Origin: Cupriavidus taiwanensis
GTDB lineage: Bacteria; Pseudomonadota; Gammaproteobacteria; Burkholderiales; Burkholderiaceae
Length of the DNA stretch: 64,000 nt
Assembly: GCF_900250115.1 (NCBI RefSeq)
Contig: NZ_LT984804.1
Span: 1,255,301-1,319,300, forward strand
Reading direction: 5' to 3'
The notes under the pieces are model-generated. The model did no database searches. It worked only from the letters and a program-made list of their open reading frames with translations, and was not told where the DNA came from. Positions 1-64,000 of this stretch are shown piece by piece (position 1 is the stretch's first letter; every line of letters starts with the position of its first letter). A program made the position numbers and the translations under genes.

Positions 1-575
1 TGCCGCTGATCAAGCAGTTGCTGGATATCGGCGCGCGCAGCCTGCTGGTGCCGATGGTAGATACCGCGGAGCAGGCGCGCGCGCTGGTCAGCGCCACGCG
101 CTACCCGCCGACTGGCATCCGCGGCGTGGGCAGCGCCATCGCGCGCGCGTCGCAGTGGAGCGCGCGCACCGATTACCTTGACGTGGCCGACGACGAAATC
201 TGCCTGCTGGTGCAGGCCGAAACCGTCACCGCGCTGCAGAACCTGGAAGCGATCTGCGCGGTGGACGGCGTCGACGGCGTCTTCATCGGCCCGGCCGACC
301 TGGCCGCCTCGATGGGCTACCGCGGCCGCCCCGGCCATCCGGACGTGCAGGCCGCCATCGAGGACGCAATGCGCACCATCATCGCCAGCGGCAAGGCCGC
401 CGGCACGCTGACGTCGGACCCCGCGCTCGCGCGCCGCTACCTCGACCTGGGCTGCACCTTCGTCGCCACGGGCGTGGACGTGATGTTGTATGCCAATGCC
501 GCGCGCAAGCTTGCCGCTTCGTTCCGTGAGCCGCATGCAGGCGCCGCCGCGGACAAGCCGTCCGCCGCATATTGA
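1..575 (+). CDS. HpcH/HpaI-type aldolase, 5' end outside the window
   Basis: This is the C-terminal part (about 190 residues) of a class II pyruvate-type aldolase of the HpcH/HpaI family, which cleaves 4-hydroxy-2-oxo acids to pyruvate or a related 2-oxo acid plus an aldehyde. The frame is open from base 3. Family members are about 250-270 residues, so roughly 60-80 N-terminal residues are missing. Visible marks are the strand [13 protein letters not shown], the loop [10 protein letters not shown], the metal-ligand Glu in LVQAET and the Asp of [12 protein letters not shown]. The stop (573-575) is 25 bases before the next start, so it is probably co-transcribed with the FAD oxidase downstream. 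That pairing would suit breakdown of a hydroxy or oxo acid; the exact substrate cannot be read from the sequence. Confidence 0.85.
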
Positions 576-600
576 TCCGCATCTCCTTCGCCTTGTCTCC

Positions 601-2046
601 ATGACCGCCGAGCTACCGAACCCAGATACCACTTTGCGCGCGATGCAGGCCATCGTCGGCGCCAACGCCTGCCGCAGCGGCGACGCCGACACGCAGGCCT
701 ACGTCACTGACTACCGCGGCATCTATCGCGGGCGGGCCCAGGTGGTGGTGCTGCCAGCATCGACGGAAGAAGTCAGCCGCGTGCTGCAGTGGTGCCATGC
801 GCAGCGCGTGCCAGTGGTGCCGCAGGGCGGCAATACCTCGCTGATGGGCGGCGCCGTGCCCGATGACAGCGGCACTGCCGTGGTCGTCAACCTGAGCCGC
901 ATGAACCGCGTGCTGGCCATCGATCCCGTCAACGACACCATGACCGTGCAGGCCGGCGTCACGCTGAGCGCGGCTCGCAGCGCCGCCGAAGCGCAGCAGC
1001 GCCTGTTTCCGCTGCGTATTGGCTCGGAGGGCTCGTGCCAGATCGGCGGCAACCTGTCGACCAATGCCGGCGGCACGGCGGTGCTGCGCTACGGCAATAT
1101 GCGCGACCTGGTGCTGGGCCTCGAGGTGGTGCTGCCCGATGGCCGCATCTACTCGTCGCTGCGCGGCCTGCGCAAGGACAACACCGGCTACGACCTCAAG
1201 CAGCTGTTCGTCGGCGCGGAAGGCACGCTCGGCATCATTACCGGCGCCGTGCTCAAGCTGATGCCCCAGCCGCGCAGCAGCGCCGTGGCCTTCGTCGCGG
1301 TGCGGGACCCCGCCGCTGCCGTGGCCTTGCTCGGCGAAGCCAAGCGCCTGTCCGGCCAGGCCGTGACCGCATTCGAGCTGGTCTCGCGGCCCGCGCTGGA
1401 GCTCGTGCTGGAATACCTTGGCAATGTCGCGTCGCCGCTGCAGGACCGGCACGACTGGATGGTGCTGGTCGAACTGACTTCCGGCACCGACGCCGACAGC
1501 CTCAACGCGACGTTGATGGAGATCCTCGAATCCGGCTTCAGCCAGGGCTTGGTGCTGGACGCTGCCGTGGCCGCGAGCCTGTCGGATGCGCAGACCTTCT
1601 GGCGCATCCGCGAAGAGATCTCCGACGCGCAGACCCGCACCGGCGGCAGCATCAAGTGCGATGTCTCGGTGCCGCTGTCGCGCATCGCCGCGTTCGTGGA
1701 AGAGGCGTCGGCCCGGGTGCTCGAACTGGTGCCCGATGCGCGCATGGTGATCTACGGCCATATGGGCGACGGCAATGTGCATTTCAACCCGCTGCGGCCC
1801 AAGGACCAGCCCACCAGGGAATTCCTGGCGCAATGGTACGAGCGGGTCTCCGTGCTGGTCGACGGCATGGCCCACGCGGAGAACGGCTCGATCTCGGCGG
1901 AGCATGGCATCGGCGTGGCCAAGCGCGATGACCTGACGCGCTACAAGTCGCCGGTGGAGCTGGAACTGATGTGGCAGGTGAAGCAGGCGCTGGATCCGCT
2001 GAACCTGCTCAATCCGGGCAAGGTGCTGCCGGCACCGACGCGCTAG
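601..2046 (+). CDS. FAD-binding oxidase/dehydrogenase (GlcD / D-2-hydroxy acid dehydrogenase type)
   Basis: A 481-residue flavoprotein expected to oxidise a D-2-hydroxy acid such as D-lactate, glycolate or D-2-hydroxyglutarate to the 2-oxo acid. The N-terminal half has the PCMH-type FAD site: VVPQGGNTSLMGGAVPD near residue 75 and the segment QIGGNLSTNAGG followed by LRYGNMRDLVLGLEVVLPDG. The C-terminal FAD-oxidase domain carries the metal-site motifs YGHMGDGNVHFN and SISAEHGIGVAKR. The frame is open upstream to 490, but that would overlap the aldolase; the ATG at 601 gives the normal family length and a 25-base gap. Which hydroxy acid it uses is not determined. The neighbouring aldolase suggests a small hydroxy/oxo-acid degradation operon. 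Confidence 0.88.
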   Translation: MTAELPNPDTTLRAMQAIVGANACRSGDADTQAYVTDYRGIYRGRAQVVVLPASTEEVSRVLQWCHAQRVPVVPQGGNTSLMGGAVPDDSGTAVVVNLSRMNRVLAIDPVNDTMTVQAGVTLSAARSAAEAQQRLFPLRIGSEGSCQIGGNLSTNAGGTAVLRYGNMRDLVLGLEVVLPDGRIYSSLRGLRKDNTGYDLKQLFVGAEGTLGIITGAVLKLMPQPRSSAVAFVAVRDPAAAVALLGEAKRLSGQAVTAFELVSRPALELVLEYLGNVASPLQDRHDWMVLVELTSGTDADSLNATLMEILESGFSQGLVLDAAVAASLSDAQTFWRIREEISDAQTRTGGSIKCDVSVPLSRIAAFVEEASARVLELVPDARMVIYGHMGDGNVHFNPLRPKDQPTREFLAQWYERVSVLVDGMAHAENGSISAEHGIGVAKRDDLTRYKSPVELELMWQVKQALDPLNLLNPGKVLPAPTR

Positions 2047-2205
2047 CGGGCTGTCGTTTCCAGCGGCCGGCACGCGGGCAGGGCGCGCGTGGCAGGAATC
2101 GCCCATCTGGGCTAAGGTGTCAGCTATCCATAACGCGCCGGGGCGGGGCATCGCTGCTCCCTACCATGGCGCACAGCATGGCCGGCCCCACCGGCCCAGA
2201 CACCG

Positions 2206-3294
2206 ATGACCGCCCAATCCCCCGACATCGCGCTCGCAGCTGTCCCCATCTCCCTTCAAAAGCCCGAACTCGACTACCCCTGCGGCGACGCCCCTGAACC
2301 GGGGCGCGCGCGGGAAGTCGCACCCGGCGTCCTGTGGCTGCGCATGCCGATGCCGCTCGGGCTGAACCATATCAACCTGTGGGCAATCCGCGACGGCAGC
2401 GGCTGGGCCGCGGTCGATGCCGGCCTGCAGACCCCGGAAACCGCGCAGGCCTGGCGCGCGCTGTTCGCCGCCGGCGGCGCGCTGGAAGGTGGCCTGAGCC
2501 GCCTGTTCGTGACCCATATGCATCCGGACCACATCGGCATGGCCGGCTGGCTCACCGGCAAGTTCGACTGCCAACTCTGGATGACGCGGCTCGAATACCT
2601 GATGTGCCGCGTGCTCGCCGCCGATACCGGACGCGCCGCGCCGGACGACGCGATCGCGTTCTATCGCAAGGCCGGATGGGATGACGAAGCGATCGAGGTG
2701 TACCGCACCCGCTTCGGCGGCTTCGGCAAATACGTGCACGCCCTGCCGGAAAGCTTCCGCCGTCTCTCCGACGGCGATACCGTCCGCATCGGCGCGCACG
2801 ACTGGCAGGTCATCGTCGGCACCGGCCATTCCCCCGAACATGCCTGCCTGTACTGCCCGGCGCTGAAGCTGCTGGTATCGGGCGACCAGGTGCTGCCGCG
2901 CATCTCTTCCAACGTATCCGTGTTCCCGACCGAGCCCGACGCCGATCCGATGGCCGACTGGCTGGCCTCGCTCGACAAGGTCCGTGCCGCCGTGCCGGAC
3001 GATGTGCTGGTGCTGCCCGCGCACAACGAACCGTTCCGCGGGCTGCACGCACGGATCGACTATCTGCGCGCCAGCCAGATGCAGGCGCTGGACCGGCTGC
3101 GCGGGGCGCTGGCCGAACCGAGGCGGGCGGTGGATGTGTTCGGGGAATTGTTTTCGCGGCCGATTACGGGGAGTGGGGGGCTGCTGGGGATGGCGACGGG
3201 GGAGAGTATTGCGCATTTGAACTATCTGCTGCATCGTGGGGAAGCGGTGCGGGAGATGGCGGCAGATGGGTGCTATTGGTATCGGTTGGGGTAG
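2206..3294 (+). CDS. Metallo-beta-lactamase-fold hydrolase
   Basis: A 362-residue protein of the metallo-beta-lactamase superfamily, cytoplasmic with no signal peptide. The binuclear metal motif HxHxDH is intact as THMHPDHIGMAG near residue 105, followed by a second His in GTGHSPEH near residue 207 and the metal Asp in LLVSGDQVLP. The C-terminal part, about residues 250-362, contains the His in LPAHNEPFRGLH and resembles the extra helical domain of glyoxalase-II-like thioesterases. The reaction is hydrolytic, probably of a thioester or ester; the substrate is unknown. It is a single gene with a strong terminator about 100 bases downstream. The start at 2206 is the only good ATG giving a full N-terminus, although no strong Shine-Dalgarno sequence precedes it. 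Confidence 0.85.
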   Translation: MTAQSPDIALAAVPISLQKPELDYPCGDAPEPGRAREVAPGVLWLRMPMPLGLNHINLWAIRDGSGWAAVDAGLQTPETAQAWRALFAAGGALEGGLSRLFVTHMHPDHIGMAGWLTGKFDCQLWMTRLEYLMCRVLAADTGRAAPDDAIAFYRKAGWDDEAIEVYRTRFGGFGKYVHALPESFRRLSDGDTVRIGAHDWQVIVGTGHSPEHACLYCPALKLLVSGDQVLPRISSNVSVFPTEPDADPMADWLASLDKVRAAVPDDVLVLPAHNEPFRGLHARIDYLRASQMQALDRLRGALAEPRRAVDVFGELFSRPITGSGGLLGMATGESIAHLNYLLHRGEAVREMAADGCYWYRLG

Positions 3295-3397
3295 CTGGCG
3301 ACGGGGCGGGAGGCTTGTTGTGCCCGATGGTGTTGCTGACGTACAACGACCATCGACTCCCCGGCCCTCGCTGAAGCACGCAATTGTCTACAGGATG

Positions 3398-3422
3398 GCG
3401 GCAATGTTTGCCGCTTTTTTTT
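3398..3422 (+). terminator. Rho-independent terminator after the MBL-fold gene
   Basis: GCGGCAA (3398-3404), a 3-base loop TGT and TTGCCGC (3408-3414) form a perfect 7-bp stem, followed directly by a run of eight T (3415-3422). This is a classic intrinsic terminator on the + strand. It separates the hydrolase from the capsule locus. Confidence 0.85.
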
Positions 3423-4406
3423 CGCGGATCGAGCCGATCGGACCGGCTTCAACGCGGAAGACGAATTGAGAAAATTCCGAATCGCTGCGCGGCTTTCAAG
3501 GGTTCAGCGCGGAGCAGACAACGCGGCGACCAGAAAGTAAGGCGTACCCGCACGCGTCCTAATCCATCTGCGATCCACTTCCCCACAAAGCAGGCTCGCC
3601 TTTTCTTCATCCGTAGAAATAAGCCGGGGTTTCCGCCTACTTCTCAGTGACAAATTCCGAGAAGTCTGTGTCGGTGCGACGCCGCACAGACGATAGGCAG
3701 GGCGGGGCCCATAGGGGTTTCGCCTGGCAATCCGGGCTGGTGTCATCGGAATTTCGCCACGTGACTTAATCCCGTCATCATTTATGGCTGATGGACTACA
3801 CGGATTAACTATTTTCCCTTTGTTTGATTTGTCTGGGTATTTTCTCTCCTATTTTACGGGCTCCAAATATTTTGAGTTGTTGATTGATCCGGCGATTATC
3901 CTGCATCTCTGGCTGAGGATAGGATTAATCTGATTTTGCAGTGCAGCAAAACTGTGGTATCCGGCCGCAAGACCCAAGCCCGGCGCGGATCTCGGTAGTG
4001 CTGATTGGTCCACTCATCCGTCTCTGAGTGGACCGAAATGCATCTCGCCGCAGGCAAAATGTGCTGTCATCACCCTTCTGGGGGGTGCGTGTGGAAAATT
4101 GTTACCAGATGTTGCCAGCGTTGCGACTGGCCCGTAATATTGCGCGCTGCAAAAGTAGCCGTGGCGTAAAGCGCCACCCGGTCAAAAAAAACACAAACGA
4201 ATAATGCGTGGAGCAAATCGGGAACCGGTCGCCGGCAGCATGCTCGTGGCCTGTCGGTCATTGGCTGGCCAGCCGCCTCGCACCTCGCGGCTGGCGAGGC
4301 CTCAGTGGGCCGAGATCGTCCCATCGTGCGAGGCTGGTGTATGTGCATTAAAACGCACGTTTTGTGGCCGGGCCTTTTATGCCTTCACCCTGAGCGACAT
4401 CCAGCA
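3423..4406. other. Gene-free region before the capsule locus
   Basis: Close to 1 kb with no convincing coding frame on either strand. The part from about 3780 to 3950 is visibly AT-rich against the surrounding DNA. An interrupted inverted repeat, GTCTGTG and CACAGAC, lies within about 3665-3692. Nearer the capsule genes there is a 6-bp hairpin GTGGCG/CGCCAC inside 4160-4180 and a 9-bp inverted repeat GCCAGCCGC (4268-4276) / GCGGCTGGC (4287-4295). These could be leader RNA structures. I saw no JUMPstart/ops-like element. The length and composition suggest a long 5' untranslated or silenced regulatory region, or the worn edge of transferred DNA. Confidence 0.5.
4112..4140 (+). promoter_or_regulatory. 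Candidate sigma-70 promoter of the capsule operon
   Basis: TTGCCA (4112-4117; 5 of 6 match to TTGACA) is followed after exactly 17 bases by TAATAT (4135-4140; 4 of 6, including the important second A and last T). It is the best -35/-10 pair seen between the upstream terminator and kpsM. It would leave a leader of about 260 bases before the kpsM start. Assigned by eye only. Confidence 0.4.
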
Positions 4407-5198
4407 ATGAACCGGGCCTCGGTCCGGTCGGACGTCTCCGTCGCGGTTTCCGTCTGGAAGGCGCTTTTCTTGCGCGAGGCCACTGGTCGCCTGGCGGGAG
4501 GGCGTGCGGCCTGGCTCTGGATCCTGCTGGAGCCGTCGGCCCACATCGTCTTCCTGATGGTGGTCTTCGGCGTGATCCGGCATCAGGTGAGGCAAGACGC
4601 AAATATTGAAGTCTTCATCCTTGTCGGCGTGTGGGGATTTTTCCTGGTCCGGAACATTGCCCAACGCGGCATGGAAGCCATCTCTGCGAACCAGGCGTTG
4701 TTCTCTTACCGGCAAGTACAGCCAGTCGATACCGTACTGGTTCGTGCCGCAGTCGAAGCATTCCTGTACGTCATCGTCGGCGCGGTGCTGCTGGCCGCGC
4801 TTGCACTGCTCGACATCGACATACGCCCGGCCGACCCCTTGCTCGTCATGTGGTCGGCGTTCCTTCTGTGGGCCTTCGGGCTCGGTCTCGGCCTGATGCT
4901 TTCGGTGATCGGCACGCTCCTGCCGGGGCTGGGCAAGCTCATCAAGATCGCTTTCACGCCGCTCTACTTCCTGTCCGCCGTCATGTATTCGGTGTCCAGC
5001 CTGCCGCTGGGCATGCGCAATGCCGTGCTGGTGAACCCGATCACGCACGGGCTCGAAGCCATGCGCAGCGGCTGGTTCGCTGCATACCGCGGCGAAGCAC
5101 ATATCAGCCTCGGATTCCTGGCCTTCTGGGCACTGGTCACGGTATTCCTCGGCCTGGCCCTGCATATGCGATACGCAACCAGGCTGACGGCGCAATGA
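4407..5198 (+). CDS. kpsM: Capsule polysaccharide ABC transporter, permease KpsM
   Basis: A 263-residue integral membrane protein of the ABC-2 type (KpsM/CtrC/BexB), the channel half of the exporter that moves lipid-linked capsule polymer across the inner membrane. It has about six hydrophobic segments, including LLEPSAHIVFLMVVFGVI near residue 40 and two in the C-terminal third. The family marks LLEPSAH and VNPITHGLEAMRSGWFAAY are present; KpsM proteins are about 260 residues. The frame is open upstream to 4305, but the ATG at 4407 gives the usual cytoplasmic N-terminus. The stop overlaps the next start as ATGA, so it is translationally coupled to kpsT. It is the first gene of the capsule operon. 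Confidence 0.93.
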   Translation: MNRASVRSDVSVAVSVWKALFLREATGRLAGGRAAWLWILLEPSAHIVFLMVVFGVIRHQVRQDANIEVFILVGVWGFFLVRNIAQRGMEAISANQALFSYRQVQPVDTVLVRAAVEAFLYVIVGAVLLAALALLDIDIRPADPLLVMWSAFLLWAFGLGLGLMLSVIGTLLPGLGKLIKIAFTPLYFLSAVMYSVSSLPLGMRNAVLVNPITHGLEAMRSGWFAAYRGEAHISLGFLAFWALVTVFLGLALHMRYATRLTAQ

Positions 5199-5857
5199 TT
5201 GAAATCACCGACGTCCACAAGCGCTATCGCACCGCCCATGGCTCCAAGTGGGTGCTGAAAGGCGTATCGCTGTGTATCCCGCCCAAGAGCCGCGTGGCGC
5301 TGATTGGCGCGAACGGCGCAGGCAAGTCCACGCTGTTGCGGCTGGTCGGTGGGATCGACCAGCCCAACAGCGGGCGCATCGAGCGCAACTGCAGGGTCTC
5401 GTGGCCGCTCGGGCTGTCCGGTGGATTCCAGGGCTCGCTCAGTGGCCGGCAGAACACCAAGTTCGTCTGCCGCATCCATGGCATCAGCGACGGCCTTGCC
5501 GACAAGCTCGAATTCGTGCGCGAGTTCTCTGAACTGAACGACGCCTTCGATGACCCGGTAAAGACCTATTCGTCCGGCATGCGATCGCGTCTGGCCTTCG
5601 CCATGTCGCTTGCCTTTGATTTCGATACCTACCTGGTGGACGAGCTGACGGCGGTCGGTGATGCGGCGTTCAAGCGCAAGTCCCAGAAAGCCTTCGAAGA
5701 TCTCGCCGGCCGCGCAGGCCTGGTGATGGTCTCGCACAGCGAATCCACACTGAAAAATTTTTGCCAGGCGGCGGTCTGGCTGCATCAGGGCCGCGCGCAT
5801 TGGTTCGATTCCGTCGAGGAAGCCCTGCGCGAGTACAGGGAAAGCATCACAGCATGA
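5195..5857 (+). CDS. kpsT: Capsule polysaccharide ABC transporter, ATPase KpsT
   Basis: A 220-residue nucleotide-binding subunit that powers KpsM. The Walker A motif is GANGAGKST near residue 45. The ABC signature is degenerate (KTYSSGMRSRLAFAMS) as is usual for KpsT/Wzt-type exporters. The Walker B region reads FDTYLVDELTAVGD and the switch His is in MVSHSE. KpsT proteins are 215-225 residues and have no carbohydrate-binding C-terminal domain, which fits this length; a Wzt of O-antigen systems would be longer. The start ATG at 5195 overlaps the kpsM stop, and its own stop overlaps the kpsE start as ATGA. Confidence 0.95.
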   Translation: MIEITDVHKRYRTAHGSKWVLKGVSLCIPPKSRVALIGANGAGKSTLLRLVGGIDQPNSGRIERNCRVSWPLGLSGGFQGSLSGRQNTKFVCRIHGISDGLADKLEFVREFSELNDAFDDPVKTYSSGMRSRLAFAMSLAFDFDTYLVDELTAVGDAAFKRKSQKAFEDLAGRAGLVMVSHSESTLKNFCQAAVWLHQGRAHWFDSVEEALREYRESITA

Positions 5858-6996
5858 TGAAGACGATCACGTCGGGCGCCGCAGGGCAGATTGGCCGCCT
5901 GACACGCATGAACAGCCTGAACCGCCTGAACCGCATCTGGCAGGTGGCTATCGCCGCCTGCCTTGTCGCCGTTGTGTACTGGAGTGTGATTGCCTCCGAC
6001 CTCTTCGTGTCGGAAGCGCGCGTCGTTATCGAGCGCAGCGATGGCGTGGGTGCCAGCGCGAGCGACTTCACTTCGCTGCTGGTCGGCAACACCGCGCCAC
6101 AGGACCTGCTGCTGCTGCGGGAATACCTGCTCTCTGCGGACATGCTCAAGAAACTGGACGAGCGCCTGGGCCTGCGCAAGCACTACGCGGACAGCGGCCG
6201 GGACCCGTTGTCCCGGCTTTGGTTCGAGGATGCGTCGCTTGAGCGTTTCCATGATTACTATCTGAAACGCGTGAGCGTCGAATACGATGACTTCGCCCGC
6301 GTTTTAGTGATCAAGGTCCAGGCGTACACCTCGGAAATGGCCCACGCCATCAGCACCGAACTGGTCCGGGACGGCGAACGCTTCATGAACGAAATGACTC
6401 ACCGCATCGCCAGCGAGCAGGTGGTCTATATCGAGAAACAGGTACACGACCAGGGCGAACGCCTGAAGGCGGCACGTCAGGCGCTGGTTGCCTACCAGAA
6501 CGCCAATGGCCTGGTATCGCCGCGCGGCGAAGTCGAGAGCCTCTCGACCGTGGTGGCAAACGCCGAGGCAACCCTTGCCGAACTGCATGTCAAGCGGAAT
6601 TCCCTGAAGGACGTCTTTACGCCCCAGTCCCCGGCAATCCAGCAGATCGACGCCCAGATCGCCGCAGTCGAGCGCCAGATGGCAGAGCAGCGCGGCCGGA
6701 TGGTCTCCACGAAAGGCCGTGGCCTGAACCGCGTCGTGGAAGAGCACGACCGCCTGCAAGCTGCAGCGGAATTCGCCTTCGATATCTACAAGACCGCTAT
6801 CGGCGCGCTGGAAAAAGCGCGGATCGAGGCAACGCGCAAGCTCAAGAACGTGGCCGTCGTGCAAAGCCCGACGCGCCCGGAATATCCGCTTCAACCCAGG
6901 CGCATTTACAACATCGTGGTCTTTGTCCTGATGACGTTGATGCTTGCTGGCGTCGTGCAACTGATGAGCGCCATCATCCGCGACCACCGGGACTAG
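5854..6996 (+). CDS. kpsE: Capsule export inner-membrane periplasmic adaptor KpsE
   Basis: A 380-residue polysaccharide co-polymerase-type protein (KpsE/CtrB/BexC) linking the ABC exporter to the outer-membrane channel. An N-terminal membrane segment (about residues 29-46, WQVAIAACLVAVVYWSVI) is followed by a large periplasmic domain with a coiled-coil stretch of about 130 residues. A second membrane segment near residues 350-370 ends in a short cytoplasmic tail. The motif SPTRPEYPLQPRRIYN just before the last segment is typical of the family. The start ATG overlaps the kpsT stop and its stop is two bases before kpsD, so the four export genes are tightly coupled. Confidence 0.92.
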   Translation: MMKTITSGAAGQIGRLTRMNSLNRLNRIWQVAIAACLVAVVYWSVIASDLFVSEARVVIERSDGVGASASDFTSLLVGNTAPQDLLLLREYLLSADMLKKLDERLGLRKHYADSGRDPLSRLWFEDASLERFHDYYLKRVSVEYDDFARVLVIKVQAYTSEMAHAISTELVRDGERFMNEMTHRIASEQVVYIEKQVHDQGERLKAARQALVAYQNANGLVSPRGEVESLSTVVANAEATLAELHVKRNSLKDVFTPQSPAIQQIDAQIAAVERQMAEQRGRMVSTKGRGLNRVVEEHDRLQAAAEFAFDIYKTAIGALEKARIEATRKLKNVAVVQSPTRPEYPLQPRRIYNIVVFVLMTLMLAGVVQLMSAIIRDHRD

Positions 6997-6998
6997 AA

Positions 6999-8747
6999 AT
7001 GCTTAGAAGAATCATCACCCTTGCAGTGGCCGCCGCAGGACTCGCGGCCGTCAATAGTGCGCTTGCGCAGGCCGGAACGCGCATGGCGCAGTCGCCAGCC
7101 ATCGGGCAAATGGATTATGCGGTCATTGCGGCGCAGGGCGGCACGTCACCTGCTGGCACCACGTTCAGCACGGGCACCGCTGCCGCGCCCATGGTCCCCG
7201 CTCGAGCCGAAACGTCTCTGCCTGAGAGCGCTCCGCAGAACAACGACTACACCGCCAACATGGCGAGCGACGCCTTTGGCGCGCAGCTCTTCACCGGCGC
7301 GTTCAGCCGCGACAGCGCATCCATCTTCAATCCCAGCCACGTCATCTCCGTCGGTGACCGGATTCAGCTGAGGATCTGGAATGGCTACAACGTCGACACA
7401 GTGCTGACCGTAGACGCGGGCGGCACCATCCTGTTGCCCGAAATCGGCCCGTTCCGGGTGCAGGGCATCACCAACGGCAACCTGCAGACGGCAATCAGCA
7501 ATGCGCTGCGCCGGGTGTTTGCCAGCAAGGTGTCGATCTATGCCAGCCTGCTGGCAGCCCAACCGGTGCGCGTGTATGTGACCGGCGCTGTTCGCCGGCC
7601 CGGCATGTACGACGGCACGTCGAGCGACAGCGTGCTCCGCTATCTCGACCAGGCCGGCGGTATCGATCCGGACCGCGGATCGTTCCTGGATGTCGCGATC
7701 AAGCGTGGCAACCAGACGCTGGAAGTCGTGAACCTTTATGACTTCCTGCTGAAAGGCGATCTGACTTCCCGGCAACTGAACAACGGCGACGTCATTTTCG
7801 TCCAGTCCCGCAAGAAGACCGTTAAGGTCAGCGGTCTGGCAGAAAACGCAAAGCGATTCGAGTTCATGGGCGACCAGGCCCGCCTCGACCAGTTCGTCCG
7901 CCTGGCCAAGCCGCTGCCTGAAGCCACCAACGTGCGGGTGGTGCGCAACAGCGGAACTGTACGGAACGTCGAATACTTCCCCATCTCGCAAGGCAACCAG
8001 ATCGACCTGCGGGATGGCGACGAGATCGAATTCACGGCTGACAAGCGGCCGGGGACGATCACGGTCCGCGTTGAAGGCGAGCACACCGGCCCCCAGGAAT
8101 TTGTTCTGCCCTATGGCACCCGCATGGGCCACCTGCTCAGTCAGGTCCAGTTCACGCCGGAATCGGATTCTGAGAGCATCCAACTGTTCCGCCAGAGTGT
8201 GAAGGCACGACAGAAGGCATTGCTTGGTGCCACGCTGAAGACCCTAGAGTCCAGCGTATTGACCGCTCGCTCTGGGACGGCGGAGGAAGCTCAGCTGCGC
8301 AAGGAGGAAGCCGCACTGATGCTGCAGTGGGTGGAACGCGCAAAGAAGATTGAGCCCACCGGCCAGACATTGATTGCGAAATCCGAGGCCCGCAATGGTC
8401 TGCTTCTTGAAAATGGCGACATTCTTCGCGTGCCGGTGAAGGATGGTCTTGTGCTGGTCAGCGGCGAGGTGCTCTTTCCCAACGCCGTTGCCTATGACAA
8501 GAGCATGGACCTGGATGAATTCATCCAGCAGGCCGGAGGCTTTTCACAGAACGCTGACACGTCGCGCGTAATCATCGCGCACCGCGACGGTAGCTTCTCT
8601 GACGGCAAGAAGGATGGCGCGGTTCGAGCAGGCGACGAGATCATGGTGTTGCCGAAGGTGGACTTCAAGACGCGTCAGTTTGCGAAGGATGTCTTCCAAA
8701 TTCTTTACCAAATCGCCATTAGTGCGAAGGTAGTGCTGGGGTTATAA
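6999..8747 (+). CDS. kpsD: Capsule export outer-membrane/periplasmic channel protein KpsD
   Basis: A 582-residue polysaccharide export protein. It begins with a signal peptide (LRRIITLAVAAAGLAAVNSALA) that lacks a lipobox Cys, so it is probably not a lipoprotein, as for E. coli KpsD (about 558 residues) and unlike Wza. The poly-saccharide export domain is seen at ISVGDRIQLRIWNGYNVD near residue 115, followed by SLBB-type repeats (VRVYVTGAVRRPGMYDG; a later copy around LVLVSGEVLFPNAVAYD). It is expected to form the envelope-spanning exit route with KpsE. It sits at the end of the conserved export block; the composition changes sharply right after it. Confidence 0.92.
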   Translation: MLRRIITLAVAAAGLAAVNSALAQAGTRMAQSPAIGQMDYAVIAAQGGTSPAGTTFSTGTAAAPMVPARAETSLPESAPQNNDYTANMASDAFGAQLFTGAFSRDSASIFNPSHVISVGDRIQLRIWNGYNVDTVLTVDAGGTILLPEIGPFRVQGITNGNLQTAISNALRRVFASKVSIYASLLAAQPVRVYVTGAVRRPGMYDGTSSDSVLRYLDQAGGIDPDRGSFLDVAIKRGNQTLEVVNLYDFLLKGDLTSRQLNNGDVIFVQSRKKTVKVSGLAENAKRFEFMGDQARLDQFVRLAKPLPEATNVRVVRNSGTVRNVEYFPISQGNQIDLRDGDEIEFTADKRPGTITVRVEGEHTGPQEFVLPYGTRMGHLLSQVQFTPESDSESIQLFRQSVKARQKALLGATLKTLESSVLTARSGTAEEAQLRKEEAALMLQWVERAKKIEPTGQTLIAKSEARNGLLLENGDILRVPVKDGLVLVSGEVLFPNAVAYDKSMDLDEFIQQAGGFSQNADTSRVIIAHRDGSFSDGKKDGAVRAGDEIMVLPKVDFKTRQFAKDVFQILYQIAISAKVVLGL

Positions 8748-8757
8748 AGGTGGGTCA

Positions 8758-9780
8758 ATGAAAATTAACAATACGCCATATTTTAAAATTTCACGGCGCG
8801 ATTCAGATAGTCTTGTTGTTGCGTTTAGTTCCATTAATACACCACCTGGAAAGTTTCGCTTTAGCCGCCAACTCGAGGAAAGGGGTGTTAATGTTATTTA
8901 CCTGAATTGTGAAAATAATAGTTGGTATCTGGATGGGGTTCCGGGATTGGGAGATACGTTGGAGGATGCCGCCGCTGCTCTCCGCGACGTTATTCGCAGC
9001 GAGTTTCCAAAATGCAAAGTATATGCGTTAGGGTCATCTATGGGGGCAGCCGGACTCATAGGTATGCTACATAATGTAGAACTGGAGGGAGCATTCGCCT
9101 TCTGCCCAGAAATAGAGTTGTTTGGCGAACATACATTTAGTTCAAAGTATTTCCACGGCCGATTTCAATCCAAAAAGGACTATTTTGGGGAGCTGAAATC
9201 GTTCCGTAATCTGACCATATTCTATGGTGAGGAATGTGAGCCGGATCTTCGTCAAATACGACTTCAACTCGACCGTGGTTTTGGAAATATTCGTACGATA
9301 GCGAACGAAGGGCACGGGGTCGTGGAGGCTATTTATCTCACTGAGGGATTGCACTCGGTTTTAGATGGGCTCTTGTCTGCGAAGGCACCTAATCCAAAAG
9401 TACTATCTTTTGGAGACGTTTCGATGCATCCAGGTGCTTGCAGCGTTCTTTGGAGAGCGTATAAATCTTGGCGCTCTCCAGGGGCTGCTTTATTACGAAA
9501 GGATCTGCTGGCATATGTCGAACGGACTCCTCCCAGCACCAGCTACTACCCCAATATCCTGTACTGGCTGAGTCGCTGCACCGAAGATGGAAAAGAGAGT
9601 GCTGAGTGGATAACCCGCGCATTCTTTGCAGCACCTAGTTCCCTGAGGACTGCGCATAGATTTTTTCAGTGCGTTAGGCCTGGGGATGATTTGAGAAAGC
9701 TATATAAATTTCAGTTCCTCGATAAGTTTGGGCAGCAGTACGTTGACAACACACGGGCAAAACTATTTCATGAACTCTAA
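8758..9780 (+). CDS. Alpha/beta-hydrolase-like protein of the serotype-specific capsule region
   Basis: A 340-residue protein not recognised as a named family member. The N-terminal 200 residues look like an alpha/beta hydrolase: the nucleophile elbow ALGSSMGAAG puts Ser94 in a GxSxG context, Asp163 lies in EECEPD, and His186 in ANEGHGVVE, giving a plausible catalytic triad. Ester or amide hydrolysis, for example removal of acyl groups from the capsule, is an inference. The C-terminal 140 residues are helical in character and of unknown role. The coding DNA is visibly AT-rich compared with its neighbours, as is usual for serotype-specific capsule genes gained by transfer. Its stop overlaps the next gene by 11 bases. 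No signal peptide is seen, so it probably acts in the cytoplasm. Confidence 0.75.
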   Translation: MKINNTPYFKISRRDSDSLVVAFSSINTPPGKFRFSRQLEERGVNVIYLNCENNSWYLDGVPGLGDTLEDAAAALRDVIRSEFPKCKVYALGSSMGAAGLIGMLHNVELEGAFAFCPEIELFGEHTFSSKYFHGRFQSKKDYFGELKSFRNLTIFYGEECEPDLRQIRLQLDRGFGNIRTIANEGHGVVEAIYLTEGLHSVLDGLLSAKAPNPKVLSFGDVSMHPGACSVLWRAYKSWRSPGAALLRKDLLAYVERTPPSTSYYPNILYWLSRCTEDGKESAEWITRAFFAAPSSLRTAHRFFQCVRPGDDLRKLYKFQFLDKFGQQYVDNTRAKLFHEL

Positions 9781-12700
9781 TAACTTCAAAGCGGTCGTTA
9801 TTTGTTGCGATTTTCTGATGACCCGCCCTGAGACGCAACGATACCATCACTCCTGGTTCATGCGACTTCTCTCCCGTGCTCTGTCGTCAGCGCTAGATTG
9901 TTCCATCGGAGAATTCATTTGTGAAAATGAATCGGGTGCTGTCGCTCGGAAGGAGTTTTTTCGTCGGAGTGGTATTGAGCTGAATGTGGATTCAACCCAT
10001 TTTTATTTCGACCCTAATAGCATTACTGATGAGTCCGTAGATTACTTGAAAAGCAATCTTGAGGGTAGTCTGATCGTTGGTTACGAAATATCTGAAGAGA
10101 CGCGGAATATCATTGCTCGTGCTGGTTTGATATATGTTGATATTTGGTTGCATCCCATAAGGTTCATGGATGACAACTTTTTTGCATTTAAATCAAATTC
10201 ACCCGAGATAAATTCAAGACTGCAAAAATCATCGCTCGATACTCGGGTATTTGGTCTTTACGCTGATAAGCTAAGGATTCAATCCGTCATGGGGTGGAAT
10301 AAGTTTAAAAAATCCCTTGAGAATAAGCTCGTTGATGGCTCTTGCCTTTTTGTGGGGCAAACGCTTACAGATAAGGCTGTGTGCAAACGTGGCAAAATGC
10401 TCAACGTTTTAGATTTCAAGGAAGAATTTGCCGGGCTGACAAAAAACCATAGGCATGTCTATTTTTCGAGACACCCGCTGCTTAAGGGCGGCGACGAGGA
10501 CCAGTTGGCATTTTTGAAGGAGTTTAAAAATGTCTCGCTTGTGTCCGAACCGGGCTACAAACTACTGTGCGTGGATGCGATAGAGAAGGTTGCGGCGATC
10601 TCTTCTTCGTTGGTCTATGAGGCGAGCTATTTTTCGAAGCAAACCGAGTATTTTTATAGGCCAATAGTTCCAGTTAACGAATTGGAAGGTGATGGTGGCT
10701 ATTTTTCCCTTTATCATAAACTCCACAGACCTGATTTTTGGGAGCAATTATTTCTTGGTATTATCCAAACACGGAAGAATGTGCCGCAGTATGATTTTCT
10801 GCGAGGGGAGAATACCTATAGGGATATGCTTTCTCTGTATTACAACAATCACGTTTTTGATAGGTCTCAATACGTATATTCGAAGCTCGATGCAGGCGCG
10901 CTAAAGAAAGAGCCAGCCGCAGCAAAAAAAGAAGGTCTTCCCGTATCGGGTTTGTATTCAAATTCCATTGCGCTGGATAGGATAAAAAAGCAGATTGACG
11001 GATTCGATGTAATCTCCTTCGACCTTTTCGATACATTGGTGGAGCGGAGTGTCGGCCGACCTTCAGATGTTCTACGAATTGTCGGCGAGCATGCCTGCGC
11101 GAAGTATGGCGTCGATGCGGACGCATTTGTGAAGGCGAGGCAATCGGCAAAACAGTACAGCGCATTTCAAGAAGAGACTCCACTCGTAGACAGATACGAG
11201 ATACTTTGTCGCAATCTTTTGCTTCCCGTAGAAGCTAAGACGGACTTGTATGAAAAGGAACTTGAGGTCGAACGTGCTCTGCTGCACCCGCGTACCATTG
11301 GTATTGAGTTGGTGAAATTTGCACGATCAAAAGGCAAGCGAGTGATCGTTGTATCCGACACGTATTTTAATCTTCAATTCGTTAGCGAAATAATCGAAAA
11401 CTTGAAGATTTCAGTGGATTGCGTTTACGTGTCTTCGGACTTCGATGAAACAAAAGAGAGCGGTAAGTTGTATGCTACCGTGAAGCTCAAAGAGAATGAT
11501 GCGAGAATTCTCCATATAGGGGATAGCTTGCGGTCCGATTATCATAGTGCAAAAAAGGCTGGTATTTCTGCAGTATGGTTGAAATCAAACTTCGATCAGA
11601 TCAAATCGTCAATCCTTGGTTTCAAGGAGCTGGATGGTAAATGTTCGAGTTTGAGGAATGGGGTTATTCAGCGTAATCTCGCAAAGTATCCGGTTATTGC
11701 CAATAACCCCGGCTACTCGCAAGGCAAGGCATACAATTTAGGTTATAACGTAATCGGCGATGTACTGCTGGGATATGTCAGTTGGATTGTCGATCGGGCG
11801 AGAGTGGATAAGGTATCTAAAATCTATTTCCTCGCGCGTGACGGGAAAATTGCTTACCGAATCTACAACGTCTTGAAGAAGATGGCCCCCGATCTGGTGC
11901 CGCCGGCGCATTACCTTTTGGCTTCACGCCGTGCCTTGCGCGTTGCTTCACTCCAATCAGAGCAAGACGTGCGCGATGAGGTGGATGTGTTTCTGAGCGA
12001 GATTTCAAAAATTCGCCATCGAGTGGATTTGGCCACCCATCTATCGTCAAGGTTCGGTTTGCCTGCTACGAAGCTCGCGGAGATTGGACTGCCTATACAT
12101 TTCGAGGTTGAAAGCGGTAAGGGCATGTTAGCTCTACGAGAGTTTCTCGCATCGGTTCTCTTTGTGCAGGGCGTGCTAGAAAATGCGCAGCGTGAGAGGG
12201 AATCTTATCTTTCGTATTGTAAGGAGCATGGGCTTTCCGTGGACTCTGATGACAGAGTTGCCTTTGTTGATATTGGTCATAATGGGACTTTGCAGAGCAG
12301 TCTGGCAAAATTGCTTAGGCTGCAGAACACTATTGGCTACTATTTCTGCACATACACGAAAATCGATGATGTTCTCGGTATGGTTCCGGGCTCGCATAAG
12401 GGCTTCGGGTATTATCGCGATAGACTGGCGCCATCCGACAGAAGCGAAGATTACATCAAATATGCACTTTTGATCGAAACAATATTTTTGAGTTCGGATG
12501 ATAGTTTTGTATGCTTCAATCGTTCGAGTGAAAATGTACTCGAGCCGGTCTACTTAAAAATTGACGGCGAGCAAAAACGTAAGGGGTTAGCTGTCGATCT
12601 TCATAAGGGCGTTGTGGCCTATTCGATCGATTTTTGTAATGAGGCGGCAAAAGTTCTGCCGATGTCATTCGATTGGATTTCCAAATTGGCGACGATCGGA

Positions 12701-13126
12701 TCCGTCGAGCGGCTATTTAATTTATTTAAAAAGCCGGATTGGCGCGATGCGAGCATTTTTTCTGGAGTTGTCCTGGAAAATTATTTTTCGGGAAGAGATG
12801 TGCGATATATTGTCCCGCCATTGGATAACCTGGGTGCGATTGCGCTGTGGAGAGAGGGGGTTCAGATATTGAAGGCGCAGAATAAGGCTGAAGATCCCGT
12901 AAGGAAGGAGGCGCAGACTCCAGCTCATACAGGCCGAATGCGACAACTTGGGTGTGACCTCGCTGTCCGAGCGATGGACCTTTTTATTGTTCCGGCAGGA
13001 ATCATGGTTGATGATCGTCGTAGGAGAAAGTACCTGCGCGATAAGAATAGATTTTATTTGGATTCGCGGCACGAACTGCTTCGAATGATTTGGAAGGGAT
13101 CTCGATATTCAAAAGTGATGTCGTAA
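9770..13126 (+). CDS. Large multidomain capsule-synthesis protein with HAD phosphatase domain
   Basis: An 1118-residue protein encoded by AT-rich DNA. Three regions can be seen. Residues 1 to about 400 contain patches (YFSRHPLLKGGDED; a later stretch VAAISSSLVYEASYF) that resemble the C-terminal lobe of KpsC/KpsS-like GT-B transferases. Residues about 412-625 are a complete HAD hydrolase domain: motif I FDLFDTLVERS, motif II VIVVSDTYF, a Lys region, and motif IV HIGDSLRSDYHSA. The last 490 residues (with KIYFLARDGKIAYRIYNVL and VAFVDIGHNGTLQSSLAK) match the tail seen in large HAD-type proteins of surface-polysaccharide loci. It is one of only two genes between kpsD and kdsA, so it is the main candidate for building the capsule repeat. 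The exact reaction is unknown. The ATG at 9770 overlaps the preceding gene. Confidence 0.75.
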   Translation: MNSNNFKAVVICCDFLMTRPETQRYHHSWFMRLLSRALSSALDCSIGEFICENESGAVARKEFFRRSGIELNVDSTHFYFDPNSITDESVDYLKSNLEGSLIVGYEISEETRNIIARAGLIYVDIWLHPIRFMDDNFFAFKSNSPEINSRLQKSSLDTRVFGLYADKLRIQSVMGWNKFKKSLENKLVDGSCLFVGQTLTDKAVCKRGKMLNVLDFKEEFAGLTKNHRHVYFSRHPLLKGGDEDQLAFLKEFKNVSLVSEPGYKLLCVDAIEKVAAISSSLVYEASYFSKQTEYFYRPIVPVNELEGDGGYFSLYHKLHRPDFWEQLFLGIIQTRKNVPQYDFLRGENTYRDMLSLYYNNHVFDRSQYVYSKLDAGALKKEPAAAKKEGLPVSGLYSNSIALDRIKKQIDGFDVISFDLFDTLVERSVGRPSDVLRIVGEHACAKYGVDADAFVKARQSAKQYSAFQEETPLVDRYEILCRNLLLPVEAKTDLYEKELEVERALLHPRTIGIELVKFARSKGKRVIVVSDTYFNLQFVSEIIENLKISVDCVYVSSDFDETKESGKLYATVKLKENDARILHIGDSLRSDYHSAKKAGISAVWLKSNFDQIKSSILGFKELDGKCSSLRNGVIQRNLAKYPVIANNPGYSQGKAYNLGYNVIGDVLLGYVSWIVDRARVDKVSKIYFLARDGKIAYRIYNVLKKMAPDLVPPAHYLLASRRALRVASLQSEQDVRDEVDVFLSEISKIRHRVDLATHLSSRFGLPATKLAEIGLPIHFEVESGKGMLALREFLASVLFVQGVLENAQRERESYLSYCKEHGLSVDSDDRVAFVDIGHNGTLQSSLAKLLRLQNTIGYYFCTYTKIDDVLGMVPGSHKGFGYYRDRLAPSDRSEDYIKYALLIETIFLSSDDSFVCFNRSSENVLEPVYLKIDGEQKRKGLAVDLHKGVVAYSIDFCNEAAKVLPMSFDWISKLATIGSVERLFNLFKKPDWRDASIFSGVVLENYFSGRDVRYIVPPLDNLGAIALWREGVQILKAQNKAEDPVRKEAQTPAHTGRMRQLGCDLAVRAMDLFIVPAGIMVDDRRRRKYLRDKNRFYLDSRHELLRMIWKGSRYSKVMS

Positions 13127-13147
13127 TAAATATCGTTGATTAATTGA

Positions 13148-13999
<852 letters not shown>

Positions 14000-14012
14000 T
14001 GGAGCTGATCTC

Positions 14013-15302
14013 GTGTTGAACGGGGAAAAGGTTCGAGTCGCCATCGTTATTCCGGCACGCTATGGATCAACGCGCCTGCCGGGAAAGCCGCTTGCGGATA
14101 TTCTGGGCAAGCCTATGGTTCAGCACGTCTACGAACGTGCGTGCCAGGTGTCGGGCGTTCACGCCGTCTTGGTAGCCACCGACGATGCACGTGTGGCAGA
14201 GGTGGTGAAAGGCTTTGGCGGCCAGTGTGTCATGACCTCCCCTGACCATCCCTCGGGCACGGATCGTCTCGCGGAAGTGATGGCGCACGTGGCTGCGGAT
14301 ATCTACATCAATCTGCAGGGCGATGAGCCGCTGGTTCGGCCTGAGGACATTGCCAGGCTGGCCGCGGGCATGCTAGACGACGCATCGGTGCAAGTCGGTA
14401 CGCTCTGCCACGGCATCGATGGAGACGAGGCGCTCAACCCGAACTCGGTGAAAGTTGTCCTGGCCTCGAACGGCGATGCGCTGTATTTCAGCCGGTCACC
14501 GATCCCGTACCCGCGTGATGCGGAGGCGGCCACCTACCTCAAGCACGTTGGCGTGTACGCATATCGCCGCGAGGTGCTGGCGGCGTACGCGGAGTTGCCC
14601 CAGCCCATGGTCGAGCAGGCAGAGAAGCTCGAGCAACTGCGATTGCTGGCAGCAGGCATGCGTATTCGTGCGTTCGAGGTTGCCCCTACCGGCCCGGGCG
14701 TGGATACGCCGGAGTGCCTTGCGCGCGTGCGGGCGCTAATGGCGGGCGAGCAATCCGCGTTGCCGCCGTCGCTGGCCGATGTTCGTCTTGTGATCACCGA
14801 CGTGGATGGCGTTCTGACCGACGGTGGCATCTACTACGACGCCACCGGTGAGTGCCTGAAGCGCTTCCATGTGCGCGACGGCCTCGGTATCCGTCTGCTG
14901 GAAGAGAACGGCGTGCGCGTGGCAGTCCTGTCCGGCCGCGACTCGGAAACACTGCGTAAGCGTGTGGCCGACCTTGGCGTCACGATTTTCCAGTTTGGTG
15001 TCAGGGACAAATTTGCTGCTTGTCGCGCGCTGATGGCCCAAGCGGACGCAACGCCTGAGCAAACCGTTTGTATCGGCGATGACAGCATCGACCTGCCCGC
15101 CTTTGCGGCATGCGGTCTGTCGTACGCCGTCGCGGATTCGGCCAGCTATGTGAAGGCGCGCGCGACGGGTGCGCTGTCGACCCGTGGTGGAGAGGGTGCG
15201 TTCCGTGAACTGGCTGATGCCATTCTGCTTGCGCAAGGGAAGGCGCAGGTCTTTGGTACGGCTGAGGGTTTTGCCACGGTGATGTCTGGCGTCGCGCAAT
15301 AG
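14013..15302 (+). CDS. KdsB-KdsC fusion: CMP-Kdo synthetase plus Kdo-8-P phosphatase
   Basis: A 429-residue fusion of two Kdo-pathway enzymes that are normally separate. Residues 1 to about 245 are 3-deoxy-manno-octulosonate cytidylyltransferase (KdsB): IPARYGSTRLPGKPL, SGTDRLAE, NLQGDEPLVRPEDI and the end segment GVDTPECLARV. Residues about 255-425 are Kdo-8-phosphate phosphatase (KdsC), a HAD enzyme without cap: ITDVDGVLTDGGIYYD, VAVLSGRDSETLRKRV, GVRDKFAACRAL and CIGDDSIDLPAFAACG. The steps they catalyse are the third and second of the pathway, so the fusion skips the free Kdo exchange. Start is GTG 14013 with GGAG 8 bases upstream; the gap to kdsA is 13 bases. No stop or frameshift lies between the domains. 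Confidence 0.93.
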   Translation: MLNGEKVRVAIVIPARYGSTRLPGKPLADILGKPMVQHVYERACQVSGVHAVLVATDDARVAEVVKGFGGQCVMTSPDHPSGTDRLAEVMAHVAADIYINLQGDEPLVRPEDIARLAAGMLDDASVQVGTLCHGIDGDEALNPNSVKVVLASNGDALYFSRSPIPYPRDAEAATYLKHVGVYAYRREVLAAYAELPQPMVEQAEKLEQLRLLAAGMRIRAFEVAPTGPGVDTPECLARVRALMAGEQSALPPSLADVRLVITDVDGVLTDGGIYYDATGECLKRFHVRDGLGIRLLEENGVRVAVLSGRDSETLRKRVADLGVTIFQFGVRDKFAACRALMAQADATPEQTVCIGDDSIDLPAFAACGLSYAVADSASYVKARATGALSTRGGEGAFRELADAILLAQGKAQVFGTAEGFATVMSGVAQ

Positions 15303-15360
15303 TCGAGCCCGACTGACAAGTAGAACGAACAGCAACAATAACAAGCGGGGAATGAGAGAA

Positions 15361-16323
15361 ATGACTGGGGTCATTACATTGGCACGCAATGTCGTTGCCG
15401 CGGAAATGCAGGCACTGGATCGCATGTCGAGCCGTATCGACGCAGCCTTTGAAAAGGCGATCGACACTATCCTGGGTGCCCGCGGCCGGGTGGTTGTCGT
15501 CGGCATGGGCAAGTCGGGCCTGATCGGAAAGAAGATCGCTGCCACCATGGCATCGACCGGGACGCCGGCATTTTCCGTGCACCCGGGCGAAGCATTCCAC
15601 GGCGACTTGGGCATGATCAAGCCCATCGATGTGGTGCTGATGATCTCCAACAGCGGAGAAACGGAAGAGCTGATCCGTATTCTGCCGTTCCTGAAGCATC
15701 AGCAGAACCCGGTGATCGCGATGACCGGGAAGGTCAATTCAACGTTGGCCAGGCATAGTGATGTTGTGCTGGATATCTCGGTCGAGCGGGAAGCGTGCAA
15801 CAACAACCTGGCGCCCACCAGTTCGACAACTGCAACGCTGGTAATGGGTGATGCCCTTGCGGTGGTGCTTTCCGTGAACCGCGATTTCCAGCCGGAGGAT
15901 TTCGCGCGTTTTCACCCCGGTGGAAGTCTCGGCCGGAGGCTGCTGACTCGGGTCGCAGACGTGATGCACAAGGAAAATCTGCCGATCTGCAAGCCGGAAG
16001 CTTCTTTCCGCGATGTTGTGCATGTCATCAACCGGAGCCGTCTTGGTATGGCATTGGTGATGGAGGGCGACACGCTCCATGGCGTCGTCACGGACGGAGA
16101 TGTCCGCCGCGCGTTCGATTCGGATTACGACTACAAGGCGATCCGCGCCAGGCAAATCATGTCGACCGACCCGAAGCTGGCTTCCCCCGATGAGCGCTTT
16201 GCCGACGCGGAAGCGCGGATCCATGCAGCGCGGATTGGGGCACTGGTAGTCAAGGATGATTCGGGGCGCGTAGTCGGCATCCTGCAGATTCATGACCTGG
16301 GGACCGATGAGCCTTCCGTCTGA
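15361..16323 (+). CDS. kpsF: Arabinose-5-phosphate isomerase (KdsD/KpsF)
   Basis: A 320-residue enzyme interconverting ribulose 5-phosphate and arabinose 5-phosphate, the first step of Kdo synthesis. The N-terminal SIS domain shows VVVVGMGKSGLIGKKIAATMAS, SVHPGEAFHGDLGM and ISNSGETEELI; two CBS domains follow from about residue 205 (DVMHKENLPICK; QIMSTDPKLASPDERFADA). The length is normal for KdsD/KpsF/GutQ. Two ATGs are possible (15352, 15361); the later one is preferred because a G-rich Shine-Dalgarno ends 10 bases before it. In this context it is the capsule paralogue (KpsF). With kdsA and the kdsBC fusion it completes Kdo activation within the locus. The end overlaps kpsC by 17 bases. Confidence 0.93.
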   Translation: MTGVITLARNVVAAEMQALDRMSSRIDAAFEKAIDTILGARGRVVVVGMGKSGLIGKKIAATMASTGTPAFSVHPGEAFHGDLGMIKPIDVVLMISNSGETEELIRILPFLKHQQNPVIAMTGKVNSTLARHSDVVLDISVEREACNNNLAPTSSTTATLVMGDALAVVLSVNRDFQPEDFARFHPGGSLGRRLLTRVADVMHKENLPICKPEASFRDVVHVINRSRLGMALVMEGDTLHGVVTDGDVRRAFDSDYDYKAIRARQIMSTDPKLASPDERFADAEARIHAARIGALVVKDDSGRVVGILQIHDLGTDEPSV

Positions 16324-18388
16324 GGGTGCCATCGGCATTCTTTCCCACGGCATTCGCCGCATTGAACACCTCTCCGCCTTTCTTGGCGAAGCGGTGATTG
16401 CGGTGCATCCGCTGCGGGGTGAACGTGCGCCGCTCACAGGCATTGCTGCCTGGGGGCGGCGGCCGACCGCACGCAAGGCGCAAGCGTTCGCTCGCTCGCG
16501 CGGCATCAAGCGCTTCCTGTGCCTGGAGGATGGATTCCTGCGATCGCTGCATCCGGGGGCGTCGTCGCAGACTTGCTCGCTGGTTGTGGATGACCTTGGC
16601 ATCTATTACGATGCATCGGGGCCGTCCCGGCTTGAGGCCATGGTCTCCATGCCCGTCACGCAAATGGAGCGGGCAAGGGCGCAACGTCTGATCGAGCGTT
16701 GGCGTGCGGGCGGAATTTCCAAGTACAACTATGCGCCAGCGTCTGCAAAGTTGCCGGCGGAGCCGTACGTCCTGGTTATCGACCAGACCGCCAACGATGC
16801 CTCTGTCCAGTTTGGCATGGCTGGTGGCAGCAGCTTCCGGCGCATGCTGGAGTCTGCGCTGTTGAATTACCCGGACTGCCAGATCGTTGTCAAGGAACAC
16901 CCCGAGGTCGCACTCGGACGCAAGCGGGGCTATCTTGGCAGCATTCTCGACGCGGGCAATTATCCGCGCGTGGTGCGGTTGCAGGAGGACATACACGTCG
17001 TTCCGCTGATTCGGCAGGCGCGGGTGGTGTTTGTTGTCACATCGCAAGTGGGCTTCGAAGCTCTCCTTCACGGCAAGACCGTACATACCTTCGGTATGCC
17101 GTTCTACGCTGGCTGGGGACTGACCAACGACGATCTGCCGGGGCCGTCCAGGCGTCATCCGGTATCGCTGGAGCAACTGGCATTTGCTGCGCTGGTCCGG
17201 TACACGCGCTATGTCCTGCCACATTCCGGCAAGTGCTGCGAGGCGGAAGATGCGATCGACTATCTGGCGTTGCAACGCCAGATGCGCCAGCAGTTCCCTG
17301 AGCAACTGCATGCGGTCGGATTTTCGCGCTGGAAGCGCCCGATCTTGCGGGATTTCCTGCAAGGAAACGAGATTGTCTTTCATCGGAACCTGGGCGCGGT
17401 TCCCCACGGCACGACCGTTGTGCGTTGGGGCCGGGCGATCGACACGTCAGCTCGCCCCGACCTTTCCGTGATTACCGTGGAGGATGGCTTCCTTCGTTCT
17501 GTCGGATTGGGCGCACAGCTGATCCGGCCACTCTCGTGGGTGTTCGACCGCACCGGCATTTACTACGACGCAACCAGGGAGTCCGACCTGGAACAGCTGT
17601 TGGCAAGTGCGGAATTCGATGCCGAGACGCGCTCCCGCGCTGCCCGCCTCCGGCAATCGATCATCAATGCTGGCCTGACAAAGTACAACGTTGGTGCGGG
17701 AACCTGGAGCCGTCCGGCGGCGGTCCGCAAAGTCATCCTGGCCGTAGGTCAGGTGGAAGCGGATGCTTCTCTCCGGTTCGGAGCCCCCGGCATCCGCACC
17801 AATCGCGCGCTGCTTGCGGCTGTACGAGCAGAAGCGCCAGATGCCTACATCGTCTACAAGCCGCATCCGGATGTCATGACCGGTTTGCGTGGAGACCGCG
17901 ATGCCGAGACGGAGCTTGCGGCGCTGTGCGACGAAGTCGTGTCCGATTGCCCCATGGATCGTTTGATTGCGGCTGTCGACAGCGTGCACGTGCTGACGTC
18001 CTTGGCGGGTTTCGAGGCCCTGTTGCGTGGCAAGCCCGTCACGACGCACGGTGCGCCGTTCTACGCTGGCTGGGGCTTGACCGACGACAGATGCGAAATA
18101 CCTCGTCGGTGCCGCCAGCTTTCGCTCGATATGCTCGTAGCGGGAACGCTGATCCTGTATCCGCGCTACGTTTTGCGCAATGCGCGGGACAGCTTTGCCA
18201 CTCCCGAGCAGGCGGTTGACCACATGTTGACGTGGCGCAATGAGGCGCCAACGACGGGTGAGCGATTGTTGCAACGCTGGATGCAGCCCGTGCTCAAGCC
18301 ATGGACCCGCTGGCGCGATGCGGCCGCGGGTGGGCGAAACGCGGCGGAGCAGAAGTCACGGCGGAGCCGGGCAGGCCCAGGGCGATAG
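16307..18388 (+). CDS. kpsC: Capsule beta-Kdo transferase KpsC (tandem transferase domains)
   Basis: A 693-residue cytoplasmic glycosyltransferase that, with KpsS, builds the poly-beta-Kdo linker on phosphatidylglycerol on which group 2-type capsules are exported. The two homologous halves are obvious by eye: FLCLEDGFLRSLHPG with DDLGIYYDASGPSRLE in the first half, and VITVEDGFLRSVGLG with DRTGIYYDATRESDLE in the second. Each half ends with a variant of FYAGWGLT. KpsC proteins are about 675-715 residues, so it is full length. The start at ATG 16307 lies inside the kpsF end and has GGGGA 4 bases before it; five more residues are possible at 16292. The last 40 residues are Arg/Gly-rich and not conserved. 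Confidence 0.93.
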   Translation: MSLPSEGAIGILSHGIRRIEHLSAFLGEAVIAVHPLRGERAPLTGIAAWGRRPTARKAQAFARSRGIKRFLCLEDGFLRSLHPGASSQTCSLVVDDLGIYYDASGPSRLEAMVSMPVTQMERARAQRLIERWRAGGISKYNYAPASAKLPAEPYVLVIDQTANDASVQFGMAGGSSFRRMLESALLNYPDCQIVVKEHPEVALGRKRGYLGSILDAGNYPRVVRLQEDIHVVPLIRQARVVFVVTSQVGFEALLHGKTVHTFGMPFYAGWGLTNDDLPGPSRRHPVSLEQLAFAALVRYTRYVLPHSGKCCEAEDAIDYLALQRQMRQQFPEQLHAVGFSRWKRPILRDFLQGNEIVFHRNLGAVPHGTTVVRWGRAIDTSARPDLSVITVEDGFLRSVGLGAQLIRPLSWVFDRTGIYYDATRESDLEQLLASAEFDAETRSRAARLRQSIINAGLTKYNVGAGTWSRPAAVRKVILAVGQVEADASLRFGAPGIRTNRALLAAVRAEAPDAYIVYKPHPDVMTGLRGDRDAETELAALCDEVVSDCPMDRLIAAVDSVHVLTSLAGFEALLRGKPVTTHGAPFYAGWGLTDDRCEIPRRCRQLSLDMLVAGTLILYPRYVLRNARDSFATPEQAVDHMLTWRNEAPTTGERLLQRWMQPVLKPWTRWRDAAAGGRNAAEQKSRRSRAGPGR

Positions 18389-18493
18389 TGGCGGACGGCA
18401 CCGGCCTGTAGCTGCGCCAGAACAATAGGGCGGCAACGGGCAAGAAACAAAGAAGGCATTGGCGGAAAACAAGTGCAGCGTGAGGGTCGGGAA

Positions 18494-19921
18494 ATGTTGT
18501 CGTTCAGGAAGACAGCTGGAAGCGTTGATATACCGAATCTGACGAGAGTCAGCCGGGATACGGCTTCACAAGATGTTGCAGCGCCGGTCGGGACCGAGCA
18601 GGCAAGCATCGGCCAGATTGCCAGGCATCGGCGCATCCTTCTACTGCAAGGACCGAACGGACCGTTCTTCTCACGTCTCCGCGACCTGCTTGTTGCCAAA
18701 GGTAGCCAGGTCACCAAAGTCAATTTCAACGGTGGGGACGATTTCTTCTACCGGGCGGGCGCTGTTGTCCGCTTCACGCAGCCGATGGTGCTGTGGGAGT
18801 CGTTCCTGCGGGACCTGCTGGCGCGGCGTCGTATCGATGCGGTCGTCGTGTTCGGAACCAGCCGGCGTCAGCATCGGATTGCCGCTCGTGTGGCTGCAGC
18901 GCTGGGCATCGCATTCTGGGCCTTCGAGGAGGGCTATGTGCGGCCGGACTACATCACGCTGGAGCGTGGTGGTGTCAATGCCGATTCTCCGATCGCACCG
19001 TTGGCGACGGGAGACGTCCCAAAGTTGGCTGGGCCTGCCAGGCCCCGCAAGTTCCGGCACTCATTCCGGAAGATGGCGCTGCAATCGTTCTGGTACTTTG
19101 CCGGCGGTATGGCTAACGCACGCCGCTATCCGCATTACCGGCATCACAAACAGATCGGCTTGCATGAACTCGGCCGGTGGATTCGGGCTGCATTCCGCAA
19201 GCAGGTCTATCGCTGGCAGGAACGAGATCTTCGCGAGCTGCTACTGGCAAGCGAGCATCCCCATTTTTTCCTGGCGCCGCTGCAGGTCTACAATGACAGC
19301 CAGATCCGCGTGCATAGCCCATGGCGGCGTATCGAGGATTTTATCGAGTGGACGATTTTTTCGTTCGCCGCTCATGCGCCGGCCGACAGCGTACTAGTGT
19401 TCAAGCATCACCCGATGGATCGCGGGCATACGGACTACTCTGCGACCATTGAGGCATGCGCAGCACGTTTTGGCGCAAGCGGGCGCATTCTTTATATTCA
19501 CGACGCGCACCTGCCATCGCTGCTGCATCGTTGCATGGGGCTGGTGACCGTTAACTCGACCACCGGGCTGCAAGCCTTGTTCCACCGTGTACCGGTGATT
19601 GCGCTTGGCCGCTGCTTCTACGCCAAACCAGGATTGACGTACCAGGGGCCGCTGGATGCCTTCTGGAACGATCCTGGCGCCGTGGACATGAACACCTTTA
19701 CGCGATTCCGGAATTACCTGATCCGGGTTTCGCAGATCAATTCGTCGTTTTATGCCGATGACATGCTGGCGCAAGTCCCGGAACGGCAACGCGGGAGGTT
19801 GCAACGGCGGCGGCTGGCCCGCTCGCTCTTTGTTGTTGGGCTGGTCACAGCAGACGCCTACAGCGGAAGAGTGTGGGACTTCACCGCCACAGTAAATATT
19901 CTGGCCGCACTGCTCGGGTAG
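18494..19921 (+). CDS. kpsS: Capsule beta-Kdo transferase KpsS
   Basis: A 475-residue transferase that adds the first Kdo to the lipid anchor before KpsC extends the linker. The family marks are ILLLQGPNGPFFSRL, VNFNGGDDFFYR, FWAFEEGYVRPDYITLE, FKHHPMDRG and VTVNSTTGLQALFHRVPVIALG. E. coli KpsS is about 390 residues. This protein has about 50 extra non-conserved residues at the N-terminus and a somewhat longer C-terminus. The start ATG 18494 is chosen because GAGGG lies 7 bases upstream; GTG 18473 would add seven residues. It is about 105 bases after kpsC, a wider gap than elsewhere in the locus. It is the last recognisable capsule gene. Confidence 0.92.
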   Translation: MLSFRKTAGSVDIPNLTRVSRDTASQDVAAPVGTEQASIGQIARHRRILLLQGPNGPFFSRLRDLLVAKGSQVTKVNFNGGDDFFYRAGAVVRFTQPMVLWESFLRDLLARRRIDAVVVFGTSRRQHRIAARVAAALGIAFWAFEEGYVRPDYITLERGGVNADSPIAPLATGDVPKLAGPARPRKFRHSFRKMALQSFWYFAGGMANARRYPHYRHHKQIGLHELGRWIRAAFRKQVYRWQERDLRELLLASEHPHFFLAPLQVYNDSQIRVHSPWRRIEDFIEWTIFSFAAHAPADSVLVFKHHPMDRGHTDYSATIEACAARFGASGRILYIHDAHLPSLLHRCMGLVTVNSTTGLQALFHRVPVIALGRCFYAKPGLTYQGPLDAFWNDPGAVDMNTFTRFRNYLIRVSQINSSFYADDMLAQVPERQRGRLQRRRLARSLFVVGLVTADAYSGRVWDFTATVNILAALLG

Positions 19922-19990
19922 GTAGTCTGCTCTCCCTGACGGCGTCTCGCTTAAATATGCTCATCGTTAAAATCCTCGGCAGCGGATTCA

Positions 19991-20098
19991 ATGACGACTA
20001 TGGCCAAGAAAACAACAGACAGCAAAAAAAGACTGATCGTCACCATGCTAGTCCTTTATGGAGCCGGCACCGGCTATGGGTTATTCAACGGCCGATAG
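19991..20098 (+). CDS. Possible small membrane peptide, 35 residues
   Basis: A short frame (start ATG 19991, alternative ATG 20000, stop TAG 20096) in an otherwise gene-free stretch. It encodes a Lys-rich start (MAKKTTDSKKR in the shorter form) followed by one hydrophobic segment, LIVTMLVLYGAGTGYGLFN, and a final GR. This positive-inside plus single-membrane-segment design is that of a real small membrane protein. Against it, there is only a weak G-rich sequence before the start and nothing is known of relatives. It lies just after kpsS. Confidence 0.35.
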   Translation: MTTMAKKTTDSKKRLIVTMLVLYGAGTGYGLFNGR

Positions 20099-20408
20099 GA
20101 CCCTAGTACAAATAGGAGAAAACCCGCATATGCTCAATTATCCGGAATTAAGGATTGCACCGAACCGGACGCTGCCGCATGCGAGTTGGAGCGACCCCTG
20201 TGTTTCAAAACTACAACAATGCAAACCGTAACTCCGTCTCGCGTGATTGCGCCGCTGGCTGACACACCGATATAGAGGCCGTCTCTCGTTATACTACCGG
20301 GCGCTGGCTTGCCAGCGCACCTGCTTTCCTTTCGACGCAGCAGGTTGGCTGACCTGCCTCTAGCGCCCCCCCCCCCCGCCCTCACTCATTAACCTCGCCC
20401 CCGCAGCC
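20099..20408. other. Intergenic region with short frame and homopolymer
   Basis: No standard-length gene. A 33-codon frame (20130-20231) begins with ATG 11 bases after AGGAG (20115-20119), but its product looks random and it may be a remnant. TATACT at 20290-20295 could be a -10 element for the operon starting at 20409, but no well-spaced -35 is seen. The stretch ends in a poly-C tract listed separately. Confidence 0.4.
20366..20377 (+). repeat. Homopolymeric tract of 12 C upstream of an operon
   Basis: An uninterrupted run of 12 C ends 31 bases before the ATG at 20409 and sits where the 5' leader of the following operon should be. Runs of this length are prone to slipped-strand length change and are the usual basis of phase variation. 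No other run of this size was noticed in the window. Confidence 0.8.
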
Positions 20409-20750
20409 ATGAGAGAACGCATTGCCGGCTTCCTGCTGATGGTCTTCATCGTCCCGTTGGCCGTCCTCGGATACCTTTTGATTGTCTACATCGGCTTTTT
20501 CGGCAATACCGAACGTGGCCGCGCTGGCGTTCGTGCGCTGGACCACTTTGTCAACGCCACGCTGCTCAACGGCTATGCCTGGGAGTCCGTTTCCTCCCAT
20601 GCCTGGCGTGAGCAGCACCGCTGGTGGGCGCGCTTCATCATCTGGTTCACCGACAAGTTTCAGAAGGACCATTGCCGCCGTGCGAACAAGCGAGAGCAGC
20701 CGGTGGTGGACTTGGTGCTGAAGAAGAAGCTGCATCACCGGACGCAATGA
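20409..20750 (+). CDS. Small inner-membrane protein, unknown function
   Basis: A 113-residue protein. One or two membrane segments occupy residues 5-31 (IAGFLLMVFIVPLAVLGYLLIVYIGFF), followed by a basic, Trp-rich cytoplasmic part (HAWREQHRWWARFIIWFTDKFQ) and a Lys/Arg-rich end. I do not recognise the family. Its stop overlaps the start of the next gene as ATGA, so it is coupled to the hydrolase and P450 genes and probably works with them at the membrane. No clear Shine-Dalgarno precedes the start. The C tract just upstream may set its expression. Confidence 0.75.
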   Translation: MRERIAGFLLMVFIVPLAVLGYLLIVYIGFFGNTERGRAGVRALDHFVNATLLNGYAWESVSSHAWREQHRWWARFIIWFTDKFQKDHCRRANKREQPVVDLVLKKKLHHRTQ

Positions 20751-21928
20751 TGGACACCATGGTTCAGGAAGAGGCTGCGCAGGTCGTGGCGGGCCAGGTG
20801 AAGCACCGCAAGGTCTATTACGTCAGTGGTTTCGATCCGCGCGGTGCGGCCTACTACCACCGTCTGTATCGCGAAGAATCGGCAAAGCAGGCGGTTCATC
20901 ATGGCGGGGTGGTGACCGTAAGCGCCCGGGCAAGGCTTGCGGAGCATGTGAGTGCCTGGAACGTGGACGGAGAGTGGGGCGGACACGCCGTGTCGACGCA
21001 CTACCAGTTCCTGCACTGGGACGATCTGGTGCGCCGGCATTGGGAGCCCAGCCTGGCCAGGCTGGTTGTCTCCTCGCTCGCCAGCTACGGGCGTTACATC
21101 GTCTGCGGGGCGTTCGGCCGGCTCAGCAAGTCGTTCCGCGGACCGTTCTACAGTGCGCTATATCCACTGATGTACCTGCTTTTGCTGTTGATGCTGGCAG
21201 TCGGCTGCGGCGTGGGTGTCAAGGCAATGCTTGGGGCCGCGGGCGCCAGTGCCTGGGTGGTGCGGGCCGGTGGCATGGCCGCCGGCGCCGCGCTGTTCGG
21301 TGGCGGCATGGCGCTGGCGAACCGGCTGGCGGTGTTCTGGCTGCTGCAAATCTACCGCTTCGTGCAGGGATGGGGCGAGCGGGAGCCGGAGGACGTCATT
21401 GCGCGCATCGATGCGTTGGCAGACTGGGTCCGCCAAGACCTGGACAACTCGCCATGCGATGAGGCACTGGTGGTCGGCCATAGTGTCGGGTCGATCGTAG
21501 CGGTTTCGCTGGCGGCGCGGCTGGCGCAGGTACTGACGCCGGCTCAGCGGCGCCGTGTAACGCTGGTCACGCTGGGCCAGTGCATCCCCTTGCTGAGCCT
21601 GATACCGTCGGCCAAGGGCTTTCGCCGCGATCTGCAGCGCTTGGCCGATGCGCGTGACCTTCAGTGGCTCGACATGAACGCGCGCGCCGATTCGTTGTGC
21701 TTCTCGCAGGCCAATCCGCTCGATATCTCCGGCATTGCAGGCGCCAAGGTTGCGCGTCCGGTTGCGCAAGTCGTGCGCCCGTTCCGCATGTTCAGCCAGC
21801 AGGAGTTTCTGCGAATCAAACGCAGCAAGCAGCGCCTCCACTTCCAGTACCTGATGGCAAGCGCCTTGCCTAACGAGTACGACTATTTCCGGTTGACGGC
21901 GGGCCCGCGCCGCGTCCAGCCTTTCTGA
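20747..21928 (+). CDS. Membrane-anchored alpha/beta hydrolase
   Basis: A 393-residue protein with the alpha/beta hydrolase nucleophile elbow VVGHSVGSIVAVSLA (Ser246). An early strand VYYVSGFDPRGAAYY near residue 25 fits the first core strand. A hydrophobic hairpin at about residues 140-205 (YPLMYLLLLLMLAVGCG and a second Gly/Ala-rich segment) is inserted before the elbow and should anchor it in the inner membrane. The protein has an esterase or lipase character; the substrate is unknown. The ATG at 20747 overlaps the preceding stop and 18 bases separate it from the P450 gene, so the three form one operon. A lipid or fatty-acid substrate shared with the P450 is an inference. Confidence 0.8.
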   Translation: MMDTMVQEEAAQVVAGQVKHRKVYYVSGFDPRGAAYYHRLYREESAKQAVHHGGVVTVSARARLAEHVSAWNVDGEWGGHAVSTHYQFLHWDDLVRRHWEPSLARLVVSSLASYGRYIVCGAFGRLSKSFRGPFYSALYPLMYLLLLLMLAVGCGVGVKAMLGAAGASAWVVRAGGMAAGAALFGGGMALANRLAVFWLLQIYRFVQGWGEREPEDVIARIDALADWVRQDLDNSPCDEALVVGHSVGSIVAVSLAARLAQVLTPAQRRRVTLVTLGQCIPLLSLIPSAKGFRRDLQRLADARDLQWLDMNARADSLCFSQANPLDISGIAGAKVARPVAQVVRPFRMFSQQEFLRIKRSKQRLHFQYLMASALPNEYDYFRLTAGPRRVQPF

Positions 21929-21946
21929 TATCCGCCGTTCGCCCCC

Positions 21947-23308
21947 ATGAATTTTCAGCCCCCATATCCCAAGCCGCATGTGCGCAAGAGTTCGTTCCTG
22001 TTGCGCTTCCTGCGTGGCTGGAATTCGTGGATCGATGTGCTGTTCGAGCGCAGCTATTCGATGAAGATGGGCAAGATCTCGCAGCCCGGCATGGACATCT
22101 TCATGGTGAACGATGCCGACTGGGTGCGCCGGATCCTGGGCGATGCGCATGCGTACCCCAAGCACAAGCTGATGCACCGGATGCTGGAGCCGCTGCTAGG
22201 CACCAGTATCTTCACCACCAACGGTGACCTGTGGGAGCGGCAGCGCCGCCTGGTGGAGCCGGCGTTCGCGCAGGCGCGGCTCAGGCTGGTGTTCGCGCTG
22301 ATGGCCGATTCGGTCGCGGGCATGATCCGGCGCCTGGATGAGGTGGCGGACGGGCGTTCGTACGAGGTCGACGGCGAGATGACCTACGTGACGGCGGACA
22401 TCATCTTTCGCACCATTCTGTCGGAAAACCTGGAGGAGTCCGCGGCGAAGGAGATCTACGACGCCTTCCTGGATTTCCAGCATCACGCTCAACGGGCGAT
22501 GATCCTGATGATCTACCGTTTGCCGCCGGTGTTTTCGGCTTGGGCGAGCAAGCGCGCGGCGAAGAAAATCCGGACCATCCTGTCCGGGATCATCGCGCGA
22601 CGGATGGCGGAGCGCGACAGCGGGCAGGGCAGCGCAAGGCAGGACATCCTGGCTGCCATGATGGACGCTGTCGACCCAGTCAGCGGCGACCGCTTCACCT
22701 ATGAAGACCTGGTGGACCAGGTCTGCATGCTGTTCCTGGCCGGCCACGAGACTTCCGCGAGCGCGCTGACGTGGGCGCTTTACCTGATGTCGCAATGCCC
22801 GCACCTGCAGGAGCAGATGCGGGCGGAGATCCAGGCCGCGGTCGGAGACCGGGATTTCGAACTGAGCGACATCAAGAGCCTGCCGACCGTGGGCAATGTG
22901 TTCCGCGAAACGCTGCGCCTGTACCCTCCCGTGGGGTTCTTCGTGCGCGAGGCCGCGCAGGCGCAGTGCATCCGCGACAAGTCGGTGAAGGAGGGCTCGC
23001 CGATCCTGATTTCGCCCTGGCTGCTGCATCGGCATCGTACGCTGTGGGAGCGGCCGGACGAGTTCGATCCCGACCGCTTCGACACGCAGGCCGGCAAGGA
23101 GTCGTCGAAGTGCGCGTATATCCCGTTCAGCAAGGGGCCGCGGGTGTGCATCGGCGCTGCCTACGCCACGCAGGAAGCGGTGCTGATCCTCGCCAGCATC
23201 GTGCGCCGCTATCGTGTCGAAGCGGACCCTGGTCATGTGCCGAAGGTGGTGGGGCGCGTGACGATCCGATCCGGCAACGGCGTCCGGGTTCGCCTGCATC
23301 GCCGCTGA
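21947..23308 (+). CDS. Cytochrome P450
   Basis: A 453-residue soluble-type bacterial P450 monooxygenase. The I-helix oxygen-activation motif is AGHETSASALTWAL, the K-helix ExxR is in RETLRLYPP, the PERF-like region reads RPDEFDPDRFD, and the heme loop is FSKGPRVCIGAAYA with Cys401 as the axial ligand. All catalytic marks are intact. Length and the LRLYPPVGFFVRE pattern resemble fatty-acid or terpene hydroxylases of the class E type. No ferredoxin or reductase gene is next to it, so the electron donor must come from elsewhere. It follows the membrane hydrolase by 18 bases. Confidence 0.93.
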   Translation: MNFQPPYPKPHVRKSSFLLRFLRGWNSWIDVLFERSYSMKMGKISQPGMDIFMVNDADWVRRILGDAHAYPKHKLMHRMLEPLLGTSIFTTNGDLWERQRRLVEPAFAQARLRLVFALMADSVAGMIRRLDEVADGRSYEVDGEMTYVTADIIFRTILSENLEESAAKEIYDAFLDFQHHAQRAMILMIYRLPPVFSAWASKRAAKKIRTILSGIIARRMAERDSGQGSARQDILAAMMDAVDPVSGDRFTYEDLVDQVCMLFLAGHETSASALTWALYLMSQCPHLQEQMRAEIQAAVGDRDFELSDIKSLPTVGNVFRETLRLYPPVGFFVREAAQAQCIRDKSVKEGSPILISPWLLHRHRTLWERPDEFDPDRFDTQAGKESSKCAYIPFSKGPRVCIGAAYATQEAVLILASIVRRYRVEADPGHVPKVVGRVTIRSGNGVRVRLHRR

Positions 23309-23332
23309 CCGGCGCGCCTCCAGCGCCTGCCA

Positions 23333-24385
23333 CTAGAACCCGCTGATGCGCAACCCGATCGAGAACAATGCAAACGACCGGTCCAGCTTGCTGGCCGTGA
23401 CCGGGTTGTAGAGCATCGGCACATATCCCATCAGGCTGTTCTGCGCGCCCTGGCCACGCACGAATACGTCTACGTAGCGGTTGATCGCGTACGACGCCTG
23501 CAGCACGATGGTCTGGTTGAACTGCGACTTGGGCGCGCCGTAGGCGGTATAGCGGTCGTCCAGCTCGCGGAAGAAGTACTGCGCGTGGTAGCCGGCCACC
23601 AGGCTCCACGCTCCATAGCGCCACCGCCACGAACCGCCGGCGCCGATGAATGCGCCGTCGTCATTGAAGCCATCGCCCGCGTCCAGTCCGATCTGCCCGG
23701 CGTTCATGCGGAAGCCGCCACTGGAGATGGTGGCACGGCCGACCCGGCACGGCGCCGCCAGGGTGCCGAGGGCCATGTTGTCGGAGCCGACCCTGACGTT
23801 GTACAGGCATGAGCCCTGTTTCAGCGTGCCCTGGATATCGCCGGCGCGAACCCAGCTGTAGCCGGCGCTGAGGAAGCCTGTCAGGAAGTGGTTGGTCCAG
23901 GGCTGGCCTGTGTAGATCACGTCGGCCTGCACTTGCGTATCGTTCGGGTGCGCGATGGTGAAATCGCTGAACTTGCCGGATGAGGCGGAGCCGCTCTTGC
24001 TGAGGTTGCCGGTGTAGTTGCCCCAGGCGGACAGGCGCAAGGTCAGCTTCCGGCCTGCATCGGGCGTCGTGACCAGGCCATAGCTGGTGGACGCCAGCCA
24101 GCTGTCGATGCCGGCGGAATCGTCGCCATAGGTGACGTGCCGGCGCCAGTATCCTGCCTCCAGCGACCACGCGGGCGATAACTTGTAGCCCGTGCGGAAA
24201 TGCCCGCCCTGGTAATGGCCGCCTCCATCATAGGCCGCTTCCGCGAAGAACCCCCGCGCTGATGGAACCACCGGTTCCGCGCTCAGCAGTGCATCCTCCA
24301 TGGCACCGTGCGCCATTCCCCATGGCGCCAGCATCATGGCGCCGATACAGATTGCAGTGAGCCTGCGCTGCGTGTTGGCGACCAT
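23333..24385 (-). CDS. Predicted outer-membrane beta-barrel protein
   Basis: A 350-residue exported protein. An N-terminal signal peptide (ICIGAMMLAPWGMAHGA) is followed by alternating hydrophobic and polar beta strands rich in aromatic and Gly residues, such as WSLEAGYWRRHVTY, WSLVAGYHAQYFFREL and FALFSIGLRISGF. The C-terminal Phe is the usual outer-membrane assembly signal. Two Cys (in SCLYNVRV and APCRVG) may form a loop disulfide. I do not recognise a named family; substrate transport or a structural role are both possible. A GGGGA Shine-Dalgarno lies 6 bases before the start. It is convergent with the P450 gene, 24 bases apart with no terminator seen. Confidence 0.8.
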   Translation of the reverse strand: MVANTQRRLTAICIGAMMLAPWGMAHGAMEDALLSAEPVVPSARGFFAEAAYDGGGHYQGGHFRTGYKLSPAWSLEAGYWRRHVTYGDDSAGIDSWLASTSYGLVTTPDAGRKLTLRLSAWGNYTGNLSKSGSASSGKFSDFTIAHPNDTQVQADVIYTGQPWTNHFLTGFLSAGYSWVRAGDIQGTLKQGSCLYNVRVGSDNMALGTLAAPCRVGRATISSGGFRMNAGQIGLDAGDGFNDDGAFIGAGGSWRWRYGAWSLVAGYHAQYFFRELDDRYTAYGAPKSQFNQTIVLQASYAINRYVDVFVRGQGAQNSLMGYVPMLYNPVTASKLDRSFALFSIGLRISGF

Positions 24386-24563
24386 GTTGTTTCCCCGGTA
24401 GGACTTGTTGTTCTTGAATGCATCTCTGTGCGGGCACCGCAGCGTCTGTCGCGCTGCTTGGCGTTAAATGAATGTTGGAAAGTGGAGCGGGGATAAACAA
24501 CCTGGCTTCGTGCGGTAAGGCACGCATCTGGCGCACGAATGCGGCCGTATCCCGGGTTGACTT

Positions 24564-24593
24564 TAGATCGTACGATATATATCGTACGATCTA
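24564..24593. promoter_or_regulatory. Perfect 30-bp palindromic operator before the PadR gene
   Basis: The 30 bases form a perfect palindrome; each half contains the smaller palindrome ATCGTACGAT, and the two are joined by a TATA core. It ends 23 bases before the start of the PadR-type regulator at 24617. A PadR dimer or two dimers would fit on it, and the regulator is the obvious binding partner (autoregulation). Overlap with a promoter is likely, but the -35/-10 cannot be fixed by eye. Confidence 0.85.
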
Positions 24594-24616
24594 TCTAGCG
24601 ATGCATCGGAGGGCGT

Positions 24617-25315
24617 ATGCGCCACCAACATCACCATCCAAGCCATCCCCACGCCTCTCATGGCAAGGCTCGAAACGTTTTCATGCGACTCGCTCCGCAC
24701 TTCATGCGTCACGCCATGGTCCGAGGTGGCACCGGCTTCTGGGGCAACCGTGACGACGACGGCTTCGGCGGCGACGGCCCCGGCGGCTTCGACAACGAAG
24801 GCTGGCGCCGCGGCCGCAAGTTCAGCGCCGACGACCTCCAGCTACTGCTGCTGAGCCTCCTCGACGAAAAGCCCAGCCACGGCTACGAGCTGATCAAGGC
24901 GCTCGAGACGCGCACCAACGGCTTCTACAAGCCCAGCCCGGGCGTGGTCTATCCCGCGCTGACGTACCTGGAAGAAGTCGGCTATGCCACCGTCGATACC
25001 GAAGGCAACAAGAAGCGCTACCAGTTGTCGCAGACCGGCAAGGCCCATCTGGCGGCCAATCGCGAGCGGGTCGACGTGATGGTGGCGCGGCTGCGCCACG
25101 TGGCGCGCAAGATGGAGTGGATGCGCCGGGCAATGCGTGGCGAGCAGCAGCCCGAGCCGGAGCAGGGCGGCTGGCTGCCGGAGCTGATGCAGGCGCGTGC
25201 CGCGCTGAAGCAGGCGCTGGTGATGCGCAGCGAAGCGAATGCCGACGAGCAGCGTCGCATTGCCGCGATCCTGGCGCGTGCGGCGGCCGAGATCGAAGCG
25301 GGCCCGCAGGCCTGA
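24617..25315 (+). CDS. PadR-family regulator with His-rich N-terminus (NfeR/YqjI-like)
   Basis: A 232-residue transcriptional regulator. The winged-helix PadR domain spans about residues 70-160: DLQLLLLSLLDEKPSHGYELIKALE, YKPSPGVVYPALTYLEEVGY and KKRYQLSQTGK. The first 30 residues are strongly His-rich (MRHQHHHPSHPHASHGK), and a Gly/Asp-rich linker follows. E. coli NfeR (YqjI) has such a metal-binding extension, responds to nickel and represses the ferric reductase gene nfeF. The next gene here is a reductase of that family, so the pairing is conserved although the arrangement differs (same strand here). A good Shine-Dalgarno GGAGGG precedes the start, and a perfect palindrome lies just upstream. 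Metal sensing is inferred from the His-rich tail. Confidence 0.85.
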   Translation: MRHQHHHPSHPHASHGKARNVFMRLAPHFMRHAMVRGGTGFWGNRDDDGFGGDGPGGFDNEGWRRGRKFSADDLQLLLLSLLDEKPSHGYELIKALETRTNGFYKPSPGVVYPALTYLEEVGYATVDTEGNKKRYQLSQTGKAHLAANRERVDVMVARLRHVARKMEWMRRAMRGEQQPEPEQGGWLPELMQARAALKQALVMRSEANADEQRRIAAILARAAAEIEAGPQA

Positions 25316-25393
25316 ACCATGGCGCTGACCCTGGCATCGGCCTTCAGCCATCGTGCCCGGCAGGCGCAGGGCACGCCTACAAGGAATTCCGAT

Positions 25394-26221
25394 ATGACTG
25401 AAAACGCTACTGAACCCGCACGCAACCTGGCCGTCGAGCGCGTGCGGCATCCGCTGAAGATGCGCCTGCTGCAGGTGCTGCGCACCACGCAGGTCTCGCC
25501 GCAACTGTTGCGCGTGACGCTGGGCGGCGCGGATCTGCAGGATTTTGTCTCGGCGTCGTTCGACGATCACGTCAAGGTATTTTTCCCGGCTGCCGGCGAT
25601 GACAAGCCGGTGCTGCCGCAGGTCACGGCAGACGGCATCGTGTTCCCCGAGGGGCAGCCGCGCCCGGCCGCGCGCGACTACACGCCGCGCCGCTACGACG
25701 CTGCCGCGCAGGAACTGGACCTCGAATTCGTGCTGCATGGCGATGGCCCCGCGTCGACGTGGGCGGCGCAGGCGCGGCCGGGCCAGTACCTGGGCGTGGG
25801 CGGGCCGCGCGGCTCGTTCGTGGTGCCGACGGCGTTCGACTGGCACCTGCTGATCGGCGACGATACCGCGCTGCCGGCGATCGGGCGCCGGCTGGAAGAG
25901 CTGGGCGAGGAGTCGCGCGCCGTCGTCGTCATGGAAGTGGGCGATGCGACCGCGCAGATCGCGTTGCCGAGCCGGGCCAAGGTCGAGGTGCACTGGCTGC
26001 ATCGCGGCGATGCGCCGGAGGGCAGCCTGCTGGAAGCGGCGCTGCGCCAGGTCACGCTGCCGCAGGGCGAAGGCTATGTCTGGGCGGCGGGAGAAGCGGC
26101 CGCGATGAAGGCGGTGCGCCAGTACCTGGTCGGCGAGCGTGGCATCGACAAGAAGCGCATCCGCGCATCGGCCTACTGGAAGCGCGGCGACGCGGCGGTG
26201 CACCAGACGCTCGATGACTGA
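25394..26221 (+). CDS. Siderophore-interacting FAD/NAD(P)H ferric reductase (NfeF/YqjH/ViuB-like)
   Basis: A 275-residue flavoprotein reducing ferric siderophore complexes in the cytoplasm. Marks are DDHVKVFFP (first barrel), the FAD-binding RDYTPRRYD near residue 100, the phosphate loop GPRGSF, the nucleotide region LLIGDDTALPAIGRRLEEL, and the C-terminal segment YVWAAGEAAAMKAVRQYL with RIRASAYWKRG. The frame is open to 25319, but ATG 25394 has AAGGAA upstream and gives the normal length. It is about 80 bases after the PadR gene on the same strand, probably in one transcript, so the regulator would control it through the upstream palindrome. Confidence 0.92.
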   Translation: MTENATEPARNLAVERVRHPLKMRLLQVLRTTQVSPQLLRVTLGGADLQDFVSASFDDHVKVFFPAAGDDKPVLPQVTADGIVFPEGQPRPAARDYTPRRYDAAAQELDLEFVLHGDGPASTWAAQARPGQYLGVGGPRGSFVVPTAFDWHLLIGDDTALPAIGRRLEELGEESRAVVVMEVGDATAQIALPSRAKVEVHWLHRGDAPEGSLLEAALRQVTLPQGEGYVWAAGEAAAMKAVRQYLVGERGIDKKRIRASAYWKRGDAAVHQTLDD

Positions 26222-26299
26222 GGCGCCGCGGCGGCACGGTGTACTCGGGCGCGGCGTTGCCATAAGATGGCAGGCAAGGTCACCGCCGGGAGGACTGCC

Positions 26300-26692
26300 G
26301 TGCTGCCTGCATCCAAGCCGTTGCGCATCATCGCCGCTGCCGCGGCATCCGTTGCCATGCTGGCAGCCTGTGCGCCGGACGCCGTGCGCAGCCGCCAGGC
26401 CACCGACTTCAATGCCTATCTCGATTCGCTGCCGGCGGCGTGCCCGAACATGATGGTGGGGACCAACAATATCAGCGAGTGGCTGCGCACCAGCGGCAGC
26501 CGCAGCGACGACGACTACGTCTACTGGCTGGACCAGACCTCGCGCCTGTACTACCAGCGCATCTCTGCGCAGCAGTACCGCGATTCGGTCAGCGCGGCGC
26601 TGGGCGGGCGTTCCGATTCTCCCGCGCTGGACTGCATCGTGCGCCATCTGCCGGCGAAGCGGCCGACAGGTATTCCGGGTGGCAGGCTTTAG
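26300..26692 (+). CDS. Small lipoprotein, unknown function
   Basis: A 130-residue exported lipoprotein. The signal peptide ends in the lipobox VAMLAAC, so Cys26 should be lipidated. The rest is polar, with SDDDYVYWLDQTSRLYYQR and a Cys pair (LPAAC and ALDCIV) that could form a disulfide. GTG 26300 is preferred over ATG 26267 because GGGAGGA lies 5 bases upstream and the signal peptide then has the right length. The family is not recognised. It is a single gene between the ferric reductase and alaC. Confidence 0.7.
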   Translation: MLPASKPLRIIAAAAASVAMLAACAPDAVRSRQATDFNAYLDSLPAACPNMMVGTNNISEWLRTSGSRSDDDYVYWLDQTSRLYYQRISAQQYRDSVSAALGGRSDSPALDCIVRHLPAKRPTGIPGGRL

Positions 26693-26812
26693 GCCTCCGC
26701 GCACGCCGGTTGTGCAACGGCCGCTTCCCCGCTAACATGAGTCCCCGGCAGCCGAGACAAAAGCTGCCGACGTCGCTCGGACGGTTCCGGGCGCTTACGT
26801 AAAGGACTCTTC

Positions 26813-28045
26813 ATGACTGCCGCTTCCTCCGGCAAGCGCCGCTTCGCGCGCATCGATCGCCTTCCCCCGTACGTTTTCAATATCACCGCCGAGCTGAAGA
26901 TGGCCGCCCGCCGCCGTGGCGAGGACATCATCGACATGAGCATGGGCAACCCCGATGGCGCCACGCCGGCGCATATCGTGGCCAAGCTCACCGAGGCGGC
27001 GCAGCGGCCCGATACGCACGGCTATTCGGCATCCAAGGGCATTCCGCGGCTGCGGCGCGCGATCTCGCACTGGTACCGCCAGCGCTATGACGTCGACATC
27101 GATGCGGATACCGAGGCCATCGTCACCATCGGCTCCAAGGAAGGCCTGGCGCACCTGATGCTCGCCACGCTCGATCGTGGCGACACCGTGCTGGTGCCCG
27201 ATCCCAGCTATCCGATCCACATCTATGGCGCGGTGATCGCCGGGGCCGATATCCGCTCGGTGCCGCTGGTGCCGGGCATCGACTTCTTTGCCGAACTGGA
27301 GCGCGCCATCCGCGGCAGCTATCCCAAGCCCAAGATGATCGTGCTGGGGTTCCCGTCCAACCCGACCGCGCAATGCGTGGAGCTGGACTTCTTCGAGCGC
27401 GTGATCGCGCTGGCGCGCAAGCACGATATCTTCGTGGTGCACGACCTGGCCTACGCCGACATCGTCTTCGACGGCTGGAAGGCACCGTCGATCATGCAGG
27501 TGCCGGGCGCCAAGGACATTGCGGTCGAGTTCTTCACGCTGTCCAAGAGCTATAACATGGCAGGGTGGCGCGTGGGCTTCATGGTCGGCAATCCGGACCT
27601 GGTGGCGGCGCTGACGCGCATCAAGAGCTATCACGACTACGGCACCTTCACGCCGCTGCAGATTGCCGCCATTGCCGCGCTCGAAGGCGACCAGCAATGC
27701 GTGAGCGAGATCGCCGCGCAATACCAGTCGCGCCGCGACGTGCTGGCGCGCGGGCTGACCGAAGCGGGCTGGCCGGTGGAAATCCCCAAGGCCTCGATGT
27801 ATATCTGGGCGCGGATTCCCGAGCCGTACCGGGCGCTGGGCTCGCTGGAATTCTCGAAGCAATTGCTGGCCAAGGCCAGGGTCTCGGTGTCTCCCGGCAT
27901 CGGCTTCGGCGACTATGGCGACGAGTACGTACGCTTTGCGCTGATCGAGAATGAATCGCGCATCCGGCAGGCGGTGCGCGGCATCAAGGCGATGTTCCGG
28001 GCGGACGGGCTGGTGAAGCCGTCGTCATCGCCGGCACAAGCCTGA
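26813..28045 (+). CDS. alaC: Alanine transaminase AlaC-type aminotransferase
   Basis: A 410-residue PLP-dependent class I aminotransferase that makes alanine from pyruvate with glutamate. The family is recognised by [22 protein letters not shown] at the N-terminus (here in part), the substrate loop [25 protein letters not shown], the Asn/Asp pair in [10 protein letters not shown] and [14 protein letters not shown], the PLP lysine in [15 protein letters not shown], and the terminal Arg in [16 protein letters not shown]. Length fits E. coli AlaC (about 412). It stands alone and converges on the Crp-like gene with only 13 bases between stops. Confidence 0.92.
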
Positions 28046-28058
28046 ACGTGCGCCGCAT

Positions 28059-28724
28059 TCAGTAGCGGCGCAGCGCCTCCAGGTCGAGCACGTGCACGGC
28101 GCCGTGCTCGACCGCCAGCAGGCCTTCGCTTTCCAGCACCTTGAGCGCGGCATTGGCACGCTGGCGCGAAATCCCCGCCAGCAGGCCGACCTCCTCCTGC
28201 GTCAGATGCAGCGCCGGACCCAGGCCAGGGCACAGCACCGGATTGAATAGCGTCGCCAGCGCCCGCGCCACGCGGCCCTCGATGCCATGCAGCCGCTCAT
28301 GCTCGACGGTGGCGATAAACAGTCCAAGCCGTTCGTTGAGCTGGTCGAGCAGGTAGCGGTTGAAGGGCAGGCTGGTCTCCTGCAGCCAGCGGAAGGTGGC
28401 ACCGGGCATGCAGGCGATGCGGGAATCGCGCAGCGCCACCACGTCATAGCGCAGCGCCTCGCGCTTGAGCAGCGAGCCTTCGCCGAGCCAGCCTCCGGCC
28501 GGCACGCCGGTGAGCGTGGCGCGCTTGCCGGAGGGCGAGGCGCAATGCACCTTGACCAGCCCGTCGGCGACGCCCAGCCAGCTGTCGGCCCGGTCGCCCT
28601 TGCGGATCACATAGGCGCCTTGCGGCACCGCGCGCTCGCGCAGTTCGGCGCGCACGCGGTCGCGTTGCGCCGGCGTCAGTGCCGCGGCCCATGGGCTGCG
28701 CGCCAGCAGCGCGTCGAGGCTCAC
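28059..28724 (-). CDS. Crp/Fnr-family transcriptional regulator
   Basis: A 221-residue regulator with an N-terminal cyclic-nucleotide-binding-type fold (VIRKGDRADSWLGVADGLVKV, LGEGSLLKRE) and a C-terminal winged helix (LTQEEVGLLAGISRQRANAALKVLESEGLL). There are no Cys clusters, so it is not an Fnr-type iron-sulfur sensor. The cAMP-binding signature is not convincing, so the ligand is unknown. GTG 28724 is chosen because it starts 14 bases after the preceding stop; longer forms would overlap that gene. It is the last gene of the valine/isobutyrate operon on this strand and may control it. Confidence 0.85.
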   Translation of the reverse strand: MSLDALLARSPWAAALTPAQRDRVRAELRERAVPQGAYVIRKGDRADSWLGVADGLVKVHCASPSGKRATLTGVPAGGWLGEGSLLKREALRYDVVALRDSRIACMPGATFRWLQETSLPFNRYLLDQLNERLGLFIATVEHERLHGIEGRVARALATLFNPVLCPGLGPALHLTQEEVGLLAGISRQRANAALKVLESEGLLAVEHGAVHVLDLEALRRY

Positions 28725-28738
28725 GGCAGCGCATCCGC

Positions 28739-29872
28739 TCAGTGGTGCAGGGCCAGGGGCAGCGGCTGCTCGCCCGGCGCCCACCACGGCCGGAACAGCG
28801 CCTGGACCTGGACAGGGTCCACCGCGTCATAGCTGGCGGCGCGCCAGCGCGGAGCGTTGTCCTTGTCGACGATCAGCGCGCGCACACCCTCGACGAAATC
28901 GCCTTGCGTGAAAGTGTTGACCACCACCGCCAGTTCCATGCGGAAGCAGTCGGCCAGGTCCATCCTGCGCCCGCGCAGCAGCAGTTCGCGCGTGGCGCAC
29001 GCGGACAGCGGCGAGCGGGTGCGCAGCACGTCGATGGTGCGGGTGGCCCATGCGGTGCAGGCGGGATCGTCCTGGCAAGCCAGTCCGGCCAGGATCTCCG
29101 GCAGGGTGGCGTGGGCCGGGAAATGCTGCAGCAGCGCCGGCAGCACTTGCAGCAGCGGCGCCTCGGCGGCGCTGACAACCTGTTCGCGGACCAGCGCGCG
29201 GCGCAGGTCCGCGAGCGTGTCAGGGCCCCAGTCGATGCCGGCCAGGGTTGGCTCAAGCCCGGCCAGCGTGGCGCTGTCCACCGCCGCATCGGCCAGTCCG
29301 CACAGCAAGGCATCGGCCGCGCCGATGCTCACGCCGGTCAGGCCCAGGTAGAGCGCCAGCGGCACCGGCAGCTTCGACAGGAAGTGGCTGGCCCCCACAT
29401 CGGGCACCAGGCCGATGCCGGTCTCGGGCATGGCCACGCGCGAGCGTTCGGTGACCAGGCGCAGGTGCGCGCCCTGAGCCAGGCCCATGCCGCCGCCCAT
29501 GACGATGCCGTCCATCAGCGCCACCAGCGGCTTGGGATAGCGGTGCAGGCGGTAGTCCAGCGTGTATTCGTCGATAAAGAAGCGCCGGTGCAGCGGCGTG
29601 CCGTCGCGGTAGCTGTCGGTCAGCGCGCGGATATCGCCGCCGGCGCAGAAGGCCTTCGGACCCGCGCCGCGCAGCACCACCGCGCGGATGGCATGGTCGC
29701 GCGACCAGGCTTCCATCTGCGCGCCCAGCGCGACCACCATCGGGTACGACAGGGCATTGAGCTGGCGCGGCCGGTTCAGCGTGGCAATGCCGACGCCGTT
29801 GACCACCTGGAACAGCACCTCCGGCCCGGCCACATCGAGGTTGGCGGCCTTGGTCTCTTCGGTCAGGCGCAT
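28739..29872 (-). CDS. 3-hydroxyisobutyryl-CoA hydrolase
   Basis: A 377-residue member of the crotonase superfamily of the HIBYL-CoA hydrolase type, which frees 3-hydroxyisobutyrate from its CoA ester in valine breakdown. The oxyanion-hole segments are GPKAFCAGGDIRAL and DGIVMGGGMGLAQGAHLRLV; the catalytic region PETGIGLVPDVGASHFLS is typical, as is the C-terminal domain (VVVNTFTQGDFVEGVRALIVDKD). Ordinary enoyl-CoA hydratases are about 260 residues, so the extra 110 residues support the hydrolase call. It lies 9 bases after the hydratase gene in the same operon. Confidence 0.9.
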   Translation of the reverse strand: MRLTEETKAANLDVAGPEVLFQVVNGVGIATLNRPRQLNALSYPMVVALGAQMEAWSRDHAIRAVVLRGAGPKAFCAGGDIRALTDSYRDGTPLHRRFFIDEYTLDYRLHRYPKPLVALMDGIVMGGGMGLAQGAHLRLVTERSRVAMPETGIGLVPDVGASHFLSKLPVPLALYLGLTGVSIGAADALLCGLADAAVDSATLAGLEPTLAGIDWGPDTLADLRRALVREQVVSAAEAPLLQVLPALLQHFPAHATLPEILAGLACQDDPACTAWATRTIDVLRTRSPLSACATRELLLRGRRMDLADCFRMELAVVVNTFTQGDFVEGVRALIVDKDNAPRWRAASYDAVDPVQVQALFRPWWAPGEQPLPLALHH

Positions 29873-29881
29873 GGCGCGCTC

Positions 29882-30652
29882 CTAGGCGTTGCGCCATTGC
29901 GGCGCGCGTTTCTCGAGGAAGGCGTGGACGCCTTCGCGCTGGTCGGCATCGTCGAACAGGTCGACAAAGCGCTCGCGCTCCAGCGCCAGCGCCGCCTGGC
30001 GCGGCACGCCCTGGCGCGCCAGGTGCACCAGCCGCTTGCTGTGCGCGGCGGCACGCGGGCTGACCTTGCCGGCGCGTTCGGCCATCGCCAGCGCCGTGGC
30101 AAGGGCCTGGCCGCGCGGCACGACGTCTTCCACCAGGCCGATGCGCAGCGCGGTGGCCGCGTCGACGCGCTCGTTGGTCAGGATCATGCGCTTGGCCCAG
30201 CCTTCGCCCACCAGCCAGGGCAGCGTCTGCGTGCCGCAGCCGCACGGCAGCAGGCCCACGGCGGCCTCGGGCAGCGCCATCTGCGCCTGTTCCTCGGCGA
30301 TGCGGATATCGCAGGCGAGCGCGCATTCCAGCCCGCCGCCCATGGCATAGCCGTTGATCGCGGCGATGACCACCGGACGCGCTTGCTGCAGCGCTTCGAA
30401 GGCGCTGCCGAACTGCTGCGCCATCGCCCGCGCGTGGGCGCGGTCGCCGTCGGCAAAGCCGTTCAGGTCGGCGCCGGCGCTGAAGAACTTTTCGCCGGCT
30501 CCGGTGACGACCACGGCGCGGACTTCAGGGTTGGCGTCGATCCTTGCCACCAGCTCGCGCAGCTGTTGCAGGCCTTCGGCGGTGAAGGCGTTGGCGGGCG
30601 GGCGGCTCAGCGTCAGCGTGGCGACATGGCCGTGCAGGGCGAACTCGATCAT
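29882..30652 (-). CDS. Enoyl-CoA hydratase
   Basis: A 256-residue crotonase-family enzyme, here expected to hydrate methacrylyl-CoA to 3-hydroxyisobutyryl-CoA. Oxyanion-hole segments are GAGEKFFSAGADLNGF and AINGYAMGGGLECALACD. The family's two catalytic Glu positions fall in GGGLECAL (Glu present) and LPEAAVGLLPCGCG (Glu present). The frame runs on upstream, but ATG 30652 overlaps the 3-hydroxyisobutyrate dehydrogenase stop as ATGA and gives normal length. Assignment to valine degradation rests on its operon partners. Confidence 0.88.
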   Translation of the reverse strand: MIEFALHGHVATLTLSRPPANAFTAEGLQQLRELVARIDANPEVRAVVVTGAGEKFFSAGADLNGFADGDRAHARAMAQQFGSAFEALQQARPVVIAAINGYAMGGGLECALACDIRIAEEQAQMALPEAAVGLLPCGCGTQTLPWLVGEGWAKRMILTNERVDAATALRIGLVEDVVPRGQALATALAMAERAGKVSPRAAAHSKRLVHLARQGVPRQAALALERERFVDLFDDADQREGVHAFLEKRAPQWRNA

Positions 30653-31554
30653 TGCTGGTGCTCCTTGTCCGCGGCGGACAGGTACTGGCGGATCACGCCG
30701 GAGAAGTCGAGATGGCCGTCGCCGGCATGGCTCACGGCCTGGTAGACCTGCTGCGCCAGCGCGCCGAGGAACAGCGGCTGCTTCACGCTGCGCGCGGCGT
30801 CGGCAGCGAGGCCGAGGTCCTTGAGCATCAGCTCGGCGCCAAAGCCGCCGCTGTAGCCGCGGCCCGCCGGCGCGGTCTCGATCACGCCGGGCCACGGGTT
30901 GCAGGTATCGGAAGCCCAGCAGCGGCCGGTGGAGGTATTGACGATGCCGGCCAGCACCTTGGCATCGATGCCGAGCCTGACGCCCAGCGCCATCGCCTCG
31001 GATACGCCGATCATCGAGATGCCCAGGATCAGGTTGTTGCAGATCTTGGCGACCTGGCCGGTGCCGGTTCCGCCGCAATGGACCAGGTTGCGGCCCATGC
31101 CGGCCAGCACCGGGCGCACCTGCGCGAACAGCGCCTCGCTGGCGCCGACCATGAAGGTCAGCGTGCCGGCCTGCGCGCCGACGGTGCCGCCCGAGACCGG
31201 CGCATCGGCCAGGGCATTGCCGCGTGCCTCGGCCGCGGCGGCCAGTTCACGCACGGTGGCGGGGTCGATGGTGCTGGAGTCGACCAGCGGCACGCCCGGC
31301 CGCACTCCGGCCAGCACGCCGTCGTCGCCGAGGTAGGCGCTGCGCACATGGGCGGCTGCCGGCAGCATGGTGATGACGAAATCGGCCTCGGCCACTGCCT
31401 TGCGCGCCGAGTCGGCGCTGCCCGCGCCCTCGGCGCACAGCGATGCCACCGCGGCGGCGTTCAGGTCGAATACGGTCAGCGTGTGACCGGCCTTGAGCAG
31501 GTTGCGCGCCATGGGCGCGCCCATGTTGCCCAGGCCGATGAAGGCGATATGCAT
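30649..31554 (-). CDS. mmsB: 3-hydroxyisobutyrate dehydrogenase
   Basis: A 301-residue NAD-dependent beta-hydroxyacid dehydrogenase oxidising 3-hydroxyisobutyrate to methylmalonate semialdehyde. The Rossmann start is IAFIGLGNMGAPMARNLLKAGH, the substrate loop is LADAPVSGGTVGAQAGTL, and the catalytic Lys lies in GTGTGQVAKICNNLILG. Length fits MmsB (about 298). It is separated from mmsA upstream by about 260 bases carrying REP-like palindromes, and overlaps the enoyl-CoA hydratase gene downstream. Confidence 0.93.
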   Translation of the reverse strand: MHIAFIGLGNMGAPMARNLLKAGHTLTVFDLNAAAVASLCAEGAGSADSARKAVAEADFVITMLPAAAHVRSAYLGDDGVLAGVRPGVPLVDSSTIDPATVRELAAAAEARGNALADAPVSGGTVGAQAGTLTFMVGASEALFAQVRPVLAGMGRNLVHCGGTGTGQVAKICNNLILGISMIGVSEAMALGVRLGIDAKVLAGIVNTSTGRCWASDTCNPWPGVIETAPAGRGYSGGFGAELMLKDLGLAADAARSVKQPLFLGALAQQVYQAVSHAGDGHLDFSGVIRQYLSAADKEHQQ

Positions 31555-31599
31555 GGGGTGTCTCCTTCGTTTCAGGTGTCAGTATCCCGCTTGTTTTCT

Positions 31600-31772
31600 C
31601 CCCTCTCCCGCGAGCGGGAGAGGGGCGGGGGTGAGGGCGGGAGTGTCAATTGGCAATGGCTTCGCTTCAATGACAGTTGGCATCCACAACCCGGTGGCTG
31701 GCGGTGAGGTTGTGGTACTGCCGGCGCCGGCCCTCACCCCCAACCCCTCTCCCGCGAGCGGGAGAGGGGAGC
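31600..31772. repeat. Pair of inverted REP-like palindromes
   Basis: Two identical 26-base hairpins, each CCCCTCTCCCGC, a 2-base loop GA and GCGGGAGAGGGG, lie at 31600-31625 and 31744-31769. The bases next to them are also inverted copies (GGGGGTGAGGGC after the first, GCCCTCACCCCC before the second), so the whole 170-base segment is a head-to-head pair, like an E. coli BIME. It fills the mmsA-mmsB gap (31555-31815), which has no gene. A third copy is at 49514-49562. Confidence 0.85.
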
Positions 31773-31815
31773 ACACAAGCGGTTCGCGTCCGGCATTGGG
31801 ATTTCGGCGCGTCGC

Positions 31816-33339
31816 TTACTTCAAACTGATCGTCGTATTCACCCCGTCATTCACCGTGGCATCATCAAACCAGCGCGCCGTCACCGTCTTGGTCTGGGTG
31901 TAGAACTGCACCACCTGCTTGCCATACGGCCCCAGGTCGCCCAGCTTGGAGCCGCGCGAGCCGGTGAAGCTGAAGTAGGGCACCGGCACCGGGATGGGGA
32001 TGTTGATGCCGACCTGGCCGACGTCGATCTCGCTCTGGAACTTGCGCGCCGCGGCGCCGCTTTGCGTGAACACGCCGGTGCCGTTGCCGAACGGGTTGCG
32101 GTTGACCAGCGCGACGGCGTCGTCCAGCGTGTCCACGCCGATCACCACCAGCACCGGTCCGAAGATCTCTTCCGTGTAGATCGACATGTCGGTCTTCACG
32201 TCGGTGAAGATGGTCGGGCCGATGAAGTTGCCCTGCGGATATCCCGGGACTTCCACGCCGCGCCCGTCCAGCACCAGCGTTGCGCCTTCACGCTCGCCGG
32301 CGGCGATCAGGCCGAGGATGCGCTCCTTTGCCGCCACCGAAACCACCGGGCCGACATCGGTGCCCGGCTCGGCGCCGGCGCCCACCTTGAGCGTCCTGGC
32401 GCGCGCCACCAGGTCGGGCACCCAGTCACGTGCCGCGCCCACCAGCACCACCACCGAGGTGGCCATGCAGCGCTGGCCCGCCGCGCCGAAGCCCGCGCCC
32501 GCCAGCGCATTCAGGGTCTGCTCCTTGTGCGCGTCGGGCAGCACCACCGCGTGGTTCTTGGCGCCCATCATCGACTGCACGCGCTTGCCGTGCGCGCCGG
32601 CGAGGTTGTAGACATGGGTGCCGACGGCGGTGGAGCCGACGAACGATACCGCCTTGATGTCCGGGTGGGTGCAGAGCGCATCGACCACGTCCTTGGCACC
32701 GTGCACCACGTTCAGCACGCCCGGCGGAACGCCGGCTTCCAGCGCGAGCTTGACCAGCTCCATGGTCGACAGCGGATCCTGCTCCGACGGCTTGAGCACG
32801 AAGGTATTGCCGCATACGATCGCCATCGGGAACATCCACAGCGGGATCATCGCCGGGAAGTTGAAGGGGGTGATGCCGGCGCAGACGCCGATCGGCTGCT
32901 GCAGCGTGTAGGTATCGACGGTGGCGGCCACGTTCTCGGCAAAGCCGCCTTGCTGCAGCGTGCCGATCGAGCAGGCGTGCTCGACCACCTCCAGCCCGCG
33001 GAAGATATCGCCTTCGGCATCGGCCAGGGTCTTGCCTTGCTCGGCGGTCAGGATTGCGGCGATGCGCTTGCTGTGCTCGCGGATCAGCGCCTGGAAGCGC
33101 AGCATGACGCGCAGCCGCGCGCCGATCGGGGTATGACGCCACGTGGCAAAGGCGCGGTGCGCGGCGCCCACGGCCGCGGCGACTTCGCTGGCGGTGGCCA
33201 GCGGCACGCGGGCCAGCACTTCCTGCGTGGCCGGGTTGACTACGTTGCGGAATTCGGTGGCGGACGAGTCCACCCATTCGCCGTTGATCAGCAGCGGTAC
33301 GGTCGGCACGGCAGTGGCGGTGTTGGGCACGGCAGTCAT
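31816..33339 (-). CDS. mmsA: CoA-acylating methylmalonate-semialdehyde dehydrogenase
   Basis: A 507-residue aldehyde dehydrogenase converting methylmalonate semialdehyde, or malonate semialdehyde, to propionyl-CoA or acetyl-CoA. Marks are the NAD region [37 protein letters not shown], the active-site Cys in [17 protein letters not shown], and the end motif [20 protein letters not shown]. Other aldehyde dehydrogenases have a catalytic Glu upstream of the Cys; this class has Asn ([14 protein letters not shown]), as here. It is 40 bases after the acyl-CoA dehydrogenase gene. It is the last step of valine degradation. Confidence 0.95.
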
Positions 33340-33379
33340 GGTTGTCTCCGGAGGGTGTTGTTCTGCAGGGGAAGAGGAA

Positions 33380-34513
33380 TCAGAGGCTGCGCGCGATCAG
33401 CATGCGCTGGATCTCGCTGGTGCCTTCGTAGATCTGGGTAATGCGGGCGTCGCGGTAATGGCGCTCGACCGGGTAGTCTTCAAGGTAGCCATAGCCGCCG
33501 TGGATCTGCAGCGCCTTGGAGCACACGCGCTCGGCCAGCTCCGACGCATACAGCTTGGCCTGCGAGGCCTCGGACAGGCACGGCACGCCCTCGCTGCGCA
33601 TGCGCGCGGCGCGATGCACCAGCAGCCGCGCGGCATTGAGTTCGGTGGCCATGTCGGCCAGCATGTTGGCGATGGGAGGATGCTCGCGCAGCGCACGGCC
33701 GAACTGGATGCGTTCGGAGGCGTAGCGGCAGGCGGCCTCGAATGCCGAGCGGGCGATGCCGATCGCCTGCGCGGCGATGCCGATGCGTCCGCCCTCCAGG
33801 TTGGACAGCGCGATGCGCAGACCCTCGCCGGGCTCGCCCAGCAACGCGTCATGCGGGACCACGCAGTCTTCCAGCGTGATGGCGCAGGTGTCCGAGGCGC
33901 GGATGCCCAGCTTCTTTTCCGGGGCGTGGACGATAAAGCCGGGGGTGTCGGTGGGCACCAGGAAGGCCGAGATGCCTTTCTTGCCGCGCTCCGGTTCGGT
34001 GGCGGCAAACACCACCGCCACGCCCGCGCGCTGGCCGTTGGTGACGAACTGCTTGCTGCCGTTGAGCACCCAGCCGTTGTCGGTAAAGCGGGCGCGGGTG
34101 CGCAGGTTGTGCGCCTCGGAGCCGGCCTGCGGTTCGGTCAGGCAGAACGCGCCGATCAGCTCGCCACTGGCCAGCCGGGCGAGGTAGCGTTCTTTCTGCG
34201 CATCGGTGCCGTAGTGCAGGATCGGCCCGCAGCCGACCGAGTTGTGCACGCTCATCATGGTGGCACAAGCGGCGCAGCCGGCGGCGATCTCTTCGATGGC
34301 CAGCGCATAGGCGACGTAGTCGGTATAGGTGCCGCCCCATTCCTCGGGCACGATCATGCCCAGCAGCCCGAGCGCGCCCATTTCGGCGACGATCTCGTCG
34401 GGAAGGCGGCCGTCGCGGTCCCATTGCGCCGCGCCACCGGCCAGCCGCTCGGTGGCAAAGGCGCGCGCGCTGTCGCGGATCATGGTTTGCTCTTCGGTGT
34501 AGTCGCTGTGCAT
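33380..34513 (-). CDS. Acyl-CoA dehydrogenase, probably isobutyryl-CoA dehydrogenase
   Basis: A 377-residue FAD enzyme making methacrylyl-CoA from isobutyryl-CoA, inferred from the operon. Domain marks are [14 protein letters not shown], the flavin/substrate segment [29 protein letters not shown], the helical C-terminal [22 protein letters not shown], and [20 protein letters not shown], where the Glu of YEGTSE is the catalytic base position of the short-chain type. The frame runs far upstream, but ATG 34513 gives the family length. It is divergent from an AraC-type regulator, 162 bases apart, where the promoters must lie. Confidence 0.9.
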
Positions 34514-34675
34514 GGCAGTTGGAGTGGCGTTTGGAGCTGCGCTGCAACTCAGGCAGAATGCGCGCTCGGCGTTTGACCTGCGGGCAGTGTAGGAACGCCC
34601 GGGGCCGGCTCCTATGCCAAAATCCGCCAATCTTCGTGAACTCGTTTGCCACCATCGCTTGCCACCCTCAGCACC

Positions 34676-35689
34676 ATGGAAAAAGGCAGTGTCGCCATCT
34701 GTTTCGTCCACCACGCCATTGCGGGACTGCGCGCGCGCGGCATCGACCCGGATCCGGTGCTGCGCAGCGCCGGCATTGCGCCGGCGCTGCTGGCGGTGCC
34801 GCAGGCGCGGGTTTCGGCGGCCAGCTACAGCGAGCTGTGGCTGGCCGTGGCGGCGGCGCTGGACGATGAATTCTTCGGCCAGGATTCGCGCAGCATGAAG
34901 TGCGGCAGCTTTGCCATGCTGTGCCATGCGGTGGCGGGCAGCCGCACCCTGGCGCAGGCGCTGGAGCGCATCACGCGGTACTTCCGGCTGCTGCTCGACG
35001 ATATCGGCGTGCGGCTGGAGCGCCATGGCGACGAGGCCGCGTTGGTGCTGACCGCGCCCAGCGCGCACCTGGGCCGCCAGCCGGGCGTGTTCGCGCAGGA
35101 AACCATGCTGATCATGCTGCACGGCCTGATGAGCTGGCTGCTGCGGCGGCGCGTGCCGGTGCGGCTGGCGGCGTTCGACTATGCCGAGCCGCCCTACAGC
35201 GCGGAATATCGCGTCATGTATTCGCGCCAGCTGGCGTTCGGCCAGCCGGCCACCGCGCTGGTGTTCGACGCGGCGCTGCTGGCGCAGCCGGTGCGCCAGG
35301 ACGAGCGCAGCCTGAAGGCCTTCCTGCGCGATGCGCCGCACAACGTGGTGGTCAAGTATTCGGACCGCAGCAGCATGGGGGCGCGCGTGCGCAGGCTGCT
35401 GCGCAACCAGCGTCCGGATCAATGGCCGACTTTCGAGGACCTGGCGGTCAGCCTGAACCTGTCCGCGTCATCGCTGCGGCGCCGGCTGATGGAGGAGGGC
35501 GTCAGCTACCAGGACCTGAAGGATGCGCTGCGGCGCGACCTGGCGATCGAGGCGCTCAGCCATTCCGGACGCCCGGTCGCGGATATCGCGGCCGAGCTCG
35601 GCTTTGCCGAGCCCGGCGCGTTCCACCGGGCGTTCCGGCGCTGGACCGGATCGCGCCCGGGGGCCTACCGCCGCGTGGCGGAAGGCTGA
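34676..35689 (+). CDS. AraC-family regulator, candidate regulator of the valine operon
   Basis: A 337-residue regulator. The N-terminal two thirds match the arabinose-binding-like domain of the OruR/ArgR-type AraC group ([30 protein letters not shown]); the C-terminal 90 residues are the double helix-turn-helix ([31 protein letters not shown] in part, then [25 protein letters not shown]). ATG 34676 is preferred over a TTG at 34646. In Pseudomonas the mmsAB genes are controlled by the AraC-family protein MmsR, so the divergent position here suggests the same job. That is an inference. It converges on fghA with 8 bases between stops. Confidence 0.88.
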
Positions 35690-35697
35690 GCCCGCGG

Positions 35698-36540
35698 CTA
35701 CAGCCGCGTGGCGTGGTGCCGGATGTGGTCGGCGATAAAGCTGGTGATGAAGTAGTAGCCGTGGTCGTAGCCGCTGTGCCGGCGTAGCGTCAGCGGCTGG
35801 CCGACCGCCTGGCAGGCCGCGGCGAATGCGTCCGGATGCAGCTGGCTTTGCAGGAACTGGTCGTCCAGCCCCTGGTCGACCAGGATGCCGGCCGGGAACG
35901 GCGCCCCCTGCTGGCGCGCCATCAGCTCGCTCGCGTCATGCTGCGCCCAGGCGGCGCGGTCGCTGCCGAGGTAGCCGGTAAAGGCCTTCTCGCCCCACGG
36001 GCAGCGCGACGGCGCGGCGATCGGCGCGAACGCCGACACCGAGCGGAAGCGCTGCGGATGGCGCTGCGCCAGCACCAGCGCGCCGTGTCCGCCCATCGAA
36101 TGCCCGCAGATGCCGACGCGCGCGGCATCGCCCGGCAAGGCGCTGGTCACCAGTTCGAACAGTTCTTCGGCGACGTAGCTTTCCATGCGCCAGTGCTTGT
36201 GCCACGGCGCCTCGGTGGCATCGACATAGAAGCCCGCGCCCACGCCGAAGTCCCACGCATCCGCCTCGCCCGGCAGCCCGGCGCCGCGCGGGCTGGTGTC
36301 GGGGGCCACCAGCATCAGGCCGTGCTCGGCGGCAAAACGCTGCGCGCCGGCCTTGGTCATGAAGGTCTCTTCGGTGCAGGTCAGGCCGGCCAGGCAGAAC
36401 AGCACCGGCACCCGTGCGCCAGCCTGCGCCTGCGGCGGCAGGTAGACCGAGAAACGCATCGGCAGTCCGATCGCCGCCGAGTCATGGCGATAGAAGCGCT
36501 GCGCGCCGCCGTGGCAGCCATGTTGAGAAATCAGTTCCAT
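35698..36540 (-). CDS. fghA: S-formylglutathione hydrolase
   Basis: A 280-residue esterase-D-type alpha/beta hydrolase that splits S-formylglutathione to formate and glutathione. The elbow is GICGHSMGGHGALVLA, the pocket segment is VLFCLAGLTCTEETFMTKAGAQR, and the catalytic His is in HSGYDHGYYF. The family motif GVGAGFYVDATEAPW is present. It lies 13 bases after the S-(hydroxymethyl)glutathione dehydrogenase gene, so the two formaldehyde-oxidation steps are in one operon. No FrmR-type regulator is beside them. Confidence 0.95.
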   Translation of the reverse strand: MELISQHGCHGGAQRFYRHDSAAIGLPMRFSVYLPPQAQAGARVPVLFCLAGLTCTEETFMTKAGAQRFAAEHGLMLVAPDTSPRGAGLPGEADAWDFGVGAGFYVDATEAPWHKHWRMESYVAEELFELVTSALPGDAARVGICGHSMGGHGALVLAQRHPQRFRSVSAFAPIAAPSRCPWGEKAFTGYLGSDRAAWAQHDASELMARQQGAPFPAGILVDQGLDDQFLQSQLHPDAFAAACQAVGQPLTLRRHSGYDHGYYFITSFIADHIRHHATRL

Positions 36541-36553
36541 GTCGGCGCCGTCC

Positions 36554-37660
<1,107 letters not shown>

Positions 37661-37839
37661 GGGGAGTCCTCCGGAATCACGAATAAGGGGGACGGCTTGC
37701 GGGTGACGCGACGCAGCACGCCGCGCCGGCCGGCAAGCCCGGTCCGAGGACATGACTATACGATCTTCCTGCGGTGGCAGGCCAGCTTTGGCCGATCAGC
37801 GGTCAGCGAAACCCCGCCGGCCGTTTCCCGGCGGCGGTA

Positions 37840-38424
37840 TCACGGCTTGAGCACCTTCGCATCCAGGCTCCAAAGCTTGCGATCGCTGGTCGACACCGCG
37901 ACGGCGCCATGTGTCAGCGCGTCGCGGATGTCGTCGCGGTTGCAGACAAAGCCCGAGGTCACGATCGGCGGCAGCGCCTTGCGGTCCGCTTCCGGCAGGT
38001 GCGACAGCATCGGCGCCGGCATCAGCTGCACCAGGTTCGGGTCGCTCTGCTCGAGCGCCTTGACGCTGCGCGGCCAGGTGGAGCGGTCGGTGACGAAGAC
38101 CTTCTGCATCGTCACCATGCCGGCGCGATTGGCGCGCTGGATGGTGGCCACGCGGGTGGAGACCAGGCTGGTCACTCCGATCTCCGCCAGGTAGTCGACG
38201 CCGCCCTTGTCCTGCGACAGGCCTTCGCAGCTGTCGATATTGACGATGACATACTTGCCGGCGCCGGCCAGCGTCGCGATCACGCGCTGCAGCTTGCGCA
38301 ATTCGACGTTGGCGACGATACAGACTTCGGCGACGCTTGCGAGGATGGCGTCGATCTGGTCGACACCGTAGAGCGTGCCGATGACGGGATGCCGCGTCAG
38401 GCGCGCACCGAGGGACCTGTCCAT
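37840..38424 (-). CDS. GlpP-family glycerol-3-phosphate-responsive antiterminator
   Basis: A 194-residue protein of the GlpP family (192 residues in Bacillus subtilis), an RNA-binding antiterminator that responds to glycerol 3-phosphate. The (beta/alpha)8-like pattern is clear: RHPVIGTLYGVDQIDAIL, YVIVNIDSCEGLSQDKGGVDYL, VTSLVSTRVATIQRANRAGM, QLMPAPML and VTSGFVCNRDDIRDAL. Such proteins are best known from Firmicutes; here the gene is the last of a glycerol-type operon, five bases after the FAD oxidase gene. That context supports control of glycerol genes. A candidate target is the structured leader at 44706-44763. The target is an inference. Confidence 0.85.
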   Translation of the reverse strand: MDRSLGARLTRHPVIGTLYGVDQIDAILASVAEVCIVANVELRKLQRVIATLAGAGKYVIVNIDSCEGLSQDKGGVDYLAEIGVTSLVSTRVATIQRANRAGMVTMQKVFVTDRSTWPRSVKALEQSDPNLVQLMPAPMLSHLPEADRKALPPIVTSGFVCNRDDIRDALTHGAVAVSTSDRKLWSLDAKVLKP

Positions 38425-38429
38425 GCGGA

Positions 38430-39980
38430 TTACTTCGCTTCATGGGCGAGCCGGTCGCCGAGACCCAGCTTGCCAGGGTTCAGGAGATGCTGCGGGTCAA
38501 GCGCCTGCTTGACCGCCGCCAGCAGCGGGAACGCCGTGTCCAGCGACGACGCCAGGTACGGCGCGCGCAGCAACCCGATTCCATGATGGTGGCTCAGTGC
38601 CGCATTGTATTGGATCAGCACCGCATTGGCCGCATCCCATGCCTGGCGATACCATTTCCGGCGGTCCTCCACCGCCACCTCGCCGCGCAGGGAGAAGTAC
38701 AGGCAGGCACCGTCGACGTAGGCATGCGACTGGTGCGCCGAGCCGGCAAGGGTGCCCGGCACGGCGTTGATCGCCTTGACCACGTCGGCATAGATCGCGG
38801 CCAGGTCGCGCCAGGGGCCGGACATTTCCAGCGTGTCGGCGACGAAGCCCGGGCTGCGCTTGAAGCCCTCGGCGCTCTTGCCGGTCAGGTAGCGCGTGTC
38901 GAGCCAGCGCTCGAAGATGGCGGCGCCGTCGAGTTCCTCGCCGAGTTCGCGGCACACGCGCTCGCTGATGGTCATGACGGCATCGACCATCTCGCGCGCG
39001 CCCTCGTCGGCCACCAGCAGCACATTGGTGTCGGGCAGGCCGAACTGGACCCCGCTTTCGAGCGCGTCATAGAGCCGCAGCGCGGCCGGGTTGGCGCCGC
39101 GCTGCATGATCTCGCGGCAGGCGTCCAGGCCGCTCGCGAAGCTGCTGAAGCCATAGGCGATGGCGCGCCCGTAGTCGGGCAGGCGATGCAGCTTCAGGCG
39201 CACGCGCACGATCACGCCCAGCATGCCCTCGGAGCCGATGAACAGCTGCTGCAGGTCAGGTCCCACGGCCGCGCGCGAATAGCCGCCCACGGTTATCAGG
39301 CTGCCGTCGGCCAGCACCACGTCCATGCCGAACACCATGTCTTCGATCTTGCCGTAGCGCGTGGACAGCTGCCCGGCGCCGCGGCAGGCGACCCATCCGC
39401 CAACCGTGCTGATCGCGTATGACGAGGGCCAGTGGCCCATGGTCATGCCGAACTCGCGCTGCACGGTCTGCTCGAAGATGTCGCCGAACATGCCGGCTTC
39501 GACCTCGACGATCTGGCTTTCCCGGTCGATCCCGATCAGGCGGTTGAGCGCGCACACGTCGAGCACGATGCCGCCGCGCACCGGCAAGGCAGCCCCGGTC
39601 ACGTTGCTGCGCCCGGCCGACACGGTGACCGGAATGGCGCCCGCGCTGGCGATGCGCATGACGGCCTGCACCTGTTCGATGCTGGAGACGCGCACGATGA
39701 CAGCGCGCGGCGTGGCGGGCTTGCCGGCGGTCTCGGTGATCATCGAGCCGGCCCACCAGTCGCGGGTCCATGCCACCACATCGGCCGTTGCGGTCAGCAC
39801 TTCGTCGGCAACTTCGCGCAGGGCCGCGAGATCCGCGGAACTGAGCGCGACCGCATCGCGCTGCAGGCCGGGCGCATCCGGGGTGTCGCGGATATGCGCC
39901 GCGTACCCGGGCGGGGTATGCGCACCGACGACGTACTGCCCGCGGTTGTAGCCGCGTTTGATGGCTTCCTTGCTGATCAT
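38430..39980 (-). CDS. FAD-binding oxidase resembling alkylglycerone-phosphate synthase
   Basis: A 516-residue PCMH-type flavoprotein. FAD-site marks are VTVSAGRSNVTGAALPV, GHWPSSYAISTVGGWVACRGAGQ and YGKIEDMVFGMDVVLADG. The C-terminal part has ALSHHHGIGLLRAPYL, where the His triplet matches the catalytic His motif of alkylglycerone-phosphate synthase (ether-lipid synthesis), followed by LDPQHLLNPGKLGLG. Bacteria rarely need the ether-lipid reaction, so oxidation of a glycerol-derived hydroxy compound is equally possible. Its position between glpD and the GlpP-like gene, with an ATGA overlap with glpD, ties it to glycerol or glycerol-ether metabolism. The true substrate is not known. Confidence 0.8.
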   Translation of the reverse strand: MISKEAIKRGYNRGQYVVGAHTPPGYAAHIRDTPDAPGLQRDAVALSSADLAALREVADEVLTATADVVAWTRDWWAGSMITETAGKPATPRAVIVRVSSIEQVQAVMRIASAGAIPVTVSAGRSNVTGAALPVRGGIVLDVCALNRLIGIDRESQIVEVEAGMFGDIFEQTVQREFGMTMGHWPSSYAISTVGGWVACRGAGQLSTRYGKIEDMVFGMDVVLADGSLITVGGYSRAAVGPDLQQLFIGSEGMLGVIVRVRLKLHRLPDYGRAIAYGFSSFASGLDACREIMQRGANPAALRLYDALESGVQFGLPDTNVLLVADEGAREMVDAVMTISERVCRELGEELDGAAIFERWLDTRYLTGKSAEGFKRSPGFVADTLEMSGPWRDLAAIYADVVKAINAVPGTLAGSAHQSHAYVDGACLYFSLRGEVAVEDRRKWYRQAWDAANAVLIQYNAALSHHHGIGLLRAPYLASSLDTAFPLLAAVKQALDPQHLLNPGKLGLGDRLAHEAK

Positions 39981-41656
39981 GCTGGGTCTCCCATGAGGAC
40001 GGATTTTTCGTGCGCGACGGCGGCGAGGTATTCGCTGACCTGCCGCGCCACGACGGCTTCGGACAGGCCGAGTTCGGCCTGCAGGATCTGGCCCACCCGT
40101 GCCGCGGCGCGGGCGGAGGCATCGCGCGCCATCAGGCGCGCGCGCAGGCGTCGTGACAGGATGTCGTCGACCGTGCCCGCCAGTTCGTGACGCGCGGCAT
40201 AGACGATCTCGGCTTCGGTATAGGGCAGGCCCTCGACGATCGGCCTGGCGAGGGCGGGGTCGGCCTGCAGGATGTCGCTGACGAAGCGTGCTTCGGTGCC
40301 ATAGCGCTCGCCCAGGTGCGCGGCCATGCCGCCGGACGCGACGATGGCCTGCGGGTCATAGCCGGCGGCGCCGAGCAGGTAGGCCGAGCGCGTGCGGCAC
40401 TTGCCGCGCTTGCCGATGACCTTCTGCGCGGCGTCGATGGTTTGCTCGGCCATGTGGCGCGAGGTCGTGAGCTTGCCGCCGACGATGGTGACGAGGCCGT
40501 CGTGCGCGGTATGAATCTCATGGTCGCGCCGGATCTCCAGGGTCTTGCCGCCGGGCGGAGCCACCAGCGGCCGGCAACCCGCGATGCTGCCCACCACGTC
40601 CTGCGGCGAGAGCTCGACCTTCAGCGCGGAGCGTGCGCCTTCGAGCAGGAAATCGAGTTCCTGGCGCGTGCACAGCACGTTGTCGAGGTCGCCGTCATAG
40701 TCTTCGTCGGTGGTGCCGAGGTAAGACACGTCGCCCCAACGCGTGATGGTGGCGCGGCGGCTGCGGCCCGGCACCGGGATCGTCACGGTGCAGTCGTTGC
40801 GGATCTTCAGCCACGGGATGGCAACGTGGACGCCCTTGGCCGGCCGTATATGCAGTGGCCTGGCTTCGCCAGGATTGCGGCCGGTCCAGTCGCGCAGCCA
40901 GACCCCGGTGGCCATGATGACCGCGCCGGCGCGCACGCGCAGCTCGCGCTCGCCGGCGTGGACGATGGCGCCATCCACCTTGCCGTGCCCGTCGCGGGTG
41001 ATCGCGGTGACGGTGGCGTGGTTGAGCACCGCCGCGCCGTGGAACGCGGCGGTACGCGCGAGATTCAGCGTCAGGCGGGCATCGTCGACGCGCGCGTCGA
41101 AGTACAGGTAGCCGCCGGTCAGGTGTTCCTCGTTGAAGGTCGGACAGTGGGACAAGACCTCTGCCTTGGTCAGCTTCTGATGCAGGATGCCCTCGCGCCA
41201 TCCGCCGGCCAGGTCGTAGGTCCACAGCAGGCTCTCGAAGGCCTTGGCCAGGCGCTTGTCGAAGACGCCGTTGCGCTCCATCACCGGGAACAGGAACGGC
41301 AGCCGTTGCACCAGGTGGCGCGCATTGCGGCGCAGGCGCTGGCGCTCCAGCAGCGAATGGCGCACCAGGCCAAGGTTGCCCTGCTCGATATAGCGCAGGC
41401 CGCCGTGCACCATCTTCGACGACTTGGACGAGGTCCCCGCGGCGAAGTCGCTTTTTTCGGCCAGCGCCACGCGATAGCCGCGCAGGCTGGCATCGAGCGC
41501 GGCATAGGCGCCGGTGACGCCGCCCCCGACCACCAGGATGTCGAAGGCATCCGTCTCCAGGCGGTCGAGCAGTTGTTGGCGCACCAGCCGCAACGGCTCC
41601 GTGCCGGTCATGGCGGCACGCTCTCGGTTCGCGCTGCGGGAGGGAAAAATCACCAT
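39977..41656 (-). CDS. glpD: Aerobic glycerol-3-phosphate dehydrogenase
   Basis: A 559-residue membrane-associated FAD enzyme oxidising glycerol 3-phosphate to dihydroxyacetone phosphate with electrons to quinone. Marks are the FAD fold FDILVVGGGVTGAYAALDA, FAAGTSSKSSKMVHGGLRYI, IRPAKGVHVAIPW, and the C-terminal DAO domain segment VTIVGGKLTTSRHMAEQTID. ATG 41656 has CAGGAG 11 bases upstream; ATG 41611 would shorten it by 15 residues and is equally usual for the family. It follows the kinase gene by 18 bases and overlaps the next gene as ATGA. Confidence 0.92.
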   Translation of the reverse strand: MVIFPSRSANRERAAMTGTEPLRLVRQQLLDRLETDAFDILVVGGGVTGAYAALDASLRGYRVALAEKSDFAAGTSSKSSKMVHGGLRYIEQGNLGLVRHSLLERQRLRRNARHLVQRLPFLFPVMERNGVFDKRLAKAFESLLWTYDLAGGWREGILHQKLTKAEVLSHCPTFNEEHLTGGYLYFDARVDDARLTLNLARTAAFHGAAVLNHATVTAITRDGHGKVDGAIVHAGERELRVRAGAVIMATGVWLRDWTGRNPGEARPLHIRPAKGVHVAIPWLKIRNDCTVTIPVPGRSRRATITRWGDVSYLGTTDEDYDGDLDNVLCTRQELDFLLEGARSALKVELSPQDVVGSIAGCRPLVAPPGGKTLEIRRDHEIHTAHDGLVTIVGGKLTTSRHMAEQTIDAAQKVIGKRGKCRTRSAYLLGAAGYDPQAIVASGGMAAHLGERYGTEARFVSDILQADPALARPIVEGLPYTEAEIVYAARHELAGTVDDILSRRLRARLMARDASARAAARVGQILQAELGLSEAVVARQVSEYLAAVAHEKSVLMGDPA

Positions 41657-41674
41657 GTCTGGGGTTGCTCCTGG

Positions 41675-43225
41675 TCAATGGGTCTTGGGGCCCGTCTCGG
41701 CCGGCCTGGTGGCGAGCGCATCGGCATGGTCGAGTTCGGAGGCCACGCGCGCATGCCAGTGCGCGCGCCGCTGGGCACGTTGATCGGTGCTGAGCGCCGG
41801 CTCGAATACCGCCTCGGGGGTCGTGGTGGCGCGGGCGTGCTGCATCGAATCCCACAGCAGGCCTGAAGCGCCGGCGAGGTAGGCGATGCCGCGCAGGCTG
41901 GCACGGTCGGTCTGCGTCATGCGGTGGACGGTCATGCCGCTGAGATCGGCCTGCATCTGCAGCAGGGCGTCGCTGCCGGACAGGCCGCCGCCGACCACCA
42001 GCGCCGACACCGGCACGCCGGCAATGTCCTGGTTGGCGTCGATGCATGAGGCCACGGACTGCGCAATGCCTTCCAGGATGGCAAAGGCCATTTCGGCGCG
42101 CGTGGTTGCCATCGAGATGCCGCTCAGCGCCGCGCGTGCCTCCGGTTGCATGCGCGGCACGCGCAGGCCGGTCAGGGCCGGGATGAAGGTCACGCCGCGC
42201 GCCGACGCCACGGTGCCGGCCAGCGCGCTGATCTGCCTGGCGTTGTCGAACCAGCCAAGCTTGTCGCAGACCCAGTTGAGCGCCGAGCCGGTGGTAGCGA
42301 CAAAGGTCTCGACCGAGAAATGCGACACCCCCTGTTGCCGGCGCGCCGTCATGGTCAGGGTGCTGTCCGACAGGCCGGTGCGGGCGGGCAGCTGCGGGCC
42401 GACGATCAGGTCGACGAAGCTGCCGGTGCCATGCAGGCACATCGCCTGCCCGGGATCGAGGCATCCCAGGCCGATGGCGCCGGCGAGCTGGTCGCCGGCA
42501 CTAGCCAGGATCGGCACGTCGATGCCGAGCACCTCGGGCCGGGTGCGGCCGAAATCGTCTGCATCCTGGCGCAGTTCCGGCAGCAGTTCGCGCGGGAAGC
42601 CGAGCGCGTCGATCCAGTCGAGCTGGTAGCGATGCTCCGTCAGCACGTAGGCGTTGCAGGACGTGGCATGGGTCGGCGTGGTCAGGCACGCGCGCGCGGT
42701 CGACAGGTGCCACAGGAGCCAGGTGTCGATGGTGCCGAAGGCGAGCCTGCGCGCACGGAAGGCTTCGGCTACCGCCGGTGTGTCGCGCAGGTGCCGCGCG
42801 GCCCAAAGGTAGGGCGAGCGAACGCCGCCGGGACGGCCGACGGTTGCGCGCAGGATGGGATCCCAATCCGGCGCAAGCCGGCGCAGTTCGGCCGCATAGC
42901 GCGTGTCCTGCCACACCATCGCGGGCACCAGCGCGCGCCCGCTGCGGGTGTCCCACAACACCGCGGTGGCGCGCTGGCTGGCGACGGCGAGGGCAACTGC
43001 GTTCAGGTTCTCGCGGGCTGCCTCGGCCAGCGTGGCGCGGCAAACCGCGAGGGTCCGCTCGAGCAGGGTGTTGGCGTCCTGCTCCACTACGCCGGGGCAG
43101 GGGCTGTGGATTTCGAGCGTGGCGTAGTGAAGGCACTGCACACGGCCGTCGGCAGACACCACCGCGGCCCGCGTGCCCGAGGTGCCTTCATCGATCGCAA
43201 GGATGACATCGTTGCGCCGGGTCAT
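41675..43225 (-). CDS. FGGY-family carbohydrate kinase, probably glycerol kinase
   Basis: A 516-residue kinase. The N-terminal ATPase segment is VILAIDEGTSGTRAAVVSADG, with WQDTRYAAELRRL, YLWAARHLRDT, GTIDTWLLWHLS, SAGDQLAGAIGLGCLDPGQ, and the FGGY C-terminal signature region SALVVGGGLSGSDALLQMQADL. Its partner genes (glpD, GlpP-like protein) make glycerol the likely substrate, but the typical GlpK regulatory motifs are not clear, so a related polyol is possible. It overlaps the transporter stop as ATGA and precedes glpD by 18 bases. Confidence 0.85.
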   Translation of the reverse strand: MTRRNDVILAIDEGTSGTRAAVVSADGRVQCLHYATLEIHSPCPGVVEQDANTLLERTLAVCRATLAEAARENLNAVALAVASQRATAVLWDTRSGRALVPAMVWQDTRYAAELRRLAPDWDPILRATVGRPGGVRSPYLWAARHLRDTPAVAEAFRARRLAFGTIDTWLLWHLSTARACLTTPTHATSCNAYVLTEHRYQLDWIDALGFPRELLPELRQDADDFGRTRPEVLGIDVPILASAGDQLAGAIGLGCLDPGQAMCLHGTGSFVDLIVGPQLPARTGLSDSTLTMTARRQQGVSHFSVETFVATTGSALNWVCDKLGWFDNARQISALAGTVASARGVTFIPALTGLRVPRMQPEARAALSGISMATTRAEMAFAILEGIAQSVASCIDANQDIAGVPVSALVVGGGLSGSDALLQMQADLSGMTVHRMTQTDRASLRGIAYLAGASGLLWDSMQHARATTTPEAVFEPALSTDQRAQRRAHWHARVASELDHADALATRPAETGPKTH

Positions 43226-44685
43226 GGCCGGGCCTTTTCGATGACCGGATGCATCAGGGCCGACGCGTCGGCGGCATCGCCCTTGAACTGCGGCGCATCC
43301 GCTTCGTTGTCGGGATGGATGGTGGTGCGGGTCGGGTCCCAGCGGATCGAAAAGCAGGCCAGGCTGGCCAGCAGCGGGACCACGGAAAGGATCAGGAAGG
43401 TGGTTTCCAGCCCGTATTGCGCGCGGAACAGCGGGAATACCAGCAAGCCCAGGGCCGCGCCAATGGCGCCGAGCGCGCCGATGATGCCGTTGGCGCCCGC
43501 GCGCAGTTCGCTGCGGAATGACAGCGACGACAGGCTCTTGCCGTTGGCGCCGGGCCCGGCAGAGTGGAACAGGATGAACAGCGACGGCACCACCACGGCC
43601 ACCCACAGCGGCATCTTGCCGTTGAACAGCCCCAGGATCAGCAGCATGGCGAACACCGCCGCGAAGCCGAACGCCGAGGCACGGCGCAGCCCCAGCGTGC
43701 GGCCGACCAGCGGTGACAAGAAGCCGCCGACAATGCCGCATACGTTGAACACCAGCGCGCCGATGGTCGCGTAGACGAAGTCCTTGCCAAACAACGCGGC
43801 GCTGATCAGCGGCAGGTACCAGCCGATCGCGAAATACTGGATCGACTGCCCGATCTGCACGGTGGCCGCGAGCATGGTGCGCGGCAGATAGGTGCCGCGG
43901 AAGATCAGCAGCACGTTGGCCAGGCCGCGGCGCGCCTGGTTGAGGACGCGGATCCGCTGCGCCGGCGGCGCGGCGACGAAGGCGCGCCCGTAGATGCGTG
44001 TCATGGCGGTGGCGGCGGCCTCGAGCCGCTCCTTGCGCGCCAGCCAGGTCGGGCTTTCCACCAGGAACAGGGCCTGCAGCAGCAGGATGGCCACGCCGAA
44101 CACCGCCGTGGCCGCGACCGAGTAGCGCCAGATCGCATCGCCGACGTCCCATGAGTAGAACAGCAGCGCCAGCAGCAGGTTGGCGCAGACCGCCGTGTAC
44201 CACATGCCCTGCCATGTGTTCAGCCGGCTCTTGAGCTTTACCGGGGTGAACTCCGCCAGCACGGCCATGGCGATGGCAAAGTCGATGCCATAAGCCGCGC
44301 CGACAAAGAAGCGCCCGGCCAGGATCACCTCGAACCCGGGCGCGAACACCACCAGCAGCGCGCCGGCCACCGCCAGGATCTTGGCCAGGATCAGCGGACG
44401 GACCCGGCCCCAACGGTCGGCCATCCAGCCGCCGATGGGGTTGAAGGCAATGGCCACCCACGATGCAAACGACGTCAGCAGCGCAACCCTGGCGGGCGCG
44501 AGCTGGAGGTCGCGCGTCATCGGCCCGAGGCCGGCGCTTAGCGCTGAATTGGAAAACGCGTCGAGGAACAGCCCGCCCAGGGCGAGCCACCAGATGACAC
44601 CGGCCCTGCCGCGTATCCCAGGGCAGGAATCGATGTAGGCAATGACATCATCGATGCCACGAAGCTTGATGGCAGAGGATTGCAC
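43222..44685 (-). CDS. MFS transporter, first gene of the glycerol-type operon
   Basis: A 487-residue major facilitator with 12 predicted membrane segments and sugar-porter-like loops: NPIGGWMADRWGRVRPLILA between segments 2 and 3, FVGAAYGIDFAIAMAVLAEFTPVKLKSR between 4 and 5, and the central loop with VESPTWLARKERL. Glycerol normally enters by the GlpF channel, so a phosphorylatable polyol or glycerophospho-compound is possible. The start is GTG 44685 with AAAAGGAG 6 bases before it. The leader upstream holds a strong hairpin and a complementary segment (listed separately). Confidence 0.87.
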   Translation of the reverse strand: MQSSAIKLRGIDDVIAYIDSCPGIRGRAGVIWWLALGGLFLDAFSNSALSAGLGPMTRDLQLAPARVALLTSFASWVAIAFNPIGGWMADRWGRVRPLILAKILAVAGALLVVFAPGFEVILAGRFFVGAAYGIDFAIAMAVLAEFTPVKLKSRLNTWQGMWYTAVCANLLLALLFYSWDVGDAIWRYSVAATAVFGVAILLLQALFLVESPTWLARKERLEAAATAMTRIYGRAFVAAPPAQRIRVLNQARRGLANVLLIFRGTYLPRTMLAATVQIGQSIQYFAIGWYLPLISAALFGKDFVYATIGALVFNVCGIVGGFLSPLVGRTLGLRRASAFGFAAVFAMLLILGLFNGKMPLWVAVVVPSLFILFHSAGPGANGKSLSSLSFRSELRAGANGIIGALGAIGAALGLLVFPLFRAQYGLETTFLILSVVPLLASLACFSIRWDPTRTTIHPDNEADAPQFKGDAADASALMHPVIEKARP

Positions 44686-44705
44686 GGCGGTCTCCTTTTA
44701 CTTGT

Positions 44706-44763
44706 TCTGTAAGAGGCCGCGGCAAGCGCAAGGCGCGAAGAGACCATCTTACAGATGGTCTCT
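44706..44763 (-). promoter_or_regulatory. Structured leader or operator of the glycerol-type operon
   Basis: AGAGACCATC (44739-44748), a 5-base loop and GATGGTCTCT (44754-44763) form a perfect 10-bp stem 54 bases before the transporter start. TCTGTAAG (44706-44713) is exactly complementary to CTTACAGA (44748-44755), which covers the loop. On the - strand RNA the hairpin could therefore form a pseudoknot with bases lying about 10 bases before the Shine-Dalgarno. There is no U-run after the hairpin, so it is not a simple terminator. As DNA it could instead be a repressor operator. Confidence 0.6.
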
Positions 44764-44834
44764 ATCTGGATCTGCGAGGCCAATGTATGACTTCGCAATG
44801 GGAGCGTCAACCGGGAAAACCCTTGATGGTGGGA

Positions 44835-46202
44835 CTAGCGTGCCGCCACATTGCCCGCGGCATGGTCCTGGCTGGCATCTGCCGGCGCAAGCTGCCCCGC
44901 ATGCCGCCGCCCCAGCCACCAGCCCAGTCCCGTCCACGCCAGCGCCAGCATGGCACCCGCCAGCGCCACGGTGGCAGGGTGGCCAGACAAGGCATCGATC
45001 GCGGTCTTGACCCAGGCGCTGACCGCGTCGCCGGCGCGGTAGACGGCGGTATCGATGACGTTCTTGGCCTTGTACTTGGTCTCGGCATCGACCACCGTGA
45101 ACAGCATCTCGCGGCCGGGGCGCAGCAGCGCGTATTCACCGACGCGCCGCAGGATCATGACGCCGGCGAGTACGCCGAAGGTGGGCAGCAGGGCCAGCAC
45201 GACGAACCCTGCGGCAACGGCCAGCGGCACCGCGGTCAGCAGCACGGTGACGCCATAGCGGCGCGCCATGCGGCCAGTGAAGAACAGCTGCACCAGGATG
45301 GTCAGCGCCTGCACCACGGCATCCAGTGCGCTGAACACCTGGGTCTGGCGGGTGCGCTCGGGAAAGGCCTCGGCGACGAGCCGGGCTTGCTCGAAGTAGA
45401 GAAAGGTGCTGGCCGTGGCCAGCAGGATCACGAACAGGGCGATGCCGAGCAGGTAGCGCGAGCGCAGCAGCAGTGACAGCCCGGCCAGCAGACTGCCGCC
45501 GATCGGATTGGCCGGATCCTGCGCTGCGCTGGCAACGGCCTGGCCCGGCGGCGCCACGCCGGCGCCGGCACGACGGCGCCAGCCGAACAGCCAGCCCACG
45601 CCCGGCAGCGTGGCGGCCAGCAAGGCGGCCGACAGCAGCATCAGGCCGGTCAGGCCGATGTGCGGCACCAGCCAGCCGCCCAGCATCGGGCCGGCCAGTC
45701 CGCCCGCGCTGGCGCCGGCGGCCAGCAGCGCGAACAGGCGGCGCGCCTGCTCGGGCCGGAACACATCGGCCATCAGGCTCCACGCCACCGACACCACGAA
45801 CAGGTTGAATACGGACAGCCACACGTAGAACACGCGCGCCAGCCAGACGTTGTCGGGCAGGGCGCGCGTGGCCAGGGCAAAGGCCAGCAGGTTGGCAATG
45901 AAGAAGGCATAGACCCACGGCACGAAGCGGCGCCGCGGCAGCCGGGCGCAGACCGCGCCGTAGAGCGGGATCGCCGCCAGCATCACGACGAAGGTGGCGG
46001 TGAACAGCCATTGCAGGTTCTTCACGCCGCCGGCGATGCCCATGGTCTCGCGCACCGGGCGCAGCATGAAATAGCTGGCGAACAGGCAGAAGAAGAACAG
46101 GAAGCCGGCCGCCACGGCGCCGGCTTCGCCGGCGCGGACGCCGAAGCCGCGCCACAGGCGGGCCAGGCCGCCGGAGGGTGCATCGCGCGCGGGCTCGTCC
46201 AC
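44835..46202 (-). CDS. NTP/NDP-translocase-like (Npt1-type) major facilitator protein
   Basis: A 455-residue membrane protein with about 12 hydrophobic segments. The start SYFMLRPVRETMGIAGGVKNLQWLFTATF, VYVWLSVFNLFVVSVAWS-like segment (FYVWLSVFNLFVVSVAWSLM) and VVDAETKYKAKNVIDTAVYR are typical of bacterial proteins related to the ATP/ADP translocases of Rickettsia and Chlamydia. In free-living bacteria these are of unknown substrate and probably do not exchange ATP. Start is GTG 46202, 11 bases after the aldo/keto reductase stop; no strong Shine-Dalgarno is seen, so translation may be coupled. The C-terminal 25 residues are polar. Confidence 0.82.
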   Translation of the reverse strand: MDEPARDAPSGGLARLWRGFGVRAGEAGAVAAGFLFFFCLFASYFMLRPVRETMGIAGGVKNLQWLFTATFVVMLAAIPLYGAVCARLPRRRFVPWVYAFFIANLLAFALATRALPDNVWLARVFYVWLSVFNLFVVSVAWSLMADVFRPEQARRLFALLAAGASAGGLAGPMLGGWLVPHIGLTGLMLLSAALLAATLPGVGWLFGWRRRAGAGVAPPGQAVASAAQDPANPIGGSLLAGLSLLLRSRYLLGIALFVILLATASTFLYFEQARLVAEAFPERTRQTQVFSALDAVVQALTILVQLFFTGRMARRYGVTVLLTAVPLAVAAGFVVLALLPTFGVLAGVMILRRVGEYALLRPGREMLFTVVDAETKYKAKNVIDTAVYRAGDAVSAWVKTAIDALSGHPATVALAGAMLALAWTGLGWWLGRRHAGQLAPADASQDHAAGNVAAR

Positions 46203-46213
46203 GGTGAGGTGGC

Positions 46214-47131
46214 TCAGCGCAGCAGCGCGGCGATGCGCTCGCGCTGGCCCGGATCGGGCATGCGGCCCAGCGCCGCGCCGAGGTTGTCGGCCATGTTGCG
46301 CGGCTTGGAGGTGGCCGGGATCGCCGCGGTCACGGCCGCATGGCTGACGACGAACTTCAGGAACAGCTGGCCCCATGAGCCGCAGTCGATATCGCCGGCC
46401 CATGGCGGCAGCGGGCGGTCCTTGACTACACGGAACAGGCGGCCGTCCTGGAACGGCCGGTTGACCAGCACCGCCACGCCGCGCGCCTCGCACAGCGGCA
46501 GCAGGGTGCGCTCGGCATTGCGCTCGCCCACGGAGTAGTTGAGCTGGACAAAGTCCACCCGCTCGGCGCGCACGATTTTCTCCAGCGCCTCGTGAGCGTC
46601 GTCGCGGTAATGGGTGATGCCCAGGTAGCGGATGCGGCCCTGTTCCTTCAACTGGCGCAGCCAGCGCAGGTTGCCTTGCCAGTCGATCAGGTTGTGTATC
46701 TGCAGCAGGTCGACCTGGTCGACGTGCAGGTCGGCCAGCGACCGTTCCCATTGCGCCTGCGCCGGCGCGCCGGATCGGGCCGAGATCTTGGTGGCGAGGA
46801 AGACCCGGTTGCGCGCATTGGCCGCCCGCAGCAGATCGCCGGTCACGGCTTCGGCGCTGCCGTAGCTGGGCGCGGTATCGACCACCGAACCTTCGGTCTG
46901 CAGCAACAGCCCCATGACCTCCGCCAGCGGCTTGCGTTCGTCGGGGCCGGTGCCGACGTCGAAGGTGTCGGCGGTGCCCATGCCGATCACGGGCAGGGCT
47001 TCGGTGGTGCCGGGAATGGTGCGGCGCAGGGGCGCGGCAACGGTGGCGGAATGGGCCGGCGGCGCTGGCCCGATCCCGGTGGCGGCCAGTCCTGCGGCCA
47101 GGGCGAGGAATGAGCGACGGTCGATCGACAT
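46214..47131 (-). CDS. Tat-exported aldo/keto reductase
   Basis: A 305-residue NADPH-type aldo/keto reductase with an N-terminal twin-arginine signal, DRRSFLALAAGLAATGIG. The barrel marks are VVDTAPSYGSAEAVTG (catalytic Asp and Tyr), FLATKISARSG (catalytic Lys), DLLQIHNLIDW (catalytic His), and ITHYRDDAHEAL. A reductase needing NADPH in the periplasm is puzzling, but this class with a Tat-like leader is seen in several proteobacteria. ATG 47131 is preferred over GTG 47155, since the arginine pair is then near the start and GGGAA lies about 10 bases before it. It precedes the translocase-like gene by 11 bases. Confidence 0.87.
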   Translation of the reverse strand: MSIDRRSFLALAAGLAATGIGPAPPAHSATVAAPLRRTIPGTTEALPVIGMGTADTFDVGTGPDERKPLAEVMGLLLQTEGSVVDTAPSYGSAEAVTGDLLRAANARNRVFLATKISARSGAPAQAQWERSLADLHVDQVDLLQIHNLIDWQGNLRWLRQLKEQGRIRYLGITHYRDDAHEALEKIVRAERVDFVQLNYSVGERNAERTLLPLCEARGVAVLVNRPFQDGRLFRVVKDRPLPPWAGDIDCGSWGQLFLKFVVSHAAVTAAIPATSKPRNMADNLGAALGRMPDPGQRERIAALLR

Positions 47132-47216
47132 GGGAGGCGTTTCCCGGCGAGTCACTGACTGGTTGACCTTAGGCGGTGGGCCCGGCCATGTAAACCGTTG
47201 CGTGCGCGGCGCATCC

Positions 47217-47597
47217 CTAGTGCAGGCGAGGGCGATATCCCACGCCGAACCGGACGGACAAGGCGCTCAGGCGCTGGTCCAGCGTCCAGAGGCGGGCACC
47301 GGGGGTGATCAGGGTCGAAGCCAGCAAGGTGACATCCACCAGTCCGCAGCCCAGCCCATACAGTTGCTCGCGCTCCACCAGTGCGATGACTTCTCCCAGC
47401 GTTGCCTGCCGGGCGGCCTGCAGCAGCCCGATGTCGCCGAGCGTCTGTGCCCGGGGCGACGGGGGCGTGCCGCAGGCCAGTTCGGCCACCACCAGGGGGT
47501 GGGTCAGCACCTGGTCCGCCTCCATCAGGCGGATCAGCGCGTCATTGCGCTGCCGGAAATGGCCGACCCATACCGAAGTGTCGACGAGCACGTTCAT
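47217..47597 (-). CDS. vapC: VapC-type PIN-domain ribonuclease toxin
   Basis: A 126-residue PIN-domain protein. The acidic active-site residues are seen in [12 protein letters not shown] (Asp6), VVAELACG (Glu near residue 39), [14 protein letters not shown] (Asp near 88) and [11 protein letters not shown] (Asp near 107). VapC toxins cut tRNA or rRNA when their antitoxin is lost. Start ATG 47597 overlaps the antitoxin gene stop by 4 bases. The pair lies alone between an aldo/keto reductase and gntP. Confidence 0.88.
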
Positions 47598-47800
47598 TTG
47601 GCGTCGGGTTCGGGATTGCGGCGCGCTATGTCTTGCATGCCGGGCGCTGCGCCGCCGAGGGCCGCGAGGCGCTTGGCGGCCTGCACCCGAACGAAAGTCT
47701 TGATTGCCTCGCGAAACAGGTCTGCTTTGTCCATACCGGGGTCCGCCATCTCCAGGGCTTGTTCATACAGGGCGTCATCGATCGTGACTGTCGTGCGCAT
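47594..47800 (-). CDS. vapB: VapB-type antitoxin
   Basis: A 68-residue antitoxin preceding vapC on the same strand. The N-terminus [19 protein letters not shown] is a ribbon-helix-helix DNA-binding fold of the VapB/Arc type; the C-terminal half ([20 protein letters not shown]) includes the toxin-wrapping part. It should repress its own operon with VapC. TATTGACATCAAACC, read on the - strand just upstream (near 47815-47832), holds a TTGACA-like -35. Confidence 0.85.
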
Positions 47801-48013
47801 CGCGGGCTCCTTGAATCAGGTTTGATGTCAATATGCATCAAAAACGGAATCAGGGCAAGGGCGCGATCGCTTGCGGAGCCGAGCGCCGCCAACACGCATG
47901 CAGCATTGGCTGCCGGTACCAGGGCGTCGATGAGAGATGTCGCATTCCGGGCCGGCCATGGCAGGCATGCTGCCGGGGCCGCCGCGGTGCGGCCCCGTGG
48001 GCCCCGTTGGCCG

Positions 48014-49375
48014 TCACACCAGCGTGGCCAGGCCCAGCGTGAGCAGCAGCGCCACCACCGAAATGATGGTTTCGCAGACCGACCAGGTCTTGAAGGTCTG
48101 GGCCACGGTCATGTTGAAGTACTCCTTGACCAGCCAGAAGCCACCGTCGTTCACGTGCGACAGGATCAGCGAGCCGGCGCCGGTGGTCAGCACCAGCAGT
48201 TCCGGGCGGGTGCCGGGCACGCTGGCGGCAATCGGCGCGACGATGCCCGCGGCGGTGGTCATGGCAACGGTTGCCGAACCGGTGGCGATGCGGATCATCA
48301 CCGCGACCAGCCAGCCCAGCACCAGCACCGACACATTGGCCCCGGTGGCAACGTCGACGATGGCGGTGGAGATGCCCGAGTCGCGCAGGATGCGGCCGAA
48401 GCCGCCGCCGGCACCGACCACCAGCGTGATGATGGCGGTGGGCGCCACGCACTCGTTGGTGAACTTGAGGATGGTCTCGCGATTGAAGCCGCGCGCCTTG
48501 CCGAAGGTGTAGAAGCTCACCAGCGCGGCAATCAGCAGCGCCATCACCGAATTGCCGATCAGCTTGAGGAAATCGTTGGCGAAGGTCTTGGGCGTGGTGA
48601 ACAGGTCGGCCCAGCTGCCGATCAGCATCAGCACCACCGGCAGCAGGATGGTGAACACCGTGATGCCGAAGCCTGGCAGTTCATGCGATTCCTTGACGCG
48701 CTCATCCTCTTCGGTGAACTGCTCGGCCAGCGGGTTGACTTCGGGCAGCTTGACGTAGCGGTCCATCAGCCGGGCGAACAGCGGACCCGCCAGCGCCGCG
48801 GTCGGGATGCCCACAATCAGCGCGTACATGATGGTCTTGCCGATGTCGGCGCCGTATGCGGTCACGGCCAGCAGCGCGGCCGGGTGCGGCGGGATCAGGC
48901 CGTGCACCACCGACAGGCCGGCCACCATCGGAATGCCGACCAGCACCATCGACGTGCCGGTGCGCTTGGCGACGTTGAAGGCGATCGGCACCAGCAGCAC
49001 GAAGCCCACTTCGAAGAACACCGGCAGGCCGACGATAAACGCGATGGTGGCCATGGCCCAATGCACGTTCTTCGCGCCGAAGAAATCGATCAGCGTGTTG
49101 GCGATGCGCTCGGCGCCGCCGGACTCCGCCATCATCTTGCCCAGCATGGTGCCCAGTCCCACCACCAGCGCAATATGGCCAAGGGTGCCGCCGACACCGG
49201 CCTCAAAGGACTTGACGATGTCGCTCATCGGCATGCCGACGGCAAAGCCGAGCAGCACCGAAACGACGACCAGGGTAATGAAGGGATTGAGCTTGTAGCG
49301 CGCAATCAGCACGACCAGTGCGATCACTGCGATCAGCGCATACACCAAGAGCGTGGTTCCGGTGACGGCACCCAT
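48014..49375 (-). CDS. GntP-family gluconate/sugar-acid permease
   Basis: A 453-residue permease of the GntP family (proton symporters for gluconate and similar acids) with 12-14 hydrophobic segments. Marks are RYKLNPFITLVVVSVLLGFA near residue 30, IALVVGLGTMLGKMMAESGGAERIA, HPAALLAVTAYGADIGKT, SHVNDGGFWLVKEYFNM and TWSVCETIISVVALLLTL at the end. In its operon (rpiR, deacylase, ridA) it may carry an amino-sugar acid such as N-acetylglucosaminate rather than gluconate; this is an inference. It is the last gene, 231 bases after ridA with REP-like sequence in between. Confidence 0.92.
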   Translation of the reverse strand: MGAVTGTTLLVYALIAVIALVVLIARYKLNPFITLVVVSVLLGFAVGMPMSDIVKSFEAGVGGTLGHIALVVGLGTMLGKMMAESGGAERIANTLIDFFGAKNVHWAMATIAFIVGLPVFFEVGFVLLVPIAFNVAKRTGTSMVLVGIPMVAGLSVVHGLIPPHPAALLAVTAYGADIGKTIMYALIVGIPTAALAGPLFARLMDRYVKLPEVNPLAEQFTEEDERVKESHELPGFGITVFTILLPVVLMLIGSWADLFTTPKTFANDFLKLIGNSVMALLIAALVSFYTFGKARGFNRETILKFTNECVAPTAIITLVVGAGGGFGRILRDSGISTAIVDVATGANVSVLVLGWLVAVMIRIATGSATVAMTTAAGIVAPIAASVPGTRPELLVLTTGAGSLILSHVNDGGFWLVKEYFNMTVAQTFKTWSVCETIISVVALLLTLGLATLV

Positions 49376-49513
49376 ATTGTCTCCTTGCGTGGAAAAAGAG
49401 CCGCTTGTGGCGGCAGCAGAGCTTTGGCTTTCTTGTTTCTCTCGCGGTGCGGGAGAGGCGGAGGGGAAGCGGGCACGCGCGGCAAGCGCCCTGGCGGCTC
49501 ACATTGTGGTGAC

Positions 49514-49562
49514 GCCGGCCCTCTCCCCCGGGCCCCTCTCCCGCGGGCGGGAGAGGGGAGCA
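49514..49562. repeat. REP-like palindromic element, third copy
   Basis: CCCCTCTCCCGC (49533-49544), GG, GCGGGAGAGGGG (49547-49558) is the same 26-base palindrome as at 31600 and 31744 with only the loop changed. The preceding GCCGGCCCTCTCCCCC also matches the flank of the second copy. A degenerate inverted partner (CTCTCGCGGTGCGGGAGAGG, near 49439-49458) suggests a decayed pair. It lies between ridA and gntP and could act in mRNA stability. Confidence 0.8.
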
Positions 49563-49606
49563 AACAGTCAGGAATGGTTAGTCAAGCAAGCAGGCAGGCA
49601 GCAGGC

Positions 49607-49999
49607 TCAGGCTGCCGGCTTCTTGTAGGCGATGCAGTCGACCTCGACCTTGCAATCGACCACCATGCTCGATTGCACGCAGGCGCGCGCGGGCGGGTTG
49701 GCGCCGAAGTATTCCTTGAAGATCTTGTTGAACGAGGCGAAGTCGCGCGTGTCGTCCAGCCACACGCCGCAGCGCACGACGTGCTCGGGGCCGTAGCCGG
49801 CCTCGGCCAGGATCGCCAGCACGTTCTTGATGGCCTGGTGGGTCTGGGGCACGATGCCGCCGTCGATGACCTCGCCGTTGACCATCGGCACCTGGCCGGA
49901 GACGTAGAGCCAGCCATCGGCCGCGACCGCGCGCGCAAAGGGCATGTGCTGGCCGCCGGTACCGGTGCCGCCTTCGACGCCGAATCGTTTGATGTCCAT
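49607..49999 (-). CDS. RidA-family deaminase-like protein
   Basis: A 130-residue YjgF/RidA-type protein. The motif PPARACVQSSMVVDCKVEVDCIAY contains the conserved Arg that binds the carboxylate of the imine substrate. RidA proteins hydrolyse reactive enamine/imine products released by PLP-dependent deaminases. The operon lies back to back with such a deaminase (52645-53913), which fits that role. ATG 49999 has AGGAG about 7 bases upstream; the longer frame is not supported. It lies between the D-aminoacylase and gntP genes. Confidence 0.9.
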   Translation of the reverse strand: MDIKRFGVEGGTGTGGQHMPFARAVAADGWLYVSGQVPMVNGEVIDGGIVPQTHQAIKNVLAILAEAGYGPEHVVRCGVWLDDTRDFASFNKIFKEYFGANPPARACVQSSMVVDCKVEVDCIAYKKPAA

Positions 50000-50051
50000 G
50001 GGTACTCCTGGAAATGAGTTGGATAGGGGAGGGAGCGGCGGTGCGTGCGGG

Positions 50052-51506
50052 TCAGTCCGCCCCGCGGGGCAGGAACCGGCCGGCGCGCACGCCGGTGCTC
50101 TGGCGCTGCTGCCATGACAGCTCGCCGTTGACCCAGACCGAGGCAATGCCCTCGGCCGGTTGCATCGGATCGGTAAAGCTGGCCGCGTCGCGGATCGTGG
50201 CGGCGTCGAACAGCACGAGGTCGGCCCAATAGCCCTCGCGCACGAAGCCGCGCCGGTGCAGGCCGAAGCGTTCGGCCGACATGCCGGTCATCTTGTTGAC
50301 GGCCACGGTCAGCGGAAACAGCTCGCGGTCGCGCGCGTAGTGGCCGAGCACGCGCGGGAACGCGCCCCACAGGCGCGGATGCGGCAGCGGGTCGTTGGGC
50401 AGTCCGTCCGAGCCCACCACCGTGGCCGGGTGGCTCAGGATGCGGTCGACATCGGCGTCTTCCATGCAGTGGTAGACCGCGCCGGCGGGCATCAGCCGGC
50501 GCGCGGCTTGGTGCAGGTCCACCTGCCATTCGGCGGCGATGTCGGCGAGCAGCCGGCCGCCCATCTCGGGCGCACCTTCCGACCAGGTCACCATGATGTC
50601 GAAGTCGCCGGTGACCTGCTTCAGGTCCAGCGTGGACGAACTGGCGGTGTAGGGATAGCAGTCGCAGCCGACCGGCTGCCAGCGCTGCGCGCCGTCGAGC
50701 GCGTCCAGCACTTCGGTGCTGCGGCCCCAGTTGGCCACGCCGGCGCATTTCAGGTGCGAGATCACCACCGGTACGCGCGCATCGCGGCCGATGCGGAAGG
50801 CCTCGTCCATGGCCTCGAGGATCTCGGCGAATTCGCTGCGCAAGTGGGTGGCGTAGAGCGCGCCGGCCTTGGCCAGCGGCTCGGCCAGCGCCAGCACTTC
50901 CTCGGTCGGCGCGCTGAAGGCGTTGGCGTAGGCGAGGCCGGTCGACAGGCCCAGCGCGCCGTGCCGCAGCGCTTCTTCCAGCTGCGCGCGCATCGCCTCG
51001 ATTTCCTGCGGCGTGGCGGCGCGGTCGAAGCGGTCCATATGGTTGCTGCGCAGCGCGGTATGGCCGACCAGCGCGGCGACATTGACCGCGGGCTGCGCGG
51101 CCTCGACCGCATCGACATAGGCCTTGAAATCCGGATAGCGGAAGGCGTCGGCATGGCCGAGCAGGTTCATCGGGTCGGGCGGATCGCCCGCCAGCGTCAC
51201 CGGCGCGGCGCTGATGCCGCAGTTGCCGACCACCACCGTGGTCACGCCCTGCGACAGCTTGGGTGTCATCTCCGGCTGGCGCACCACGTTGGTGTCGTCG
51301 TGGGTATGCACGTCGATAAAGCCGGGTGCGAGCACCAGGCCATCGCCCTCGACCACGTGCGCGGCCGCATCGGGGTCGATCGCGCCGGGGGCGTCGATGC
51401 GGGCAATGCGGCCATCGCGCAAGGCCACGTCGGCCAGGCGCGCGGCCGCACCGGAGCCGTCGATCAGCGTGACGCAGCGGATCAGGGTATCGAACAGGTG
51501 TGGCAT
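50052..51506 (-). CDS. N-acyl-D-amino-acid deacylase (D-aminoacylase type)
   Basis: A 484-residue amidohydrolase. The metal site is APGFIDVHTHDDTNVV (HxH); GNCGISAAP supplies the Cys typical of D-aminoacylases; YATHLRSE and VISHLKCAGVANWG supply the further His; and VVGSDGLPNDPLPHPR the catalytic Asp. It removes the acyl group from N-acyl-D-amino acids. D-Glucosaminate is a D-type 2-amino acid, so N-acetyl-D-glucosaminate would be a logical substrate given the kdgK and eda genes nearby; this is an inference. ATG 51506 lies two bases after the rpiR stop, so it is coupled. Confidence 0.88.
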   Translation of the reverse strand: MPHLFDTLIRCVTLIDGSGAAARLADVALRDGRIARIDAPGAIDPDAAAHVVEGDGLVLAPGFIDVHTHDDTNVVRQPEMTPKLSQGVTTVVVGNCGISAAPVTLAGDPPDPMNLLGHADAFRYPDFKAYVDAVEAAQPAVNVAALVGHTALRSNHMDRFDRAATPQEIEAMRAQLEEALRHGALGLSTGLAYANAFSAPTEEVLALAEPLAKAGALYATHLRSEFAEILEAMDEAFRIGRDARVPVVISHLKCAGVANWGRSTEVLDALDGAQRWQPVGCDCYPYTASSSTLDLKQVTGDFDIMVTWSEGAPEMGGRLLADIAAEWQVDLHQAARRLMPAGAVYHCMEDADVDRILSHPATVVGSDGLPNDPLPHPRLWGAFPRVLGHYARDRELFPLTVAVNKMTGMSAERFGLHRRGFVREGYWADLVLFDAATIRDAASFTDPMQPAEGIASVWVNGELSWQQRQSTGVRAGRFLPRGAD

Positions 51507-51508
51507 GG

Positions 51509-52414
51509 TCAGTCTCCCAGCGGCTGGCGGCTGTCGGGGCCCTTGCCGGGGCCGCTTTCGCCGCGGTGGCTGTCGAGCACGTACTTGAGCCGGCGCAGGC
51601 GCTCCTTGCTCTGGTCCGGCTGCAACAGTGCGCACTGCGTCGCCAGCACGTCCAGCACCATCAGCATGGCGTAGCGCGAGGCCGATGGCTTGAAAATGAA
51701 ATCCGTCTCCAGCGTGCGCACCGGCAGCAGCACCTCGGCGCGTGCCGCCAGCGGCGAGCCCAGCGCGGTCACGGCCACCAGGCGGGCGCCATACTCGCGC
51801 GCGATATCGCAGCTGGCCAGCATCTCCGGCACGCGGCCACTGGCCGAAAAGGCCAGCACCACGTCGTCGCGGCCCAGCGTCGCCGCCACCATCTTCTGCA
51901 GCAGGGCGTCCTGGTAACTGGCCACCGGCAGCCCCAGTCGCGCCAGCCGGTGGCGCGCTTCATCGGCCATGAACGACGAGCCGCCGCCCATGCCAAAAGC
52001 GTAGACCATGCGTGCGCCCAGCAACAGGCGCGCGGCCTGCTCGATACGATCGGTATCGAGCAGGCCGCGGTTGGCTTCCAGCGCGGTGAGGATATCGGCG
52101 TGGATGCTGTCGGCGAGCGTGGCGGGCGCGGCTGCAGCGGCGGGAACGTTGCCGGGCTGCAGGAAGCGCGCGCCCACCGCCGCGGCCTGGGCCAGGCGCA
52201 GCTTCAGGTCGCGCACGTCGCGGCAACCGATGGCCTTGGCGAAGCGCGTCACGCTGGCTTCGCTGACGCCGGCCTGGCGGGCCAGTTCGTTGATGCTCGC
52301 CGCCGCCGCGCCGGCCAGGTCTTCGAGCACCACCTGCGCCACCTTCTGCTCGGCCAGGCGCAGCGCGGGGCCGCGCTCGGCGATGCGGGTCAGGATGTCG
52401 AAGGGCGCGGTCAT
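51509..52414 (-). CDS. RpiR/MurR-family transcriptional regulator
   Basis: A 301-residue regulator with an N-terminal helix-turn-helix of the RpiR type (INELARQAGVSEASVTRFAKAIGCRDVRDLK in part) and a C-terminal SIS sugar-phosphate-binding domain (MVYAFGMGGGSSFMADEARHRL in part; VLAFSASGRVPEMLASCDIA; ALGSPLAARAEVLLPV). The effector is likely a sugar phosphate such as KDPG, as for HexR. It is the first gene of the - strand operon and is divergent from the deaminase-kdgK-eda operon, so it can control both sides. A candidate operator lies at 52582-52599. Confidence 0.92.
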   Translation of the reverse strand: MTAPFDILTRIAERGPALRLAEQKVAQVVLEDLAGAAAASINELARQAGVSEASVTRFAKAIGCRDVRDLKLRLAQAAAVGARFLQPGNVPAAAAAPATLADSIHADILTALEANRGLLDTDRIEQAARLLLGARMVYAFGMGGGSSFMADEARHRLARLGLPVASYQDALLQKMVAATLGRDDVVLAFSASGRVPEMLASCDIAREYGARLVAVTALGSPLAARAEVLLPVRTLETDFIFKPSASRYAMLMVLDVLATQCALLQPDQSKERLRRLKYVLDSHRGESGPGKGPDSRQPLGD

Positions 52415-52581
52415 GTCTGGTGGCGGGGGCGAGGTGGCGCAGCGGGTTCGAATCGATATGTGACGAGATCTGCAGCCGGTGCGGGCAGGGGCTATAACAG
52501 TGACTGGCGCCTTGTGGTGAGCGCCCTTGCCGGCAGCGCACGGTTGCTGTCGCAGCCTCGTGTGTTACTTTATAACAAGGA

Positions 52582-52599
52582 TGAAATATCTTATTTTCA
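52582..52599. promoter_or_regulatory. Candidate RpiR operator
   Basis: TGAAA (52582-52586), eight bases and TTTCA (52595-52599) form an 18-base interrupted palindrome in the AT-rich part of the divergent promoter region, 45 bases before the deaminase start. TGAAA-N-TTTCA half sites occur among RpiR-family operators. The assignment rests on symmetry and position only. Confidence 0.45.
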
Positions 52600-52644
52600 G
52601 GGATATCATTACGTCAATCAGATTTTTTCAGGGTGATGACAGGC

Positions 52645-53913
52645 ATGCGTGAAATAAAGTATCAGGCTGGCGTGATCGATCCGCTCAACAAGGCGCTGGG
52701 GCGGATGGAGGCGCCGATTGCCCCGGACGCGGCTGGCCAGACCGGCTGGAACCTGTTGCAGGAAGAACTGAGCCTGCCGGCGGCGGTGCTGTATGAAGAC
52801 CGTCTTGCGCACAACCTGGAGTGGATGCGCCGCTTCATGAACGAATACGGCGTGCAGCTGGCGCCGCATGGCAAGACCACCATGGCGCCCAAGCTGTTTG
52901 CCCGGCAGCTCGGCGCCGGCGCGTGGGGCATCACCCTGGCCACCGCGCACCAGACCGCGGCCGCGCATGCGCACGGCGTCAAGCGCGTGCTGATGGCCAA
53001 CCAGCTGGTCGGCCGCCGGAATATGGAAATCATCGCAGACCTGCTGCGCGACCCGGGGTTCGAATTCTTCGCGCTGGTGGATTCGGCCGAGCTGGTCGAC
53101 CAGCTCGGCAAGTTCTTCAAGCAGCGCGGACAGACGCTGCAGGTGCTGCTGGAGCTCGGCGTCGAAGGCGGGCGCACCGGCGTGCGCGACGACGCGCAGC
53201 AGCAAGCCGTGCTCGACGCGCTGGCGCGCTGGCCCGAGGCCTTGTCGCTGGCCGGCGTGGAAATCTACGAGGGCGTGCTGAAGGAAGAAGCCGATATCCG
53301 CAAGTTCCTGCAGCGCACCGTGGCGGTGACCAAGCAACTGGCCGCGCAGGGGCGCTTTGGCCGCAGCCCGGTGGTGATGTCGGGTGCGGGTTCCGCCTGG
53401 TACGATGTGGTGGCCGAGGAGTTCGCGCGCACCGACATTGGTGCGCCGCTCGACATCGTGCTGCGCCCCGGCTGCTACCTGACGCACGATGTGGGCATCT
53501 ACCGAGCCGCGCAGCAGCGCATCCTGGCGAGCAACCCGGTCGCGCAGAAGCTGCGCGAGGGCTTGCTGCCGGCACTGCAGCTGTGGGCCTATGTCCAGTC
53601 GATTCCGGAACCCGACCGCGTCATCATCGGCATGGGCAAGCGCGATGCCGCGTTCGACGCCGGCATGCCGATCCCCGCGCGCCGCTACCGTCCCGGTGAA
53701 GAAGCGCCGGTGGACGTGCCCGCGCATTGGGAGGTCACTGGCATGATGGACCAGCACGCCTATCTGCAGATCCGGCCGGGCGACGACATCCGGGTCGGCG
53801 ACATGATCGCCTTCGATATCTCGCACCCGTGCCTGACCTTCGACAAGTGGCGCCATATCCCGGTGCTCGACCGCGACATGCGCGTGATCGACATCGTGCA
53901 AACCTTCTTCTGA
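52645..53913 (+). CDS. Fold-type III PLP amino-acid deaminase (D-serine dehydratase / D-glucosaminate deaminase type)
   Basis: A 422-residue PLP enzyme of the alanine-racemase-like fold. The PLP lysine is in QLAPHGKTTMAPKLFARQL, and the C-terminal zinc-binding His and Cys are in DISHPCLTFDKWRHIP, as in DSD1-type D-serine dehydratases and D-threonine aldolases. It should remove ammonia from a D-2-amino acid with a hydroxyl at C3, giving a 2-oxo acid. Followed by KDG kinase and KDPG aldolase, a substrate of D-glucosaminate (product 2-keto-3-deoxygluconate) fits best; this is inferred. GTG 52633 and ATG 52636 are also in frame; 52645 is preferred because GGTGAT lies 7 bases before it. Confidence 0.85.
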   Translation: MREIKYQAGVIDPLNKALGRMEAPIAPDAAGQTGWNLLQEELSLPAAVLYEDRLAHNLEWMRRFMNEYGVQLAPHGKTTMAPKLFARQLGAGAWGITLATAHQTAAAHAHGVKRVLMANQLVGRRNMEIIADLLRDPGFEFFALVDSAELVDQLGKFFKQRGQTLQVLLELGVEGGRTGVRDDAQQQAVLDALARWPEALSLAGVEIYEGVLKEEADIRKFLQRTVAVTKQLAAQGRFGRSPVVMSGAGSAWYDVVAEEFARTDIGAPLDIVLRPGCYLTHDVGIYRAAQQRILASNPVAQKLREGLLPALQLWAYVQSIPEPDRVIIGMGKRDAAFDAGMPIPARRYRPGEEAPVDVPAHWEVTGMMDQHAYLQIRPGDDIRVGDMIAFDISHPCLTFDKWRHIPVLDRDMRVIDIVQTFF

Positions 53914-53926
53914 GGCAAGCAGCCCC

Positions 53927-54862
53927 ATGAGCATCGACATCCTGGCCTATGGCGAGCCGCTGGTTGAATTCAACCAGCAGCCGGACGATCCGTCGCGCTA
54001 CCTGCAGGGCTTCGGCGGCGATACCTCCAACTTCTGCATTGCCGCTGCGCGCCAGGGCGCGAGCACCGGCTATATCTGCGCGGTCGGTGCCGATACCTTC
54101 GGCGAGCGCCTGCGCGCACTGTGGACGCAGGAACGCGTCGACACGCGGCATGTGCACATCGACGCGGGCGCCCCCACCGGGGTCTACTTTGTCTCGCACG
54201 ACAGCCACGGCCACCGCTTCGACTACCTGCGCGAAGGCTCCGCTGCCAGCCGCTACCAGCATGAGCAGCTGCCGCTGGGCGCGATCGCGTCGGCGCGCTA
54301 CCTGCACCTGTCGGGCATCAGTCTCGCCATCAGCACCAGCGCGTGCGATGCCGGCCTGGATGCGATGGAGCACGCGCGCAAGGCCGGCACCAGGGTCACG
54401 CTGGACACCAACCTGCGCCTGCGACTGTGGTCGCTGGCGCGCGCGCGCGGCATCATGCGCGAAGCCTTCCGGATGACCGACGTGTGCCTGCCCAGCTGGG
54501 ACGACATCACCGTGCTGACCGGGCTGGACGACCGCGACGCGATTGCCGACTACCTGCTCGGTTGCGGCATCGGCCTGGTCGCGCTCAAGCTGGGGGAAGA
54601 GGGCTCGTACATCGCGACGCCCGAGTCCCGCAGCCTGGTGCCGGCCTATCCGGTCAAGCCGGTCGATGCCACCGGCGCGGGCGACTGCTTCGGTGGCAGC
54701 TTCGTCGCGCGGCTGGCGGCGGGCGCCGATCCGTTCGAGGCCGCGCGCTATGCCAATGTGGCGGCAGCGCTGTCCACCACCGGCTATGGCGCGGTGGCGC
54801 CGATTCCCGATGCGCAGACCGTGCTGGCGCGACTGGCGCAGTCGGTATCGGTGATCGCCTGA
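53927..54862 (+). CDS. kdgK: 2-keto-3-deoxygluconate kinase
   Basis: A 311-residue PfkB-family sugar kinase phosphorylating 2-keto-3-deoxygluconate to KDPG. Marks are ILAYGEPLVEFNQ at the start, the substrate loop GFGGDTSNFCIAAARQGA, VTLDTNLRLRLW, the aspartate-bearing PfkB signature PVKPVDATGAGDCFGGSFVA (Asp as base, anion hole GAGD), and the length. It lies 13 bases after the deaminase gene and 51 before eda. The order deaminase-kinase-aldolase mirrors the pathway. Confidence 0.93.
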   Translation: MSIDILAYGEPLVEFNQQPDDPSRYLQGFGGDTSNFCIAAARQGASTGYICAVGADTFGERLRALWTQERVDTRHVHIDAGAPTGVYFVSHDSHGHRFDYLREGSAASRYQHEQLPLGAIASARYLHLSGISLAISTSACDAGLDAMEHARKAGTRVTLDTNLRLRLWSLARARGIMREAFRMTDVCLPSWDDITVLTGLDDRDAIADYLLGCGIGLVALKLGEEGSYIATPESRSLVPAYPVKPVDATGAGDCFGGSFVARLAAGADPFEAARYANVAAALSTTGYGAVAPIPDAQTVLARLAQSVSVIA

Positions 54863-54913
54863 GCCGCTGCCCCAACCCGATGCTTTCCTGAACCCACATA
54901 CCGCGAGATCCCC

Positions 54914-55558
54914 ATGTCAAACCAGACTTCCCCGCTGCTTCAACGCCTTGCCGATGTGCCGGTGATCCCGGTGCTGGAATTCCACTCGGTCGACGAGGCC
55001 CTGCATGTCAGCGAGGCGCTGGTGACGGGGGGCTTGCCGCTGCTGGAGATCACGCTGCGCACCCCGGTGGCGCTGGAAGCGATCCGTGCCGTCGCGGCGG
55101 CGCTGCCACAAGCGTGCGTGGGCGCGGGCACGGTGCTGAACGTGGAGCAACTGCACGCGGTGCGCGACGCGGGCGCCCAGTTTGCTGTTTCGCCCGGCCT
55201 GACGCCGACCCTGGCCGCGGGCGCGCAAGACGCGGGCATTTCGCTGCTGCCGGGCGTGGCCACGGCCAGCGAGGCCATGGCGGCGCTGGAAGCCGGCTTC
55301 ACGTTCCTCAAGTTCTTCCCGGCGCAGGCCGCGGGCGGGGTGCCGATGCTGAAGTCGCTGGGCGGGCCGCTGCCGCAGCTGCGTTTCTGCCCGACCGGCG
55401 GCATCGATGCCGCGCTGGCGCCGTCGTACCTGGCGCTGCCCAATGTGGTGTGCGTGGGCGGTTCGTGGGTGGTCCCCAAGGATGCCGTCGCCGGTGCTGA
55501 CTGGGGCCGCATCCGCGCGCTGGCGGAACAGGCCAGGGCCCTGCGCGCCAGGTCCTGA
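54914..55558 (+). CDS. eda: KDPG aldolase
   Basis: A 214-residue class I aldolase splitting 2-keto-3-deoxy-6-phosphogluconate to pyruvate and glyceraldehyde 3-phosphate. The catalytic Glu is in LLEITLRTPVALEAIR, the Schiff-base Lys in FTFLKFFPAQAAGG, and the phosphate loop in RFCPTGGID with VCVGGSWVVPKD. It is the last gene of the operon; a strong bidirectional terminator begins 28 bases after its stop. Confidence 0.95.
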   Translation: MSNQTSPLLQRLADVPVIPVLEFHSVDEALHVSEALVTGGLPLLEITLRTPVALEAIRAVAAALPQACVGAGTVLNVEQLHAVRDAGAQFAVSPGLTPTLAAGAQDAGISLLPGVATASEAMAALEAGFTFLKFFPAQAAGGVPMLKSLGGPLPQLRFCPTGGIDAALAPSYLALPNVVCVGGSWVVPKDAVAGADWGRIRALAEQARALRARS

Positions 55559-55586
55559 GCCGGCGCGGCAGCCCGCGACCGACAAA

Positions 55587-55620
55587 GCAAAACGGCACGC
55601 CATCGGGCGTGCCGTTTTGC
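55587..55620. terminator. Bidirectional intrinsic terminator
   Basis: GCAAAACGGCACGCC (55587-55601), loop ATCG, GGCGTGCCGTTTTGC (55606-55620): a perfect 15-bp stem with A and T tracts at the outer ends, so it should work in both directions. It ends transcripts of eda (+) and of the entericidin-like gene (-). Confidence 0.9.
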
Positions 55621-55642
55621 TGTCGATGCAGCCCTGGCCGGC

Positions 55643-55774
55643 TTATTTGTGTCGGTCTGCCGAGCTTTCGAGCTTCTGGCCGCCGCGCTGAATGTCCTGG
55701 CCGAGCCCCGCCATCGTGTTGCAACCGGCCAACAGAGTGGCAAACAAAACGCACCAGATCCAACCTTTCTTCAC
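55643..55774 (-). CDS. Entericidin-like small lipoprotein
   Basis: A 43-residue lipoprotein. The start is GTG 55774 with AAGGAG upstream. The sequence begins KKGWIWCVLFATLLAGC, a signal peptide with lipobox LAGC, and continues NTMAGLGQDIQRGGQKLE, the typical core of the entericidin A/B family (NTxxGxGxDIxxxGxxxE). Entericidins are small envelope lipoproteins, in E. coli acting as an antidote/toxin pair under stress. Only one copy is seen here. It is easily missed because of its size and GTG start. Confidence 0.88.
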   Translation of the reverse strand: MKKGWIWCVLFATLLAGCNTMAGLGQDIQRGGQKLESSADRHK

Positions 55775-55929
55775 GCCGGGCTCCTTTTTTGAAGGTTCTG
55801 AATCGAGAGATTCATCGAGTTAGGGATTGCCGCAGATTTTACCGCCGCTGTGCGCGGCTTTGATAGCTGGTATGTGGCAATTTGTAAATCGTGCAACCAT
55901 TGGCGCAGCCGCGCCGCGCGGGGTGGGCG

Positions 55930-57246
55930 TCAGGCCGGCGGCGCCAGCAAGGCCCGGGCGCGTTGCTCGATCGCCGCATGGGTCTGCAGCAGCCAGACCG
56001 CGGGAAACGGCTGCGCCAGCAGGTAGCCCTGCACGCTGTGGCAGCCCCAGGCACGCACCGCGTCCAGCTGCTGGCGCGTCTCGATGCCCTTGGCGCAGAC
56101 CGACGCGCCGGCGCGCCGCGCCGCGCGGCAGGCTTCGCGCAGGCTGTCGGCACCGCAGCGGGCCTCGCGCGCATGGCCCAGGCCGCGCGCATCCAGCGTG
56201 ACGGCGTCCGGATGCAGCGCCGCCAGCGCCTCGCGGCAAGCCGGGCTGTCGTCGAAATCGCCCAGCGCCAGCTGCAGCCCGCGCCGGCGCAGGGCGGCGA
56301 AGCGGTCGATCAGTTCGGCGTCGGTCGGCACCGTGCTGGCCGGCAATTCGATGCACAAGCGCGCTGGCGCGATGCCGCCCGCATCGAGCGCCTGCGCCAG
56401 CGCTTCCACCATTTGCGGGCGATGCAGTTGCGCGCTGGAGGCCAGTAGCGTGAACTGCAGCGGGGCGATGGTCTCGGCGGCACGGACCAGCGGCAGCACG
56501 CTTTCCAGCAGCCAGTTGCCGATGCGGCCGACCAGCCCCAGTGCTTCGACGCCGGGCAGGAAATCCTGCGGCGCCACGCGCCCGAGCACCGGGTGCTGCC
56601 AGCGCAGCCGCACCGTGTAGCCGCTGACGGCGGCGCCGGCCAGGTCGGCACGCGCCTGCAGCTGCAGGCTCAGTTCGCCCCGCTGGAGTGCGTCGGGCAG
56701 CGCCGCCAGCAACGGGGCCGTGGGCGGGGACAGCGGCTTGTCGGCGCGCGCGAGGCCGGCGCCGCCCTGGCGGTTGACCCGCAGCATGGCGTCGAAGGCC
56801 TGCTGCAGGCTGCGCTCGGCTGGAATGTCGGCATGGTCGTTGGCCACGCCAATGCTGCACGACAGATGCAGCTCGAAGCCGTCCAGTGCAAAAGGCCGGG
56901 ACAGGTCGTCGGCCACGCGGCTGGCCACCTGGCCGGGATCGGGCCCGCCCGCGGGCAGCGGGGTAATGACCACCAGGTCCGCCGCGGCCATCCAGTGCAT
57001 GAACGCGCCCGGCGGCAGCAGGCAGGCGAGGCGCGCCTGCACGATGCCGCGCAGCGTGGCGCAGCGGCCAGTCCCGAGGGTTTCACCGGCGCTGGCAAAG
57101 CGGTCCAGGCGGATCGCCAGGATCGTCGCCGGCGGACCGGCCTGGGCGCGGCGCGCGGTCAGCGCGCGTACCAGCGCGGACGGTTGCATCGCGCCGCTGC
57201 CGCCGCTGGCAGCGCTGTCGACGAGATCGTCGGCATCAGGATCCAT
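55930..57246 (-). CDS. Degenerate GGDEF-EAL domain protein
   Basis: A 438-residue protein with remnants of cyclic-di-GMP domains. Residues about 25-190 resemble a GGDEF fold (ILAIRLDRFASAGETLG; LSCSIGVAND) but have no GGDEF motif. Residues about 200-435 are EAL-like: the EAL motif is replaced (GYTVRLRWQHPVLGRVAP), the ELTES motif reads CIELPAST, the DDFGTG motif is LGDFDDSPACREAL, while the end KGIETRQQLDAVRAWGCHSVQGYLLAQP is conserved. Both catalytic sites should be dead, so it may bind a nucleotide or a protein partner. No signal peptide or membrane segment is seen. ATG 57246 gives a clean N-terminus. Confidence 0.85.
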   Translation of the reverse strand: MDPDADDLVDSAASGGSGAMQPSALVRALTARRAQAGPPATILAIRLDRFASAGETLGTGRCATLRGIVQARLACLLPPGAFMHWMAAADLVVITPLPAGGPDPGQVASRVADDLSRPFALDGFELHLSCSIGVANDHADIPAERSLQQAFDAMLRVNRQGGAGLARADKPLSPPTAPLLAALPDALQRGELSLQLQARADLAGAAVSGYTVRLRWQHPVLGRVAPQDFLPGVEALGLVGRIGNWLLESVLPLVRAAETIAPLQFTLLASSAQLHRPQMVEALAQALDAGGIAPARLCIELPASTVPTDAELIDRFAALRRRGLQLALGDFDDSPACREALAALHPDAVTLDARGLGHAREARCGADSLREACRAARRAGASVCAKGIETRQQLDAVRAWGCHSVQGYLLAQPFPAVWLLQTHAAIEQRARALLAPPA

Positions 57247-57516
57247 GCATGATCTTGCGGGCCGCCGGACAATGGCTTGCGGCGCACGCGTCTCCCCGTG
57301 TCTGAAATGGTTCTTCGGCAGGCCGCCGGCACGCTGCGGTCGCAGTCGTTGCCGCGGTGCAGCCATGCGTGCCGCGGCCGCCTGCGGGCCGCGAAGCCCG
57401 ATCATAAGCGAAGGGAAGGAGGTGGGGCGTTGCGGATTGCGCCAAAGTGATTCGGTCGCAACTTCGTTTGACTGCGATCACTACGGCGCCATCCAGGTGG
57501 CGCGGGCCTCCGGTAC

Positions 57517-58830
57517 TCAGCCGGTGGTGTCTTCCTCGGGCCCGTCCTGCGGCGGCAGGCGCTCGGCCAGCACCTTGTCGATGCGCTTGCCGTCCATGTC
57601 GACGATCTCGAAGCGCCAGTCTCCCCATTGCACCGTGTCGGCAATCTGGGGCAGGCGCCCCAGCAGCAACAGCAGCATGCCGGAGAGCGTGTGGTAGCGC
57701 TCCTTTTCTTCCTCGGGCACCTGGCGCAGGCCGATGCGGTCTTTCAGTTCCGGGATCGGGATCAGCCCATCGAGCAGCCACGAGCCGTCGTCGCGCTGGA
57801 CCGCCCATTGCTCGCCGGCCGCCTCGGCCTTGAATTCGCCGGTGATGGCCTCGATCAGGTCCTGCAGCGTCACCAGGCCCAGCACCTCGCCGTACTCGTC
57901 GATGACAAAGGCGATCTGCCCGCCCGAGGCGCGGAAGTTCTCCAGCAGTTCCATGCCGGTCACGCTTTCCGGCACGAATACGGCGGGCTGCACCGCGGCC
58001 TCCAGGTCGGCTTCCTCGCCGCGCAGCCGGCGCGCCAGCAACTGGCGCGCGCTGACCACGCCGATGATGTCGTGCATGCCGCCACGCACCACCGGGAAGC
58101 GCGAGTGGTCGGACTCTTCGATGCGGCGCAGGTTCTCGTCCATCGTGGCGTCAACGTCGAGGTAGACCACGTCGCCGCGCGGCACCATCAGCGACGCCAG
58201 CTGGCGGTCATCGAGCCGGAACACGTTGCGCACCATGGTGTGTTCGTGCTGCTCGATCACGCCGGCCTCGGAGCCTTCCACCAGCAGTGCATGGATTTCT
58301 TCCTCGGTCACGCCGGGGCCGCGGTCGACCTGGGTGCCGAGCAGCCGCAGCACCAGCCGCGTGGAGCTCGACAGGAGCTTGACGAAGGGGGTCGAGGCCA
58401 CCGCCAGCCAGCCGATCGGGCGCGCCACCAGGCGCGCGATCGCCTCGGGCGCCATCTGGCCCAGGCGCTTGGGCACCAGTTCGCCCAGCACGATGGAAAA
58501 ATAGGTCAGGCCGGCTACTACGATCGCGGTGGCCACATAGCCGGCGGTGGTTTCCGAGATGCCGAAGCCCTGCAGCCACAGGCCCAGCGGCTGCGCCAGC
58601 GTCGATTCGCCGACCACGCCGTTGAGCACGCCGATCGAGGTGATGCCGATCTGCACGGTCGAGAGGAAGCGGGTGGGGTCCTCGCCCAGCTTGGCCGCGG
58701 CAATGGCGCCGCGGTCGCCGTTCTCGATCTGGCGTTGCAGGCGTGCCTTGCGGGCGGTCACGAGTGCAATCTCGGACATCGCAAACAGGCCGTTCAGCAG
58801 GATCAGCGCCAGTAATATGGCAATTTCCAT
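57517..58830 (-). CDS. CorC/HlyC (CNNM-type) membrane protein with CBS pair
   Basis: A 437-residue protein with an N-terminal DUF21 transmembrane domain (ILLALILLNGLFAMSEIALVTA in part; STVQIGITSIGVLNGVVGE; TYFSIVLGELVPKRLGQ), then a CBS pair (MVPRGDVVYLDVDATMDENL; GQIAFVIDEYGEVLGLVTLQDL) and a C-terminal CorC/HlyC domain (ERYHTLSGMLLLLLGRLPQ in part). The class was named after hemolysins but is now linked to magnesium or other divalent-cation export. Length and domain order are normal. It is a single gene; 270 bases separate it from the GGDEF-EAL gene. Confidence 0.92.
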   Translation of the reverse strand: MEIAILLALILLNGLFAMSEIALVTARKARLQRQIENGDRGAIAAAKLGEDPTRFLSTVQIGITSIGVLNGVVGESTLAQPLGLWLQGFGISETTAGYVATAIVVAGLTYFSIVLGELVPKRLGQMAPEAIARLVARPIGWLAVASTPFVKLLSSSTRLVLRLLGTQVDRGPGVTEEEIHALLVEGSEAGVIEQHEHTMVRNVFRLDDRQLASLMVPRGDVVYLDVDATMDENLRRIEESDHSRFPVVRGGMHDIIGVVSARQLLARRLRGEEADLEAAVQPAVFVPESVTGMELLENFRASGGQIAFVIDEYGEVLGLVTLQDLIEAITGEFKAEAAGEQWAVQRDDGSWLLDGLIPIPELKDRIGLRQVPEEEKERYHTLSGMLLLLLGRLPQIADTVQWGDWRFEIVDMDGKRIDKVLAERLPPQDGPEEDTTG

Positions 58831-59022
58831 CAGGGTGCGCGCCCTCTGCGCGCCGGGTGTCTGAAAAGATCAAGCATACCATCCGCCTGTTACACAACAT
58901 CGCCACTGTGATGCGCCCGCCGCAAGCGGCGGCGCTTTCCGGTCCCCGGCTACGTCAATCGATGGCGGCGATTACCTGTCAGGTATTCGCGGCGAAGCCG
59001 CCGCCATGCTGTAATAACGCGC

Positions 59023-59916
59023 ATGGAAACGCTGACGCCTGCCTCCGAGGCCACGCTCGACTTCCCCGGACTGTTGCGTTACTGGCGCGGCAAGCGCGGC
59101 TACAGCCAGCTGGCGCTGTCGCTGGCGGCCGGGGTGTCGCAGCGCCACATCTCCTTCCTCGAGTCCGGGCGGGCCCGCCCCAGCCGCGAGATGGTGCTGG
59201 CGCTGGCCGAGCGCCTGGGCGTGCCGCTGCGCCAGCGCAACCGGCTGCTGCTGGCGAGCGGCTTTGCCCCCGCCTACAGCGAACATGCGTTGACCGCGCC
59301 GCCGTTGCAGATGGTGCAGCAGGCAATCGCACTGATCCTGGCCAAGCAGGAGCCGTACCCGGCCGTGGTGCTGGACCGCTTCTGGAACCTGGTCGACGCC
59401 AACGTCGCCTACCGCCGCATGTTCGATACGCTGCTGGGCGGCCGCCCGCCGGCATCGCTTGCCGATGATCCGCACCGGATCAATCTGATGCTGACTGTGT
59501 TCGATCCCGACGGCCTGTGGCCGGTCATCGAGAACGCGCGCCAGGTCGGCCGTTACCTGTTGCGGCGCGTCTGGCAGGAGCTGCAGGTACAGGCGCACGA
59601 CCAGACCGCGCGCACGCTGTTCGCCCGCATCGCCGACTGGCATCCGGACATGGTCGGCCCCGGCGGCGTGCTGCTGCCCGAGGATGACGGCAGCGACGGC
59701 CCGCCGCCGCCGCTGTTGCCGGTGGTGCTGCATGCGGGCGCGTTCCGCGCGTCGTTGTTCTCGACGCTGACCACGCTTGGCATTCCGCAGGACGTCACGC
59801 TGCAGGAACTGCGCATCGAATGCTTCTTCCCGGCCGACGACGCCACGCGTGTCCTGTTTGAAACGCAGGGCGGGGCGCACGACGCTCCCGTCAGAAGCGG
59901 TAGCGCAGGTAGATGA
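59023..59916 (+). CDS. XRE-family regulator with MmyB-like ligand domain
   Basis: A 297-residue regulator. The N-terminal helix-turn-helix (LLRYWRGKRGYSQLALSLAAG then VSQRHISFLESGRARPS) is followed by a PAS-like MmyB-type domain (YPAVVLDRFWNLVDANVAYRRMF in part; LHAGAFRASLFSTLTTLGIPQDVTLQELRIECFFP in part) which in actinobacterial relatives binds a fatty acid. The partner gene is unknown. The last 26 bases overlap the end of pagL on the other strand. The start ATG 59023 is the first in the frame. Confidence 0.88.
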   Translation: METLTPASEATLDFPGLLRYWRGKRGYSQLALSLAAGVSQRHISFLESGRARPSREMVLALAERLGVPLRQRNRLLLASGFAPAYSEHALTAPPLQMVQQAIALILAKQEPYPAVVLDRFWNLVDANVAYRRMFDTLLGGRPPASLADDPHRINLMLTVFDPDGLWPVIENARQVGRYLLRRVWQELQVQAHDQTARTLFARIADWHPDMVGPGGVLLPEDDGSDGPPPPLLPVVLHAGAFRASLFSTLTTLGIPQDVTLQELRIECFFPADDATRVLFETQGGAHDAPVRSGSAGR

Positions 59917-60529
59917 CGTGGAAGGTGGTGCCAGGGTTGGGCTCCTTGATGCCGCCATTGGACAGATGCTGGATGCGGTAGCCCGCGGCCAGGTTGCGGT
60001 CCTTGCCGAGCATCACGCCAAGGCCGGCGTATTCCGAGAACTGGAACGCGGTGGAGATCACGTGATCGTCGGAGGTGCGCGTGCCGCTCAGCAGCCGCGC
60101 GCCCACCGACAGCTCCAGGAACGGCACCCAGGTGTGGCGCCACCATGCGATCCGCACCACCGGCGACGCGCCGAACTCCCACAGATCGTTGGGATTGTTG
60201 TTGCTGTCGCTGAGCCAGCGGGCAACGTTGAGCTCCCATTGCAGATCCACCTGCCAGCCCTGCGGGTTGCCCCACGCCAGGCCCGAATCCCACAGCATGG
60301 CGACCTCCGCCTTTTGCAGGTGATGGCTGTCGTCGAAGCCGTAGCCCAGCTGGACCGCGGGCGCCGCGCGCGCGGCTGTGCTCAGGCACCCGGCCAGCGC
60401 AAGCAGCGCCGCCAGGGCGGCGCGGCGCGGCCGTCGCCACCGCCGCGCGGAGAAGGTCGGAAGGAGGGGGATGCAACTCGCATGGCTGTCTGGTCTGGCT
60501 TCTTGGTCTGGTCGGCGCATGGGAAGCAT
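59891..60529 (-). CDS. pagL: Lipid A 3-O-deacylase PagL
   Basis: A 212-residue outer-membrane enzyme that removes the 3-O-acyl chain from lipid A. The signal peptide is RRAALAALLALAGCLSTAARA, preceded by a basic N-terminus, and the mature part is an eight-stranded barrel. The catalytic His and Ser are in AAGYRIQHLSNGGIKEPNPG, with the usual GTTFHVIYLRYRF end and C-terminal Phe. ATG 60529 and ATG 60520 are both possible; neither has a strong ribosome site. It overlaps the XRE gene tail to tail. Confidence 0.9.
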   Translation of the reverse strand: MLPMRRPDQEARPDSHASCIPLLPTFSARRWRRPRRAALAALLALAGCLSTAARAAPAVQLGYGFDDSHHLQKAEVAMLWDSGLAWGNPQGWQVDLQWELNVARWLSDSNNNPNDLWEFGASPVVRIAWWRHTWVPFLELSVGARLLSGTRTSDDHVISTAFQFSEYAGLGVMLGKDRNLAAGYRIQHLSNGGIKEPNPGTTFHVIYLRYRF

Positions 60530-60771
60530 GCAGAAACGATGCTGCGTTGTGGTCAGGCAAGCCAAGGGGAAACCGGCGCTTGCAGCTCCCAGGCGCTGCC
60601 TCCTTACCCTATTTGTAGTACACGGGAAGGTACGTTGCCGAGGCTGAAGGTGGCTGGAACCTCGGCGTTGTCCGCAGGATATGAGCGCGGCGCGCGACCC
60701 GCAGCGACACAGGACAACCGTGCTAACATGCGCGGGCCGGTGCCGGCCGCTTGGCCGGCCCGGTTACGTTA

Positions 60772-60925
60772 CGTCTTCAGGGCGGGGTGGAAGTCCCCAC
60801 CGGCGGTATGCCGCGACGCGCAGCGCGTGTCCGGCGAGCCCGCGAGCGCTCGCATTCCCGTGCGAGGTCAGCAGACCTGGTGAGAGGCCAGGGCCGACGG
60901 TCATAGTCCGGATGAAAGAAGATGG
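60772..60925 (+). ncRNA. FMN riboswitch upstream of ribB
   Basis: The conserved blocks of the RFN element are present in order: TCTTCAGGGCGGGGTG with AAGTCCCCACCGGCGGTA, the central GCGAGCCCGCGAGCG, GTCAGCAGACCTGGTGAGA, and CCGACGGTCATAGTCCGGATG with AAAGAAGA. It binds flavin mononucleotide and lowers ribB expression when riboflavin is plentiful. It is about 170 bases before the ribB start, with GC-rich inverted repeats just upstream (60734-60762) that may be part of the promoter leader. Confidence 0.95.
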
Positions 60926-61092
60926 ACGGAGCTTGCCCGCGTGGCCTGGCACTTGCCTGGCCACGTGGTTTGCCGAGCCTTGCGCGCGCAGGGCGCGGCG
61001 GTTCGTGCGCGTGCCTGCGGTATGGCGTGCGGGCCTTGCATCCGTTGATCCTTCCCCTGGAACGCCCATTGATGCTGAACCCGGAGCGTTTC

Positions 61093-61800
61093 ATGTCTAG
61101 CTTTTCCACCGAAGCCATTGCCCCCGCGGCGTCCGCGGATACCAACGCCAAGGCCACTGTCGATACGATGGCAGGCGCCGACCCGCGCCCGCTGAAGTTG
61201 CGCATCGAACAGGCCCTCGAGGCCATGCGCGAGGGCCGGCCCGTAGTGCTGCTCGATGACGACGACCGCGAGAACGAGGCCGACCTGATCCTTGCCGCCG
61301 AGCGCCTGACCCAGGCCAACATGGCCATGATGATCCGCGAATGCAGCGGCATCGTGTGCCTGTGCCTGCCGACTGACAAGGTGCGCAGCCTGGGCCTGCG
61401 GCCGATGGTCGAGCACAACCGCAGCCAGTACGGCACCGCCTTCACCGTGTCGATCGAGGCCCGCGAGGGCGTCAGCACGGGGGTCAGCGCGGCCGACCGG
61501 ATCACTACCATCCGCGCGGCGATTGCCGACGGCGCGGGCATCGATGCGGTGGTCAGCCCCGGGCATGTGTTCCCGCTGGTGGCGCGCGACGGCGGCGTGC
61601 TCGAGCGCCGCGGCCATACCGAAGGTTCGGTCGACCTGGCGCGCATGGCGGGGCTGTTGCCCGCCGCGGTGCTGTGCGAGCTGATGAATCCGGATGGCAC
61701 CATGGCGCGGCGCGCGCAAGCGCTGGCCTTTGCCGAGATGTACCGCTTGCCGGTGCTGACCATCGAGGACCTCGTCGCCTGGCGACGCCTGCACGGCTGA
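61093..61800 (+). CDS. ribB: 3,4-dihydroxy-2-butanone-4-phosphate synthase
   Basis: A 235-residue enzyme making 3,4-dihydroxy-2-butanone 4-phosphate from ribulose 5-phosphate for riboflavin synthesis. Marks are [20 protein letters not shown] (metal-binding Glu and Asp), [64 protein letters not shown] and [13 protein letters not shown]. It has no GTP-cyclohydrolase domain, so it is the single-function type. ATG 61093 is chosen because CGGAG lies 6 bases upstream. It is under the FMN riboswitch and is usual for a copy of ribB outside the rib operon. Confidence 0.95.
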
Positions 61801-61903
61801 AGGCCGCCTGGATGCATGGATCGGGGCGCGCGCGCGCGCCGCAATGCATGCATCCTGTGCGACAATGCGGATCGCTTTTTCCCGTCTACATGAGGGTAAT
61901 TCC

Positions 61904-62491
61904 ATGATGTTCCGCATGTTTCGGCACGCGGCCGCGCTGGCTGGCTGCGTGTTCGGGCTGGCCCTGCCGCAGGCACACGCCGATGACGGCGTTGCGCTGC
62001 CCGCCGAGGCGGCACCGGCTTCTGCTGCCCGTCCTGCCGCTGCCGCCGGCCTCTACGAGTGCCAGGCCCCCGGCACCGGTACCGTGTTTCGCTCGACGCC
62101 CAGGGAAGGTTGCCGCCTGGTGGCCGCGCCCGATCCCGGCGCCCCTGATCCGCAGCGCTGGCTGCCGCTGATGGGCGCCAACGGCGTGATTTCCTATTTC
62201 GATCAGTCGGCCGTGCGCCGGCAGGGCACGCAGGTTGGCGTGGTGGTGATGCGCAACTCGCCGTCGGGAGTGATCCGCACCGCCAGCGGCGAACCGATCC
62301 GTTCCTCGCTCAAGCGCATGGTGCTGAATTGCGCCACGTCGATGTTTGCCGTGGTCGAGCAGACCCTCTACAGCAAGCGCTTTGCGCGTGGCGAATCGCT
62401 CTACACCATCCGCGCGCCGCAATCCGGTACCTTCCAGGTGGCCGGCCCCGGCACCATCGCCGGGGAACTGCTGCGCAAGCTGTGCCGCTAA
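61904..62491 (+). CDS. Exported protein resembling surface-adhesin protein E
   Basis: A 195-residue protein with a signal peptide (HAAALAGCVFGLALPQAHA). The mature part has WLPLMGANGVISYFDQSAVRRQGTQVGVVVMRN in pieces and a later LKRMVLNCATSMFAVVEQTLYS, a pattern seen in proteobacterial proteins with the surface-adhesin E domain. Two Cys pairs are possible (ECQAP and GCRLV; NCAT and the final LCR). GAGGG lies 7 bases before ATG 61904. Function unknown. It follows ribB by about 100 bases on the same strand. Confidence 0.75.
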   Translation: MMFRMFRHAAALAGCVFGLALPQAHADDGVALPAEAAPASAARPAAAAGLYECQAPGTGTVFRSTPREGCRLVAAPDPGAPDPQRWLPLMGANGVISYFDQSAVRRQGTQVGVVVMRNSPSGVIRTASGEPIRSSLKRMVLNCATSMFAVVEQTLYSKRFARGESLYTIRAPQSGTFQVAGPGTIAGELLRKLCR

Positions 62492-62525
62492 GCCCGCCGC
62501 GCGGCACGGCGTGCTGCAGGCCGGC

Positions 62526-62951
62526 TTATTCGCCCACGTGGCGCGACTTCCATTGCCCGTTGGACTGCTTGCAGAACCAGCCGCTCCAATGCTCTTCGGC
62601 ACTGCCGCGCTTGAGGTCTGACTTCAGGCGCCGGCACGGCTGGCCCTTGTCGGTCTTGCTCTCGACCGGGGTGATGGTGCCGTCGATCTGCTGGCGCCGT
62701 CCCGCGGCCGGAAAGGTCCATGCCACCGACTGGCCATCGGCCGTATCGTTCAGCGCGGTACGCACCGACTTGGCCAGCGACGCGCCTTCCTTGTCGTTGA
62801 GCGTGCCGATGATGGTGCCGCTCAGGTAGTTGTCGAAGTACGCATGCGCCGGCGCGGCGCAGAGCAGCACCGCGCCCAGCGCGCCTGCGAGTGCGGCGCG
62901 CAGGGCGGGGCGGGCGACGCTGCCAGAGGGTGAAGTGTGCCGAGTCAGCAT
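62526..62951 (-). CDS. Small exported protein, surface-antigen (17-kDa type) domain
   Basis: A 141-residue exported protein. The signal peptide ends at AHA|YFD near residue 38. The remainder matches the C-terminal domain of small surface-antigen proteins: LNDTADGQSVAWTFPAAGRRQQIDG in pieces, TPVESKTDKGQPCRRL, and SGWFCKQSNGQWKSR. The pattern W...G.I.P......G..CR, ending with C...NG.W, is typical. No lipobox is seen. It converges on the preceding gene, about 34 bases apart. Function unknown. Confidence 0.75.
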   Translation of the reverse strand: MLTRHTSPSGSVARPALRAALAGALGAVLLCAAPAHAYFDNYLSGTIIGTLNDKEGASLAKSVRTALNDTADGQSVAWTFPAAGRRQQIDGTITPVESKTDKGQPCRRLKSDLKRGSAEEHWSGWFCKQSNGQWKSRHVGE

Positions 62952-63150
62952 GACGGTTCCTTGTAGCTACATGGTGGCGTTGGAGTGGCATTGTAAGCGC
63001 AATGCGCGGCGGTGGCGGCGCTTGCCAATGCGCCTCGCCAGTTGCGTCCACCGGGCTGCGGTTGACACCTGCGTGGCCCTGACCTAGCGTTGATTTCTGC
63101 CCCTCGCGCCGTCGGCCCCAGGGGCGCCCAATCCTGCGAAAGGAGATCTC

Positions 63151-63522
63151 ATGACGCTGCGCTATCTCACAATCGGCCTGGCCGTCGCCTGCGCCTTCGG
63201 CACGGTGCACGCCCAGACCGCGGGCAAGGCCGACCAATTCAGTCCGTACACCGACGGCGCCAAGCAGGACAAGTTCAATCCCTACACCGATGGGGCGAAA
63301 CAGGACAAGTTCAGCCCGTACACCGATGGCGCAAAAAGCGACAACGTGACCGCACTGAACCCGGGCGCCAGGCCCGATCAGATGGAGCCGGTCCAGGGCG
63401 GCGCGCAGAAGTCGTTCGACTCGTTCAGCCAGGGCGGCATGAACAGCGGCAAGTTTGACCCCTATTCCGAAGGCGCCAAGAGCGGCAAGTTCGATCCCTA
63501 CAGCGAAGGCGCCAAAAAGTAA
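63151..63522 (+). CDS. Exported repeat protein with FxPYxxGAK units
   Basis: A 123-residue secreted protein. After a signal peptide (residues 1-21, ending VHA) come three 12-residue repeats, DQFSPYTDGAKQ, DKFNPYTDGAKQ and DKFSPYTDGAKS (residues 28-63), then a less regular middle, then GKFDPYSEGAKS and GKFDPYSEGAKK (100-123). The repeats are rich in Lys and Asp with no Cys. I do not recognise a family. AAAGGAG lies about 7 bases before the start. Low-complexity secreted proteins of this kind could bind metals, polyphosphate or surface polymers; that is a guess. Confidence 0.78.
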   Translation: MTLRYLTIGLAVACAFGTVHAQTAGKADQFSPYTDGAKQDKFNPYTDGAKQDKFSPYTDGAKSDNVTALNPGARPDQMEPVQGGAQKSFDSFSQGGMNSGKFDPYSEGAKSGKFDPYSEGAKK

Positions 63523-63849
63523 CCGTCTATTAAACGGGCCGGACACGAGCCGGCTCGTATCGGTGCGCGACCGGGGCAGCCGATCGAGGCTGGCCGTGCC
63601 GAACTCGCGGCGATGTGACCAGATCGCCCGCAAAGCCATGCGTGGAGCGGCTTTCGGGCTACGTGGCCTACATTTTGTTGCAAACCTTGCGTGATCGAAA
63701 CGTGACTTTTGCGTCTCGAGTTGCTATGGTTTATTGCGCATCGCAACAACCCGGACATGGTGTCCCGCGGGCAATCTGCCCCGCGCCAGGGCCTCGCCAC
63801 TCGGCGTCGGGCTCATCTCTTGCCGTGTCCTTCATCGTTCAGGCCGCCG
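63523..63849. other. Intergenic region
   Basis: About 330 bases without a convincing frame. AT-richer patches around 63690-63740 (CGTGACTTTTGCGTC, then TGCTATGGTTTATTG) may be the promoter of the next gene, but I cannot fix a -35/-10 pair. No terminator with a T-run is seen after the repeat-protein gene. Confidence 0.4.
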
Positions 63850-64000
63850 ATGCCGGCCGCTCCGATTCAACCGCTCACCCTGGCATACATGTCACAGATC
63901 GCCACGCCACCAACAGCCGTACCGTTTACCTTGCCCTGCGCCGGGCCGGAGGCCCGTCGCCGCGCCGCGCGCGCGGCGGCAGGGATCGCGGCCTGGCTTG
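63850..64000 (+). CDS. Start of an unidentified gene, cut by the window end
   Basis: An open frame from ATG 63850 runs to the last base. The first 50 residues contain TLAYMSQIATPPTAVPF and CAGPEARRRAARAAAGIAAWL; ATG 63889 is an alternative start. The Arg/Ala-rich stretch could be the amphipathic start of a membrane protein. Too little is present to name it. GC-rich DNA often has open frames, so the coding call itself is uncertain. Confidence 0.35.
   Translation, partial: MPAAPIQPLTLAYMSQIATPPTAVPFTLPCAGPEARRRAARAAAGIAAWL

Follow-up and report, generated by a model that had tools for sequence, protein, structure and literature searches.

Gene content and organization of the locus

The analyzed DNA is a stretch of 64,000 nucleotides from Cupriavidus taiwanensis (hereafter, the window), in which an ORF check confirmed all seven reading frames proposed at 48014-55558. 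They form two divergent operons. The leftward operon, on the minus strand, comprises in gene order ongR, encoding a MurR/RpiR-family repressor with HTH_6 and SIS domains (51509..52414); ongB, a predicted N-acetyl-D-glucosaminate (GlcNAc1A) deacetylase of D-aminoacylase-like fold (50052..51506; Amidohydro_3, 128 bits); ridA, an OngD-like RidA protein proposed as an imine/enamine hydrolase aiding OngC (49607..49999; PF01042, 94 bits); and gntP, a GntP-family permease proposed to import GlcNAc1A or D-glucosaminate (48014..49375; PF02447, 549 bits; TIGR00791, 499 bits). The rightward operon, on the plus strand, comprises ongC, a fold-type III PLP deaminase predicted to convert D-glucosaminate to 2-keto-3-deoxygluconate (KDG) and NH3 (52633..53913; D-ser_dehydrat and Ala_racemase_N); kdgK, a PfkB-family kinase and proposed KDG kinase (53927..54862; PF00294, 189 bits); and kdgA, a KDPG/KHG aldolase (54914..55558; PF01081, 237 bits; TIGR01182 above its cut-off). 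Frames and domain matches in the profile searches thus agree with the seven families that a first-pass annotation had named on two divergent operons. That annotation had arranged the operons around the RpiR regulator; their divergence holds, but the regulator gene heads the leftward operon and does not lie between the two.

Likely starts, taken at the earliest ATG inside each translated frame, are 51506 for OngB and 49999 for RidA, and alignment to the PDB entry 3gwq places the probable start of OngC at the ATG at 52645, within an ORF that opens at 52633. An exact match to the palindrome TGTTA-CTTTA-TAACA, the predicted OngR operator for both operons, is found at 52563..52577. On the plus strand, a perfect 16-bp inverted repeat (55586..55621), 28 bases 3' of kdgA, is a possible terminator of the rightward operon; it was not among the sites reported by the terminator scan. 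The promoter scan gave two sites versus 0.9 expected in shuffles, a weak or uninformative result.

Substrate of the deacetylase and the deaminase

The best solved relatives of the Amidohydro_3 protein are the OngB of Pseudoalteromonas prydzensis (PpOngB), to which it is 54% identical, and D-aminoacylases. Over the alignment to the solved chains, identity is 53% to PpOngB (PDB 9kb1; PMC12017989) and 63% to chain 9g5m, and the listed active-site residues of both agree with those of Cupriavidus OngB except at position 348 (G in PpOngB, C in Cupriavidus, N in 9g5m). By sequence alignment, 19 of the 20 active-site residues taken from the PpOngB structure are kept, versus 14 of 20 in the D-aminoacylase AfDam (1m7j), and there is no substitution among those that contact O3, O4, O5 and O6 of GlcNAc1A in its complex with PpOngB. 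AfDam belongs to the same fold family, is 49% identical to Cupriavidus OngB and has the metal- and carboxylate-binding residues in common with it; its side-chain pocket, in contrast, departs at S290, S292, Q298, A193, A256 and position 348. The hydrophobic side-chain pocket of the AfDam type was not found in OngB, which has A193, A256 and Q298 versus F, M and a residue other than Q (R in the sequence alignment, Leu298 in the published structural comparison). As judged from these alignments, the Cupriavidus deacetylase retains the GlcNAc1A-specific active site.

Identity alone was uninformative for OngC (46% to the P. prydzensis enzyme versus 43-45% to eight Burkholderiales paralogues), so we built a tree of 54 rows, of which 11 were unlabelled (L034, L062, L120, L121, 3gwq and six paralogues). 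With midpoint rooting, a 100/100 branch separates 41 ong-labelled rows from the eight paralogues, and Cupriavidus OngC falls on the ong side. Loci L034 and L062, whose label was dropped by the 52.5% OngB cut-off, are also placed among the ong rows. Inspection of the sequence revealed PHGKT and HPC motifs, to which we presumptively assign PLP and zinc roles. The nearest PDB entry, 3gwq, deposited as a D-serine deaminase, sits among ong-linked Paraburkholderia OngC sequences and is probably an OngC, named apparently from family resemblance.

The two remaining enzymes are encoded in the ongC operon. KdgK scores best with the NCBIfam KDG/KDGal kinase model (188 bits against a cut-off of 400), stays under all NCBIfam equivalog cut-offs, is only 29% identical to P. 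prydzensis KdgK (PpKdgK) and has the archaeal KDG kinase 1wye among its solved relatives. The solved relatives of KdgA are KDPG aldolases; its best NCBIfam models are KDPG/KHG, the KDPGal model scoring far lower.

These data bear on two other substrates. The genes might degrade N-acyl-D-amino acids or D-serine/D-threonine, a D-aminoacylase being followed by the deaminase and RidA to yield a 2-keto acid, with kinase and aldolase as bystanders. The fold families, the identity of OngB to AfDam, the name borne by 3gwq and two loci with similar neighbourhoods and AfDam-like residues (L138 and L140) would fit such a route, as would the activity of characterised OngC on D-serine and D-threonine in addition (PMC9537276, main text). 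However, OngB keeps S290, S292, Q298, A193 and A256, which differ in AfDam, ongC is cotranscribed in its predicted operon with genes of KDG kinase and KDPG aldolase type, and 3gwq groups with ong-linked sequences; we consider this route highly improbable and reject it on the active-site residues of OngB. Alternatively, the cluster could act on an epimer or a related acid, for instance N-acetyl-D-galactosaminate degraded to 2-keto-3-deoxygalactonate, or chiefly on unacetylated D-glucosaminate. The best kinase model covers KDGal, and by sequence alone the O3-O6 contact residues are compatible with C3/C4 epimers; yet every one of these residues is identical to its PpOngB counterpart, the aldolase is closest to KDPG/KHG rather than KDPGal models, and a deacetylase would be superfluous for D-glucosaminate alone, which makes this possibility very unlikely. 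The earlier statement that no other substrate explains both the D-amino-acid and the KDG enzymes was too strong in view of the D-serine and D-threonine activity of OngC, while the KDG-pathway reading itself is supported.

Altogether, the gene identities, the OngB active site, the OngC grouping, a conserved linkage and the palindrome support, at the sequence level, a cluster for ong-type GlcNAc1A catabolism in a monomer-scavenging form, a reading in which we have high confidence. From these we infer the enzyme activities in Cupriavidus, the GntP substrate, the role of RidA, the inducer and the binding of OngR to the palindrome. GntP would take up GlcNAc1A (or D-glucosaminate); OngB would remove acetate to give D-glucosaminate; OngC, as a PLP enzyme, would release ammonia via an enamine/imine to yield KDG, with OngD/RidA probably accelerating imine hydrolysis; KdgK would form KDPG, and KdgA would cleave it to pyruvate and glyceraldehyde-3-phosphate. 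This order of uptake, N-deacetylation, ammonia loss, phosphorylation and aldol cleavage, already put forward for the locus, is that of the P. prydzensis ong pathway (PMC9537276, main text).

The RidA protein is 63% identical to P. prydzensis OngD. S30, R105 and C107 are conserved in 102 of 102 aligned RidA rows and E120 in all 84 rows reaching that position, while Y17 is replaced by F in all 102; the position names are those we assume for the family, with R105 taken as the catalytic arginine. RidA may clear the OngC-derived imine. OngD is essential for growth of P. prydzensis, and the main text of PMC9537276 gives its role as unknown.

Conserved linkage and predicted control by OngR

Among the 80 named OngB loci nearest PpOngB in the matches listed, a set which is not a census and from which the window's own genome and very close ones may be missing, OngB, RidA, OngC and RpiR genes were linked in 80, 79, 78 and 76, respectively. 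The frequencies of the last three indicate that the grouping is not due to chance. OngIT-like (29/80) and OngA-like (24/80) genes are, by their frequencies in the same set, not core features. Locus counts overlap to some extent, as L117, L118, L122 and L125 are probably the same records as L106, L066, L102 and L099. In Burkholderiales, OngB and RidA genes lie beside OngC in 21 of 23 loci; where the OngC match was weaker (<57%), neighbourhoods were retrieved for eight of 15 genomes.

OngR is 45% identical to its P. prydzensis homologue, which represses two operons (PMC9537276, main text), and its best NCBIfam score is with the HexR model, under that model's cut-off. An exact TGTTA-N5-TAACA occurs once in the 7.0 Mb genome, between ongR and ongC. 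Of 12 other genomes tested, six have an exact copy a short way upstream of ongC. Exact copies also lie between ongOT-1 and ongC in loci L031-L034 of Pseudoalteromonas, and in this genus the palindrome precedes both OngR-repressed operons. It was missing from 33 of 103 ong loci with one mismatch allowed. The reversed control pattern occurred 15 times versus eight for the palindrome in the 12 other genomes, so that the evidence is one of position, not rarity. The dyad-count control was one mononucleotide shuffle, and the further high-count dyads (e.g. TTGCG-N10 in 17/101) were weak or uninformative. We predict that the palindrome at 52563-52577 is the OngR operator, through which both operons would be repressed at a single site lying between them; either the substrate or an intermediate would lift this repression. 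PMC9537276 mentions no palindrome, operator, binding site, EMSA or motif in its main text, and this candidate operator is new in the present analysis.

Uptake, substrate source and relation to known ong systems

Of 23 Burkholderiales OngC loci, 12 (the window among them) have a linked GntP gene, as do eight of the 80 named OngB loci nearest PpOngB. The Cupriavidus GntP might be a gluconate permease adjoining the cluster by chance, GlcNAc1A entering via another carrier: the genome holds no second match to this protein, 231 bases containing an inverted repeat separate gntP from ridA, and the Amantichitinum homologue adjoins a gluconokinase, suggesting that GntP may carry gluconate. Nevertheless, the linkage recurs in varied orders in Cupriavidus, Herbaspirillum, Andreprevotia, Cellvibrio, Pseudomonas helleri and an acidobacterial MAG, and we regard a chance neighbour as unlikely, if still worth reckoning with. 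The main text of PMC9537276 does not mention GntP.

Profile searches found no LPMO (PF03067), GH18 (PF00704) or GH20 match in the Cupriavidus genome, the cluster included for GH20, and two partial GH19-like matches. On this basis the organism more likely scavenges monomers than degrades chitin, and chitin oxidation by the organism itself was rejected as the substrate source; the oxidised chitin products that the first-pass annotation named as natural source would need to be scavenged. One of two sampled congeners (G158) has both LPMO and GH18, and LPMO genes are enriched in OngC-bearing genomes (9/23 versus 17/376; Fisher test, related genomes counted as independent), an association that favours the GlcNAc1A reading.

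It is tempting to speculate, a little short of even confidence, that many Burkholderiales scavenge GlcNAc1A independently of LPMOs, feeding on oxidised amino sugar that fungi or other bacteria release and taking it up by GntP or by different transporters, with OngR control via a TGTTA-N5-TAACA operator conserved in Beta- and Gammaproteobacteria and OngD as a dedicated 2-imino-3-deoxygluconate hydrolase, which would explain its essentiality in P. prydzensis. The cluster of this soil-type bacterium would extend a pathway known mainly from marine chitin degraders to bacteria of other habitats lacking a chitin-oxidising enzyme, suggesting that GlcNAc1A is shared between organisms. The analysis also offers a correction for the database names "D-aminoacylase" and "D-serine deaminase", a testable OngR operator and a testable role for the unexplained OngD.

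The proposed chemistry is not new. Comparison with described oxidative chitin pathways, as the first-pass annotation had suggested, yielded a match in the ong pathway for GlcNAc1A, published in 2022 for P. prydzensis ACAM 620 with knock-outs, enzyme assays and MS (Jiang et al. 2022, PMC9537276, main text); there the aldolase step alone was left as a hypothesis. Glucosaminate use had been proposed in 2010 for Cupriavidus/Ralstonia (available text of PMC2842291). Among the papers listed in the literature searches, we recognized none that describes an ong cluster with GntP or an operator for OngR. By sequence comparison, the Cupriavidus cluster is very probably a version of ong with a different transporter. 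Both have homologous OngB, OngC, OngD and OngR, a PfkB-family kinase (in Cupriavidus a proposed KDG kinase), the same predicted reactions and the same palindrome ahead of ongC. Cupriavidus, however, has GntP where P. prydzensis has the SSS symporter OngIT, lacks in this cluster the ongOT outer-membrane receptor and the periplasmic GH20 hexosaminidase ongA, and includes its own kdgA and the divergent kinase. Vibrio, Klebsiella and Serratia ong clusters likewise carry a KDPG aldolase gene (PMC9537276, main text), although the Vibrio loci among the matches listed mostly have OngIT-like transporters. A known route that deaminates a phosphorylated 2-amino sugar acid also yields KDPG, whereas in Cupriavidus the deaminase, by homology, would precede the kinase.

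Gene arrangement and enzyme signatures

The first-pass annotation had proposed seven genes in two divergent operons, and this arrangement was confirmed: ongR (51509-52414), ongB (50052-51506), ridA/ongD (49607-49999) and gntP (48014-49375) form a leftward operon on the minus strand, and ongC (52633-53913, probable ATG at 52645), kdgK (53927-54862) and kdgA (54914-55558) a rightward one on the plus strand. The genome assembly (7.0 Mb, three contigs) is rated 100% complete. Perfect inverted repeats were found 3' of kdgA (16 bp, 55586-55621), within the ongR coding sequence (17 bp, 52031-52069) and in the 231-base ridA-gntP gap (12 bp, GC-rich, 49533-49558); this last repeat may be of the dispersed kind, or may form a structure that influences read-through into gntP. 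Elsewhere in the window, positions 8001-14000 show a GC content of 44-51% versus about 68% across most of it, with a gene for polysaccharide export on one side and one for a cytidylyltransferase on the other. This stretch contains a 1132-aa ORF (9728-13126) with only a weak HAD-hydrolase match, and it resembles acquired DNA for a capsule or surface polysaccharide.

The structure of the P. prydzensis deacetylase, PpOngB, gives residues for metal binding, catalysis and contacts with N-acetyl-D-glucosaminate (GlcNAc1A) (PMC12017989). The window OngB matched PpOngB at 19 of the 20 positions checked (the sole mismatch being G348 to C) and the D-aminoacylase AfDam at 14, with S290, S292, Q298, A193 and A256 kept in the window protein and changed in AfDam. 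Q298 is conserved in 80/80 named homologues (the nearest to PpOngB among the matches listed) and in 20 of the 22 Burkholderiales homologues, the only exceptions being those of loci L138 (genome G013) and L140 (G061), which have the AfDam-like residues Y298, T292 and F193. As both loci carry OngB-, OngC-, RpiR- and RidA-like genes close together, the diagnosis rests on OngB residues and not on gene order alone; these look-alike clusters may act on N-acyl-D-amino acids.

For the deaminase OngC, the 41 ong-labelled rows of a 54-row tree all lie on the same side of a 100/100 branch, eight Burkholderiales paralogues (43-45% identity) form a separate group, and PDB 3gwq, named a D-serine deaminase, places among ong-linked Paraburkholderia sequences. 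Among the matches listed, Cupriavidus proteins are the closest to the window's OngC, an entry labelled C. alkaliphilus being 98% identical, and a Cupriavidus host is therefore assumed. A D-serine assay by itself would be misleading, because the characterised OngC also accepts D-serine and D-threonine (PMC9537276).

In the OngD alignment (rows above 50% identity to the window protein), and with the usual RidA position names, S30, G31, R105 and C107 are invariant in 102/102 rows, E120 is kept in all 84 rows that extend to it, and the usual Y17 is replaced by F in all 102. These residues are compatible with a putative imine hydrolase having a family-specific pocket, without being proof of it.

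A candidate OngR operator

Every 5-base dyad with spacers of 2-11 bases was scanned upstream of ongC in 101 loci and of ongR in 96. TGTTA-N5-TAACA ranked first in both sets (25/101 loci, runner-up 17; and 17/96, runner-up 7), whereas after one mononucleotide shuffle no dyad reached as many as three loci. An exact copy, the only one in the genome, lies at 52563-52577, adjoined by weak promoter-like hexamers; 0.15 copies per 64 kb are expected even allowing one mismatch. Twelve further OngC-bearing genomes were searched: eight have a single exact copy each, six of these about 55-95 bases upstream of ongC and two (G098, G283) elsewhere, and four have none. The reversed control pattern, absent from the window's genome, occurs 0-3 times per genome in those twelve (15 in total), so that the evidence for the palindrome is its position and not its rarity.

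Allowing up to one mismatch, a site was assigned to a cluster gene in 70/103 ong loci and in 0/8 paralogue loci; the 33 loci with none include Bordetella, Achromobacter and Chitinibacteraceae-type clusters, whose regulators are more divergent. In AT-rich marine loci unassigned one-mismatch matches occur too, and weight is therefore given there to exact sites only. P. prydzensis has one exact palindrome between ongOT-1 and ongC, and loci L032-L034 have two sites each, preceding both operons that OngR represses, ongOT-1 and ongCRBD in P. prydzensis (PMC9537276). From this pattern, TGTTA-N5-TAACA is predicted to be the OngR operator.

Transport and substrate source

Among the 80 named loci nearest PpOngB in the matches listed, all with OngB by design, RidA was found in 79, OngC in 78, RpiR in 76, an OngIT-like (SSS transporter) gene in 29 (two at only 27% identity), an OngA-like (GH20 hexosaminidase) gene in 24 and GntP in 8. 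An OngC-like match (E <= 1e-40) occurs in 38/399 Burkholderiales genomes, and in 23 of these the identity is at least 57%. In these 23 loci, window counted, OngB and RidA lie near OngC in 21 (L120 has neither nearby and L121 is interrupted by a contig end) and GntP is linked in 12; in Achromobacter L085 and Bordetella L056, oligopeptide-type ABC components adjoin the core instead. What varies between loci is thus the transporter, while OngB, OngC, OngD and OngR stay constant. In Amantichitinum ursilacus (L051, 5401-7253) a gluconokinase gene adjoins the ong-linked GntP, so this GntP type may carry gluconate too.

LPMO, GH20 and GH18 models had no match in the window's genome; two partial GH19-like matches (G000:C1:2427129-2427446 and G000:C1:820123-820416) may represent genes of the endolysin type and not chitinases. 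Across the 23 OngC genomes, LPMO occurs in 9, GH20 in 9 and GH18 in 12 (11 above cut-off), and 10 lack all three. Two congeners were sampled: G158 carries an LPMO and a GH18, G314 neither. LPMO is enriched with OngC (9/23 versus 17/376 other genomes; Fisher p = 2.2e-6, without correction for relatedness). These counts indicate that some members of the order combine the pathway with chitin oxidation, whereas in the others, including the window's genome, the two are uncoupled. Fungal or bacterial neighbours may be the suppliers of GlcNAc1A. In Jiang et al. (PMC9537276), the complete pathway together with an LPMO is reported in only one betaproteobacterium, an Achromobacter.

Comparison with the P. 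prydzensis pathway

The reaction order put forward in the first-pass annotation (uptake, deacylation, ammonia loss, phosphorylation, cleavage) agrees with the ong pathway described for P. prydzensis ACAM 620, in which OngB deacetylates GlcNAc1A, OngC produces 2-keto-3-deoxygluconate and ammonia, and KdgK produces KDPG; the aldolase reaction was left hypothetical there, and OngD is required for growth with its role stated as unknown (PMC9537276). Relative to reference proteins from L031, a MAG locus that carries the P. prydzensis cluster and whose genes were named by following the published order, the window proteins are 54% (OngB), 46% (OngC), 63% (OngD), 45% (OngR) and 29% (KdgK) identical. 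Altogether, the results support the cluster as a GntP-type, monomer-only variant of the published pathway in a genome without chitin-oxidising enzymes; its novelty is modest, the predicted OngR operator being its new element.
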